A program made the translations under genes and the position numbers. This document shows positions 1 to 64,000 of a stretch of 64,000 nt of DNA, piece after piece. Under the pieces are notes generated by a model, which was given only the letters and a program-made list of their open reading frames with translations, searched no databases and was not told the DNA's origin. Position 1 is the first letter of the stretch. Each line of letters begins with the position of its first letter. The DNA is from Chrysoperla carnea (taxonomy: Eukaryota > Arthropoda > Insecta > Neuroptera > Chrysopidae), in NCBI RefSeq assembly GCF_905475395.1, contig NC_058341.1:70067501-70131500 (forward strand), given 5' to 3'.

Positions 1-189
1 TCAAATTCATTTGCAAGCTTGTCATGTTGGTTTCTGACAAAAAATATATTCGCGGACTAAATTTGCACCGATTGGGAAAAAACAGGCTAGACAAAAATAA
101 ATAATTTTAATGAAAAATTTCCATATTTTAAATGAGTTAAATAATAAGTGTATCAGGCAAACATGATTCGAATGTAACAGTTTTTATAG

Positions 190-640
190 ATGATTTCCTA
201 ATATTGACCTAGTAAATAGACGTAAATATGACGTCATGCAATGTCATAATTTACGTAAGATATGAGTCACAGATGAGTCTGGTTTGAGTCATTATTTCCG
301 CCTTCCAGACGTAAGATCTTTACGTAATATAAATGACGTGAACATGACGTAAAATTGACATTTATATGACCTAATTGACATTATAATGATTTAACAATGA
401 TATCACAGTGACGTCATGTTTATGTCAAATATCTGACTTAAATATGATTTATCCTTACGTAAGATTTAGATAATTTTTACGTTATTAAATGTCACGATAT
501 TGTAATTAAAATGACCTGGAAATAATGTCATAATGATGTCAAATACCTTCCTTAAATATGACTTTTCTTTACGTAAGGTTTACCTAATTTTTCCGTTGCT
601 CGATGTCCCGAGATTAAAATGTCATCGATATGTTATGAAT
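190..640. repeat. Array of bZIP-type palindromes, left of the DDE transposon
   Basis: An AT-rich stretch in which short palindromes recur every 20-60 bases: TGACGTCA (near 229 and 410), TTACGTAA (near 251, 312, 455 and 570), and many GTCA/TGAC half sites, including AP-1-like TGAGTCA near 265. A similar array lies at 3610-4010, on the other side of the transposon. TGACGTCA is the CREB site and TTACGTAA the C/EBP and PAR-bZIP site by established knowledge. Whether any protein binds here is inference. It could be a subterminal repeat array of a larger mobile element, or a satellite into which the transposon inserted. Confidence 0.6.
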
Positions 641-711
641 TGATCTATTCATACCTGTTAGACAATAATAAAAATTTATATATTGAATAGGAATGATGTA
701 TTTACTCATTG

Positions 712-750
712 TGGGTTTGATCTTAGCTGTACAGCTGAGAAATCAAACCA
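712..750. repeat. Short perfect hairpin
   Basis: Near-perfect inverted repeat with GGTTTGAT arms around the self-complementary core AGCTGTACAGCT. It lies between the palindrome array and the transposon's left terminal repeat. No function can be read from it. Confidence 0.5.
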
Positions 751-879
751 ATACCTACTGCTGGTAAGGAACATGATTATATACCATAAATTACATAAAA
801 CTAACTCCGCGAATCGTATACAAAGTTCTAACTAGTAGAAAGAAGCAGTGATACTGATATTCTAGTTGAGATAGGCATA

Positions 880-3594
880 TATATATTACGGAAGCCCGGT
901 AGTGACACGTTAAGTAGCCATGGTAGTACCTCTGATTTCGCTGCGTCTGCTGACATACATAGTATGTCCGTCTTAATTTTTTAATTTTTTTTAAAGGTGG
1001 CACTACTTGTTTATATTGTTAATTGTCAAAAATTTAAGACTCGTATTTTTTGATTATCGTATTTTTTTATTAACAAATGGATCAAAACTTTGTAAAAATT
1101 CGTCATGAAAACGAAATTTTGTTGCCTTTATCCGAAAATGGAAACTTGAAGTGATGACAATTAGAGATTTGCTATACTCATACAGTTTTAAAATTTATTT
1201 GTTGTAATAAATCAAATTTAAAAATCACAAATATTGTCTTGTGTAATTTAACACATTTAATTGAATTAGTATTAAAAAAAAAATACTGAGCTATAAAAAA
1301 TTCAAAAATTGTATTTTCCATCCCAGGATACTAATGAAATTTATCGAATAAGTCTTAAAGATTTGAGAGAATATAAACTGACAAGATAAGGTGCTGAAAC
1401 TTCATTCTTGTCATCAAATGCGTAAAAAACATTTTTCCATCGCTGGAAATAAAAGATACTATTTCACTCCAATTTCAGTCGTAAATTTATGAATAATTAA
1501 AACTTGTTCCGGTCTTTTATCCAGTTGCCTTTGAAGTTTACTTAGACAAAATATTATTTGGTGGGGATTTAAACTTAAACAATGATCGATAAATAATCAT
1601 TACAATTATATTTTCATAATAATTAGCGTACCTCATAAATAAAAGAAAAGAAAATTTTTGAACAATAAACAAAATAAATTAGCAGTTGTAATAAATATTA
1701 AAAATTATATTTTTTCTTTATACATTATTTTAATTATTTTGTAATTAAATTGGGTAAAAAATCATTTCTTATACAAACATAAATGACTAATGAACATTAT
1801 TTTATGATTAATCTGATGAGCTATGTATAAACTTTTAATAAATTTAAAATTTTTAAATAAAGCTCAATACTTTCTTCAACATTCAGAGGTACTTGTATAT
1901 CAGGTATCAATACTTTGACTAATCGACAAAATATTTCATTGTAGAGTTTAGGCTTCAAGGTGTAGTCTTGTTTCAGAATATCAATTGCATCCTCATTGAG
2001 TGGTTTCATGTAATCTTTGGCCCCAATAGCTTCAGGAAGGTAATATAAACATTTTGGTTTTCCCGAAGCTATACGACGATTTTTTTGTTTTCTTATTCTA
2101 TGTCGATTCCACTCACGGCGAATTGTTTCCAATTCAGCTCTAATTAAGTGCCCAAAGCAAAATCGTAAACACTCGACATTTATCATAGATGAATCATTGT
2201 AAAGACCTCTTTCACGTAAGTCTTTAAATAAATTAATCCAAAAATCCAAACCATGACGCCTAAGCTGAGACCAATAACTCTCTATCCGCTGATTAGACGT
2301 GCTTTTACCTTTGATGAAGCTCTTCCAACCTGATAGACTATCATCATGATAAAATCGTAAACTTTGCTGAAGGGCTTCAACTAGACAATTTTCTGTTCCT
2401 AAATCTGACCGTATTAAAGTTGGAACTAGTTTCAATTTCTGTACTGTTGTTAAATAATAATATGCAATAATTTCCGGTTTATTGTTAGATGTTGCAACGT
2501 CCAACCATACAATTTTTCTGGAAAATCCATCGATGCATCCGTGAATGGCAAAGCCAAAGGGCTTTAATTTATCGTAGCCATCAATATGCCATAGAAAATT
2601 AGGTCCTGGAACTGTGTACTTACGCCGTATCAAACGTCGACGAGATCTCTCTTCAATAGCATTTGGATCAACTAGATGCAAAATTTTATCAACTCTACTC
2701 CTTTTTATTTTTAACCATAAATTTGCTTTAATCGTTGCCACATTTTTTTGTAGCCAATACAAGAACCACTACTAAAAATTTCATCAATTACTGCCGTACA
2801 GATTGATTCTAGAGAATCTTCATCGATTTCCTTCCTCTTCAGTCCAAGCTTCTGAAGAATTCGAATAAGGTGTCGACGAGAAATTGAAATACTGTGATAC
2901 TTGGATAGAAAATTTACTATCTCATTATATGTAAAACCTTCCTTGAAATATGTTGTTATCAATGATTCTCTAGACATAGTTTGCAAATTTGTTTACAGCG
3001 GCTGCAAAAAATAAAAAGTTTAATTTTCGTTAGTAAATAAATGCTCAAAAATGTTTAATCATTCCTGGCATTGACATTAAGACATTTATATATTTTAAAA
3101 ACAATTTAATTTTAATAATGAGTTCTTGTTAAAAAATTCCTCTTAATATCAAAAAGCTTCCTTAAAAATAATTTTATTCATAGAATAAACTTATCAATAA
3201 AATGTTAATAATTGTCAGATATCTGTCCATTTCAGTTTGATAGTAATTAAAAAAAACATAATTAATATAATTAAATACATACCAAATGTATATAAATGTC
3301 TAGAATTTTTTTCTAATTATTATATGTATTAAAAGAGCTTAAATACAGAGCTTCTTGTGGGGGTCGAGTGAATTTCTTATTAAATGCAATTCCTAAGTGC
3401 GGACTAAAATTATTATTATATTTTATAAAATAGTCCTACTGTTAGAGTTCCATTGTGGAATAAACGAGTAGTGCCACCTTTAAAAAAATTAAAAAATTAA
3501 GACGGACATACTATGTATGTCAGCAGACGCAGCGAAATCAGAGGTACTACTATGTCTACTTAGCCTGTCACTACCGGGCTTCCGTAATATATAC
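880..3594 (-). mobile_element. DDE (rve) DNA transposon with ~135-bp terminal inverted repeats
   Basis: The left end (880-1014) and right end (3460-3594) are inverted copies of one another. They share TATATATTACGGAAGCCC at the tip, then TAGTACCTCTGATTTCGC, the internal palindrome ACATACATAGTATGTCC and AAAGGTGGCACTACT, and differ at only a few positions. Inside is a minus-strand transposase of the integrase-core type (1821-2986). By the transposase type this resembles the eukaryotic IS3-like elements called IS3EU; that name is my recollection and is not checked. TA-rich flanks (TATATA) fit a TA-containing target. The transposase reading frame is broken, so this copy is probably non-autonomous now, although its termini look well preserved. 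Confidence 0.8.
1821..2986 (-). pseudogene. Transposase with HTH and rve/DDE integrase core, frameshifted
   Basis: Two overlapping minus-strand reading frames make up one transposase. The N-terminal frame (2986-2711; first ATG at 2977) encodes about 90 residues with a helix-turn-helix-like region (FTYNEIVNFL and SISRRHLIRIL) and ends in a GYKKMWQRL motif. The second frame (2762-1821) carries the integrase core. DDE candidates, numbered in that frame, are D61 in WHIDGYDKLK, D120 in RSDLGTEN and E161 in NQRIESYW. The family reads GY-x-MW-x-RL straight into the core, so the break lies near 2712-2716, where one lost base explains the stop after IYG. Apart from this single shift no stops interrupt it, suggesting recent inactivation or a sequence error. 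An alternative is a two-ORF organisation like bacterial IS3, discussed under rejected ideas. Confidence 0.75.
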
Positions 3595-3609
3595 ACAAGA
3601 GTATAAGTA

Positions 3610-4010
3610 TGTTTCTGAAGTAAGAATAAGATTCCCACATTACATAAATAATACGTAAACTTATGACTTTGTGGGACGTCACAATGTGACTAAAATATGA
3701 CATCAGTTTTACGTAACAGTATGACCAGCTGTTTCTGAGATAAGAATATGATTCACATATTACGTAAACTTATGGATTTTATATGACGTCACAATGTGAT
3801 TAAAATATGACATCAGTTTTACGTTACTTAATGTTATAAAAATGCATCATATCAAAATCAAATTTAATGTCAGTATGACAAAATAGTGAGGTTATTCAAT
3901 ATGACATCATAAATTGAGTCACCATTATGCCATGTTTACGTAAAATATGTCGTATGACCTTCGATCTTTTTATAACCTTTGTATGACGTCATATTAAGGT
4001 CATGTGTTCA
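3610..4010. repeat. Array of bZIP-type palindromes, right of the DDE transposon
   Basis: Counterpart of the array at 190-640. TGACGTCA-like sites occur near 3675, 3786 and 3985; TTACGTAA near 3708, 3758 and 3935; ATGACATCA near 3699 and 3811. Two similar sub-units follow each other here (about 3606-3720 and 3727-3830, both with TTTCTGA.GTAAGAATA, a TTACGTAA-like site and CACAATGTG), so part of it is a tandem duplication. Confidence 0.6.
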
Positions 4011-4267
4011 CTGGGGAAGACATCATTAAAAAGTGAATCAGCAACTGTAAAGATATTTCAAATGAAACTATTTTTAATAAATATTCTCCTAACATTAATT
4101 TAATAAACTTTTGTTTTTTTTCACCACTTTTCTACGAAATTTGTTGTTGTGTTTTAGTCACGAGTAGCCATGAGTTACAGTAGGAATTCCGTCATGTGTA
4201 CACGGGAGGAATTCCTCACGGGTCGAGCTAGTACATATAATTCTGCATTCGCGTAAAATAATCCGTC

Positions 4268-4573
4268 GTACACATGAAGGTTATAAAGAAGGAGAACGGT
4301 CGCTATGTACTAAAGCATTAGCGCACCTGTCCCTGAAAATTTATAGTTCATTTTTCATTAAGTAGTATCTGCGAAGTTAGCTGTTTACGAGTACAAGTAG
4401 ATGAAGTTAGTTGCATAATGTACAAATTGATATCTCATTTCAAATTAGCGCACAACAGCCCGCTTTTATTGATACTACTTAGCGGTCGCAGCGCCTCACT
4501 TATTTTATCCATATTTCGGGGACAATATTTTCTATAGCGATCGTTCTCCTTCTGTATAACCTTCATGGTGTAC
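4268..4573. mobile_element. MITE, ~306 bp, ~45-bp terminal inverted repeats
   Basis: The left end GTACACATGAAGGTTATA and its inverted partner at the right end (ending at 4573) share about 45 bases, including AAGGAGAACGGTCGCTAT. The interior has no reading frame. It is a typical short non-autonomous foldback element of unknown family. Confidence 0.75.
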
Positions 4574-4779
4574 AAGCCCATTAAAAACAAACCACTGAAG
4601 TCCATGAAAAGCAAATTTCTTTTTTTAATTTGAGGTTAGTTTACTATAATTGCATTTGTCGAACATTCAAATTTAAAAGTGATTAAAAAATGATCTAAAA
4701 ATATGGGTAAAGTACATAACAGTGAAGTTGGGAGTTATTTTGCAATTTATGATACAAAATGATGATAATTTTTTGTCAA

Positions 4780-4885
4780 AAACATTCGCATCGTTTTTTG
4801 CGAATGCTAATGCGAATGTTAAAAAATACGCGAATATTCGCAAATATTCACCAATGCGAATGGGAATGCGAATATTCGTCCCATC
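4780..4885. repeat. GCGAAT/ATTCGC short repeat cluster
   Basis: About nine copies of GCGAAT or its complement ATTCGC within 100 bases, including the palindrome GCGAATATTCGC. The spacing is irregular, so it is not a simple microsatellite. No function inferred. Confidence 0.5.
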
Positions 4886-4897
4886 ACTAGTATATAT

Positions 4898-5253
4898 ATA
4901 AGTCAAGAACGTATGTAATAAGGATGTAAAACTAGAGTGGAGAGGTTAGCACGAAAAAAAGGTGTCTATATTTGTGCGAGGTGTAGTCCTCTCGGTTGTT
5001 GGGTACTTTGTACTGCGCATCTGGCTGTCTTTTGTTTGTCTTTTTTAATCAATTGAAAGTGATTGAAAACATGTTTTCAATCACTTAGACACCTGATGCT
5101 CAGTACAAAGCATAGAATATATAACCTTACGGTACAAAGTACGCAACGAACGAGGACTGAACCCCACCCGAACAAGCGCCTTAAATTCAGCCACATGCGC
5201 TTATAGGTAGACATAGGAAGTATTATGTCCTTATATATATATACGTTCTTGAT
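4898..5253. mobile_element. Foldback element, ~355 bp
   Basis: The ends TCAAGAACGTAT and ATACGTTCTTGA form inverted repeats extending through a TATA-rich stretch. Inner arms around GGTACTTTGTACTG and CGGTACAAAGTACG also pair, and the centre holds the hairpin GAAAACATGTTTTC. No coding capacity. Confidence 0.65.
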
Positions 5254-5470
5254 ACAGGTGTTGTAAATATTTTAAATTTATACGTTACAAATATTATGTA
5301 TGTGTTTGTTTGTTTATGGTATATACTCTATACACTATGGAAGTGACAATAAAGATACTATTTTGTGTGTAAGAGTGACTATCTTTCTTTACTTAAATGA
5401 CGTAAAAAAAAACGATTGCATAATCAACACTATCTTTACATGGTATTTCAACAGCGAACTCAGTCAATAT

Positions 5471-5974
5471 GGTACTTTCGCTAGTGAAAAATAAATTTTG
5501 AAATTTGAAAAAAGTTAAAATTTATGTAAATATTCTGATATTAATATACTTAAATATTTCGAGTCATAAAAGCACATTTTTATTTTATAATATTAAAATT
5601 AAAAATCGTAATTTTTAAACTGTATATCACGTGACCTAAAACGCGGGCAAGCCCTGATGTGATGTCAAATCGGTATGAACCATAGACCATCAGTTAGTTC
5701 AGTGTAGATAGCTGGATATAATATAATAATAAATATTTATATTTATTATAATTAGTTGTCTATGAATATATCTGTCAAACTTATCTGTGCTATTTCGTAT
5801 AATGATACCAATATTACGTTACCAAATTGACAGTTTAAAAAAGGTTTAATATTTAATTTAAGTTTTTGGCAAGAAAGCGTGTGTTTATTTTTCCGAAATA
5901 AATTTTTGGTGGCTTTTTATTAGCAAAATCAACATTTTGAAGTACTTTATCAAAAATAGTGGAATACTCTATTG
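5471..5974 (+). mobile_element. Repeat family B, copy 1 (MITE-like, ~500 bp)
   Basis: Full-length copy of a family also found at 12271-13475 (split by a LINE) and 15455-15936. Shared landmarks are CTGTATATCACGTGACC, AAGAAAGCGTGTGT, and the end TTAGCAAAATCAACATTTTG. The ends are imperfect inverted repeats (GGTACTTTCGCTAGTG against CACTATTTTTGATAAAG). No coding capacity. Confidence 0.65.
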
Positions 5975-6075
5975 TTTTTATACCATGTATATATGAAATA
6001 TACATAGTATATTAAGTTTTGTCCCAAAATTGTAACGCTTAAAAATATTGATGCTATGAACAAAAATTTAGTATC
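5975..6075 (+). mobile_element. Truncated copy of the DINE-1-like repeat (family E)
   Basis: Only the first ~100 bases of the family are present, from TTTTTATACCATGTAT to TTGATGCTATGAAC. The family is described at 37236-37690. Confidence 0.6.
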
Positions 6076-6502
6076 TGAACATGATGAACAGGAAGGAATT
6101 GCCTGACAGGTAAGTAATTGTTTTAACTTCGAAAATCAGAAAGTTATTTATTGGTCTGTTAACTTTTTTGGTGAGTGGAAATTAAAAAAAAAAAAATTAT
6201 TGAAAACAAAAAAAAAACTCATGATTTTGTTAAAAAATATACTAGAAACACCGCTTGGATGCGAATAGGAGAATATGAGTGAGATAAACCTCATTACATG
6301 TTTTCCTATTCAAAAATGATTTATGACTTTAAAGATTTTTCATGATTTATGATTATTAAAGTTCCCACCTCCTGAAAGAATAGTGATTTATGACTTATGT
6401 ATAATTGACATGATTTATGACAAGAAGGCGGGTTTAACTATAAAAAGAGTGGAAAATTTAAACAATAGGAAAAATTCATTTAATTAAAAGTAAAAATATT
6501 AA
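6076..6502. other. No feature seen
   Basis: AT-rich sequence with poly(A) tracts near 6185-6215 and several ATTTATGA words near 6310-6420; no reading frame or clear inverted repeat. Confidence 0.4.
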
Positions 6503-6580
6503 TTCCACCAGGATACGAACCACGGTACCTTGGTTTCCAAGGCAAATACTGTATCGACACAGCTACCTGGTCTATACGTA
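6503..6580 (-). repeat. tRNA-like module 1 (possible SINE head)
   Basis: On the minus strand it ends with a B-box-like GGTTCGTATCCTGG, preceded at about tRNA spacing by GGTAGCTGTGTCGATACAG. It is not a clean tRNA. Two related modules follow at 6686-6757 and 7136-7205, all sharing GGTTCGTATC. Confidence 0.4.
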
Positions 6581-6685
6581 ATTATATAATTATCTTAATA
6601 CTTACCTTTAGTAAATAATTAATTAATTTATAATTTTGTTCAGAAAGGCGTAATAATTACTTAACTAATTAAAAATTAATCGGGC

Positions 6686-7398
6686 CAATTCTAGATACGA
6701 ACCGAGGGACTCTATAACCCAAGGAGAGTGATCTACTCACTATTCCAACTATGACATGTTTTAATTATCAATAATGTAATATACATACCTTTTACTCACC
6801 TATTTTAAGTAAACTTGTTTTCTTAAACTTAATTTTTATTTTCTTTTACTAACCTTTTTTATTAAACTTATCCATTCTGCATTTCTTTTTACTTATCTTT
6901 TTCCAATAAACTTACCTATAAATGAATAATTTACTCAACTTTTTACTATAAACTTATTTTCTTAAACTTACTTACCTATGAATGATTAATTGTTATTTCA
7001 TAAAATAAGAAAAAAGGTAATTATGTTGGTCCCACCTTCCTACTTATGTCATAAATCAATCTTCTGTCAAGGGGCGGAAATTAAAATAACATAAAATATA
7101 CTCTCTTACTTAATTAATAAAAAAAATTTCAAAAAGCTAGATACGAACCGACGTGCTTTGTAACCGGAGACGAGTGAGCTAGCCACTCCACCACTTTGGA
7201 CATATTATGTTGATCAATAATGTAATATATATAACTTTTACTGAACTTTTTATTATAAACTTATTTTCTAAAACTTAGTATTTATTTCCTTTTACTGACC
7301 TTTTTTCATTTAATTCATATTAAACTTACCCGTTATGAATTTCTTTTTTACTTACCTTTTTTTCAATAAACTTACCTATAAATGAATAATTGTAGCAA
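6686..7398 (-). repeat. ~260-bp direct repeat, two copies, each headed by a tRNA-like module
   Basis: The copies are 6686-6946 and 7136-7398. On the minus strand each ends in a tRNA-like head with an A-box-like segment (copy 2: TGGCTAGCTCACTCG) and the B-box-like GGTTCGTATCTAG. The body is rich in TTACTTA.CTTTTT and ends ACCTATAAATGAATAATT. This fits two old copies of one tRNA-derived SINE, or a local duplication. The bodies match along most of their length. Confidence 0.5.
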
Positions 7399-7550
7399 TA
7401 TTTTGTTAAAAATGTAAGTTCTGTTTGATATTCCTGAAATCGATGTAAAGGATAAAAGATAAAGGTAGGTATAATATTGAATATTAATAATTATACTACC
7501 AGAAAAATTGATAAAAACAATATTTTATTATATATATTTATTTGTACATT

Positions 7551-7756
7551 CCTTGTAGAAATAAATCTGTTCTGGAAGTCGGAATATTTAATTTGAAATT
7601 CAGAAAAAGAATATGTAAAGTAAAACTATCTCTGAAAAAGTCTGAAAATATCAAATAAATCATTAATCAATCATTTAATGACAGTAAATGGTCATTGATT
7701 GAGACTTTTTCGGAAGAAATATTCTGACTTCCAGAACAGATTTATATTGCACAAGG
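7551..7756. mobile_element. MITE, ~206 bp, ends CCTTGT
   Basis: Terminal inverted repeats of about 38 bases, with AATCTGTTCTGGAAGTC at both ends. Inner segments also pair, so nearly the whole element folds into one hairpin. Confidence 0.75.
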
Positions 7757-7912
7757 GATATTTCACCCAAAATAAATAAGAATGAATAATAATGGTTATT
7801 TTAAACAGAATAAAATTATTTTTCGGGATAACGTTTTCATTTTTTCTAAATTTTTAATAATTTTATCCTGAATTTTTTTTAACAGTTCTTTGTTAAATTT
7901 TATTTTGAATTT

Positions 7913-8104
7913 CCTTGGTGGAAAAAAATATTTGAAAAAAGGATAAGTCTTAGGAAACTCTGAAAAAGTCTTAGAAACTTTAAAAAAATATTAAGAACTC
8001 TGAATAACTCTGAATTAGACTAGTACGAAAACGAGAAATTCAAAGTTCCTAAGACTTTTTTATAATTTCTTATTCTAATTCTTCAAATATTTTTTCCACC
8101 AGGG
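7913..8104. mobile_element. MITE of the CCCTGGTGGA family, copy 1
   Basis: The ends read CCTTGGTGGAAAAAA and TTTTTTCCACCAGGG, with inner arms built from AAGTCTTAGGAA and AACTCTGAA words. A second, better preserved copy lies at 33924-34118. Confidence 0.75.
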
Positions 8105-8220
8105 TTTGTTGAACATGTTCTCCTAAAAAAAAAATTCATGAATAATTTCATAATATTTTGCAATAAGAGCATTAATTAAATAACGGCAATGTTATTTTTT
8201 TACAAATTTGTTTCTACTTT

Positions 8221-9690
8221 TTATCGATTGTGAATTCGTTTATGTTTAACTAAATCACCTTTCTGAGTAAATGTTTTATTACAAATAGTACAAGAAAATG
8301 GTCTTTCTCCGGTGTGAATACGTTTATGGCTATCTAAAGAACTTTGTTGACTAAATGTTTTATTACAAACATCACATGAAAATGGTTTTTCTCCGCTATG
8401 AATTAGTTTATGTCTAACTAAAGTCTGTTGGTGAGTAAATGTTTTATTACAAACATCACATGAAAATGGCTTTTCTCCGGTGTGAATACGTTTATGTGAA
8501 ACTAAATTACTTTTCTCATTAAATCTTTTATTACAAACATCGCATGAAAATGGTTTTTCTCCGCTATGAATTCGTTTATGTGAAACTAAATGTTGTTGTT
8601 GAGTAAATGTTTTATTACAAACATTACATGAAAATGGTTTTTCTCCGCTATGAATTCGTTCATGTTTAACTAAATGTTGTTGTTGAGTAAATGTTTTATT
8701 ACAAATATCACATGAAAATGGTTTTTCTCCGCTATGAGTTAGTTTATGTGTAACTAAATGATGTTGTTGAGTAAATGTTTTATTACAAACATCACATGAA
8801 AATGGTTTTTCTCCGGTGTGAATACGTTTATGTACAACTAAATTATGTTGATAAGTAAATGTTTTATTACAAACATCACATGAAAATGGTTTTTCTCCGG
8901 TGTGAATACGTTTATGTACAACTAAATTATGTTGATAAGTAAATGTTTTATTACAAACATTACATGAAAATGGTTTTTCTCCGCTATGAATTAGTTCATG
9001 TTTAACTAAATGTTGTTGTTGAGTAAATGTTTTATTACAAACATCACATGAAAATGGTTTTTCTCCGCTATGAGTTAGTTTATGTGTAACTAAATGATGT
9101 TGTTGAGTAAATGTTTTATTACAAACATCACATGAAAATGGTTTTTCTCCGGTGTGAATACGTTTATGTACAACTAAATTATGTTGATAAGTAAATGTTT
9201 TATTACAAACATCACATGAAAATGGTTTTTCTCCAGTGTGAATACGTTTATGTACAACTAAATTATGTTGATAAGTAAATGTTTTATTACAAACATTACA
9301 TGAAAATGGTTTTTCTCCGCTATGAATTCGTTCATGTTTAACTAAATGTTGTTGTTGAGTAAATGTTTTATTACAAACATCACATGAAAATGATTTTTCT
9401 TCTAAAACAGTTTCATCTTTAATAATTAGTTCAGTATGTAATTCTTTTTCAATTTTAATATTTTCATAATTAATTGTGTACAATTGTTTATCATTTTCAT
9501 CACTCACAGGTTCATGTTTTACACTCACAACACTATCACTATCATTGCTGCCTGCCTCTTCATTTGTAATGTGTCCACCTTCCATTAAAATAGTTTCATC
9601 TAATATTTCATTTTTAATAATTAGTTCTGTATGTAATTCTTTTTCAACTTTAATATTATCTTTATTAATAAACAAATAATTATTTGCCAT
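8221..9690 (-). CDS. C2H2 zinc-finger protein with 14 fingers
   Basis: A complete 489-residue single-exon frame from ATG at 9690 to the stop at 8221. About the first 100 residues are acidic and lack a recognisable ZAD, KRAB or BTB domain. They contain an internal duplication around VEKELHTELIIK and IEKELHTELIIK. From about residue 101 follow 14 consecutive C-x2-C-x12-H-x3-H fingers joined by canonical GEKP linkers, all with intact ligands. Fingers 1-4 and 5-8 are almost identical, a recent duplication of a four-finger (336-bp) block. Such proteins bind DNA in the nucleus, usually as repressors or activators; the target is unknown. DNA-contact positions vary among fingers (TYQHN, TQQHH, TQQQH, NEKSN, SQQSS, TQKGD). 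A related decayed fragment lies at 40520-40735. Confidence 0.9.
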   Translation of the reverse strand: MANNYLFINKDNIKVEKELHTELIIKNEILDETILMEGGHITNEEAGSNDSDSVVSVKHEPVSDENDKQLYTINYENIKIEKELHTELIIKDETVLEEKSFSCDVCNKTFTQQQHLVKHERIHSGEKPFSCNVCNKTFTYQHNLVVHKRIHTGEKPFSCDVCNKTFTYQHNLVVHKRIHTGEKPFSCDVCNKTFTQQHHLVTHKLTHSGEKPFSCDVCNKTFTQQQHLVKHELIHSGEKPFSCNVCNKTFTYQHNLVVHKRIHTGEKPFSCDVCNKTFTYQHNLVVHKRIHTGEKPFSCDVCNKTFTQQHHLVTHKLTHSGEKPFSCDICNKTFTQQQHLVKHERIHSGEKPFSCNVCNKTFTQQQHLVSHKRIHSGEKPFSCDVCNKRFNEKSNLVSHKRIHTGEKPFSCDVCNKTFTHQQTLVRHKLIHSGEKPFSCDVCNKTFSQQSSLDSHKRIHTGERPFSCTICNKTFTQKGDLVKHKRIHNR

Positions 9691-10014
9691 TTTGTTTAAT
9701 ATTTAATATTATTATCATGAAAACTTATTTATCAAAAGGTTCAAGCATTAATTCACAACTCCAGTAAACATAACCTACAATGACAGCTGAACAGACTATA
9801 AACCATTGACTGATTGACATTTCAGTTATCAGTTATATGAAACGTCAATGGTAAAAACCTATAAACAAGGTTGCCAACTTTCAATTCTCAAGCCCACTAA
9901 ATAGATGATAGAAAACCACTAAAAAGCTACTAGACAGCATTATTATTAGAATACTTTTCTTTTTGTTAAAAGTTTTTTTATTTTTTTATTTTTACAATAA
10001 TTTATCACTAAAAA
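9691..10014. other. Upstream flank of the zinc-finger gene
   Basis: Likely holds the promoter and 5' leader of the minus-strand zinc-finger gene, but I see no clear TATA box or initiator. No repeat identified. Confidence 0.4.
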
Positions 10015-10285
10015 AAGAATCATCGAAATCGATTGGAGTGATATTGAGTTATTCGTCCTCTTGTCGTGCATACTTAATGCAAATTTAAGACTTTTATGAT
10101 TTTCTCATGCATATGGACCAAAATGAAATGAGACCACACGGGAAGCACTAGCTTTCAAATAGATAAAGAATTATCAAAATCGGTTCACCCAGTCGAAAGT
10201 TCTGGGATAACAAACATAAAAAAAAATACAGTCGAATTGATAACCTCCTCCTGCTTTGTTTGAAGTCGGTTAAAAACAATAGTCG
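10015..10285 (+). mobile_element. 3' end of a non-LTR retrotransposon or derived SINE
   Basis: It contains the chain ATCGGTTCACCCAGT, AAGTTCTGGGATAAC, AACCTCCTCCTG and GAAGTCGGTTAAAAA. This combination, as I recall it, ends many insect non-LTR elements. No coding sequence remains. The exact clade cannot be given from this tail. Confidence 0.5.
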
Positions 10286-11024
10286 TAAATTTAAAAATTT
10301 TATTTAATAAAAAAAAGTATCACATTGTATAGGTGTTCATAAAATCCACGGTCGTATATAAAATCACCTAATACACCAGAGCCGAAGCATTTGAAAATGG
10401 TAAAAAGTGAAAATAAATTATAGTAGGACGAAACCCATTGGAAAAGGAAGAAAATATAACAAAAATGAAAGGAAAAATAATTTACGGGCGATCTGAGGTT
10501 GGGAAGTGGAAGGGGGTGAGTTTTTAGGGTATAAAACAGTTTATCCTGATTTTCGGCAAAACTACAAGTCCTATAGAAAAAAGTTAAATAACAAAGTTGT
10601 AGGTAATGAAAAGATCTACAACTTTTGTTTAAACTCTTTTTCACATAACCTCAAAATTTATGTGAAAAATTCAAATAACCAAATTTTTGGTTTTTCATTT
10701 TTATCAGATATTGCAATAAATTATTATTTTATTAATATTTGTTATTTTATTTAAAAAACTTCACTTTATTTTATTAGTAGGCAAATAAATACAAAAAATT
10801 TTTAAAAATGATAAAATTAATAGAAATAATTCAAGTACTACCTAATTCACGCTTTTTACAAAAAAAATTTTTTTTCACGAAATTTGGTAAAAACTTTCCT
10901 TTTTATGTTTCAAATACTGTAATTTTATTTATTTAAAATATTTATTTTTAAAAAAGTCGGTGAGCTTTTTGTTCGCTGAAATCTTTACTTTCTACTGGTG
11001 GAAAAAAATACATTACTATGGTAA
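10286..11024. other. No feature seen
   Basis: AT-rich; two overlapping frames at 10300-10754 have low-complexity, AT-driven composition and no homology that I recognise. Confidence 0.4.
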
Positions 11025-11219
11025 ATGTTCTCAGAAAATACAAAGAAACGAATTTTGGATGAAGAACCAATGCAGACTAGAAATAATATTGGAGACGAAG
11101 ACGGCGATGGTCTTGAAGATTTAGAAGATCTACTTCTAAATCTCAAACCTCTAGGGAGGTTTGTCGAATCTAACGATGAAGAAATGTCATCAAAGAGACC
11201 AAAACTAATGAATAGGTGA
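11025..11219 (+). CDS. Possible small acidic protein or exon, unknown
   Basis: A 64-residue frame from ATG at 11025. Its composition is unlike the surrounding AT-driven frames: acidic clusters (GDEDGDGLEDLEDLL) followed by a basic, nuclear-signal-like end (SSKRPKLMNR). The frame ends at a TGA overlapping AG-GTGATAAG, so the stop may lie just inside an intron and this could be one exon of a larger gene. I do not recognise a family. Base composition is richer in G than its flanks, which favours coding origin. Confidence is low because no neighbouring exon was found. Confidence 0.35.
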   Translation: MFSENTKKRILDEEPMQTRNNIGDEDGDGLEDLEDLLLNLKPLGRFVESNDEEMSSKRPKLMNR

Positions 11220-11384
11220 TAAGAATTCAAGATAAGGTATTTATAAATAACAAGATATGTATTTATGAATATTATAATGAATAACGTAATCAGTATAAAG
11301 TATCTAAATTGCAGCAGTTACATTTTTTAAATGAAATCCACTTTTTATGGGTAACTGATATACCCATATAATACTACAATTTGC

Positions 11385-11818
11385 GCATAATATGCGCTCT
11401 CACGGGTAAACAATGATGTTTACGAAAAAATGTTTCAAACAAAAGTTGTTTATTTTTTTATAAAAAACATTTTTTACATTTAAACTTTTGTTCTATCTCG
11501 GTTTACAAAATGGGTCCGTGTCCTACGGACTCAAGACTCAATTGATCTACGTTGCTCATTAACGAACTCGACCTTACTTTTTACTTCTTCAGCACGCTAT
11601 AAAAATTTCAGCTTGATATCTCTTTTCATTTTTAAGTAATCGTGATGACATACGGACAGACGACAGACGACAGACAGACAACCGTAAATGGACTAATTAG
11701 GTGATTTTATGAACGCCTATACCAAAATTTTGTTCATAGCATCAATATTTTTAAGCGTTACAAATTTGGCATAAAACTTAGTATACCTTGGTATATTTCA
11801 TATACATGGTATAAAAAC
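11385..11818 (-). mobile_element. DINE-1-like repeat (family E), minus-strand copy
   Basis: Full-length inverted copy, from the tail (TATGCGCTCTCACGGGTAAAC) to the head (CATATACATGGTATAAAA). The GTCC core has decayed here to ACAGACGACAGACAG. Confidence 0.65.
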
Positions 11819-12270
11819 TATTTACAAAATATACATTTTGCATTTTTAAAAACCAATTCAAATTTACTTCTAAAACAGTGTAGCGTATCATGGCGTCTTG
11901 AATGGCACCATTACTTGACATACAATTATTTTTGTTTATGCAAGTTAGAAGTATTTGCAAGTTTACATGTTTTTGTATTTGTAAGCTTACATAGCATTCA
12001 ATATGGCGTGATGTACAGTACCTCCAAAGTACATCTGATTGGTGTTTGCTTTCACGTAACTGGATGTATAATTTTAAATAATTTATTTATTTTTAATAAT
12101 AATAATCCTTATATTTTATAACAATTATTAGGTGATTTGATGAACACCTATGTACCAAAATTTTATTTGTATCATCAATTATTACTTTGATTATTCTAAC
12201 GTTACTTAGCGGCAAATCTTGATTTGAGTTTCTTTGACAGCCCAAAAAAATACATCCTTCCCACTGATAA
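11819..12270. other. No feature seen
   Basis: AT-rich. It includes a short head-like fragment of family E near 12131-12170 (AGGTGATTTGATGAACACC) but no gene. Confidence 0.4.
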
Positions 12271-12334
12271 GGTACTTTCGGTGGTGAAAAATAAATTATG
12301 AAATTTGATAAAAATTAAAATTTATTTAGTAAAA

Positions 12335-13280
12335 TTAATTCCGATTAATGAAGGAGAAATATAAAGATTTTGATGAATATTATACTGACGGATCCGTTGT
12401 AGATAATCGAGCAGGATATGCGGTGACAACCGAAACAGCTGTATTATCCACCCAACGCTTGAACAACCTGTGCTCCATCTTCACCTGTGAAATCTCAGCC
12501 ATTATCTATGCATTAAAAATCATCACAACAAAAAATTACAAAACCAAGAACGTCATCTACTCCGATTCCAACTCCGCACTGAAAGCTATCAGCAATCAGA
12601 ATAGTACCCATTCACTAGTACATATAGCTCAGCAACTCATAGACGAAACAACAAATCAAGGTTCCAGTGTTGTACTAGCATGGATCCCAGCACACCAAGG
12701 AATACAAGGCAACGAATTAGCCGACCAATCAGCTAAGGAAGCCACACGAAGTGAAGATATAACAAATACAACAGTAACACATTGTGAAGCTAAGAAACAC
12801 ATAAAAAATGTAATAATGCAACACTGGAACCAAAAATGGCTACAACTTTTACCGACAAAGCTCCATACAATACGCGATAATATTTTCGAAAAGCTACCAA
12901 CCCTTGACCGCCAAAAACATTGTACAATCATTAGATTACGGATTGGACACACGAACATGAGCCATATCCATCTCATAACCAAAAGTTACCCAAACCGATG
13001 CCAACACTGCAACGCAATAATATCGGTGAATCACGTTCTTTCACAATGTCAGGGATACCAGCATCAAAGAAACAAAAATGGATTACCCTCGGAAGCAAAG
13101 GATATCCTCAATGATCCCAAATATTTCCCGAGTCTCTTCAAGTTTATTAAGGACAATGACTTAATTATATGAACACATTTTGTATTAATAATAACACATG
13201 TAAATAATGTATAAGTCTATGCGGTCGCTAATGACCTAGACGTTAAAAGCGACCTTAAATAAAAAAAAAAATAAATAAAA
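12335..13280 (+). mobile_element. 5'-truncated LINE with RNase H domain and poly(A) tail
   Basis: The 3' end of a non-LTR retrotransposon: RNase H coding region, short 3' UTR and an A-rich tail (13258-13280). It is flanked by TAAAATTTATTTAG (12316-12329) and TAAAATTTATGTAG (13281-13294), a 14-bp target-site duplication with one mismatch. RNase H plus a C-terminal CCHC places it near the Jockey/R1/I groups. Confidence 0.8.
12348..13172 (+). pseudogene. RNase H domain of a truncated LINE ORF2
   Basis: A 274-residue open frame without internal stops. The ribonuclease H catalytic residues are all present: D14 in YYTDGS, E48 in FTCEIS, D73 in YSDSNSAL and D126 in GNELAD, with H116 in WIPAHQG. A CCHC cluster (C218, C221, H229, C234) near the end matches the C-terminal zinc knuckle of these ORF2 proteins. 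Reverse transcriptase and endonuclease are missing through 5' truncation; an in-frame stop lies just upstream at 12336. The ATG is therefore an internal methionine, not a true start. The lack of stops suggests a young insertion. Confidence 0.85.
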
Positions 13281-13475
13281 TAAAATTTATGTAGAAATAT
13301 TAATATATTAAATATTCTGATGTCAATTCTTAAAACATGAAAATTTAATTTAATTTTATATATATATTTTATATATAAGAAAGCGTGTTAATTTTGCTAG
13401 AATATAATTTTTGTGTGGCTTTTTATTAGGAAAATCAACATTTTGAAGTACTTTTTCAAACATAGTAGAATACCC

Positions 13476-13890
13476 ACCCTATTATTAGTAGTCCATAACA
13501 ACCTTGATATATTTAGGTAGTCCACTCGTTGCAAGTTGATAGTGAAACAAAAAGGTATGTCGTATCACCATAGACAACATATTAAATAAATGACATATCT
13601 ATGAATAAAGAAGCCGGCTTGAGTTCGAATGCTGTTTGTAAGAAAGAATTGCCATTTTTGTACTAATCAACCTATTCAGCAAAAAATAAAAAGTCTTGTG
13701 AATTTTGTACAATTTAGTGAATAAGTATTAAATATAGTTTTGTTTGGCTTTACGTTACGAGTAAGTATTATACTTTTTTTTTTGTAAGAGAAAATAATTG
13801 ATTATATTGACATTAATGTATTGTATATTTTATTTTGCCGCGTTTTCCTCTAGAATTTTGATTGTATAAGTCTCAAATTAATTAATAATA
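13476..13890. other. 5' flank and leader of the chromobox gene
   Basis: Holds the likely promoter and 5' UTR of the HP1 gene. I see no convincing TATA box; GTTACGAGTAAGTATT near 13755 could be a splice donor of a leader intron. Confidence 0.35.
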
Positions 13891-14439
13891 ATGAGTAAAA
13901 AATCAGAAACTGCGGTTGAAAGCGAAGCAGAAGAACAATTCTCTGTGGAAAAAATAGTTGACAGGAGGGTAAAAAACGGTAAAGTCGAGTACTATTTAAA
14001 ATGGAAAGGATATGGCGATGCAGACAATACATGGGAGCCCGAAGAAAACTTAGATTGTCCTGATCTTATTAAAGAATTTGAAGAAAATCGTAAAGCAAAG
14101 GAAGCCGAAAAGAAAAAAGAAGAATTACAACAAGCTAAAAAACGAAAATCAACGTCAACGCCAACGCCAGATCAAAAACCAGCAAAAAAAAAGTTGCCAG
14201 ATGATAAAAAATTACAAGGTTTCGATAGAAATTTAGAACCAGAACGTATTATCGGTGCAACAGATAGTTCAGGTGAATTAATGTTTTTGATGAAATGGCA
14301 AGGAACAGACGAGGCTGATTTAGTGCCTGCTAGACAAGCGAATATCAAATGTCCACAAATTGTAATAAGATTTTATGAAGAAAGGCTTACATGGCATACA
14401 CCGTCATTAGATGATGAAAAGGCTGATGCAGAACAATGA
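13891..14439 (+). CDS. HP1-family chromobox protein
   Basis: A complete 182-residue protein in one exon. The N-terminal chromodomain (about residues 17-68) keeps the methyl-lysine cage F17, W38 and Y41 within [10 protein letters not shown], followed by [16 protein letters not shown] lysine- and glutamate-rich hinge (about 69-108) has [11 protein letters not shown]-type basic runs and phosphorylatable S/T-P sites. The C-terminal chromoshadow domain (about 110-170) has [16 protein letters not shown] and ends [10 protein letters not shown], where W168 is the residue used for dimer-dependent partner binding. HP1 proteins read H3K9 methylation and organise heterochromatin. The length (182 against about 180-210) is normal. 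I cannot say whether it is the a, b or c paralogue. Lack of introns could mean an old retrocopy, but the frame is intact. The start is preceded by AATAATA, a fair insect start context. Confidence 0.93.
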
Positions 14440-14702
14440 ACAATAAACAAACATTCGATTCGAAACAATTCCCCTACTAACTATTTTAATGTCCTTTTCT
14501 AAGTTAAACAAGTTCACTCAATTTATTTTTTGTACAATATCATTTATCGATCAACCTGTGTAGCATTATTTTCTTTGATTTAAGTTAATTAGATAAGATT
14601 ATGTTTTTTTTTTTTTAAATTTAAATAAATTATATTATTATTTGAATTTTCTAGCTATTCATTTTCAATTCAAAACGTTTAGTCGAAGAAATAAAGCAAT
14701 GT
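14440..14702 (+). terminator. 3' UTR and poly(A) signals of the chromobox gene
   Basis: Two AATAAA hexamers lie downstream of the stop, at 14624-14629 and 14690-14695. The first is the more likely end of the 3' UTR; the second abuts the next mobile element. Confidence 0.5.
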
Positions 14703-17155
14703 CGAGCAGTAAGACGGATCAGGATGCGATTTTTTGCATTCGATTCGTGAAGGCGTCTACAAATTTTGTAAACAAAAGTGATCAGGGAGAAATGACAATT
14801 TAGAATAACTGGAAATACTCGAGTAAACGAGGAGGAAAAAGACTAAATCTCTAAATTTTGATCTATAGCACTCCGATTTCGACGAAAATCTGGGATCAAG
14901 CAAAGTTCACTCTCTAGATTAAAGTAATATGGTGCCGATTGGTGCTTGTGTCCAGAAGGTGGTAATATATGTTGAAAATGACAACGAAAATCGAAAGAGG
15001 GATGAATTCTAAGCAAAAAGTGTCATTTAAGCATATTTCGAAAGGTCAATACTTTCCGAATTATTGGCGAATCGTATTTCTGAATATTATTATATACAGG
15101 TTAAGGCTACATATGGAAAACTTTTTTATTATCAGGTTTACGAAAAAAATATATTTTTTATAAAAAACTGCATTAAAAAATATTAACATTAAGCTATTCA
15201 CTTTTGACATCGAATAAACAGGGTGTTCAAAAATTGAGAAAGTTCGATAGGAATGTTAATGATTGTTTATTAATGTAGACCATTTAGAACAGATAATAAG
15301 GGAAATGGTTCAAGAAATCACTCCCGAAATGTTTAGGAGTGTATTTAACAATTTTTTTTTTTAAATATTTACATGTATGGGACGTGAAAGTGTATACGTT
15401 GTGGCAAAAATGAACTGAAGATAATTGTTTTTACTTACGTCTACAATAATAATAGGGCATTATCGTTAGTCAAAAATAAATCATGAAATTTGAAAAAAGT
15501 TAAAAGTTATGTAAAATCATACTTAAATATTCTGATTTCGAATCATAAAAGCACATTTTTCTTTTAAAATATTAAAATTAAAAATCGTAATTTTTAAACT
15601 GTATATCACGTGACCTAAAACGCGGGTAGAGACCATCAGTTAGTTCAGTGTAGACAGTTGGGTATAATATATACATAGATAATAAGTATTTATATTATAA
15701 TCAGATGTCTATGAATATATCTGTCAAACTTATTTGTGTTATTTCGTATAGTGATACCCATATTCATCAAATTGGATGCCCGCGTTTTTGACAATTTAAA
15801 AAAGGTTTAAAATTTAAGTTTTTGGCAAGAAAGCGTGTGTATTTTTCCGAAACAAATTTTTTGTGGTTTTTTATTAGCAAAATCAACATTTTGAAGTAGT
15901 TGATCAAAAATAGTGGAAATACCCTATTGTAACGTAATGTATGGAAAATAAATTTTTCTGTATTAATTATTTTTGTTATAAATATTTCAAATTAGCAAAT
16001 AAACATTTTAATTACGATGACTGGTTATTTGGATAGCAAATAACGTGTTTTATAAATAGGATTTGTAAAATTTAATTTAAAATTAAAGTGGCCAAAACAC
16101 CCCCTTCGTTAATAATTCTTTCCTAAACAGATATCTTCAGTTCGTTTTTGTCTCAACGTATCCACCTTCGTGTTCCACACATGTAATTGTTTTTCCACAA
16201 AATTGTTTAAATACACTCCTACATATTTCGGGAGTGATTTCTTGAACCGTTTTCCTTGTTATCTGTTCTAAATAGTCTACATTTAAAACGACAATTAACA
16301 TTCCTATCGAGCTTTCTTAATTTGTGGACACCTTGTATATTCGATGTCAAAAGTGAATAGCATAACGTTAATATTTTTGAAAGCAGAGCTTTTTATAAAG
16401 AATACATTTTTTTCGTTACCCTTATAATTAAAAAGTTTTCCATATGTTGCCAACTTAGCTAGACACGCTGTATATATATTTTTGAAAAAACTATTCTGTA
16501 CACTTTTTAAAGTACTATACAAAACCTAGACAATGATTCAAGTAATTTGCATAAAAATTAACAATGAAAAGAAAGTTGCTCGTACCTTTTTTTTTATGTT
16601 TTGTCCAGCACTAAAACTGTTGAATTTACCACGGAAACTAAAATTAATACTTGCCGCTTTCCAATTTATTTTATTTAGGTACTGACACAACATGTTGAAA
16701 AAGCAGTTTTGGACATATATTTTTTAAAATATTGTAAGTTAAATGTCTTTATCGTTAAATAACTCGAAAAAAATAAAGTTACAAAAATACGTTTTTAAGA
16801 TAAAATATTTTTGCGGAAAAAAATTTAAATTTTTTCACCCTAACTTTTTTTGTAGCTATTATATTTAGACGCCTAGGGCGGCCCGCGTACAACCGCGTCT
16901 TTTGAAGTAACGAGTTTTGATGAAATATGTTACATACTCTCGTAAAACTCCAAGACGCGAGGTATATACTGCTAACCCTGGACACCAGGTACCTCGGGGC
17001 CTATTCGTAGTGACATTCGAGTTCTGCGATCCCCAAAATAACAAAATTAGATTAATTTCCAGATTTTCATTTCTGCCTCATCACTTTTGTTCACAAAATT
17101 CTAGCCCTCACTAATCGAATGCAAAAAAGCGCATCCTGATCCGTCTTAATGCTCA
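14703..17155. mobile_element. Large foldback element (family C), ~2.45 kb, with nested insertion
   Basis: The outer ends GAGCAGTAAGACGGATCAGG and its complement (ending about 17154) pair for about 100 bases. A second, longer pair joins 15080-15425 with 16100-16480; landmarks are TATTCACTTTTGACATCGAA and AAGAAATCACTCCCGAAAT in opposite orientation. The loop holds repeat family B copy 3 (15455-15936). Between the arm pairs are the family-C words TTCTAAGCAAAAAGTGTCAT and TTTCGAAAGGTCAATACTTT. The right side has a different inner segment (16500-17040). No intact coding region. Confidence 0.7.
15455..15936 (+). mobile_element. Repeat family B, copy 3, nested in the family C foldback
   Basis: Near full length, with CTGTATATCACGTGACC, CAGTTAGTTCAGTGTAGAC and TTAGCAAAATCAACATTTTG. 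Lying in the loop of an inverted repeat, it dates later than the surrounding foldback. Confidence 0.65.
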
Positions 17156-18480
17156 CAAAATCGACAGTTTATCCGTTTTTAGTGTTTTATTTCTTTGTCT
17201 AGTATTGGTTCAAGAACATTCGATTTTTATTTCAAGAAAAGATGCCTTTTTTTGGAGAACTTTATTTTAATGAACGATTTCAAAAACCTGGTTCAAAATC
17301 CTTTCAATGGAATTTTATTTTTTAGGTATCAATTAATTTTTAATTATTCAAAATACTCCAGTAAACGAGGAAAAAAAGACGAAATCTCTAAATTTTGACC
17401 TTTGATGAAAATTTGGAATCAAGCTTAATAGTAGAGCCCGTCTAGGGAATGGAAATATATATTTAAAAGGGCAGCGGAAATCGATAGAGTAATAAAATCT
17501 GAGCAAAAAGTGTCATTTTAGTATATTTCGAAAAGTAATACTTCCCGAGTTATTTGCTGTTGAAATTCGAAGTATTTAACGTCAAATAACTGAAAAATTT
17601 GACGGTTTTGGAACAAAGTATATAGTGGAGAGCCGTTAGATTTTTACCTCGGAATACAAGGATAGTTAATGAATCTGTTCGACTGCATTGTTTAAAGCTT
17701 ACTTAAAAAAGTTAAAAACAAAAATTTGTGCGATCTTGCCCAGGGGGTGGGGAATATCCCTTCTTCGGGATGGAAAAGTTTATGTTAAAAATGATAACGG
17801 GAATCGATAGAAGGATGAATTCTAAGCAAAAAAAAATCATTTAAGTATATTTCGAAAAGTCAATACTTTTCAAGTTGTTGGCGATTGAAATTCGGAGTAT
17901 TTAACGTCAAATAACTGATAAATTTGAAGTTTTTTGAAGAAAGTATATGGTACACTTTTTAAAGTACTATGAAAAACCATTAAAATGAGAAAAGTTTCAA
18001 GTCATTTGAATGAAAATTGGTGGAGTTATCATGAAATTAATGTTTTTTGTACCTTTCTTTTTATGTTATATTCAGCACAAAAACTGATGAATTTACCACG
18101 GAAACTAAAATTAATGCTTGCCGCTTTTCAAGTTACTTAATTAATGTACTGGCAACATGCTCAAAAAGTTCTAGCAGTTACAGATATATATTTTTTGAAA
18201 TATTGCAATTTAAATGCAGAAAAATTTTTCAAAATTTCGAAAAAAATGTATTTTTTGTTAGATAACTCGATAATTGATAAAGTTACAGAAAAGAGTTGAG
18301 TATTTTAAATATTTTACTGAAAAAAGCTAAAATTTCAGTTAGTTGACGTTAAATATTCCGAATACCAATCGCCAACAACTTAGAAAGTATTGACTTTTCG
18401 AAATATACTTGAAAGACTTTTTTTGCTTAGAATTCATCCTTCTATCGATTCCCGTTGTCGTTTTTAACATAAAATTTTCT
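17156..18480. mobile_element. Second family C foldback, joined to the first
   Basis: Arms around 17790-17960 and 18310-18470 are inverted copies (GGATGAATTCTAAGC against GCTTAGAATTCATCC; GACGTTAAATATTCCGA against its complement). The part 17156-17780 carries another, more diverged set of the same words. The loop (17950-18300) matches 16505-16800 of the first element (ACCACGGAAACTAAAATTAA). Short frames here are fortuitous. Confidence 0.6.
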
Positions 18481-18689
18481 TTTTTACCTTACGGGTCTCT
18501 GTTAAGCCATTTTTATTGACTGATATAATATGAAAGAAAATGCTTCACAGTTCACACTTCATATATACTCAAATGCTATTGTAAAAATAATAAATTCACG
18601 ACCTAAAAGTGCCTAAAAGCTAGCGTGAAATTATTCATAAATGTAATAATAATATTATTGAAGTTTAAGAGTTTTTTGCTGTTTAAAAA

Positions 18690-19070
18690 CAGTCGCCTGT
18701 TTACGAAAAAATGTTTTAAACAAAAATTGTATATTTTTTTATAACGAACATTGAGTGTGCTTAGGCCGAATTTAAATGTAAAACTTTTGTTTTATCTCTA
18801 ACGGCTTACAACATGGATCCTACGGACCCAGTTGACCAATGTTGCTCATTTACTCGAAATCAAAATCACTTTTTTCGGCCTAAGCACACTCAATTTTCAG
18901 CTTGATACCTCTTTTCGTTTTTGAGTTACCGTGCCGACAGGTAGACGGGCGAACCGGACAGTCGGAAATGAATTAATTAGGTGATTTTATGAACTCAATA
19001 AAAAGGTATGAACTCAAAGGCATACTAAATTTAATATATCACATATACAGGATACAAAAACTTATCCCGT
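18690..19070 (-). mobile_element. DINE-1-like repeat (family E), minus-strand copy with templated insertion
   Basis: Runs from the tail (CTGTTTACGAAAAAATG) to the head (ATATCACATATACAGGATAC). Other copies read AACATTTTT directly before the poly-pyrimidine block. This copy instead has an extra ~20 bases (18750-18770) that are the exact complement of 18874-18894 in the same element. Confidence 0.6.
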
Positions 19071-20170
19071 GACTAACACGTAGATCAATTTTTCGCTTAT
19101 CCTAATCTAGTCGGGTTTTTCTTTAAAATTTTGGCACTCATCTTGAGCGCAGAAAATTGCTCGTTTAACTTGAAAAGATATGATATAGGCCTAACTTCAT
19201 AAAACATTCGATTATTAGACGGTTGGATTTTGGATATTTCTTTTCTTATTTAAATTAGGTTGGGATAATTTACGTTTGGCACCTTAAAACCGTCGCGTTT
19301 AGTGCGCATTGTCGAAAATTGCTATTTTTAAAATCATTTTAGGAAATTTTTGTTAGCTCAACTTTGGTTTGAAAAGTTAATTCGATGCATAATTTCGGCC
19401 GCCATTTATTTGGTTTTCGAAAATTTTTGAAGATATTTTCTAGAATTTTTTTACAAGACCACTAGTTGAATCTACCTGCAAATTTTCAACTTTCTATCTT
19501 TTATCGTTTTGGAGAAAATGGACGCCAAAGTTTTGTCCTAATTTTCACCCTCACGGATAAACAGTGGCGTTTACGAAAAAATGTTTCAAACAAAAGTTGT
19601 TTATTTTTTGTTTATAAGGAATAACTTTTATATTTAATCTTTTGTTCTATCTCTAACGGTTTACAAGATGGATCCTTTTTCATGATTGCATGAAAAAAGC
19701 GTTTTAAAATTGAAAAATCTCGATCAATTTTGGAGCTGGAAAGTCGAAAAAAACTTTTGATTGAACTTTTTTTTTATTTGATGCATGGTTTTTTGTAATT
19801 TGTAAAAAAACGGGACACCTTCAAATTTCGCATTTATTTGGCTCCCAAAAGTTATTCACACCCCTGTAGTAATTGCGCGAACTCAGATTACACGCATTTA
19901 GGACCAATTGAACGTATTAAAACCATTTCCCGCTGCTGGAAATTAATTTTTCAAAACGTTTTTTATTGATTCTATTCGATTAGTTTATATTTAGAAATGA
20001 ATACTAGAATTTTATTAAAATATAATTGCAGTCAAAATTTATTAATTAATAAATGATTATATATTAATATATTGATATATTATATTATACCTATAATTAA
20101 AAAATTTAAAGAATTAAAAATAATTAATAATAATAACTTCTATTTTTTTTATACAAAATCAAAAATAAAA
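19071..20170. other. Mostly featureless; decayed foldback fragment at 19540-19860
   Basis: Segment 19540-19860 matches parts of family F (31970-32691), including CTATCTCTAACGGTTTAC and the phrase ATGCATGGTTTTTTGTAA. The rest is AT-rich with no gene or clear inverted repeat. Confidence 0.45.
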
Positions 20171-20207
20171 TAATTTATTTAAAATAAAATCAAATAGATA
20201 CTAAATA

Positions 20208-20445
20208 CTAATGAAATGCATATAATAGTATTAAAATTGTACAACAACTAATAACTAAACCTATAATAATGGAATCACGTCTCTTTCTAATATTAATTCG
20301 TTGTAATAGACCACTAATTAATGGGAATCTATTTGATATATCATTAAAACGTGTTTGTAAACGTTTAAATGTATGCCGTTGTCCAACTAAATGATCACGT
20401 GTTTCAACTGCTATACGAATTTGTTCATTTACCAAACGATCAGAT
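20208..20445 (-). CDS. GOSR1: GOSR1 exon 4: SNARE motif and membrane anchor
   Basis: Acceptor TTTGTTTCAG precedes codon 153. The exon encodes the C-terminal half of the SNARE motif and the tail anchor to the stop. Its first base completes a codon split 2+1 with exon 3. Confidence 0.92.
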
Positions 20446-23400
20446 CTGAAACAAACAATAAATAATCAATATTGTTAATGATTGTTATGAACAAAATACT
20501 ATACTCCAATCATCTTAGGGTTTCACCTCAGAATCTAATGGAATAAGCTGAATTTTTGTACAAACCTTTATTTTAATAGTACAAATGTTGTTTCAAAAGT
20601 CACATATGGTCACGTGTGCACGTCCTTAAATATTCAAGGACAAAAATCGCAAAAATCAGTTTTTATTATAATAGTTGTACAGGATAAAATTATCTACAAA
20701 TTTCGAATGAAACTTTTTTTGTATGTTGATCCGTTTTTGAAATAGAGGGGGCGCATAAGACGAAGCGCTTAGCTTAACGTACTTCAATACGTATGGCTGA
20801 GCGCTCCATCTTCTGCCCCCTCTATTTCAAAAAACGGTCTAACGTATAAAAAAAGGTTTCATTTGAAATTTGTAGATAATTTTATCCTCTAGAATTTTTA
20901 TAATAAATGTCAATACAATTGAAGGCAAAGGAAATGAGATATTCTCAAAAAACTGATTTTCGTTACATTTGACGTTGAATAAAACATAAAAAAAGGTACG
21001 AGTAATTTTCTTTTCATTATAATTTCGTTAATTTTCGTACAAATGACTTGAAACTTTTTTCTTTTCCAAGGTTTTTTATAGTACTTTAAAAAGTGTATGA
21101 TATATTTTTTTTTTTAAATGTTAAATTTTTCAGTTATTTGACGTTAAATATTCCGAATTTCAATTGCCAATAATTTGAGTTTTCGAAATATGCTTAAATG
21201 ACACTTTTTGCTTAGAATTCATCCCCTTCCGCTGTCATTTTCAACATATATTTTTCCACCTCCTAGAAGGAGTTGCTACAACCCCCTTGGGAAAAGACAC
21301 TAATTGGCATCATATTAATTTTGTTTCTTTGGATCTTAACTACTTATCATCCAATTTTCTAATCAATCGGAGCTATAGAAGAATCGTTTACCAAAATATG
21401 AAGTCATTCCTGTACTTGGTTTTCGTGAAAAACGATGTTAAGGTAGTTGTCATTTTCAATATATATTCCAGTTCTATCCCAGCAAGCTAGTAAAAAATTA
21501 ATGCCTTATTACCCATGCTAAGATTTTTTTACTGCTACTACTATGGTCTCACACAACACTAAGAATGAATAAACATACAGTGTGTCCCTAAAGTATTGCC
21601 CCAAACCCTAGATTTAAGTGTTCATTGTCTATCAAACAAACCCATGTTGCCTCATCCGATTGTGTTTCGTTCGTAAGATATCAACTTACTTGTTAATTTG
21701 CTTTCGTGCTGTAAAATCTAATTGAGCAGATTTACGTTGCAAATATTTGATGTACAAAATTAATAGACATGCCTCCCAAAATGAACGCTATCAAACTGTA
21801 TTAACTCAACTATAAAACACACAAAGCTATATCAGTTTGTACGTTTATGATCTTCACGCTGACATCAACAAAAATCTTTTATCTTAACCTAGTAAAAAGT
21901 TATGACCGTTTTACTCAAGAGAAGCGTTGTTTTTCTGGAAATTTCCAGAAAAACAATAACTTTACGTGTTTTATAGTTGAGTTAATACAGTTTGATAGCG
22001 TTCACTTTGGGAGGCATGTCTATTAATTTTGTACATCACATATTTGCAACGTAAATCTGCTCAATTAGATTATACCCAGAAGAACAACCGGGAAAAACCA
22101 GAATTTAGGCTACAAAATGATCTCGCTATTTCCATTTTTAGCGAATATATGGCCTGATAACTGTCAGAAAACGTGGTTTATGGTATTATATTTAACTACA
22201 AGATTGTGTCTAAATATTTTAGATAGTTTCTTATCACACTCTCTAGATTTTTTGATGTTGAAATATCCAATTGAAAAGGATAACCTACCCGGTGACCTAG
22301 GCATTTTTTGTGATTTTGAAACTTTGTTAATCAAAAAATGTATTTATAAAATTTTATTGAAATCCCTAGTATTATTCATTTCTTGCATATCTCCTTAACT
22401 GAAATCAGAATTTTAAACTCAGCCTTCTACAAATAGGGTAGGTTCTTAATATTTTGCCTAGCGTCAGAGACGATCCAAAAAAACTATTAGAAAAAGTTGC
22501 TTAGAATATTTTTTATAAAAGAGCTATTAAAAATAATTTTATAACTAATGCGCTATGGAATGTAAAAAATGGACAAAGGGATAATTTGATGTAGTGTAAT
22601 GTATTCAAATATTTCAATAAACTTATAATAATTTTGAGAATGGCCAAAATAATGAAAAAATTAAAAATGCGAATTTTGTCATGAAAATCGGTATATAGGT
22701 ATAAAAAAATATTCTAAGCAACTTTTTCGAATAGTTTTTTTTTCGATATCTCTAACCATCTTTGACGCTAGGCAAAATGTTAAGAATCGACCACTATTTG
22801 CCAATTTGTAGTGGGCTGAATTTTTTAAATTTTGAATTCGGTTCAGTATCTCAAAAATGTGACCCATCTTGTATGACTGTGAAATAACGAAAGTATGAGG
22901 GTGTCTTCATCTTAAATGCGATATACTTAACAAGATCACGTCAAAAGAGTTTAAAAAATTTTAAAACTTTGTTTATAATAATTTTTTTAAGTTAACAAAA
23001 AATGCATAAAAAATTAAAAGTTATGCAATGAAGACGAAAATTTGAGCAAGTTTTCGTTAAAAATTAACTTAAATATAAATTTCCAACGGTAATAAATTCT
23101 TTAAAGTTTTCAGAATACACAATAATTTTTACAAATTTTTTATTAATACCTTCTTTAATTGATTATAATTTTTGCAATTTTTTATGTGCTGAAAAACGCT
23201 TCCGATACATTTTTCTAGACATCAATCCGAATCCAACGAGCTATCATACGAATTTTTATGAATATAATCTATACATTTCACCAATTTGATTTTGTTAACT
23301 ATACTAATTAGATAACTAAATAAATTCTTTCAAAAAATCAGAAAAATGGAATCTTTTTCCCATTTATGTGTCCCATAATTTTTCAGATTATGGGACATTC

Positions 23401-26400
23401 GCTTACACTTGTACAGGTTGAAATACTTACTCATGTATGTGTTGAGACTCCTTCAAATACATATCACGTCGATTTAAGCCTGTAGCAGATTTAAATGATG
23501 TATCATTTGAATCATTTCGTACGGTACGTAATAGATCTTCTCGTTCTTTTCGTGCTGTAAAATTTGCTTGAGTCCGTGAAAATTCCTGTTGATAATCACG
23601 TAGTATTTCACGATGTCTTTGCTGTGTGTGTAACATTGCAGCCCCACTCATTGGCTGTTCACTCATACGTTCGTTCACTTGTTGTAACTGTAATTCAAAA
23701 CAAAACAATTTTCGAGTAACATAAATCTCAAATATAATTTTTATAATTTCGTAATTTATTATTATTCGTCTGAAGGGTAAACGATTTTTTTTTGAATTTT
23801 AGGTTAAGGTAGATTGCATTAAGGCGCAATTCCAATTAGGCAACATGAATCATGCGGCATTGATGCAAGCTACACACAGCCTTTCAATAGATAGGCTAAT
23901 AATTATGTATTATAGAAAGGAACTAAGACGTTCACGGATTTTTATTGCAGGAACCGTTCAATGGGTTATTAAGGCAGTACGAGCGCCAAGGCAAGTTTTG
24001 CTTAATGGTTGAAATTATTTGTACCTTATTTTCAACTTTGATGATGAATTTTGTTATAACTGTAGATGAAAAATAAGAATAAAATCTTTCGCTATCTGCC
24101 TTGGATTTCAAAATATCGAAAACTAAATAATTAAACAAAAATTTCAATTTTCGATATTTTGAAAATTATTCCAAATATCGAAAAATTTTATTCTTACTTT
24201 TCGTCTTATTTTGTTAAATTATAACATAATTCACCATCAAAATCGAAAATGTATATTTTTTTAAATTTGTGTCACCACTACCGTGTTCATACATCCTTAA
24301 TTAGTCGGGCACAACGGGTTTTTTTTTTCAATAATTTATTAAGGTTTTTCTTTTATTTTCAGCGTCTAGGTTTGGAGAAATCTATGAAAACATATCATCC
24401 ATCTACCGTTTTACCATAAAATCAATGTTAAATATGACTACTTTTGAAGTTATTTATTTATTTAAATAATCGGACAACTACCTTCCCCCCCCCCAAATTT
24501 TCAAAATTGATTTAGAGTTAGTCCAACTTTATATTAAGAAAAATCAAGCCTTTAGCCAAAATTAATAAAAGAAGGAAAAACCACGGAGTGTTATTAAATG
24601 AGTGGGTAGAAATTGAAGAAAGAGGTGAAAAAGGACCCCTTTTGGTTTTTCCCAATATCTCTTAAACTAAGCAAAATTTCAAGAAAATTTACATAATAGA
24701 CGTTGATTTATGACTAATTGGTCTTAGAAGCACATACAAAGATCAATATAAATGCATTTAAAAGAGGAATAAACAAACTTTTGATTGCACACATTCTTTC
24801 TTGTATAAATAATTAGGACCCCGTGCACGCTTTTAAAATTCATATCTGTGCAATCTAGGGCCCATTTTATTCTGGTCGTTACTTTACCTTAGAAAGAAGA
24901 TCCTCAATTTCTGCAGACATATTCTCAAATACATGATCACCGCCAAGTAATGGTTCTGCATCCGCAGACTTATTATATGATACTTGAGACGATCCGACTT
25001 TACTAAATCCAACCAATTTTAAATCAATTTCATTTTCTAAATGTCTTGCTTGTTTACGCAACTCTTAAAAAAAACATTTAATGCATATCAAATTCAAGTA
25101 AGTAAAACAAACAGCTATCAATTCTTTATAGTTGAGTAAATAAGGCATTGAGTGTATTCAACAAAATTATATTCATGCAAACTTGTGCATTTTCGATTTA
25201 CGTCTATAAAATGGGACAGAAGTACCCTACTTCTGGATACTACATTCTCTTTATTTAACATTTTAACTATTGGAATTTATATTTTGAGCGATTCTAAGCA
25301 CTTTTAAACCATTTTCAAGATATAAATATATAATAAAAATGGGGATTTTCGCCGAAAACTTGTTATTTACAAAAATTAAGATTATTTTGTGGTTCCGGTC
25401 AAAAATTTAGAAAGCCATTAGATATTATATTTTGGACGGCTCTAAGCATTTTTTTACTTCTGACATTTTTTACCAAACCTCATTATTTTTTATATACAGA
25501 GTGTCCCGCACGCTTGTATTGCATCAGGTAGAAAATAAAATTCTAAGACGAAAAGTCCGCTTCCATTGAACTGACTGAAAATTGGAACCACTCGACTCTG
25601 ACTGAGACTGACTAATTAATGATTTTTGATAGATTAAAAATAAATTATTAGATAATTATTATTGTTATTAACAAAAAATTATGTTAAGTATTCAGTTTGA
25701 GCAAAGCTTTGAATTTATTGCTATCAATATTAATTATTCGATATTAATAATTTTCTTTTTTGTTAATAAAAATAATAATTATTTAATAATTCATTTTTAA
25801 TCTATCAAAAATCATTAATTAGTCAGTAACAGTCAAAGTCGAGTGGTTTCAATTTCCAGTTAAAATGCTCTGATTGGCTGCCTATTTTAATTAATAGCTA
25901 ACTATCCGTGCATCGGATCAAAAAATGGAAGAAGACTTTTCGTCTTGGAACTTTACTTTCTATTTGATGCAACAAAAGCGTGCGGTACTTACGGAACACC
26001 CTGTATAAGTGTTTGCCGAAAATTCATTATTGACGAAATAAAGATTATTTTTTTTAGTTCTGGTCAAAAATATATGACTTTTTAATTTGAACTATTTTAA
26101 ACAGTTTTTACCTGACCTCACTGGTTTCGGTATATAAGCGTTTAAAAAAATGTGTAAATAACAAGTTTTCGGCGAAAATCCGCATTTTTTTTTTCAAATG
26201 CTTATATTTTGAAAACTGTAAAGTTTAGTACAAAATTTCAAAGTTTAAAAAAAATAAAAACTTATAATCGCCCAAAATAAAAAATCCAATTTTATAATGT
26301 TAAATAAAGAGAATGTGGTGTCCGGAATTAGAGTGATTCTGTCCCACCGTATGGACGTAAATCGAAAAAGCACAAATTCGCAAGAAAATGATTTTATTGA

Positions 26401-26793
26401 GTACACTCAGATAAACATTTCTGGCGAGGAGTCGATTCCTGGTTTAGGCTGTTTTTTCGTTGTTATTTTCTCGATTATTAGCTTTAATAAGTATTTCGTA
26501 AAAAATTACGAAGTGACTATTTGCACGTACTCATGTACACGGGCTTGCCTTCAATGGGGTCGAGTTTGGACGGGTCTGTGGGTTTTTTGCCTTTGTGTTC
26601 AACCTGTAATTCACGAATTAAATATTTTGTATCCGTGTAAATGGATACGTGCAAATAGTCACAGCAAAAAATTTAAATATAAACCATTATTTTTATTATC
26701 ATTAAATAATTATGTGACATATTTAGTGTCATTTTAAAATTAAATGATTTCAAATTGCAAAAATTTACCTTCCCAACCTATGGCTGTGGCCAT
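20208..26793 (-). CDS. GOSR1: Golgi SNAP receptor complex member 1 (GS28), complete, four exons
   Basis: Four exons on the minus strand (26793-26769, 25063-24888, 23687-23431, 20445-20208) join in phase into 231 residues; human GOSR1 has about 250. All introns are GT-AG. GS28 is a Qb-SNARE of the Golgi that acts in ER-to-Golgi and intra-Golgi fusion with syntaxin-5 and partners. Matches to the family include W-E-E-LRKQARHLENEIDLKL at the N terminus, LHTQQRHREILRDYQQEF in the Habc region, and NRFPLISGLLQRINIRKRRD before the membrane anchor. The SNARE motif spans about residues 145-205, with Q175 (in VGQRHTF) the likely zero-layer glutamine. One C-terminal membrane segment ends in LLYAFH, nearly as in vertebrates. 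A minus-strand AATAAA lies at 20179-20174. The introns hold several foldback elements. Confidence 0.93.
20661..20907. mobile_element. Foldback MITE in GOSR1 intron 3
   Basis: About 105-base arms: AGGATAAAATTATCTAC pairs with GTAGATAATTTTATCCT, and TTGAAATAGAGGGGGC with GCCCCCTCTATTTCAA. The short loop contains AGCGCTTAGC. A family C half-element follows at 20985-21290. Confidence 0.8.
20985..21290. mobile_element. Family C, half copy
   Basis: One arm only: TATTTGACGTTAAATATTCC, then TTAAATGACACTTTTTGC and the end block with CTAGAAGGAG and CCCCCTTGGGAAAAG. Similar to the right arm at 31090-31510. Confidence 0.6.
21714..22071. mobile_element. Foldback element in GOSR1 intron 3
   Basis: Arms of ~150 bases: AATCTAATTGAGCAGATT pairs with the right end, then AGACATGCCTCCCAAA and TAACTCAACTATAAAACAC. 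The centre is the perfect hairpin TTTCTGGAAATTTCCAGAAA. Confidence 0.8.
22405..22838. mobile_element. Foldback element in GOSR1 intron 3
   Basis: Arms of ~120 bases with TTTTGCCTAGCGTCA and AAAAAGTTGCTTAGAATATT, each present in opposite orientation at the right side. Confidence 0.75.
22839..23430. other. Part of GOSR1 intron 3; nothing recognised
   Basis: AT-rich intronic sequence. A small hairpin near 23370-23398 (CCCATAATTTTTCAGATTATGGG) is the only structure seen. Confidence 0.45.
23431..23687 (-). CDS. GOSR1: GOSR1 exon 3: Habc region and linker
   Basis: Starts after the acceptor AATTACAG with LQQVNERM, encodes the conserved HTQQRHREILRDY segment and ends GA-GTAAGT. 257 bases, phase 0 in and phase 2 out. 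Confidence 0.92.
24019..24258. mobile_element. Foldback element in GOSR1 intron 2
   Basis: Inverted arms (AAAAATAAGAATAAAATCTTTC pairing loosely with the right side at 24185-24205) around two complementary ATATCGAAAA segments. Moderately diverged. Confidence 0.55.
24259..24887. other. Part of GOSR1 intron 2; nothing recognised
   Basis: AT-rich sequence with a C-run near 24485; no reading frame, inverted repeat or family match seen. Confidence 0.4.
24888..25063 (-). CDS. GOSR1: GOSR1 exon 2: N-terminal helix
   Basis: Starts after TTTTTAAG with AG, completing glutamate 9, then LRKQARHLENEI. Ends SK-GTAAAG. 176 bases. The family's variable acidic linker (here with EPLLGGDHVFENMS) is encoded here. 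Confidence 0.92.
25128..26442. mobile_element. Foldback family G, copy 1, with a nested element
   Basis: The arms are 25128-25490 and 26010-26442. Landmarks are GATTTACGTCTATAAAATGGG and its inverted partner, then ATTTTCGCCGAAAACTTGTTA and TAACAAGTTTTCGGCGAAAA. The right arm ends at GGAGTCGATTCCTGG. The loop holds a separate element at 25492-26008. A second copy lies at 43483-45500. A 146-residue frame at 26297-26737 runs over this arm and is not a gene. Confidence 0.7.
25492..26008. mobile_element. Foldback element nested in family G, ~517 bp
   Basis: The ends TATACAGAGTGTCCCGCAC and GTACTTACGGAACACCCTGTATA pair, then TTGCATCAGGTAGAAAATA and CTAAGACGAAAAGTC. Inner pairs include ATGATTTTTGATAGATTAAA. 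A half copy is at 48065-48300. Confidence 0.75.
26510..26668. mobile_element. Small foldback, ~158 bp, near GOSR1 exon 1
   Basis: GTGACTATTTGCACGTA at the left pairs with TACGTGCAAATAGTCAC at the right; CATGTACACGG pairs with CCGTGTAAATG. It lies about 100 bases from the exon 1 splice donor. Confidence 0.65.
26769..26793 (-). CDS. GOSR1: GOSR1 exon 1: start codon exon
   Basis: Only 25 bases: ATG plus codons for ATAIGWE and one base, then GTAAAT. Chosen because it joins exon 2 in phase and gives the conserved W-E-x-LRKQAR start of GS28. Context AACATGG fits an insect start. Confidence 0.85.
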
Positions 26794-27484
26794 GTTTACG
26801 TTTTAGTTTTCTACGACTTTAGTAAGTTTTGCATGAAACAAAATAATAGAAAGTTTACGAATTAAATAAAATTCACTAAAGATGACTCAATTACTTCATT
26901 AATACAATAGATTTGATTTTTATCTACTTAATTATGTACAAATAAATAGAATTATCAAGAAATTTTTTAGTTCACTAAGCTGTCATTTTCACATATTTAT
27001 ATTTATGTTCCAAAAATGTTGTAAATTTCAATTTAAATTTACAAAAAACAATTTGAAATATAAATATGAAATGTTATCTACATTAAAATTCTTTAAGTCG
27101 TTTTAATAATTATATTTATTTAATTTTATTTGCTCAATTTAACTTTAAATTATATTTTGAATACTAAACAGTTTGAAGACTTCTGATTCTCAATATGACA
27201 AAGTAAAAGTATTTTTGTAATATTTATTAATTTTTGCATTATTTAAATAATTAATTAATGTTTATTAATTGATTTTGAACGTTATTTTTGGCCTTTTTAA
27301 ATAAAAGTTTGGTAGTTGTTAATAAATTTTTTAAATAAATTTTCTTAATTTAAAGAGCGGTAAATTTAAATATGTAGCAGATTTACATAACTTTAAAGCA
27401 GTAAGATCACAGTACTTATTGGGGATAAACTTATAAACTTCAAAAACGGCTTCAAAAATAATATACTAAAGATTCAAATAAATT
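26794..27484. other. 5' flank of GOSR1
   Basis: Very AT-rich; should contain the GOSR1 promoter, but no promoter element is clear. No repeat recognised. Confidence 0.4.
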
Positions 27485-27790
27485 CTTTTTATACCCTGTA
27501 TATTTGAAATATATATCAAGGTATACTAAGTTTAACAACTAATTAGTCCATTTCCAGTTGTCTGTCCATCCGTCGACACGATAACTCAAAAACGAAGAGA
27601 GGTCAAGCGGAAATTTGTATAGCGTGTTCAGGACGTAAAATGTAAGTTTAAGTTCGTAAATGAGCAACATAGGTCCAGGTTTTGGGGCCGTAAGACTCAT
27701 CTTGTAAACCGTCACAGACCAATTGTTTAAATGTTAAAAAAATAAACAACTTTTGTTTGAAATATTTTTTCATAAAAGGTCTTGTGAAAG
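27485..27790 (+). mobile_element. DINE-1-like repeat (family E), plus-strand copy
   Basis: Head TTTTTATACCCTGTATATTT, core TTGTCTGTCCATCCGTC, then AACTCAAAAACGAAGAGAGG. The tail decays after 27780. Confidence 0.65.
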
Positions 27791-28059
27791 ATTCTCGAAA
27801 AAACGAAAAAAAAATTATAGAAAATACTTTCGAAAATGTTCGAAAACACAAACAAAAAGATTTAAAACCCATAGTAATTTTATAAAAGTTAAAATACTAG
27901 ATTCTAGCTGTATAGGTACACAGGTACGCCCCTTCAATGTAGGTTTATTTGTTGTTTTGTTTTGAAAGTATGGACAAAATGTTGCAAAAACTGGTTGAAA
28001 ACCTTGCACATTCGTAACAATTCTAGCGATTAGAAGTAAATATTTATATTATTAATTTA

Positions 28060-28195
28060 TGTTCGCTTGATAAATTGTGGCCACATCATAATCCGTTGCG
28101 TAGTTATAAAGATCTAAGCATACATAGGAACCGACAGCGGGAAGCGACTTTGTTTTATACTATGTATTGATTGTTTAATATTAAAAATGTTTGAT
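28060..28195 (+). mobile_element. 3' tail of an RTE-like LINE, copy 1
   Basis: Contains AATCCGTTGCGTAGTTATAAAG, GATCTAAGCATACATAGGA and AAGCGACTTTGTTTTATAC, matching the tail at 56380-56460. This end is common in insect genomes, as far as I recall; the clade assignment is tentative. Confidence 0.5.
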
Positions 28196-28439
28196 AATAT
28201 AGGGGCTCTAACGATACCGCTATCCTCCAGCCAGGTCTGCATTTTTGTATTAGGATATAATGGGAGAAGTATCTGACGAATTTTTAGAATGCCTCAAACA
28301 TCTACCCAAAAACATCTCTACCAGTTCTCGGGCTAGAAATTCATTTGACAAATGGAATTAAGCAATGATATAATATTCAATAAAATGAGTCGAAAAAAAA
28401 AAGATCGAATCGAAAGTGTTGTGTTGTTAATTGTGAAAA

Positions 28440-28739
28440 CGTCGCCCTATTAGCTCAGTTGGTTAAGGCGTAACCAATTCCGTCCGCGGTATGCTTAGGG
28501 TAGCGGGTTCGATTCCCGCCGCCGCAACAAAATTAATTTAATTAATAGTTGTGATGGGCTGATGTAGTGCATGGTATATGCATGAAGGAGGTGCACTCAA
28601 CCTCTGAAATTGAGGAGCTGATGAAATGATAAATGAAATTATCTGCGTAAAGGTGGTAAAACACATATATGGTATCACAATTCACAATGGGCTCTATAGC
28701 CTAAGTGTGTCCTTCGTGGACAGCCAATATAACCTAACC
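28440..28739 (+). mobile_element. tRNA-derived SINE with telomere-like tail
   Basis: A tRNA-like head (28440-28528) carries an A box TAGCTCAGTTGG (28451-28462) and a B box GGTTCGATTCC (28506-28516). The body follows, with TAAGTGTGTCCTTCGTGGAC. The 3' tail is AACCTAACCT, two units of the insect telomere repeat complement. The perfect 12-bp target-site duplication TAATTGTGAAAA (28428-28439 and 28740-28751) proves retrotransposition. The head is more GC-rich than its surroundings and its anticodon arm does not fold cleanly, so this is not a functional tRNA gene. Confidence 0.85.
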
Positions 28740-28751
28740 TAATTGTGAAAA

Positions 28752-29432
28752 AACACCCAGTAATAATCCAGAATTACAATTTTACCGCTTTCCTGGATAT
28801 TCTTATGAATTAGTTATGAATTAGAGAGAAAATAAAACCAAAAAATAAAAATAAAACACGAGATAGCGTTCTACTTTACTAGCGTAATATCGAGTAAATG
28901 AGTTATTTATGTTTTAATTTAACCTTTAGTAACTCCCGTGTTTGTACTGCCTTAAACTGGGATAGGATCATAAACATTGTTAAAAAAAATTAGATTTATA
29001 AAACTTTTTAAAATTAAAAATATTAATGAATTGAAATATTTAAAATTCTGTCAGGAATTTAAAACAACATTTAAAGTTGGAAGGAATCATTTTTTTTATT
29101 CGTTAAAAAACACGTAGGAGTTTTCTAAAATAAAAAAAAAAAACTTGTATTATTTTGAATGGTGGTAATATTATGAACACAATTCGATAGTGAATTTAAT
29201 CGTTAATTTCTTTACGATGTTCACTCTCACTCTAACATATTAAAATGCAATATTCGATATCTTTATCTAATAACGATCATTTTAGAAAAATAATTGTAAC
29301 GGCTGTTCGTTCGACATTGTGTTGTTAGTAATATTCTCGTTAACAACCGGTATTTATTGAACAAACAGAAAAAGGAATTTAAATATAAAAAAATATTTTT
29401 GTTAATTAGACTTTCATTAAAATTAATTAAAC
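28752..29432. other. 5' flank of the 29433-32922 gene
   Basis: AT-rich; probable promoter and leader region. No clear core promoter motif or repeat. Confidence 0.4.
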
Positions 29433-32400
29433 ATGTATTGTTCATCGCCAAACGATGAACTTCGTTATCATAAAAGTCAAAAGAAATGTTTACGACAAAA
29501 ATTACAAAATAAATTTGACAAAGAATACAATAAAACAACATATCCGTCTACAACCACCAGTGAAAATATGGAACGACGTTCCTCTGACCGTAGTATATTA
29601 ACTAGTATTTCAAATTTAAGTGAAACCAAAAGGGTTTTTCGATCTGGAGCTGAGAAAATAACCAAAACATTCAATAATGTGCGAACAAGTATTGGATCAT
29701 TTTCACAGGTAAGAATATCATATATATATTTTTTTCATATTAGGGTTCAGTAACAATTCTCGAATTTATTTTTATGTATAGAAATTTAAAATATCAACGA
29801 AAAGACGACAAAGATTAGAAGAATGTCCAATGACACCAGCAAGCTGTGCCACTCCACAATCGGCTGGAGTTAGAGCTGTATTAGGTCGTACACCCACGAA
29901 ATTGTATAGTCCATTTGGTATTGAATCACCAATACGACAATCAACTTATGATAAAGAAAATTGTACACCAAAAAAAGAAAGTCCATGTAAGTAAGTGATA
30001 TAGGTAAAGAATTAAGTCTGGGTTGAAAAAAGATAAAAGAATTACGATTGAAATGAATATTTAGAAAAATCTATTGAAAATATGAATACAAATTAAATGG
30101 GTTTCATTTAATCCAGTATACGAGGAAAGAAAAGACGAAATCTTTCAAGATCAAAAGTACGGTCGTGCCAAGTGGTGCTTCTGTCTAGGGGGTGGTAACC
30201 AACCCTTTTAAGGGATGGTAGAATATATGCTGACAATGGCAATGAAAATCGGTAGAGGGGTGAATTCTGAGCAAAAAGTGTTATTTAAGCATATTTCGAA
30301 AAGTCAATACTTTCTGAATCATTGGCGATTGAAATTTAAAGTATTTAACGTCAAATAACTGAAAAATTTTACGTTTTTATACCCTGTATATATGTAATAC
30401 ATATCAAGGTATACTGAATTTAGTTCCAAGTTAATAACGCTTAAAAATATTGATGCCATGAGCAAAATTTTGGTATAGGTGTTCATAAAATTACCTAATT
30501 AGTTCATTTGCGGTTGCCCGTCCGTCCGTAAACACGATAATCAGATATATCAAGCTGAAATTTTTATAGCGGGCTTAGGACGTAAAAAGTGAGGTTTAGT
30601 TCGTAAATGAGCAACATAGGTCAATTGGGTAATGGGTTCGTAGGGCCCATCTTGTAAATTGTTAGAGAAAGACATTATTGTTAAATAACTCAACCTTTTT
30701 TTTCGAAACTTTTTTCATTTTCAAGGTACTTTATATATAGTATAGTACTTTAAATATCCCGTGTGGTAACGGGAGTTTAAAAGAATACAGGACCACTTAC
30801 TGTTTCCCCTGTCGTAAGAGGCGACTAACCGGAACACCATAGAGATCCTGGATGGTCAATCTACCAAGATGTCCCAGGAAGTAGTGAGGAAACAACACGC
30901 CAAATCCTGATGAAACCTCGTGCAAGCCTAATTATTAAAAGGTGGCAGCTCCCACCATTAGGATCGGGAGTGATGGGCTAATAAAATGTCACTTCTTAAA
31001 AAAAACCTATTACTGAAACCGCAGCGGCCCTGTGCCCCCCTAGGGATTAAAGGAATTAAGTCAAGTAAGTCATAGTACTTTGAAAAGTGTACGATATACT
31101 TTTTTCAAAAAACGTCAAATTTTTCAGTTATTTGACGTTAAATTCTCTAATAGTTGTTGCCGGGGAAAAGGAGCAGTTGTCTTCAATTAGCTGTATCTCA
31201 ACAAATATCGCTCGAAAACGAATAAAATAATGTGCTTTAATGTAATAGCTAAATAATGTACAAGGTTTTTTTCATGGAATGTCTATTTTTTTAGTTATTT
31301 GAGGAAAACTGATGAAAAACGTGATTTTTTCAATAAAAACGGCAAATTTCAATCGCCATAACTCGAAAAACATTGACTTTTCGAAACATGCTTTAATGAC
31401 ACTTTTTGCTTAGAATTTGTCCCTCTTTCAATCTCCTTTGTCATTTTCATTATAGCTTTTTCTACCCTCTAGAAGGGAGAGCTACCCCCTGGGAAAAACA
31501 CTACTCAACACCATAAAAAAATTTTTTCTTAGGGTAATTATCTACTTACCGTCGTATTTTCAAGTCAATTGGAGCTATAAGAAACAATTTAAAAATTGTT
31601 TTGCTACGTTTCGGGCACTGAAACTTATACGGCTTGAAAGACCAATAGCTTACTCATTATTGGATCAGTACAATCAATAAAATGTGTTCTCAACCTTGGT
31701 CAAATTGTGCGAAAATTTGTGTCACCAGCTCCCCTACCATTATAATTTTACAATCCATAGTAAAATTGTTATCAAAGCAAATGTGATATTTCGTTGTTGT
31801 TGTCAAATAATTTGTATAGAGTTTATAATACAAACTTTAATCGTTATTTAAACGATTATTAGACCGTACTTTCGGCTAGGAGATACAGAAAAATGTTATG
31901 CAACCCACGGCCAGAATGTTGTTTTTGTATTGTTTCGTATTAGTACAATTAAACTAAATATCTAAAAGGAAAAAATTAATGCATCATTGAAATTTTCCAG
32001 AGTTGTTAATTAGGTTGTAAAACTTCGTAAAAAAAAGTCAACCTCTCAGGGGCGTACTTCACCCCCATTTTTGGCGGGTAGTTGGGGGATTTAATCAGTT
32101 TTTTACATATTACAAAAATTATGCATTAAATTAATAAGTTCTAATAAAGTTCTAGCTGAAGTATTTGTGCACATTTTATTTGTCGACTTTCAAGCTTCAA
32201 AATGACCCAGGTATGAAAATTTTAAAATAAAATTTTTTTGCTCATTCAATCAAATGAAAAAGTATCCAGCTTGTAAACTGTTAGAGATAGAACAAAAGTT
32301 TAAATGTAAAAGTTATTCCTTATAAAAAAATAACGTTTAAACTACAATAGTACATTTAAACTTTTGTTCTATCTCTAAGGGTTTACAAGATGGATACTTT

Positions 32401-32922
32401 TTCATTTGATTGAATAAGTAAAAAAATTCTATTTTAAAATTTTCATATTTCAATCAATTTTGAAGCTAGAAAATCGACAAAAAAAGGAAATGTGCAAATA
32501 CTTCTGCTAGAACTTTTATTTGAATTTTTTTTCTTAATTTAATGTATAGTTTTTTTTTTTGTAATATGTAAAGAACTGATTAAAACCCCCAACTAACCCA
32601 AAAAAAATGGGGGCTAGGTACGCTCCTGAGAGGTCGACTTTGTACAACCTAATAAACAACTGGAAAATTTCAAAGATGCATTAATTTTTTCGTTTTTACA
32701 ATGATATTTTATTAATTTTGTTGTACTATATGATGTTTTGAATTTATAAAAAAATTTAATTTTTTTTTAGGGATCCCTAAAAAAACTGGTAAGAAATTAC
32801 AAGCGGTACGTATGTCGTTAACAAAATGGAATAATATTGTAAATGCAAATCAATATACGGATATGTCACCTGATCATAAAAAAGGATGTGGTTTTAATTA
32901 TCCTATTAAACTACGAGCTTAA
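29433..32922 (+). CDS. Unrecognised protein with KEN and D-box-like degrons, three exons
   Basis: Exons 29433-29708, 29782-29986 and 32771-32922 join in phase (0, then 1+2) with GT-AG introns to give 210 residues. The donor at 29987 was chosen over 29991 because only it keeps phase. The protein is basic and serine-rich with no membrane segment or known fold that I recognise. Exon 2 is the best conserved looking part: RQRL (101-104) and RAVL (123-126) fit D-boxes, K150-E151-N152 is a KEN box, and there are several minimal CDK sites (PMTP, CATP, GRTPTK, YSP, ESP, CTP). The C terminus has LTKWNNIVNANQY and ends GFNYPIKLRA. KEN plus D-box plus CDK sites suggest an APC/C-degraded cell-cycle protein; this is inference. 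Intron 2 is full of repeats. Confidence 0.75.
30372..30668 (+). mobile_element. DINE-1-like repeat (family E), copy in intron
   Basis: Head TTATACCCTGTATATATG, middle AGGTGTTCATAAAATTACC, core GGTTGCCCGTCCGTCCG, and CCATCTTGTAAATTGTTAGA near the end. Family C sequence resumes directly after it. Confidence 0.65.
30752..31071 (+). mobile_element. SINE-like or truncated LINE insertion with target duplication
   Basis: A GC-richer block flanked by ATAGTACTTT (30742-30751 and 31072-31081), with similar but decayed bases beyond. It begins near CGTGTGGTAACGGGAG and contains CCCCTGTCGTAAGAGGCGAC, a phrase I recall from insect non-LTR elements. No A/B box pair is convincing, so the class is uncertain. 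Confidence 0.55.
31970..32691. mobile_element. Family F foldback, ~720 bp, just before exon 3
   Basis: Arms of ~350 bases: GAAAAAATTAATGCATC pairs with GATGCATTAATTTTTTC, then AACCTCTCAGGGGCGTAC and its partner, then CAAAAGTTTAAATGTA and TACATTTAAACTTTTG. The inner part is shared with the tail of family E. It ends about 80 bases before the acceptor of exon 3 of the host gene. Other copies: 58385-59345 (full) and 19540-19860, 51430-51700 (partial). Confidence 0.75.
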
Positions 32923-33160
32923 TTTGATGAAATGTATGTGCTTTGCATTTAACTAACTTATACTATAAACTTATCTCACTTCTAATATAGATAAGCTGAT
33001 CAAATCAAACAATAATTAATGTTAACTAACATAAGATATATATATATATCTATATCACAAAGTATTCTCAATCTCAAAACAAAATCACCAATCATATATT
33101 TATTGAGCAATTTCTTGCATATTCATTTTATCATTTACTAAGTATTCAACACTTACTTAT

Positions 33161-33757
33161 TAGACGCATCAATGAATGTTTTTACTCAGGAGTCTTCAAT
33201 AACAGCTCTGATTTTGATTATTTCTTTTTCAAAATGATTTGTTTTGTATATTATTCAAAGTCAGAAACATTTCAGAGGGGGAAATAATCTGGAAAGGGAA
33301 TAGGCAATGTCGCGACTGATATATCGACGCCCAGCCTAAACCGCTAATGATAGACATTTGAATTTTCGAGAAGATATTGATATTATACTGTATGTGTCAT
33401 TTAAGAAAGGATTTTTCGAAATGCATTCCCTAAAAGGGTGAAATAGGGGATGAAAGTTTGATTGAAAATATATATATTTTATTTTTAAAAAATTAAGGTT
33501 CCGCACTAAAACAAAAATCCATTATATAGTGCAACCGAAATTTTACCATTTCACCCTTTTAGGGAATAAATTTCGAAAAATCCTTTCTTAAATGACACGT
33601 ACAGTATAATATCAATATCTTTGCGAAAATTCAAACTTCTATCATTAGCGATTTAGGCTGGGCGTCGATATATCAGTTGCGGCATTGCCTATTCCTCCTC
33701 CAAATTATATTATTTAAAAAAAAATCATCAAAATCGGAGCTGTTATTGATGCGACTA
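33161..33757. mobile_element. Family D foldback, copy 1, ~600 bp
   Basis: TAGACGCATCAAT at the left pairs with ATTGATGCGACTA at the right; inner pairs include AACAGCTCTGATTTTGAT, CTGATATATCGACGCC and AAGAAAGGATTTTTCGAAAT. A longer copy is nested at 43672-44722. Confidence 0.8.
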
Positions 33758-33923
33758 TAAGGACATATTCTTAAGGGTCTAACCTTTAAAAATATACAAA
33801 AAAAAAAAAATTAATTTGTAGACCAGAATATTGCCTTAATTAACACATTATTTTGAATAAATATATCGCGAAACAAGTTTCACTTAAAAAAAAACCATCA
33901 CATTTTTATTACACAATCATTTG

Positions 33924-34118
33924 CCCTGGTGGAAAAAATATTTGAAAAAAGAATAAGAAATTCTGAAAAAGTCTTAGGAACTTTGAATTTCTCAACGTTT
34001 TCGGACTAGTCTAATTCAGAGTTATTCAGAGTTCTTAATACTTTTTTCTAAGACTTTTTCAGAGTTTCCTAAGACTTATTAAGACTTATTCTTTTTTTAA
34101 ATATTTTTTCCACCAGGG
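33924..34118. mobile_element. MITE of the CCCTGGTGGA family, copy 2
   Basis: Perfect 12-base ends CCCTGGTGGAAA and TTTCCACCAGGG, continuing with AAATATTTGAA. The interior AGTCTTAGGAACTTTGAA closely matches copy 1 at 7913-8104. Confidence 0.8.
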
Positions 34119-34382
34119 TGTCCTTGTTTGCCTAATTATTTTTCGCAAACGCAAATTCCAAAAAAGCGCAGCTTACTACCGTAGCGTAGCAAAACGATGT
34201 TGTTCAGATAAAAAATGATTCTTTGTATCTAACTTTTTAATTAATTGTGACCAGGTTTATGTCTCAGTTAGTTTTACTAGTGGTTTTCCTATTTGTTAAC
34301 ATCTTAAACTCCTCTGTAGGAGGCAAAAATCTGGAACTGTTTGAATTGTTCATATTTAAAATTTCACAAAGGTTGTAAAAAC

Positions 34383-34635
34383 AATACAAAGGCCGCTCGG
34401 TAATCCAACAAACGTTTTGCAGAACAGTGTCGGACTATCTAATTTATCGGATTGTAGAATACTGCTGAGTAAAGACCCTCCATAGTTCGGAATTTTTTAC
34501 ATAAGAGTACCTTGTAATCCGACAAGTCACAAATCCAATGATAAGATTCTATATGTTATATTCAATAATAGGTATCTATTTACCATCTTTTAATAAAAAA
34601 AAAAATAGTTCGGATTACGGGGGTCCACTGTACAG
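34383..34635. mobile_element. Short element with pogo/Tigger-like end
   Basis: The right end reads GGATTACGGGGGTCCACTGTA, like pogo-type tips (CAGTGGACCC on the other strand). The left end AAAGGCCGCTCGGTAATCC is a decayed partner. About 250 bases, no coding region. Confidence 0.4.
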
Positions 34636-36097
34636 TTAATCTATACATATGAATATCTCCTTTTGTAGTTAACTAATCAAAAAAATAACTTAAACAAAAG
34701 TTGCAGAATTTGATGGGGTAATCATGTTCTGATATCAGATACCTAGTTCTTCGAGTTTCTTTAATAGCCAATTTAGGTGGTCGGTCAAATGGTCATTTTG
34801 AATAAATTTTGTTTGCAATTTTTAAATTTATCAAAAGAAATTGATCTGAACTCTTACGAACGTAGGATACAAAAATCTTACTATAGTGATTTATTTGATG
34901 ACTTTTGTTACGCTACAGAGCTTAATACAAAAAGCATTTTCGGGCTTCGCTCGCATTATTAATAGTTTTGGGATCAAAATAATATTAATGAATCTCAAAT
35001 CAAATCAAACAAGTAAAACAAGTCTGATTAAAAATCATATCAATTTTAATTTAATTTATTTATTGTACCAAAAATTTTTAGTTCATCGTTAATATTACAT
35101 TTTTTAAAATGAAACTGAAAATAAGACTCTTAATATCTATGAAAATTTTAATGCCCGTTTTTAAAATATACTGGAAGATTAATACAAAGGATCCAGATGA
35201 AAATAGATGAAATATTAACAGATATATAGATTTAGGCCAGATTTAAATCATTATTTTTGTTACTCCTGCGGAATAAGTTTTTCCATCCTGTACTGTTGCC
35301 CGTGCCACGACGAGTAGTGCGTCAAATGGTCTTTTACCCATTTAAGCGGTAAAAGCACTTTCAGCGGAAAATTATACCGTGTGTTTTTTTTAACTTGACA
35401 TAGATTTTATTGAAAAAAAAAAAATGCTTCACACATAAAATTTGAGACATTAATTTCAACCTCCATTTTCAGGGTTAATGAAAAGTTAGCTAACTCTGCT
35501 TCATAACTGATAAGAGATAGAAGAAGAATACTTTAACTTACAAAGTTGTGCCTTAATAAAATGCCAAAATTTTTTGTTTGAATAATTTTTTTGCAAAATG
35601 AATAGTTTATATAAATTCAATTTCTGTCTAAAAAGATCTACGCTTTTGTGATTTTTTTAATACACTTCTTGGAAAAAAGTGAAAGATAATTTTAGGTAGG
35701 ATTTTGCAGTCAGTTTCTGTCTTAAAGATGCAGTTTTCGAAGAAATTATTCCAACATAAAATGTGTTACCTTTTAAATAAGGAATAATTTTCTAAATTTA
35801 AGTTTTCTTCTATCTCTTATCGGTAATAAAGTTGGATTTATCAATACTCCGTGAGGTTGGTAAAACGAATTATAGAATTTCCGTTTCATTGGCTACATTT
35901 TTGAAAATACCGACCAGGCTACGTTGACTAATCATGTTCAGTAAGATATAAATCGATGAGGACCTACTCAATAGTGCTGACTGATCAAAAAACGCAGCCA
36001 ATATAAGCTCACGGTCTATAACATAAAAACTTTTATCTATAAGTTCTTATAGTATAGATAATAATCCTGGCCGATAGTGGAAAAATTGGGAACAGCA
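34636..36097. other. No gene; one weak foldback at ~35505-35825
   Basis: ATAAGAGATAGAAGAAGA near 35510 pairs with TCTTCTATCTCTTAT near 35805, and a few inner words also pair. The rest is AT-rich sequence with no family match. Confidence 0.4.
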
Positions 36098-36685
36098 CCG
36101 ATTTTAATAATACTTTTTGTAACGAGATTATAGGATCCTAAGGGAAATTCAGCCAACTTAACCTAGTTAAATGGGGGCATCCGTAGCCCAAAATTTTTGT
36201 CAAAATTGTTTATTTTGGCTAAAAATTGTCATTTAGTAAGTATGTTTGGTCGTTTGGTTATAAATCCGATGTCAGATTACACGGATTCTGTCCCGTATCC
36301 CGAAAATCGTGCCATTTTTGCCCGGAAATTTGGCACAAAAACGACTAACTAAGTATTTACAGTCCAAACTATGCTCTAAAAGAGATTTTTTGTCGCTGGC
36401 TACGAATCCCATGTCAGATAAGACGGATTCAGTCACGTTTTCCGAAAATTGTGCCATTTTTAGCCAAGAATTTAACTTTTTTGGCACAAAAACGGCAAAC
36501 TAAGTATTTATCGTTCATACTGTGCTCTAAGGGGCATTTTTGGTGACTGTCTATAAGCATTTAAAAAAAATTTGGGCTACATATGCCCTACGCTGGAGCT
36601 CGATGCCCTCCTACGACTAGGTTAAGTTGATTGAATATTCCTTGGGGTCCTATTAACACGTTACTAAAAATTTCATTAAAATCGG
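36098..36685. mobile_element. Foldback element with internal tandem duplication, ~588 bp
   Basis: The ends CCGATTTTAATAATACTTT and its partner finishing ATTAAAATCGG at 36685 pair through CAACTTAACCTAG and GGGCATCCGTAGCCCAAAAT. Inside are two ~165-base direct repeats (about 36255-36405 and 36420-36545) sharing CGTGCCATTTTTG, GGCACAAAAACG and ACTAAGTATTTA. Confidence 0.75.
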
Positions 36686-37235
36686 TATTTCTGTATTATT
36701 AATAATTCTAATATAATAATATCATACGTCGAGGATGGCGTGAAATCCAAGTCCAGAGAAATTTTAATGCTTGGTAAAGATGTTTACTGAACACTTCACT
36801 CAAAGTACGCGGTCTCCATCTTGAAATTTAAAGTCAATAATCTCGGTAAATGTTGTTTAAACGTCAAAAATAATCGTGATAAAAGTTGATAAGAACAATA
36901 TTTTTAACAACTTTAGCTTGAAACGTTTCTCTAAATTTTGCATAATTCTAAAAGTACACACTTTCCGAAATTCTAGGCAAGCGTGGAATGTGTTTTTTAG
37001 TTTTATGACTAGAATTCTTTTTACGAGTCTGATGAGCGATTATGACGTAAAATCGAAAATTTTATCATATAAAGCTGTCAATTTTCAAACTTTTTATATA
37101 TTCAAAATTTAAAAAAAAGGTTAAACAGAGATAATTGACTTCAGTTCTATTCATTCAAGGATTCAATTCAAGGATACCGAAGACTATTTTTGGAAACTTG
37201 TTCTGATTTCGATTTAACGCAAATCAAGCCATTTT
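36686..37235. other. No feature seen
   Basis: AT-rich; a 78-residue frame at 36876-37112 has no recognisable composition or motif. Confidence 0.4.
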
Positions 37236-37690
37236 TATACCATGCATATATGAAATATACATAGTATATTAAGTTTAGTCCCAAGTTTGTAACGCTTAAA
37301 AATAATGATGCTAGGAAAAAAATTTTGTCATAGGTGTTCATAAAATCACCTAATTAGTCCATTTCCGGTTGTCCGTCCGTCCGTCCGTCCGGCCGTCCGT
37401 CTGTGGTCACGATAACTCAAAAACGAAAAAAGATATCGAGCTGAAATTTTTACAGCGTACTCAGGACGTAAAAAGTGAGGTCAAGTTCGTAAATGAGCAT
37501 TATAGGTCAATTCGGTCTTGGGTCCGTAGGACCCATCTTGTAAACCGTTAGAGATAGATCAAAAGTTTAAATGTAAAAAATGTTCCTTATAAAAAAATAA
37601 AAAACTTTTGTTTGAAACATTTTTTTGTAAACATCACTGTTTACCCACGAGAGCGTTAATTAGGTGCAAATTTTATAGTATGTATTAATA
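37236..37690 (+). mobile_element. DINE-1-like repeat (family E), best copy, GTCC core
   Basis: The clearest full copy. Head TTTTATACCATGCATATATG with a self-complementary TATA block; TTTAGTCCCAAGTTTGTAACGC; AGGTGTTCATAAAATCACC; core microsatellite of GTCC/GTCT units at 37369-37403; AACTCAAAAACGAAAAAAG; GACCCATCTTGTAAACCG; tail with TGTTTACCCACGAGAGCG. The layout (TATACC head, TTTAGTC..AAGTTTG.AACGC, GTCY microsatellite, then a second block) mirrors Drosophila DINE-1/INE-1 elements, regarded as non-autonomous Helentrons. The likeness is from memory. Other copies: 5975, 11385, 18690, 27485, 30372, 61186 and 61640. Confidence 0.6.
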
Positions 37691-38771
37691 TAGGAATTGT
37701 GTGTTGCCTATTTAAAAGTGAATATCTTTTGTTATTTACGTGACGTCAAAAAACAAACAATTGCGCATCAACACTGTCTATATATTTTTGTATGTGTTAT
37801 GTGATAAAGAAATCAACACTGACTATGCATGGTATTTCAACAATTAACTCAGTCAATATTATCCTTATGCTACAGTCAAATTTTACTAGGGCAACTATAA
37901 ATCTTCTGTGTGCGAAAGTGAAAATTATCAGTATTATTTACTAGCAATTCATGCAATTTGATATCCATTCACTTTTTCATCAATTTAGAATAGCCTCAAC
38001 TATCTATCTCCTCTCATGTTAGCTAGAATATTCGGGTTTTTGTTCGAAAAAATGAAACAAAGAGCACAAATTACAAAACAAACAAATGAACCAAAAGTAT
38101 TTAAAGATAAAAGAATGCAAATTAGACCAATAAAAACTTGCAAAAACAAAAAATTATCTTAACAATTTTGGAAGAATAAATTGTCATTCTAGACCAAGAA
38201 CCCAACCGACGTGACACTGAGCGGAAAAATGGTACTGGTCTCAAGTATCTTAAAGGAAAAAAATGATGATCAATTAATTATTATTTTTAGCTGATAATTT
38301 CTAATCAGTTTTAGTTATAGAGTACTTCCCGCATCGACAGTTTTCGTTTAATAGATGTCACAGTCAATTAGCTTAAAGTAGTCCGGCTGGTCCTATTTTT
38401 TTTATTTTTTTTTTTTTTGCGGTAAATGATAGTTCAAAGTCCCTTGATCACAATAAACACAGTTTTGGGGCCTCTTGCGGGACAAAATTTTGAATTATTT
38501 CATTTTAAAATTGTATTTTTTAACACAGTATCTTATGGAGGAACTCACAATAATGTTAATTGTACAAAATCATTACTTCAGAGCTTCAAAAAGTTTTCAT
38601 CATGAAGAAAATTTATCATAGATTCTGTTTATGCAAAAAAGAACTTTACCTTCCGGCGCTTTCCAAAAAGAAAACATAAAAAACTTTGGTTTTTGACGCT
38701 TTTACGATATTTTTAGAGCATTTTATTACACTTACGTCATGCAAATAGTTGGCTAATCATGTGACGGCCGT
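37691..38771. other. Mostly featureless; family E tail to ~37880
   Basis: GGTATTTCAACAATTAACTC near 37832 recurs at 5440, 61510 and 62157, so it belongs to the flank of family E. The rest holds nothing I recognise apart from T-runs near 38398-38420. Confidence 0.45.
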
Positions 38772-39205
38772 TACTTTACTTTAATTAGCCGTTCAGTTAA
38801 CAGTCTAGCCTTTTTACTAAACAACGCCGTTCAAGCAGTGATTGGAACGATATTCAATTGTAGCGTTTAATACAACATTTAGTAAACTGGCTGGCTGATG
38901 TGACTGGCAGTTTTTAATAGTAGCAACTTAGTTTCAACTTTTTGTCACTGTACTCTTCCATTGTACTTTTACGCAATCAAACTGTGAGAAACAGTAATAA
39001 TTATATTGCTGCTTGTCTTTGCCATATTGACAGTGTGTGAGCTTCAGCGCCAGGTAACAGGCAGTGGAACTTTTAAATGACTAGGCGAGACAAGTAGTTA
39101 AACGTTATCGATCCAAGCCGTTTGCCCAGCTGTTTGATTGAATGGCGGCGTTTAGCACAAGGCTAAGCTGTTAATTTAACGGTTATTTAAGGAAGCTGCG
39201 AAACA
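38772..39205. mobile_element. Foldback element, ~430 bp
   Basis: TTAATTAGCCGTTCAGTTAACAG and CTAGCCTTTTTACTAAACAA pair with diverged partners at 39110-39200 (AGCACAAGGCTAAGCTGTTAA). A single arm of the same family lies at 55185-55265. Confidence 0.55.
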
Positions 39206-39424
39206 GTTATTGAAACGTGTTACGGTTCTGAATGGCAATTTTAAAAATGAGGGAATTAATTTTGTTAATTTACAACAAAAAAATATTTTGTTCCAAATTG
39301 TACTGATAATTTATTGTTTTTGCAAGTTTTTTTCGCGACTCCAAAATACTGAGCTGACCTCTATTGATTTAAATATGAAAAGGAGAGGAGGGTGTAAACA
39401 TTATCTCAGAACATATATTTAAAT

Positions 39425-39565
39425 GATGTACGAACTAGAGTTGTAAATGATATAAAATATATTAAATGTTCGATGGTTTTTTGTTTGTTTCTACCATGGA
39501 GATAGATCTTTATATCCTCTTCAACCGCCATTAAAGTGCCACTTATAGTTTTTTGGAGTCGCAAA
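39425..39565. repeat. Dispersed repeat, copy 1
   Basis: GAGTTGTAAATGATATAAAAT, TACCATGGAGATAGATC and CTCTTCAACCGCCATTA recur in the same order at 41465-41640. Family unknown. Confidence 0.6.
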
Positions 39566-40015
39566 TTGGTCTAAATGTTTTTGACTGATTTTTCTTACAT
39601 TATTTTTTTAGAAATCAAAATGAATATTTTTGATTAAGTACATACATTTTTGTATTCATTAAAATAATATACAAAACAAAATGAACATGTTTAGCTTTAG
39701 ATATTCAACGTATTTTATGTACATTCAACTTTTCTATGAATTTTTAAAATATTTTTTGTTTTAGTTTTTTTAATTTTTTAATATCTGTATTAATATTATA
39801 TAATATAATATACATCAACTATTTAAATAATAAATTTTTAAAAAAAATAATGTTTTGCCTTTATTTTAAAATAATTACTATATCTACAGTGTATACGTAA
39901 AAAACTCGTGATCAGATCAACTCCAATAAATATAGTAGGAGAGTCCAAGAGGGAATTTGGGGAGTAACTCGAGCGCGTCAACTTAACATATGGATGGATC
40001 CTTGGACCTGTGTAA
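39566..40015. other. No feature seen
   Basis: AT-rich; no gene or repeat recognised. Confidence 0.35.
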
Positions 40016-40300
40016 AAAAAAAAAAAAAAAAACGATAGGCAAATCCGGGAAAAATGTTTACGGCGGTCCAATGTTAAATTTGACAAAACTGCTATCAGAA
40101 AAAAAAAAACGTTGTTATAGAAGGAAACAAGCTAAAAAAACAGCGTTTTTGTTTTCCGCTAATCAATGGCTAAGTTAACCGAAAAAATTCGCACAAGTCA
40201 AAAAAAAAACCGCAACGTCCAATGCAAAAAAATTAAATTGGAAAGTTCTAGATCTCAAAAAGGCCATCGATTGGCGTCTGGTAAGTCCGATTTGGATGTC
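40016..40300. mobile_element. Family H, partial copy
   Basis: CTATCAGAAAAAAAAAAACG, AATCAATGGCTAAGTTAAC and GGTAAGTCCGATTTGGATG match the left arm of the foldback at 50061-50762. Confidence 0.55.
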
Positions 40301-40519
40301 AGATTAAGATATGGTGGGTTAATTACATGCTAATAAGTGTACATTTCAATAATCTGACGACTTAATCGTTTGACGCAAGAAAACAAGAGGCTTACAAAGT
40401 TGCATAAAAAAATAATATGTTATCTGTAATAACTCGATCGCGTTCAAATTGTTTTTTATTTAAGGGAATTCTAAAACACAGACTTTCTTTAGGTTATGGT
40501 TAAGATCTTTTAATTCATT

Positions 40520-40735
40520 CTAATTTGTAATAACAGGATCACAGCCTTCAGATGCGTATGGAGGTGCTGGTAATCTTAAGAGTTCAAGTTTATATTTTGA
40601 ACTCTTTTTAAACTTAAATATTTTATTACCATCATCACACGGGGGTGATTTTTCTATAGCATGCATTCTTCGTTTATGTACAACTAAATTTTGTTGGACA
40701 TTAAATGTTTTCTCATAAACATCACAAAATGGGTT
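40520..40735 (-). pseudogene. Degenerate C2H2 zinc-finger remnant
   Basis: On the minus strand from 40726 the sequence encodes a single finger closely matching those of the 8221-9690 gene (KTFNVQQNLVVHK). Its second cysteine is replaced by tyrosine (CDVYEKTF) and the histidine spacing is x4 (HKRRMH), so it cannot bind zinc normally. The frame continues for about 40 non-finger residues to a stop at 40522-40520. Upstream, EKP-like linker sequence is frameshifted. It is a decayed relative or a fragment carried by duplication; no promoter or start is visible. Confidence 0.7.
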
Positions 40736-41280
40736 TTTCGTGGCCTACAAGTGTTTATAATAAAACATACAGTCGTTAAATTGACATATTTAAGTCGTAG
40801 GTCTGAGAAAACGGCTCATGAAATTTGTAGGTCAGTATGAGCATTCAATTTTACTAATACCTACTAAAAATTTCTGTAAAAATTGGTTAGTTGTTGACAA
40901 ATTTTCATACCCTCGCTTTTCCGATATGTTGGGGGGTGGAAGTCACGCCAAACGGCCCAATATTTTTGGAAGCAACTATTCTATTCTCCCTTATTATATT
41001 CATTTATCTTGCATTCAAGAGAAAAGCAAATGGTTGTTCATAGTTTTTAAATAGGTCGTTTAATTGACATGTTTTCCGTTTTCCACATTGAAAACGCCCT
41101 AATTTCCAAAGTTTCCGTAAATGTAAACGTTGTAGGTTACGCTAAAATGAAGCCACTCACGAATTTTCGTAAGAGTGTTAGTCACGAAACCATACCACCC
41201 CTCTGTTCTGTGGACTATAAGAAATTTCTTCTAATGGACTTACGAACTTAATCGCAGAAACTATGCAGTGAAGTTCGAAA
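40736..41280. other. No feature recognised
   Basis: Two short frames (40818-41054, 41069-41251) have mixed composition but no motif. GGGGGGTGG near 40930 is the only GC-rich spot. Confidence 0.35.
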
Positions 41281-41464
41281 AATTTGAGCTGTAAGTCGTC
41301 ATACTAATTACCAATGCTAATTGCATATTTTTAGTTTCTTATAAATCAAATTAGGGCACAAAGTTTCTTGACGCTCTAACGAATCGATTGTCGAAAACTG
41401 CATACAAATCCTACTTACTGCTGAAATTTTTCGAACTTTGACCATTTTTAGTGTTTTGTTTCTG

Positions 41465-41640
41465 CGACTAACTAGAGTTGTGAATGATATAAAATACTAA
41501 AATAGGTTTTTAGTTATGTTCTATAATTTTTTTGTTTGTTTATACCATGGAGATGGATGTTTATACCCTCTTCAACCGCCATTACAGTGCTATCTATGGT
41601 TTCTTGAATATGGATGGAGATAATCATACAGGTTGTTCAA
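41465..41640. repeat. Dispersed repeat, copy 2
   Basis: Matches 39425-39565 (TACCATGGAGATGGATG, CTCTTCAACCGCCATTA). It lies just downstream of the SON poly(A) signal. Confidence 0.6.
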
Positions 41641-41748
41641 AAACGATGAAGCGTTTATTAATGAATTTTAAAATGAATATTATCAAGTTATGAATATATT
41701 TCTTATATGTACAATATATAAACACAAATAAAAAAAATTAGTGAACAA

Positions 41749-41754
41749 TTTATT
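41749..41754 (-). terminator. Poly(A) signal of the SON-like gene
   Basis: TTTATT on the plus strand is AATAAA on the coding strand, 11 bases after the stop codon; it implies a very short 3' UTR unless a later signal is used. Confidence 0.5.
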
Positions 41755-41764
41755 GCTTGTTTAA

Positions 41765-41878
41765 TTATGAAGGCAAAATTCCTAATTGTTGTAAACATAC
41801 TGTTGCAGCATCAGCTTTGGCTTGTTTTTTGTTTGGACTAGCAACACTGGGTTGGTATTCTACACCATTGATTTTCAC
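41765..41878 (-). CDS. SON: SON last exon: C-terminal half of the dsRBD
   Basis: Encodes VKINGVEYQPSV through KKQAKADAATVCLQQLGILPS and the stop. The KKQAKADAA helix is the RNA-phosphate-contacting end of a dsRBD. Acceptor TTTGTTTTAG. Confidence 0.93.
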   Translation of the reverse strand: MKINGVEYQPSVASPNKKQAKADAATVCLQQLGILPS

Positions 41879-44800
41879 CTAAAACAAAATTATTTATTTC
41901 AGTTTTTAACCATTAGAATAAATTATATTAGCGATAAGTCGTCTGTCTCTAGGGCTAAAATGATCCTAAAGAATCGAAAGGAAATCGTCATAGGTTGCAT
42001 CTTGGTTTTCTATAAATTACATATTCTAAAAGATGCAATAAGTGATGAAGTTAGATCATTCAGTCGTATTATCTTTTAAGATCCAGCTTATCGAGAAAAA
42101 TAAGTTCAATTCCAACCTGCAGCCATTTCGATGGTCAAAATTTATTGGTATCAGCATTCATTTCATACAAGGTGGATCATTTTCTGTGGCAACAAAGCCA
42201 AGGCAGTCATTTATCAGATGATTCTTATTTGATTCATAACGTCACGATGTGTAATTAATTATTCAATAAATTTTTCACGCTTATGCCACAAATATACAGG
42301 GTGATTTTTTAAGTTGACGAAGTTGATCGAATCGCAGACTTTCCACTTTTACTTGTCAGATTAATTTGTCGGGATTTATCAATAGTATAAAAATAACTAA
42401 GCATGGTTATACAGTGTGTGACAGATATTTTGACCAAGTTTTGAACTGTTACATCAAAATATTTCGAAAGTAGAACAAATCGAAACACCAAGATATTTCG
42501 AAAGTAGAACTCAAAACGAATAAATTATAAAAAAAAAGTAATTCCGCGATAAGGGTAAAATTTTATTGGCTTTATATATTAAAAATCGGTGTGATAAACT
42601 TTTCTGAGACGATAAGAGTTGCCATACCAAATTTTCCTGAAAATAGATAAAATTTGCAATAAAATGGTCCTTTACAAATTAATTTCCATAAAAGTGAAAA
42701 ATACTTGTAATTATTAAAATATTTATGTCAGGATAAACCCTGGCACATCTAGTCCATTTCGTTTAATAGCATTGATTTATATGCGAACTTTCGAAATTCG
42801 AGTAAGTGCGGCTTTTACCGTCACGGGCTCCCCGCTTATAATAAACAACTGTTTTAAATTTCAAAGATGCAACACTTTTTTCTTGATTACCATGATTTTT
42901 GATTTAATTTTGTTGTGCTAAAGATAGACATATTTACCTTAAATAGGAAGTTTTTCTTATGTGAAGGTCCACATTCAAAACATAATTCATATTGTGGAAC
43001 ACCTAATTTACGTTTACACGCATATTCGCCCAATAATGAAACTGGATGTTTTCCTTCCAATGATTTAATTGGAATAATTTTCTTTTCTTTTTGTGGTGGT
43101 CGTTTACCTTTAATTTCTTCATCAGCCACCAAACCTTTTTTATCTAATTTCACTTCAAGCATTAATGGTTGTAATGCACCATTTTTTTCTTTGCCAAGAC
43201 CTTCACCAGGTCGCCAACCCATTTTTTGTAATAAATGCATTCCCATTCCACCTGACACTGGTGTTGCTGTTACTAATTGATCCTATATTATAGTTATTCA
43301 GTTAATGTTCATAATCGGAATAATTAATTTTATCGATATCAAATACAAATATGAATTATTCAAATCATAGAATAGTACAGTAAAAGATGTAATAAAAATC
43401 GGCTAATTATGGAAACCATGAGTTAGTTGCGTAAGTATTTCTACTCTTTATAATCGAGGATATAAAATAAAAAAAGGAGTTTAAAAAGGATCGACTCCTC
43501 GTCAGTAGATTTTTACGGGAGCCGGTGGAAAATGTGTGTTTGAGAGTACTCAACAAAATCATATACATGCGATCTTATGCTTTTTCAATTTACGCCCATA
43601 CGGTTGGATAGAAGTACTATACTCCCGCACATCTCATTCTTTTTATTTAAAATAAAAAAAAAAAACTATTGTATTATTAGTCGCATCAATGAATGTTTTT
43701 ATCCAGGAGTCCTCAATAACAGCTCCGATTTTGATGATTCTTTTTGTTTATTATTTAAAATCAGAAACATTTTAGAGGCGGGAGACAATCTGGAGACGGA
43801 ATAGGTAATGTCGCGGCTGATATATCAACGCCTACCCTAAATCGCTAATGATAGAAGTTTGAACTTTCGGGAGGATATTGATTGTATATTGTAAGTATTG
43901 TATTTAAGAAAGGATTTTTCGAAATTCATTCTCTAAAATCGAAAGTTTGTATGAAAATATATATATAAACCGTGATTTTTGAGTTCACTACTTATCCGAT
44001 TTTAAAAGTTCTTTCACCTATAGAATGCTATATTATCAGTAAATAAAATGGTCTGTATTTTATTTTCAAAAAATTAACGTTCCGCACCAAAATTAAAAAA
44101 CCATTAAATATTGAAACCGACATTTTTTGGTTCACTACTTAACCCATTTAAAAAATTTTTTAATATATAAAATGCTACATTATCAGCAAGTGACATTGCC
44201 GTATTTTCTTTTCAAAATTATTAGGGATTCACACTTAAAGTTACAATCCATTATATAGTGAACAAAAGGGAAGTTAAGATAATTTAAGGCTAAAACGTGT
44301 ATAACTGCTAGTTATTTATATTGTTTAAACAATATTTGTGCAATTTATATAAAAAGTTCACTCTTGCGTGATTTTTTCCCACAAAAAAATGTATTTTAAC
44401 TTAATAACAATATAAATGGATTTTAACGTTTTTTAAAATAAAATACAACTCATATTAATTGGTGATAATGCAGCATTCTATAGGTGAAAGAATTTTTAAA
44501 ATCGGTTAGGTAAATTAATAAAAATCGGTTTTTTCAAAAAATCCTTTCTTACGTAACACCTACTGTATAAAAAAAAAATTCTATTATTAGCGATTTGGGC
44601 TGAGCGTCGATATATCAGTCGTGACATTGCCTTTTCCCCCTCCAGATTATTTCCCCCCTCTAAAATGATTCTGATTTTAAATAATCAAAAAATCATAAAA
44701 ATCGGAGCTATTATTGAGGATTTCCTAAAAATGGCTATTTTATGTAATCCTTTATCCGATTATATTTATTATGAACAATTCCATTTTTTGATCCCAGATA

Positions 44801-47800
44801 TCTTTTAACAAACCTTAAACGGTTTTTTCAAACGGTTATGTATCGTGAACGATAAGTTAATCAAATTTTTGACCAGAATCAAAAAAATAATATTTATTTT
44901 ACGTTCAGTAACAAAATTTCGGCAAAAACTCGTTTTTTTTCAAATTCTTATATATTGTAAACGATGAGATGAGGTAAACAATGTTAAGAGTCAAAAAGTG
45001 TTTAGAATTGTCTAAAATTTTTGATCAGAACTACAAAATAATCTTTATTTTCGTCAATAACGAATTTTCGACAAAAATTTGTACTTTTTTTTAAACGCTT
45101 ATATATCGAAAACGTTGAGGTTTGTTAAAAATGGCCAGGAACCAAAAATTACTTGGATATTATACTTCGTCCAAAATATAACATCTAATAGCTTTCAAAT
45201 TCAATTTTTGACCGGTACCACAAAATCATCTTTATTTTCGTCAATTACGATTTTTACGAAAATCCGCATTTTTTTAAATGCGGTGTTTTAAATTATAAAT
45301 CTCGAAAACGGTGAGATTAAAAAATGTCAGGGATCAAAAAATGCTGCGAACTATCCATAATATAAAACACAATAGTTTTTTTTAAATGTTAAATCAAAAG
45401 AATGTGGTGCTCGGAAGTAGGGTACTTCTGTTCCACTCTATGGGGCGTAAATCGATAAAGCATTAGTTCGCATGAATATGATTAGGAGTCGATTCCTGGG
45501 TCAAATGCTTCATTTCCTACAATATTAATAAACAATAAATTGTTAATTTAATGAAACAGTCCACGTAAAAAGTTAACTTAAAAAATTAATAATTAGGCAA
45601 CTTGTATTACGTATTAGTTATACATGTATACGAATAAACTAATTAGTTTTTCGACTATTTGACAGTCAGCCATAAAAAACATGATTTTATACATATATAA
45701 CATACATATAATACAAGTTGTCTATTTATTAATTTCAACTTCAAGTCAAATTTTACATGGACCGTTTCATTTAATTAACAATTTATTGTTTATTAACAAA
45801 TAGAAACATTTGCGCAACTAATTCACGGTTTACGAATAATATTTGACATCTAAGAAACACATTCAATAAGATTTTAGCAAAAAGTGAGCGATTTATTTTT
45901 CTTTTTACTTAATTTGTTACATCTTTGACTGTACTATAAATTAAAGCCTTGTTACCATGACATGTAACTCGACGATTCTAGTCCAAAGTATCATCTTATT
46001 ATTCAAACTCAAACAGGCTGTTTCGCAAAAGGGCGTAAAATTTTAATGTGAAGTTCCTTGCATAAAAATAAGAAAAAAAAGGTTTTTAACTTTTTTTAAA
46101 GGTATAAACTTTAAACCGAAATTAAACACATAAAAATAATATCAATGGCCATGATATTGAGTTCAAAATTATTATCAAGATTTCATTTGATTCGGAGTTA
46201 AGTTTAGAAATTTTCGGGCACAAATGAAAGAGTTGTAAGGTTGTAGAAAAAATTACAAAAATTATAGACTGGTCAATCTACATTTTTCGATCCAAAGCCA
46301 AGATACAGTCAACCAATACATGTAAAAAGTCGGAAAATTTCACTAGAATTCAATGCACTAATTTTTTATACTTTTAAAGTGCGGGATCATATTGAAAATG
46401 GCTGCCAAAGCTGGTTAAAAACATTTTTTTTAGGTTATTTTTTTTTTTTTTTTTTAAATACGCTTTGTATCAAAAAAAGGTTTGAACAAGAAATGCGTAA
46501 CTTTTAATTTCGGATCGATCTCAGTTAGATGTCAAAAAATTATTAAATAAAAAAAATTAATTGAAAAAAAACTGTTATAAATTGCATTTTTTTGAAACAA
46601 CCGTATCTCTTTCAAAAAAATATATTTTTAAACGACCCTTAGTGAAAAGTTAGTCCTTAATATGCTCAAGAAGAACGTTTTTGCAAATTTGAAAAATATT
46701 GAAAAGTTTGGACAAAAATCGCTTTTATCGACAAAAGCCGTTTTTCTTTAAATTCCAATAGCTCATATACGCGTGCTTTTTTAAAAACGTTTCATGCGAA
46801 ATATCGGTCGAAAAATCGGTTATGAAACATTTTGAAATACTACATTAATTATTTGTTTAATTTTTTTATCTAGTATATTTGCTTCTAGTTGATATTTTAT
46901 ATTATTAGTGAGGTCTTAGTTATTGATGGAGGTTTTTTTCTTCACAAATATGTTTGGGCATCTAGTAAAACTGAGCTAGAAATAAAATTGTTTCCAAACT
47001 ACGCGAAAAATCGTTTATTTTTTACGGTCATCCGGATGTTGCTTGAGTACTAAGTCAGTAGAACGTACACGTAGACAATTCAACAATAGTGCATTGAATT
47101 CTATCCAAATTCTACTTGGGTTTGCTGTATCTCGGTTACGAAAATTTAACATTGTGCTGAAAATAGATAGACTAGAGTATTATAAACACTTTAATAACAA
47201 AAAAGAGGGAGTTTGGTTTTTTGCAAAAAATCTCGGAAACTATTAAAAATATCTGAAATTTAAAAAAAATCCTTAAAGCACAGGTTTACTAAAGAAAGTC
47301 CTTTCTTCCGGAACTTTACCACCAATACTATAATTTTTATTTGGAGGTGAAAATAGCGCTAAAAGCATACATAGTATATGCTTCTAAACTTCATATAAAA
47401 TTTGTAGATAACATTTCTCACCCATTTAGCCCTCCGTACAAAGCGGCAAGGGTTGATAAAAAAAGCGAGGATAAAAGTTTGTGTGGAATAATTTACAGTG
47501 TTTTTTAATTACAAAGATCCAAACAGGTCTATGTGTGAGTTTCCGGACAAGAGATATCCGTAACTAAAAAACTTATTATGACTCGAGATGCTACTTTTAA
47601 CAAATGACGGGACATTTCTCAACGATCCTCGAATTACATTTCTTAGTAACAAGGCTTAACAGTAATCTTATATAATATATACTTCGAATAAAGACAGATT
47701 AAATACAGTAAATATTTGCCCAGTTAAATTAAACAATAAGACGGCGTTGTTAAGGGGGGGTCACAGATTTTAAAAAAATAGAAATAATTGTTCGATGGAA

Positions 47801-50800
47801 CCTACTGTTGCTATTTAAGGTGATTTTCTTGTTTGCATCTGCGTACATATCAACTATAAGACAAAACAAGAAGAAAAAAATTTTTCGAACAAAAAGCTGA
47901 AAGGTACTCATATTTCTCGTAGGAGTAATAGTTTCGAAGTTACAAGCTTGGCAAGTTTTATTGTAGTTTTATATAAAAACAAGTTAAAACAAACAATTGA
48001 CTGAGTTAATTGATGAAATATCATGTATAGAAAGTGTTTAATATTAGTGCTTGCATTATTTTTTATACAGGATGTCCCGTAAGTACCGCACGCTTTTGTT
48101 GCATCAGATAGAAAATAAAATTCTAAGACGAAAGGTCCTCTTTCATTTTTTGATCTAATGCACGGATAGTGGATAGCCAATCGGAAGCAATATAACTAGA
48201 AAAGAAAACCACTCGACTCTGACTAAGATTGACTAATTAATGATTTTTGATAGATTAAAAATAAATTATTAAATAATTATTTTTGATTCAATCCTCTACC
48301 CCTATTGAGAATCTCTCTACATAAATTTGATCTAACAATATAGTCCTATAAATGTGACTAGTTAGCTGTTCAAGCTGTTTCGACATTTGTTGACTATTAT
48401 TGATTTTTGATCCTGAGACTGTTGACAATGGCCATGGATATTCGTTTTATGTAAAAAAAAACCACGTATTAAAAAAAAAACTATTCAAACCGTGATATCA
48501 GGATTGAAATGTGCGCAGAGATCATCCGCAAGGGAAAAGGGGCTTCAAACTTTTGTACATCATGTTAGAAGTCCATAAAAACAAGAAATTTTTCTTTCGA
48601 GTACATTTTGTTATGTTAAAATATGATATTCAGTCACTATTTTTCAATCAGTTATTTCTGTGAACTACAGAAAAAAACTTTTCTAAAACTCTGTGCGCAT
48701 CGACCTCAATATCGCGATATATATTAAACGAGACTAAACAGTTTTGTCGATCTTCAGAGATTGTCAATTTAAGGTATCTTTGAGACGATGCAAAGTTGAA
48801 AAGGAGCGTTCAATCATCGATGTTGTCACAGGCAAAACTGGCAGACGCCAAGCATTTAGCAGATATCGAGTGTATCGAGTGGATTTTGGACGTGCTGCCG
48901 ATCCAAATGTCACGGAAATCATCATGAAAAATTAGGGAGTATGGTTCAAAAAGTTGAACGCAAGAGTCTTCGTTAATAATCGATCCTGTAAATGTATCAG
49001 AAACAAATCGATGTGTAGATTGTAATCCGGGAATAATCTTCAACTGAATCAGTCTGTATATTCGAGTCTGTAACGGCTTGTAAACTCTTCTCCAGCTTTT
49101 TCTTCTTTTTTTTTCAATCAAAATCTGTTTCGCAGCATTGGCCAGTTTGATAACCTCGCTAAGATCTTGGTTTTCTATTAGAAGTACTCGACTCAAAGAC
49201 AAAGTGAAATAATGTGCCGAGCTCAAAATATGCATTTAAATCATGAACAGCTGATTAGTCAGTAGAAATGCGTTTCATAAATGAGTACATAAACACTTAT
49301 AATAATGAGTACATAAACACTTATGAAATCAGGGCTTTGATCTTCTTTAATTTTGTACGCTTGTTTTTAATTCATACTAAAATTTACAGAAATTCATGTG
49401 AAAATGATATTAGATGAAATTTTGAATTCGAGTTTGAATAACATACGGTATGTACGAAATTATGTAAATTAAGTCCCAAGTAAATATGACGAAGCTGTCA
49501 CTTCTACTAGAAAATGCTTAGCAGACTTTTTGTGAACAATTTTTGCTTTTTCTATTTTGTAAATAAACTCCTTTATCGTAAATAATGAGATAAAATCGTT
49601 TTAAAAAGCTCTCTTATTCTCGCTCATTGACTACGTTTCCGGAACTTTCAGTATGTGAAATTATAAGTTCCAACGAACAATCTTTCAACAATTTTTGGAT
49701 TTTTTCTTATCACGGATAGAGTAGACAAGTTGACACCAACTTGTTTACTCTACCCGTAAACCCACTGTATTCTACGCAATTTACAGACTGTTGGACTAAG
49801 GTCCTAAAAATCCTTGGAATAAATTTCAAAATTTAACAATTCCATATTTAAATCTATATAAAGCTAGCTTTACATGTAGTCACTATGTTTTTTAGACAGG
49901 AAATCACTGTTTGTGATTGTATAATACCTAACAACTTACAGTGATTCCGGTTTTCTCTTGAACTATAATATCTGAAAATTTTAGCCATTATAAAACTGTA
50001 TTGTTAACAGTGATTTTCAACTTGTAAAGCTAACTTACAAGACAATGGAAAATAAAAATTTTTAATCCAATTAATTTACGGAGACCCAAAGTTTAATTAG
50101 ACAAAATTACTATCAGAAAACAAAAAATACGTTGTTAAAGAAGAAAGCAAGCCAAGAACCATAGCGTATTTTGTTTACGGCTAATCAATGGCTAAGTTAA
50201 CTTAAAAAATTCGCAAGTAAAAAAAAACTGTTTTCTTGGATCGATAGATCTCAAAACAAACTATCCATTAACGTCGGGTAAGTCTGATTTGGATGCGTAG
50301 TTACCGAGAAAATTTGAAAAAAATGAGCGAAAATAATCGTTTTTACATTTATTTATAATTTTTTGAAATTTAAGTGGATATTTGGTGATGTTTTTTCTTA
50401 AAAAAATACTTGAGGTTTGTGAATCTATTAGTTATAACTTCAACAAATATCAACTTTCAACTCGAAAAAAAGTTAAAAACAAATTTATAAACGACTATTT
50501 TCGCTCATTTTTTCAAGTTTTCTCGGCATCTACAAATTTAAATTGGACTTACTAGACGTCAATCGATAGGTTTTTTGAGATCTATAACTTCCCAATTTAA
50601 TTTTTTTTGCATTGCATTTGGGTTAACTTAGAATAATTAGTCATTGATGAATCGTAAACAAAAAAATGTTATGATTCTCGGCTTGCTTTCTTCTATTACA
50701 ACGTATTTTTTATTTTCTGCTACTAATTTTGTCATCCGTTTTGTAGATTAATTGGATTATTCAATAAAAAATTAGCCTGTGCTAATGAAATTAAAAATTT

Positions 50801-53800
50801 CGTTTTAACAGACAGACAACATATTAGTAGTTTTTTTAAATAATTGAATATTTAACTATAGCGTCTGGAAATAATTATGCGAACAATTTCGGCTTCCTCT
50901 GTGCAGTTCAAAACACTGCTCTACTGTTATCACACAGGTAATGAAGTTCGTTGACGTTCGAGAGGCTAATTAATTATTTATTTGGATTACGACTTTTAAA
51001 ACATAGAAAAAATGACAAGTTTATAGTATTTTTTCCATTTGGTAACGGAACTCTAAAACAGCTTATAACTTAATTTATATGTTTGAGGCCAATCAAATGA
51101 AGCAAATCTAACAAAGTAAATCCTAGTAGATTGAAAGTACTTTTATAAGGTCGATTATAGGTTAAATATTAATATCTGTGGTAGTGCAAAATAGCGAATC
51201 CTCTTTCGGCCAAGAAAAGTCGCTTTGTGCTATATTATATATGATATTCTAGATATCAGAACGTTCGAACCTAGTCAAATATTCAATTATTAATCAAATT
51301 TAACATTTTACACCAAATAGTACTGGCGAAAATAGCTTCACAATAACCAAATTTATTTTGATGAATCTCCCCCAAGTTGATTTTTTAATTCCTTGAACAC
51401 AAACTATTTGGATGGAAGTTCGTTCGAATAACTTTTTTTTTTTTGGGGATAGTTAGGGGTTTTAATCAGTTTTTTACAAAATACAAAAAAACTACGCATC
51501 AACTAAAAAAGAAGTTAACTTAAAAGTTCTAGCTGAGATACTTGTGCACATTTTCGTTTTTTTTTTTCGAATTCTAAATTGACCGAAAAATGCCAATTTT
51601 TAAATGGAATGGAAAAGTATCCACCTTGTAAGCCGTTAGAGATATAACTTTCGTAAACATCACTCTTTACCCGCGAGGGCGCAACCTAGGAAAAAACTTT
51701 GTCCATAAACAATTGTAGGGACTATAAACAATTAAAAAGTGAACACCAATTTTGTTTCAAAAACTAAGCGTTAGACAAATAAATCACAAGAGTATTATTT
51801 TGTAAAAATCGATTTTAAGTTTTTCCAAGTTTTAGCAAATTTTAATTGCTTTGCAGTTTATAAACCTTGTCCTAATCTACTTGGCTGAATCGGTCAAAAT
51901 AATGTTAGCGATTATGAAGGTATTTTCGCCAGTACTAAGATTGCCAACCTATAAAATAAACAAAATCACCATGAATTATAAATAATTAATATTAAATATG
52001 TTATTTAAAAAAATACTAAATGAACTATAAATATAAACATTTAATTAAAATGAATAAAAAGTATTTGAATAAAAAATACCGTCGCAAGATGTGCTTAATT
52101 TTACTCACCACCATTGAATAAAATTTTATTTATATTTTTTGCTTAAATGCATGCCAGCAACATAGTCATAGTCATTTCAATAACATAATAACCACTTCAT
52201 ATTGGTTGATATTGATACTTGATATTGATACATCGTCTGATGATTCGATTCAGTCACTGCTCTAGTATTAGCCTGTAACAAATTCTCAGGTGGTGGAATT
52301 TCCACTCGTTATGTTTCAACATTTTATTCAAAACACACATTCATTCATGTGGCTTCTATGCAAACACAAAGTCATTTTATGTATGTTGAAACATAACGAT
52401 TATTTGGAAAATTGCCACTGAAAATGTTAATATTCTATTTTTCAATTGTTTGAAAACCCCGCGCTAATCAAATAATACAAAATTTGTTTCACATTGCAAA
52501 AGATACTAGTTAGGGAGCTGACCATATGATTTACTGATGGTCATGGTTATGGTCTGCTGAACCTTAAATATGATAGTAGGTCATGCCCCAAGTCACCCAG
52601 TAAGGGTCCGCGAATTTCTACGGAGAATATTCCTCCCAAGGGGAGTTTAAACCACATAGTGACATGAGGTGGTGCTGGAAATTGTTTGCTTGTTTGATAA
52701 TTAACTAGATGTGATTCTTATCAGTCATTCTGCAAAGTTTGAGTCCAACAAGTGGTCCCAATCAGGATCTATGCCGAAAAAACAAAAAATGTCGATTTTT
52801 CCGTTTTTCGTCATAATGCCGGATTGGAACCACTTGCGGGGATCAAACTTTGCAAGATGACTATTCAGAATCACATCGAATGAATTATCAAACAAGCAGA
52901 CCGTTTCCAGAACCATGACGGTTTCGGTTTTTTCGGCATAGCTCCGGATTGGGACCACTTGTTGTGCTCAAACTTTACAGGGCGACTTGGATCATTACCA
53001 ACTATCATATTTAAGTTTCAGCTGACCGTAACCAAGACCATCAGTAAATCATATGGCCAGCTCTCTAACTATACAGGCTAATTTACACTTAACAAGATTA
53101 TTCAATTTTAATGTAAGAAATGAAGCTGGATAAAGCCCCGTGAAAATAGCACTCCCAAATGCGAATTTTGATAAAATGCTGATTGGGTTCGTTTGTCCAT
53201 CATTTGTCTACAGTTGTCTACCCTCTAATTGAAAGTTATAGCACAATTAAAAATTTTACATCAGTACCCCCAGATGCAAATTTTCATAAAATGCAGATGT
53301 AATTTGCTTGAAAATTAATTGTCCACGTTTGTTCACCGAAAATTGTTATTTATCCACTCTTCAATTTTAAGTTATGAGGTAATTAAAATTAAGTTCGGCA
53401 CCCCCAAATACGAATTTTCACAAAGTGCAAATGCCATTCGTACAGATGGATTCTGCATTCTGTAAAAATTCGCATTTGGAGGTGCTGATGTCAAATTTGA
53501 AGTTCCTCAAAATTTTAAATTTAAAGATTAACGAACAAAAATCTTGGGTGGACAAACTTAAACGAACAGTTGCCTAACGAATGGCGTTTGCACTTTGTGT
53601 AAATTCGCATTTGGGAGTGCTATTTTCACAGATACTTTTCAAATTATTGGCAATTGAAAACTCGGAATATTTTGCGTTTTACATCGGTTTTTTGCAAATA
53701 TCTCCAAAAATATGCATTTTAACGAATGTTTTATGAAGAACATGTAGCAGGTAAAAAACTAAACAAATCGGTTTTTTATAAAGTGTTCTAAGTGCAATAT

Positions 53801-56800
53801 TAAGCTAGATATTAAAGATCAGAGCATAGTAAAAGTAGTAGTATAGTAAACACTTTCAAATCAATATGAATTTACTCTGAGCACTCATACAAACATGAGC
53901 CGGATCCCATAAAAAATCATATTTTACTTTAGAATTGAAACGCAGGCCGCTCAAAATAACTGAAAAAAATCAATTTCATGAACATATTCAAAGACAAAAA
54001 AAAAAAAAAAACTAAAAAAAGGAAGGTTTCGGCATCAAGTTTTAGACCCTACTAATGCGCAGTCTCAGAAATACTGGGGTTGCGATAATTAACGCTATAT
54101 ATACAAGAAAAAAAAATTATTTTTGGTCAATGTCTCGGAAACAATCAACTTTATGAAAAAAGTTTCACACAAAAATTGTCGGACATTTTTTTCCCTAAAA
54201 AAAAATGTAGAATTAAAAAATTGTGATATCTTCAACCATTTTTCCGAAAATCGGGAAAAACGGTCAAATATATATTTTCTTATGCTAATTAACAATATCA
54301 ACTACTTAATTTGATAAAAAAAAAAGTCAAACAAAAGTTGTTGGGAATTTTTTTTTCCGTATCTTTAGTCGTTTTCAAAACGATCAATTTTATAAAGATT
54401 TTTTGTTAATTATCCAATCATTATCTTTGAATTATGTGTAAAAAGTTCTGATTTGTTACTCGGGTGATTTTGGGGTCGCTGATTGCGAATATGACGATGT
54501 CTATAGGAATTACTACCCGATCTTTGGCCGGTGTAAAATTTAGGCACGTATGTTCTGATAATACTTTTAAATATCAAGTTTATTGATTAAAAAAAATTTG
54601 TTTTAACACAAAAACTGTATTTATATACAAATTTAAGACCCTTTAAGATAACTACAAAAAATACATTTCATTTCAATCTAAAATTAGCGAGATTTCATAC
54701 ATTTCAAAAATCATATTCGCAATCAGCGATTTCAAAAACCTTCGAGTAACCAAATTCAGGACTTTTTACGCATAATTCGCTAGGATAATGATTGGAAAAA
54801 TTAAAAAAAAAACATATACATATATATAAAACTGATCGTTTTGAAAACGGCTAAAGATATCAAAATTGTTCACTATACATTTTTTTTTAGGAAAAAAATC
54901 GTTACTAGGGTCTTCAACTACATGCCGAAACCTTCCTTTTTCTTAGTTTGTTTGTTTGTTTGTTTGTTTTTTTTTTTTTGTTTTTTTTTTTGCTTTTGTA
55001 TACACGCAAAAACATCATTTTGTGCGGACCAAACAATAAATGCTTCATTTCTTATTACAGTATTTACCATTAACGAGCTACTTCTTTGTTAATTATCATT
55101 TGTAATTTTGAGAATATTTTGATTAAAATTAGTCTAATTGAAATTTTCATAAACAGAGTTGTAGTAAATAGGATTTTTTGTTGGAACAGTTCGCTAGTTG
55201 AACGGCGTTGTTTAGTAAAAAGGCTTAGTTAATTGAACGGCTAATTAAGCTAGTTGGCTGCGACACCATAAGAAGAATCATTTTAAGTATAAAAAATGGT
55301 CTAGTCAACAAGTTCAAATTGGTGAAATATAGAAATAATGATCTTAAAAATACGTGTGATTCTTCTTGTAGGATTCGGAATATTGTCCTCGAACAAATAA
55401 GGGTGATAGCTCGTTGGATTCGGAATGATGTCACGAAAAATGTACCAGAAGCATTTTCTGGCACATAAAAAGTTTCAAAAGTGATAAGCAATTATAATAA
55501 TAATAATAGCCTAGTATTATCCCAAATATTGGACAAAGGCCTCCTCTAATGACAACCATTCTTGCCTGTTGAACGCTTTTCTCATTCAGAGACCAAATGC
55601 AAACTTTACTAGTTCATCCCTCCACCTTCGTAGAGGGGGACCTCTTGATCTTGACTTTTACTTAAAAAAATTTTTTTTATTAAATTTTTTGCGACAAAGC
55701 TGTTTTTCAATTGAATTTATTTATTTCTGCTCTATCTTGTAGCTGAAGCCTGAACGAAAAAATTAACCTTTGGAATATTTCATTCGGACTAATAGTTTTG
55801 CATAATTCTATTTTACACTAAAAGTGTGAAAAAAGTTGTTGATTGGATAGGCCAAAGATGACTTTGAGCAGGCAAGGATTTCTCCCACGCTTGATTTCAA
55901 ATTTTCATCTGACTACCAGTCTGCGGTGTATGCCATTATTTTTTCATTACAGTACATGTTGTAACAAAAAAATCACACTTTAGTTTATCCGGTTACTAGC
56001 TGTGAACTACCCGCTTTGCTGGGCAACATCCCCACTTGCACCCCTCCCTCCACATTTCCTTGCGTGGGATAACATTTTTGTAATGTACACGGCATGCTCT
56101 TTTATTTGATACCCCACTTAGGTATATTTGTAAATATTCGATAATTCCTTCCCTCTTTCTCGCTCCACCTTTCTACCCTCCGAAGGTTAAAAGTAGATAA
56201 AAACAATAGATCTTTGAAGCTGGTTGTATATCGTGTCAATATTTGAGCTTAATCGATGCACAACTTTTTTAGTTTTTGAAGCATATCCCTTTCAACCCCT
56301 TACTCTACTATAATATGGATGTATTATACATAAAAACCTTCCTCTTGAATCACTCTATCTATTAAAAAAAACCGCATCAAAATCCGTTGCGTAGTTTCAA
56401 AGATTTAAGCGTACATAGGGACATAGGGACAGAAAAAGCGACTTTGTTTTATAATATGTAGTGATAGTGATGATAGTGATGATTCATATTTTTCCGGTTT
56501 ACTTCAACCGCACCTATTTCAGACGGTTAGTTTCCACTTTTTTTCCTAGATTTCTACACCCCCCTCTATCTCGTAAATGACCGTTCTGCCACATATACGT
56601 TCTATGAGAGAAAATGCTCCACACCGTCTAAGAAGCTTATTTACTACGCGGTAGAAAGTTAGGGTTCAAAACGTTCAAAAGTTAATTTTTTTGTTGCGAT
56701 TTCACCTACAACAAAAGGCAGTCAATTATATTATAAACAATTATTTGCAATTAAATTAATTCAATTGAAAAATCCCGTTTTTTAGGCATTAATGGGCAAA

Positions 56801-59800
56801 AAAATTGCAATGTAAACAAATTTTTTTTTAAAGTTATATAGTTGGGTAAATCTACCGAATTTTGATAATAAATTCGGTAAATTTTGGGAAATGGCTAACT
56901 TTTTACATGGTTACATTGTTTTCTTTGGTGACTTTTTCTTGAATATCTCTACTTCTATTGATAGGTTTGAGACGAATAAAAAAAGAATTGTTAAGAATTT
57001 TCTCATCCACCTTGCTTGCTATCGAATCCTGAACATAGCAAAATGACCTCAAAATCTCAACTGTCAACTATTCAAATTATCAACTTTCTCTGATAACTTT
57101 TCGAAAATGAAGGAACTGAGTTGCAATTCTGGTAAAAGATGTAATTTATGATCATAAAAAAGTGGGGTAAAAGTAGCCCGATGCATAACCTCAATTTTGA
57201 GAAAAACAAATTTTTCTGAAAAACAATAACAGCTCGTAACAGTTCAGACAAATCATCGGATGTTAACTTTTTTTTAAATTGTAGATTTTTTTTATATTCT
57301 TTTGGATAGTGCTAACGGTGTATTTTTCAAAATCTGATTATGAGCCGAAACATTACCAACAAAAATGCATAAAACTCGAAAAAATTCAGATTTGCATCAT
57401 TAAAAGACACAACAATCGAAAATTTTCATTTGTAATGAAGGTAACTGGATTTTTTCGAGTTTTTTGCAATTTTGTTTTATAATTTTGCAGCTCATAATTA
57501 GGTTTTGAAAAATAAATCATTCGCACTATTCAAAAGTAGATAAAAAACCTGCAATTTAAAAAAAAAAAAGTTAAAATCCGATGATTTGCCTGAATTGTAC
57601 GAGCTGTTGAAATTTTTCAGAAAAATTAGTTTTTCTCAAAATTGAGGTTATGTACCGGGCTAAAATTTACCACTCTTTTTAAGATCATAAGTTGCATCTT
57701 ATTTTAAAATTGCAACTCAATTATTTCATTTTTCGAAAAGTTATCAGAAAAAATTGAAAATATGAGGTTAGTGCGGTTTTCTTGAGATTTTGAGGTTATT
57801 TTGCTATGTTCAGATTTCGATAGCAAGCAAGGTGGGTGCGTAAATTCTTAACATATATTTTTTTTTTTTTATTCGTCTCAATTCGATCCATTGAAACAGA
57901 AAAAACGTCACCAAAGAAAACAATGAAGAGATAAAAACCGCGTGCGAAAGATCGTGCGGAACGTTTCGGGAACCGTAAAACTCCTTTTCAGTATTTTTTA
58001 CAACTTAAAAAAACACATTTTTAATTAAACCGAAAATTTACCGAATTTATTATCGAAATCCGTTTGATTTATCCAACTATACAGAAAAACATTACATCCT
58101 AAATTGCATCATTTACGAGTTATTTCGCTTACAAGGAAGCAAAAAAAAAATTTCTAGCTCAATTTTGTTTAATAACTTCAATTCCCAGGTTTTGAGCGAG
58201 TGGACTCCGCAGGTCCATTATATGCCCATTAAACTTATCGTGTTATTTTTTTATGTGATCCTTGGCCCGAAAAAAACAACCTTATAGACGCTCCTTTCCA
58301 ACAATACCCGTCATCTTAGCATATGCAGTAAAATATGAATGTTTCATCATCAAATTTATCGTGATTCAAATAAGCGTATTCGCTACTTAGTACAATTAAA
58401 GTAAATATATAAAAGGGAAAAATTAATGCATCTTTGAAATTTTCCACAGTTTATTAGGGTGTAAGCACTTCTTAAAAAAAAAGTAGTAGTAGAGTAGTTA
58501 AGGGTTTTACTCAGTTTTTTACAAACTACAAATAAACTATGCATCAAATAAAAAAAGTTTAATTAAAAATTCTAGCTGTCTATCCGTGAGGGTGCAAAAC
58601 TTTGGTGTCTATTTTCTCTTAAACTATGTGTTGAAAAGGTACATTCTAGAAAAACAAAATTCCAGAAAATACTTGCAAAAATTTTGAAATTTTTGAAAGT
58701 TTTTTTTTTGACAGATAAAAACGGATGTTCAGAAAAAAATATTCCAAACAAAATTTGTTCATTTTTTTATAAGAAATAACTTTTACATTTAAACTTTTGT
58801 TTTATCTCTAACGGTTTACAAGATGGTTTTTTTTTTCATTTGATCAAATGAGCAAAAAAATTCTAGAAAATACTTTTCGAAAATTTCGAAATTTTTGCAA
58901 GTATTTTCTGGAATTTTTGTTTTTCTAGAAAGTTTCACAAAACCACTAGTTGAAGTTAACCTGAGAAAAATCAACACATTTTTTTTAAATTATGGAGAAA
59001 ATGGATATCAAAATTTTTTCCTAAGTTGGGGGCCTCATGGGTTAACAGTGATGTTTACGAAATAATTATTCAAATAAAAGTTGTTTATTTTTTTATAAGG
59101 AATAACTTTTACATTTAAACTTTTGTTTGATCTCTCACGGTTTAAAAAATGGATACTTTGTAATTTGAACTTTGTCAGTTTTAAAGCTAGAAAGTCGAAA
59201 AAAAAAACGAAAATGTGCAGAAATAATTATTTGAACTTTTTTTTCTGATGCATAGCTTTTTTTGTAAATTGTAAAAAACTGAATAAAACCCCCAACTATC
59301 CCCTAAAGGGAGTTAAGTACGCCTGGAGAGGTCGACTTTTTCTTACAAAGTGTTTTTTTCTTTATTACCATGATATTCTATTTTATTTGATTAGACTAAC
59401 TACTGACATAGCTGAATAATTATTAAATGTCAAACGAATAATTTACGTAAAAAATAATTTTAATGATTGTGATATTTAACGACTATATAAATAAAATATT
59501 AACATTTATCATAAACAAGAACAAATTTGTGTTAACATTTGTTAACACCAAATATGTTCTTGCAAAATAAATCAAAATCCAGTGATGATTTCGAAATTTA
59601 TGTACTTGATGTCACTAAATTTTGATTTAACCCGAAAATTTGTCACAAGTAAAATTTATAAGTTTTCAAACAAAAGAATCACACAAATTTGGATCCTTGA
59701 TGTTTGAAAATTATCATATATTTTACATGGAATTCCAGGAATTTTGGCATATTGATTGTAAATATGATAAAGGAAGGAACTTTCAAGAAAATATGTGGAG

Positions 59801-62800
59801 TAAGGAAGAATATGAAAAGATTGTATTTGTTTTAATTACCTTACGAGCCCATGCCTGATATCCTGAGGATAATTCAGCTGCAGACAGTATCTGCGCACCA
59901 GTACTACCTGTAAATTGTCCAGGCATTTGTTTACTTGTTGCCCAATTTTGCATCTGAAATTTAAAACAGAAATCATTTGTTATTTTTAATATATAGACAC
60001 TTTCAAAAAAAAATTTTTTTTCATGGTTTGTCTTAAAAGTTAGTTTAAGTCCAAAAAATGCCATCTTAGCTATCGAAACCGTTTTTTAATCGTTCATTTA
60101 ATTAAAAATTTAATGTTAAAGTTCAAATTTTAGCAACGTAATATAAACATCTTTTATGAATGGTTTTGAATCCAAAGAGTTTGTATACATAGAGAACGCG
60201 AGAGGGATCTGCTAGCCTGTAAGAGGATGCGATATGATGAATGAGAGAAAAGACTGTTAGTGCGTTCCCCTGTGTCCTTGTCATAGTCATTTGTCATAAT
60301 CATATGATGCATAGAGATTTTGTGTCTGCTATTATATTTGTTTTGTACAAAGAGGTTATATACAGTTTTGTATGATTTTTTCTCAAAAATGAAAAAGTGT
60401 TTAGTATGCAGATTTGCATATTCTCCAATACGTGGCCGCAGTTTATACTAAGTATACAATTTGTTTTTTCAGAAATATTGTAATTGAAATATTGGTAGAT
60501 GAAAGTGCACTTAAATTTAAATAATAATTAAACTCAATAAAACTTTTAGTAAATTTTATTAAAAATTAAACTGTTTATATTATGTTTGTTATGTAAATAA
60601 AGTTTCTACTTTTTGAATAACTTTTTTAATGTATTAAATAATATTCCATAAATCGTTTTTTAACTATTTAATTAATAGCAATAATGTAAACAATATGTAG
60701 TCAATGACATATAAATTAAAAAAAAGCACAAGGAAACTCACTGACAATCTTCTCTCTCATTCATCATATCGCAAGTTTTAAGCCTTGACGTTTTCTAGTT
60801 GTATAAACTCATAAAGTGTTTTCATTTTTTTAAGAGAGTATATTTATTGCAAAACAATTTTAAATGTAAATATTTTATTATCGGAATTATTTTTTGGGTC
60901 CCTACAATCGATTTGACGTATTTTTGATACATCGAAAAATTTACTGGAAGTGTCTATTAAGACAGCTTGGTACTTAATGAAGTAAAATTTCACTCTAAAA
61001 AAAAACTAAAAATATCAAAATGTCGTTTTTTTTTTTACTAAAGAACGTTCTTCAAAATCACTTATCCTTAGGATCATCTTTAAATCGTGTATATTCATTC
61101 TCATTAATGCCCTTTATAACCACGTAAATTTTTTAATACCCTTACGGTGCTAAATTTATGTATTTAAACTGTTTAAGTTTGCATTTTTATACCATGTATA
61201 TTATATGTAATATACAAGGTATACTAAGTTCAGTCCCAACTTTGTAACGCTTAAAAATATTGATGCTACCAACAAAATTTTGTTATAGGTGTTCATAAAG
61301 TCACCTAATTAGTCTATTTTCGGCTGTCCGTTCGTCCGTCTGTCAACACGATAACTCAAAAAGGAAAAATGATATCAAGCTGAAATTTTTACAGCGTGCT
61401 CAGGACATAAAAAGTGAGATCGAGCTCGTAAATGATCAGTTGGGTCTTGTAAACCGTTAGAGATAGAACAAAATTTTAAATATAAACAAGTGAAAACAAA
61501 TAATTGACTGAGTTAATTGTTGAAATACCATGTATAGACAGTGTTGATTACTCTATCATATTACACATATACATGTCACACATACATAACTGATAAACCC
61601 ATGTTAATACATACTATAAAATTTGCATCTAATGTGTGCCCTCGTGAGTAAACAGTAATGTTTACAAAAAAATGTTCCAAACAAAAGTTTTTATTTTTTA
61701 ATAAGGAACATTAATTACATTTAAACTTTTGTTCTATCACCAACGGTTTACAAGATGGATCCTACGGAGCCTAGACCCAATAGTCCTATGTTGCTCATTT
61801 ACGATCTCACTTTTTACGTCCTGATTGCGCTGTAAAAATTTCAGCTTGATATCTTTTTTCGTTTTTGAGTTATAGATTATTATGATTCTAGATTAGATGA
61901 TTCTATGAACACCTATAATAAATTTTTTCCCGTAGCATCAATATTTTTAAGCGTTGCAAACTCGGGACTAAACTTAATATACCTTGTATATTTCATATAT
62001 ACATGGTATAAAAATGTTCCTTATAAAAAAATAAACAACTTTTGTTTGAAACAATTTTTTCGTAAACATCAGTGTTTACCCGTGAGAGCGCAAATTATAT
62101 GTATGTATGTGTAATGTGACAGTGTATTGTGACAGTGTAATAACAGTCTATACATGGTATTTCAACAATTAACTCAAACAATTGTTTGTTTTCACTTGTT
62201 ATTAACATATAAATCCTATACTGGAGTGTTTTTAAAGGGATGTTTTATTATGTCACAAGGGTAACTTTCTTAAGATTAATTTGGAAAATTAATATTCATT
62301 AGTTAAAAGCTTGATAAATATTTGTCAATAAAGAAAATTATATCAAGCGGAACTTGTTTTTCCATAAAATACATTTCGAATATTATGGTATATATCGAAA
62401 AATTTTACTCTTAATTTTCGTCTAAGTTTCCTAAGTTCTAACAGAATTCACCGTGAAACTTTGAAGTTTCAAATTATTTCATCACTTACCGAAAAACGTT
62501 CTTCAACGTATCGATCGTTTCATTACATCTTAAAAATATTCTAAATAATTCAATCTCTCTAAATACTTTACTTTTATCTCTTGTTTATTATTGAAAATTT
62601 GTTTATTATTTAAAGGTCGAGGCCATAGGGACTATTATTCAATAAATAACCTAATTTCACCATTTAGAAAAGATTTGACGTCCCAACTCTCATCTATTAA
62701 TTCCTCACTAATCATCAAATGCTATCAAAATTCTTAGTTTCAGAAAGTTTGATTGCAATTCGTTTCTCATAAGAAAAATATGATGTTCTTTGAAATGAAT

Positions 62801-63379
62801 GTTTAATTTTACATTACCTCTTGTTGAGCTCTATACATTTCCGCAACAGCTTGGCTGTCATTTGGATTCTCTTGTAATTTACGCATTGCGGTTAATCGCT
62901 GCGATACTATCGATCCAATATCTAGATTCTGAAACGAATTAAATTAAAATAAATTAAAATTTACTTCAATTAAAATAGCAAAATAAACTGACCTCAGCTG
63001 GAGTAGGAAACACAGGTTGTATCATTGCCTGTGCTTGTGAGTACGTTTGATTTGTGATCTTCGGCGGTTGTAGCACCGTTGTACTCTCCACTGGAGGTAC
63101 AATTAATGGAGGTTGTACAACTGGTGGAACTGGTGTTGGTGGAACAAAATTAGTTGGTACTGGTATTTTTTGAACTGATTCCACAACTGGTTTTGGTACT
63201 GGTTTAGGTATTTTTGGCAAAGGAGGAGGCGTTGGTTCAACTTTTTTCGGTTCAACAGGTATCCATTCATTTTCAGTTTTACGATGAAGTTGGCCACTTG
63301 ATACAGGAAATTGCATTAATAAAGTACTTTTATCCATTGCTTTTTCTTGTGGCGTTTTTATTGGGATTACTGTTGAATT
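41765..63379 (-). CDS. SON: SON-like splicing cofactor, 3' part (5 exons; continues beyond the window)
   Basis: Exons 63379-62993, 62928-62818, 59953-59840, 43282-42938 and 41878-41765 join in phase 0 throughout, giving the last 355 residues. SON is a nuclear-speckle protein that supports splicing of weak introns, and its C terminus carries a G-patch and a dsRNA-binding domain. Visible family marks are LLMQFPVSSG, then a proline-rich run, DIGSIVSQRLTAMRKLQENP, MPGQFTGSTGAQILSAAEL, the G-patch GMHLLQKMGWRPGEGLGK, and the dsRBD with GKHPVSLLGEY, NFLFKVKINGVEYQPS and NKKQAKADAA. The 5' part, including any SR-like repeats, is outside. All splice sites are GT-AG. Intron 3 is 16.6 kb and packed with foldback elements, unusual beside the other introns (about 60 bases to 2.9 kb). 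Confidence 0.93.
41879..42937. other. SON intron 4; nothing recognised
   Basis: AT-rich intron of 1059 bases. A duplicated CAAGATATTTCGAAAGTAGAA-like word near 42463 and 42490 is the only pattern seen. Confidence 0.4.
42938..43282 (-). CDS. SON: SON exon: G-patch and first half of the dsRBD
   Basis: 345 bases beginning DQLVTATPVSGGMGMH. The G-patch glycines are intact (GMG, GW, GEGLGK). It ends NFLFK before GTAAAT. An opposite-strand frame of 121 residues is a shadow. Confidence 0.93.
43483..45500. mobile_element. Foldback family G, copy 2, with nested family D
   Basis: The left arm (43483-43640) has GGATCGACTCCTC and CAATTTACGCCCATACG; the right arm (45390-45500) ends AGGAGTCGATTCCTGG with its partners. 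The loop contains family D (43672-44722) and about three ~190-base tandem units (44800-45400) with AATCTTTATTTTCGTCAATA and TTATATATCGAAAACG. Confidence 0.65.
43672..44722. mobile_element. Family D foldback, copy 2, nested in family G
   Basis: AGTCGCATCAATGAATG, AACAGCTCCGATTTTGAT and the inverted ATCAGTCGTGACATTGCC and AATCGGAGCTATTATTGA define the ends. The loop is longer than in the 33161 copy and holds repeated ATTATATAGTGAAC-like words. Confidence 0.75.
45524..45797. mobile_element. MITE, ~274 bp, ~90-base inverted ends
   Basis: TTAATAAACAATAAATTG and CAATTTATTGTTTATTAA close the element; GAAACAGTCCACGTAAAA pairs with TTTTACATGGACCGTTTC, and GGCAACTTGTATTA with its partner. Confidence 0.85.
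45798..48064. other. No gene recognised (SON intron 3)
   Basis: 2.3 kb without a clear inverted repeat. A T-run of about 20 lies at 46436-46456. A family E flank (AACAATTGACTGAGTTAATT) occurs near 47990. Short frames are AT-driven. Confidence 0.4.
48065..48300. mobile_element. Half copy of the 25492-26008 foldback
   Basis: Starts TACAGGATGTCCCGTAAG, then CGCACGCTTTTGTTGCATC and CTAAGACGAAAGGTC, ending in ATGATTTTTGATAGATTAAA. Only the left half is present. Confidence 0.7.
48301..49711. other. Unassigned region with a possible decayed ORF
   Basis: Base composition is less AT-rich at 48740-49240, where frames are open on both strands (minus 49235-48810, 141 residues; plus 48744-48935, 63 residues). 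I recognise no domain in either. It could be a decayed transposon gene. GAGTACATAAACACTTATAA near 49284 is duplicated in tandem. Confidence 0.3.
49712..49756. repeat. Short perfect hairpin
   Basis: Nearly perfect 20-base stem (AGAGTAGACAAGTTG with CAACTTGTTTACTCT) and a 4-base ACAC loop. Confidence 0.6.
50061..50762. mobile_element. Family H foldback, ~700 bp
   Basis: Arms of ~330 bases: TTAATCCAATTAAT with its partner at 50744-50760, AAAATACGTTGTTAAAG, AAGCAAGCCAAGAA and AATCAATGGCTAAGTTAAC on the left against their complements on the right. A partial copy is at 40016-40300. Confidence 0.8.
50763..52509. other. No gene; family F fragment at ~51430-51700
   Basis: GGGGTTTTAATCAGTTTTTTA-like words and CCGTTAGAGATATAAC belong to family F. 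The rest of this intronic stretch shows nothing I recognise. Confidence 0.4.
52510..53068. mobile_element. Foldback element, ~560 bp, with a second inner foldback
   Basis: Ends TTAGGGAGCTGACCATATG and CATATGGCCAGCTCTCTAA; arms of ~70 bases continue to AAATATGATAGT. Inside, GTTTGCTTGTTTGATAATT and AATTATCAAACAAGCAGAC form another pair enclosing repeated CCACTTG and CAAACTTTGCA words. Confidence 0.8.
53140..53629. mobile_element. Inverted-repeat element with internal copies of its own end
   Basis: Perfect ends GTGAAAATAGCACTCCC and its complement. The word CCCAAATGCGAATTTT-like recurs four times at ~120-130 base spacing (near 53153, 53268, 53402 and inverted near 53470 and 53600), separated by segments with GTCCAC and GTTCACC words. 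Confidence 0.75.
54010..54947. mobile_element. Foldback element, ~940 bp
   Basis: Ends AAAAAAAGGAAGGTTTCGGC and GCCGAAACCTTCCTTTTT; inner pairs include AAAATTTTTGT-type and CGATTGCGAATATGA-type words either side of 54560. A TTTG microsatellite abuts the right end (54946-54970). Confidence 0.65.
55185..55265. repeat. Single arm of the 38772-39205 foldback
   Basis: GAACGGCGTTGTTTAGTAAA and AACGGCTAATTAAGCTAG match that element in inverted orientation. Confidence 0.55.
55500..55665. mobile_element. Non-LTR retrotransposon fragment (tentative)
   Basis: ATATTGGACAAAGGCCTCCTC, followed by ACCATTCTTGCCTGTTGAAC and GGGGGACCTCTTGATCTTG, resembles a block I recall from RTE-like insect LINEs. About 165 bases, with no coding frame. 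Confidence 0.4.
55985..56470 (+). mobile_element. 3' part of an RTE-like LINE, copy 2
   Basis: Begins TAGCTGTGAACTACCCGC and ends with AAATCCGTTGCGTAGTTTC, GATTTAAGCGTACATAGGG, AAGCGACTTTGTTTTATA and the tail ATAGTGATGATAGTGATGAT. RTE elements often end in short tandem repeats. The last ~100 bases match 28060-28195. Confidence 0.55.
56836..58081. mobile_element. Very long foldback, ~1.25 kb with ~600-base arms
   Basis: TATATAGTTGGGTAAATC pairs with GATTTATCCAACTATA; further pairs are AATTTATTATCAAA-type, CACCTTGCTTGCTATCGAA, AACATAGCAAAATGACCTC, ATAACTTTTCGAAAATGA and AGCCCGATGCATAACCTC with GAGGTTATGTACCGGGC. The arms diverge by roughly a tenth by eye. A foreign-looking ~90-base block at 57927-58010 interrupts the right arm. 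Confidence 0.8.
58385..59345. mobile_element. Family F foldback, longest copy
   Basis: Outer parts GGAAAAATTAATGCATC and CCTGGAGAGGTCGACTTT match the ends of 31970-32691. Several CCTTATAAAAAAATAAAC and TTTCTAGAAAAAC-type inverted words lie within, so the copy carries internal duplications. Confidence 0.65.
59517..59630. repeat. Two adjacent hairpins
   Basis: First: AAGAACAAATTTG..GTTAACA against TGTTAAC..ATATGTTCTT (59517-59563). Second: AAATCAAAATCCAGTGA against TCACTAAATTTTGATTT (59572-59630). Both lie close to the SON exon at 59840. Confidence 0.6.
59840..59953 (-). CDS. SON: SON exon with the MPGQFTGSTG motif
   Basis: 38 codons from MQNWATSKQM to YQAWARK, then GTAATT. It precedes the 16.6 kb intron, and phase is 0 on both sides. 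Confidence 0.92.
60227..60772. mobile_element. MITE in SON intron 2, ~545 bp
   Basis: TGCGATATGATGAATGAGAG at the left and CTCATTCATCATATCGCA at the right; the pairing continues through GACTGTTAGTG for about 45 bases. AT-rich interior. Confidence 0.7.
60773..61185. other. Nothing recognised (SON intron 2)
   Basis: AT-rich intronic sequence without clear structure. Confidence 0.35.
61186..62210. mobile_element. Two DINE-1-like repeats (family E) head-out, as a large inverted pair
   Basis: A plus-strand copy (61186-61500; CGGCTGTCCGTTCGTCCGTC core) faces a minus-strand copy (about 61640-62010; core decayed). They are joined by flank sequence with AATTGACTGAGTTAATTG and its complement at 62163-62185. 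The pair forms a ~1 kb imperfect palindrome. An extra tail fragment follows at 62010-62095. Confidence 0.65.
62211..62817. other. Nothing recognised (SON intron 2)
   Basis: AT-rich intronic sequence; ends at the donor of the 62818-62928 exon. Confidence 0.35.
62818..62928 (-). CDS. SON: SON exon with the DIGSIVSQRL motif
   Basis: 37 codons from NLDIGSIVSQ to MYRAQQE, between the acceptor GTTTCAG and donor GTAATG. Its intron with the upstream exon is only 64 bases. Confidence 0.92.
62993..63379 (-). CDS. SON: SON exon with the LLMQFPVSSG motif and proline-rich segment
   Basis: 129 codons between the acceptor TTCTTTTAG and donor GTCAGT. A run of PVPKP, PPTPVPP and VPPVE-type proline motifs follows the conserved LLMQFPVSSG. 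The first exon-internal ATG (63337) is not a start, as the frame is open to the acceptor. Confidence 0.9.
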
Positions 63380-63527
63380 CTAAAAGAAAAATTTGTTTGT
63401 GTTTTAGACATTTATAATGTTGGTTACAATGATAGACCGGCAAATACTATCAGAAATTTTGTTCAGTCAAAGTATATGTTAGTCTAAGATCCCACTTCAA
63501 AATCAGTACATTCATAACGTGGATAAT

Positions 63528-64000
63528 CTATATATATATAAAAAGAGAGTGTTTGTTTGTATGTCCCCGATTTTCCCTAAAACTAACCATTGATCTTCGG
63601 TAGGGGATTATGTCATTGGGTAGCCCTTAGGCTCCCATTGTGAATAAGGGAGTTTGGTGGGGGTGGAATTAAAAATGATCTAGGAATTCATAGAAAATAG
63701 ATTAAAAAATAGTTCTAATAATTTTCAATAGATGGCGCCACTGTCAATAGTACAATTTTCACTAGATGGCGCTACTGGCGCAAATGTCTTTCGATTTTTC
63801 TCGAAAATTCTGGAATGTTCCATGGATTTCTATCGAATTTTCTAGAATTTTCTCGAACATTCTGGAATGTTCTATGAATTTCTATCGAATTTTCTAGAAC
63901 TTTCTCGAATATTCTCGAATGTTGTATGGATTTTTATTGAATTTTATCAAACTTTCTCGAACAATCTGGAATGTTCCATGGGTTTCTGTCGAATTTTCTA
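63528..64000. mobile_element. Helitron-like repeat, runs off the window
   Basis: Begins near TCTATATATATATAAAAAG followed by GTGTTTGTTTGTATG and CCCCGATTTTCCC, a start style I associate with insect Helitrons. TAGATGGCGCCACTG and TAGATGGCGCTACTG are repeated at 63730 and 63762. The 52-bp tandem array then starts. The 3' end is outside, so the class is tentative. Confidence 0.45.
63791..64000. repeat. 52-bp tandem repeat with perfect heat-shock-element arrays
   Basis: Four units at exactly 52-base spacing (the GAATGTT block starts near 63813, 63865, 63917 and 63969), cut by the window end. Each unit has alternating TTC and GAA with two-base gaps, the HSF-binding pattern. In unit 2 seven contiguous units are perfect (63840-63872), in unit 1 five, in unit 3 six, and unit 4 has one mismatch. 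Two-base gaps and pentamer phase are kept while other positions vary. Confidence 0.8.

Follow-up and report, generated by a model that had tools for sequence, protein, structure and literature searches.

Canonical Helitrons are rolling-circle transposons that begin with TC, end with CTRR and insert between A and T, and the heat-shock element (HSE) is usually written as NGAANNTTCNNGAAN. In Caenorhabditis elegans, Helitrons hold most HSEs (61.4%), in clusters of tandem overlapping HSEs that are bound by HSF-1 (Garrigues et al. 2019, PMC6927752). According to earlier work cited in the available text of that paper, the full-length Helitron1_CE carries HSEs and produces a heat-induced, HSF-1-dependent Rep-helicase mRNA. 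In the survey in the same text, the other UCSC animals for which Helitrons are annotated showed no HSE enrichment, and a restriction to Caenorhabditis was suggested (PMC6927752). The pattern printed for this cross-species survey is NGAANNTCCNNGGAN (PMC6927752, section 9). If it is printed correctly, the negative result may be weaker than stated, because it differs from the usual pattern given above.

Here, we describe a Helitron family of the lacewing Chrysoperla carnea, one copy of which lies in a 64-kb stretch of chromosome 5 (C5:70067501-70131500; 29.8% GC), hereafter the window; the genome searched comprises 559 Mb in 337 contigs, with C6 denoting the X chromosome. As described for Helitron1_CE, HelitronY1_CE and HelitronY4_CE of Caenorhabditis in the text cited above (PMC6927752), HSEs are concentrated in Helitrons genome-wide (in the lacewing, 4,261 of 4,484 5-unit HSEs match patterns of the family). 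The lacewing case differs in belonging to an insect and in the 52-bp minisatellite and perfect arrays of up to eight units that its short copies carry. A literature search, outside which most subscription papers lay, found no paper combining Chrysoperla and Helitron.

Helitron termini, copies and insertion site

The repeat is located at the right edge of the window and is a short non-autonomous canonical Helitron. The original prediction had placed its start at 63791; instead, the element begins A|TCTATATATATATAAAAAGAGAG at 63527 and ends approximately 166 bp past the window. On the basis of the A|TC boundary and copy alignment, its 5' part occupies 63527..64000 of the forward strand, and the element continues to C5:70131666 (window position 64166). 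The 5' terminus, TCTATATATATATAAAAAGAGAGTGTTTGTTTGTATGT (63527..63564, forward strand), was set by boundary reading and by genomic matches to an overlapping 25-mer, which was found 297 times with at most two mismatches, compared with 0 times for the reversed control.

Of 314 candidates, 40 were scored, and 40 copies were fetched, namely the window copy and 39 more that matched a probe including the HSE array over nearly its full length. Both ends were recognised by regular expression in 35 of them, with lengths of 619–1159 bp (median, 822 bp). All 35 complete copies ended in CTAG followed by T (24-base 3'-end match with at most three errors), and 32 started with TC, 31 of which were preceded by A; the remaining parses comprised two copies with altered ends (L033 and L038) and one parsed one base off (L052). 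These termini support the Helitron-like identity that had been predicted for the repeat. Four of the 40 fetched loci, including the window copy, had no 24-base 3'-end match, and L050 had no 5' match; for one of the four (L045), a decayed 3' tail was found further on, in L087. The 3' end expected beyond the window was therefore recovered as CTAG in all complete copies of the family but not in the window copy, whose 3' hairpin and CTAG were not found in the 6 kb fetched and which departs from the other copies at 64166. Because these terminal features are missing from the fetched DNA, the window copy is probably a dead fragment.

The family shares both termini, the A|T target and the presence of a Rep/helicase relative with canonical Helitrons, and differs in that its predicted 3' hairpin is weak alone: AACCC-A-GC-GAA-GC-GGGTT pairs with a bulge (−4.4 kcal/mol; DNA fold z of −0.8, with 40 of 200 shuffles as good). 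Scans of viral, phage, plasmid and prokaryote-genome sequences retrieved no relative of the element. Outside the minisatellite, changes confined to few copies affected 74/10246 sites, a rate of about 0.7% that suggests a young family. Two copies located 11.8 Mb apart on the X chromosome, L055 (C6:917800-920100) and L054 (C6:12678200-12680500), have the same short flanks, at least 12 bp on each side; because both flanks are identical, the pair probably arose when host DNA was duplicated, and not by two insertions.

The minus-strand gene next to the repeat is SON, of which further exon pieces were recognised by features typical of the gene. Its identity was taken from an open frame at 42890..43282 (minus strand) with a G-patch and a double-stranded-RNA-binding domain (Pfam G-patch, 9e-15; DND1_DSRM, 3.2e-7). 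A coding exon at 62993..63379 (minus strand; splice sites judged by eye) is separated from the element by 147 bases, and on the far side the gene has an RS-rich open frame that spans all of the examined L025:1991-2638. The element is thus flanked by two coding pieces of SON and oriented opposite to the gene, in agreement with the predicted intronic position. Elsewhere in the window, a zinc-finger ORF of 493 aa (8221-9702) contains 84-bp finger units arranged in a 336-bp higher-order repeat (93% matches).

Heat-shock element arrays in the window and across the genome

Tandem Repeats Finder reported a 52-bp unit present in 3.9 copies at 63797..64000 (forward strand, 84% matches), extending past the window edge, as expected from the roughly four copies of a 52-bp unit noted previously. 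Scanning for alternating TTC/GAA on the forward strand yielded arrays of five (63798..63820), eight (63835..63872) and seven (63887..63919) contiguous pentamers, each of which is a predicted HSE by the criterion of at least three contiguous alternating nGAAn pentamers. The second of these had been described as a perfect seven-unit array at 63840-63872; the array itself stands, with corrected size and limits. The previous count of four to seven pentamers per copy likewise holds for the presence of arrays and not for their evenness, as the third 52-bp unit is degenerate and only part of the fourth falls within the window. The consensus unit contains a break in the run: one pentamer has been lost (ATGGA) and the TTC-GAA spacing after it is extended by two bases, hence a length of 52 bp instead of 50 bp. 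Traced beyond the window edge, the window copy holds 42 pentamers in arrays of at least three units.

Shuffled sequences gave far shorter arrays. All 126 arrays of at least three units in 100 dinucleotide shuffles of the window had exactly three, and the longest array in 5000 shuffles of 63791-64000 had four. When the 52-mer was shuffled by mononucleotide 400,000 times and placed three times in tandem, more than three units never appeared, versus eight observed.

The strongest rival to a functional reading is that the arrays are an accident of sequence, in which a 10-bp palindromic repeat became a minisatellite in one Helitron and was copied 300 times; HSF may bind such arrays, which would never have served the element. 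A 10-bp period does run across 63791-63961, and 308 of 100,000 random 10-mers of like composition (0.3%) give at least eight pentamers in tandem. A similar array also occurs in the GC-rich DNA of an unrelated IMG/VR contig (L006:4004-4051), as an HSE-like 10-bp repeat with 84% matches. This contig came to light when viral-type relatives were considered and rejected: the 6-unit HSE pattern occurred in 15 contigs, which were compared with the element by BLAST, and the best of them, L006, was unrelated in context. A 20-base pattern matched one contig (L016). The L006 array is a caution against motif-only claims, as 10-bp repeats can make arrays in unrelated DNA.

Genome-wide, the perfect 5-unit HSE pattern occurred 4,484 times (2,245 + 2,239), versus 0 + 3 for the reversed pattern. 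Two degenerate patterns derived from the family covered 4,261 of these (2,150 + 2,111; 95%), with controls at 0. Among the first 100 listed 5-unit matches, 99 fell in eight clusters and one was an isolated site (L067); seven of the clusters were newly fetched and all aligned to the element, and the eighth was a copy fetched earlier (L044). The 3-unit pattern was less skewed (21,314 versus 5,341 reversed). In the 35 complete copies, the median number of pentamers lying in arrays of at least three units was 42 (range, 31–82), and all of these copies, which had been chosen with an array-containing probe, held 3–11 arrays of at least five units. Outside the family, two 4-unit arrays were found in 175,712 bp, together with one 5-unit array whose own match was the reason for its retrieval.

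By these pattern matches, the Helitron family accounts for nearly all perfect 5-unit HSEs of the genome, and the proposal that an insect family has carried HSEs through the genome appears to hold in that the arrays have spread. Because all copies descend from one array, the counts show spread and not repeated selection; under the accident reading as well, the genome-wide excess counts only once.

Conservation of the HSE cores

The TTC/GAA cores had been proposed as positions that might be kept better than the rest of the repeat, which was not the case among the dispersed copies. The count left out L050, which had no 5' match. After columns with at least four differing rows were dropped, changes were found at 15/1911 core, 6/936 spacer, 24/2629 other minisatellite and 74/10246 remaining positions. 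The copies show no sign of selection on HSE cores, in a comparison that has low power because they are so alike, and post-insertion cores without excess conservation are what the accident reading would predict. With no columns dropped, the counts were 92/2340 for cores, 79/1326 for spacers and 86/10310 for the rest outside the minisatellite, so that cores vary more than the rest. An apparent signal of core selection in this all-column count (core versus spacer, p=0.007; non-CpG, p=0.06) was rejected, as it vanished once the columns with at least four differing rows were dropped. It came mostly from columns with joint differences in about 7 of 39 rows, a pattern that we read as a unit deletion that probably shifted the alignment.

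Within the 52-mer, core columns of the five sub-repeats were less variable than spacer columns (3/30 versus 8/20, p=0.017) in a post hoc comparison for which one 12-base sub-repeat was hand-trimmed to 10 bases, with p=0.017 for one way of trimming and 0.007 for the other. Of 210 column choices, 1.9% matched or beat the contrast of 3/30 versus 8/20. Among the four units in the window, the difference (core, 5/105; spacer, 11/99) was not significant (p=0.12), and rotating the core mask gave an equally good result in 5 of 52 positions.

Gene-bearing relatives and the position of the arrays

Rep (PF14214) had 64 matches in the genome. Half of them (32/64), many broken, are located at approximately 6.5–12.8 Mb of the X chromosome. 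A locus on this chromosome (C6:~9726989-9733290) combines the ends of the short family with Rep (PF14214, 5.4e-47) and Pif1 2B (1.9e-18) in broken frames; PF05970 was detected only below the cut-off. Its order is family 5' end, HSE minisatellite, inverse HSE arrays, 4-unit HSE, TATATAAG, leader, ATG, Rep/helicase and 3' tail. The forward and inverted arrays, together with the family 5' end, occupy L045:590-1824; the TATATAAG TATA box is at L045:1886, 61 bp after the 4-unit HSE; the ATG is at L045:2323; and the family 3' tail, with a decayed hairpin, is at L087:4129-4191. A splice-donor-like site was seen by eye in the leader. A search with the Rep region of this locus returned no second copy; the next matches, at 14 places, had 71% identity across most of the query. 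The X locus is the single gene-bearing copy of the short family that was found, and it is broken.

The 71%-identical places represent a second lineage, in which the open frame is exactly 1462 codons long for seven Rep matches and 1372–1528 codons long for three more. Near-identical versions of its 5' region were found at 17 places, some of them without a Rep match, and nine are 100% identical over all 482 bases. The copy that was read starts as A|TC at C5:68390219 and ends as CTAG|T at 68395535, with a 4-unit HSE at 68390553, TATATAAG at 68390590, 19 bp after the HSE, and the ATG at 68391030. Five diverged relatives (L111-L115) keep the HSE core, the TATA box and the leader, and have three contiguous units. 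The open-frame lineage (L085) lacks 12 bp found in these five relatives; without this segment, a further GAA falls into phase, so that the HSE has four units instead of three. As one event, this is only a lead. In total, an HSE was found in two of the four Rep lineages looked at. The other two (C3:1677173 and C6:10657585) had no 4-unit HSE (at most one mismatch) in the upstream DNA fetched, their 5' ends not being located, so the putative heat-shock promoter is not universal. Separately, seven Rep matches at C3:3767553-3809834, five in 720-codon open frames and one in a frame of 721 codons, lie mostly about 5.8 kb apart; this region looks like a tandem array of whole Helitrons.

In the window, two AGATGGCGC motifs (63730..63772, at 63730 and 63764, forward strand) are the only ones on either strand, and we take them to resemble a CTCF-type site. 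Two such motifs in opposite orientations lie 5' of the HSE in both Helitron families, those of the open-frame lineage being at L085:1824 and 1896 (element positions 205 and 277).

The same layout of HSE-type units followed at short distance by TATATAAG is seen in the hsp70 and small-hsp promoters of this genome. TATATAAG is common to all six hsp70 promoters and in one of them (L105) lies 15 bp after a 2-unit stretch. The host promoters differ from the Helitrons in having at most three contiguous perfect pentamers in the upstream stretches fetched (6 hsp70 and 15 small-hsp loci), versus eight in the Helitron arrays. A 3-unit array lies upstream in 5 of the 14 small-hsp loci with a located ATG, the fifteenth locus (L104) having no located ATG. 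Capture of a promoter from hsp genes was considered and rejected for now, as alignments with the 15 small-hsp loci and six hsp70 promoters were limited to short stretches.

The placement of the HSEs argues against an accident of sequence. In both gene-bearing lineages with HSEs, these precede a TATA box that itself lies ahead of Rep, at distances of 61 and 19 bp from the box. Arrays of at least four units are rare elsewhere, so that the leader of the open-frame lineage, 811 bp long, would be expected to hold about 0.009 of them. On balance, we regard the accident as unlikely, while granting it appreciable weight.

Compared by eye with the X locus (L045), the short reference copy keeps the arrays, whereas the TATATAAG box and the gene are absent. 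The short family resembles a product of internal deletion in which the TATA box and the gene were removed and the 5' end, the forward HSE block and the 3' tail were retained. That arrays persist in copies without the box and gene, and are present in every complete copy (as sampled with the array-containing probe), would also fit a role in a DNA step, in which HSF keeps the 5' end nucleosome-free or aids nicking by Rep, hence the retention in short copies. Such retention could, however, simply reflect where the internal deletion fell, and we consider a role of this kind very improbable.

Discussion

As read from its sequence, the lacewing family is an insect case of HSE-carrying Helitrons, beyond Caenorhabditis, in which the order HSE, TATA box and Rep is visible. 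The last alternative, that the element is a Helentron or HINE (DINE-1-like) or a plain minisatellite and not a Helitron, can be all but dismissed: DINE-1/HINE elements are likewise short non-coding rolling-circle elements, often with internal (central) tandem repeats, but in the available text they are described with subterminal inverted repeats and T-rich targets (PMC4067079), whereas the lacewing family has an A|T target, with CTAG|T ends in 35 of 35 complete copies and A before 31 of 32 TC starts.

The reading we favour, and hold to be fairly probable as a whole, is that the HSE block began as a heat-shock promoter of the Rep/helicase of a gene-bearing Helitron and that a cut-down derivative spread the HSEs. 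Heat-shock switching of Rep/helicase is suggested because the layout of HSE, TATA box, leader and Rep is common to two lineages. Under heat or proteotoxic stress, HSF trimers would bind the HSEs, and Rep/helicase would be switched on. Rep would then act on any element whose ends match, inserting copies of it between A and T. By tandem duplication, the HSE block would have grown into the 52-bp minisatellite, with arrays of up to eight units, and the approximately 300 short copies would have taken it round the genome. Their mobilisation would depend on Rep supplied in trans, for which the 71%-identical open-frame lineage is the candidate source, because the single family-specific Rep found is broken. 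HSF binding, heat induction and selection on the HSEs in the gene-bearing lineage, as well as any effect on SON, are what we infer from this arrangement.

A broader proposal is more tentative, possible rather than probable in our estimate. Gene-bearing Helitrons may repeatedly gain heat-shock promoters, in two lineages here and independently in nematodes, which would make heat-inducible transposition recurrent. In the lacewing, the block would have escalated to 8-unit arrays, and the 300 copies that supply nearly all dense HSEs could be altering which genes respond to heat or acting as a sink for HSF.

This lacewing can be reared in the laboratory. Because the genome offers about 300 very similar copies, 17 near-identical 5' regions with an HSE and a TATA box, and a family that appears to hold approximately 95% of all 5-unit HSEs, the lacewing lets one ask whether heat-shock promoters are a recurrent trait of Helitrons and whether the dispersed copies may be recruiting genes to the heat response.
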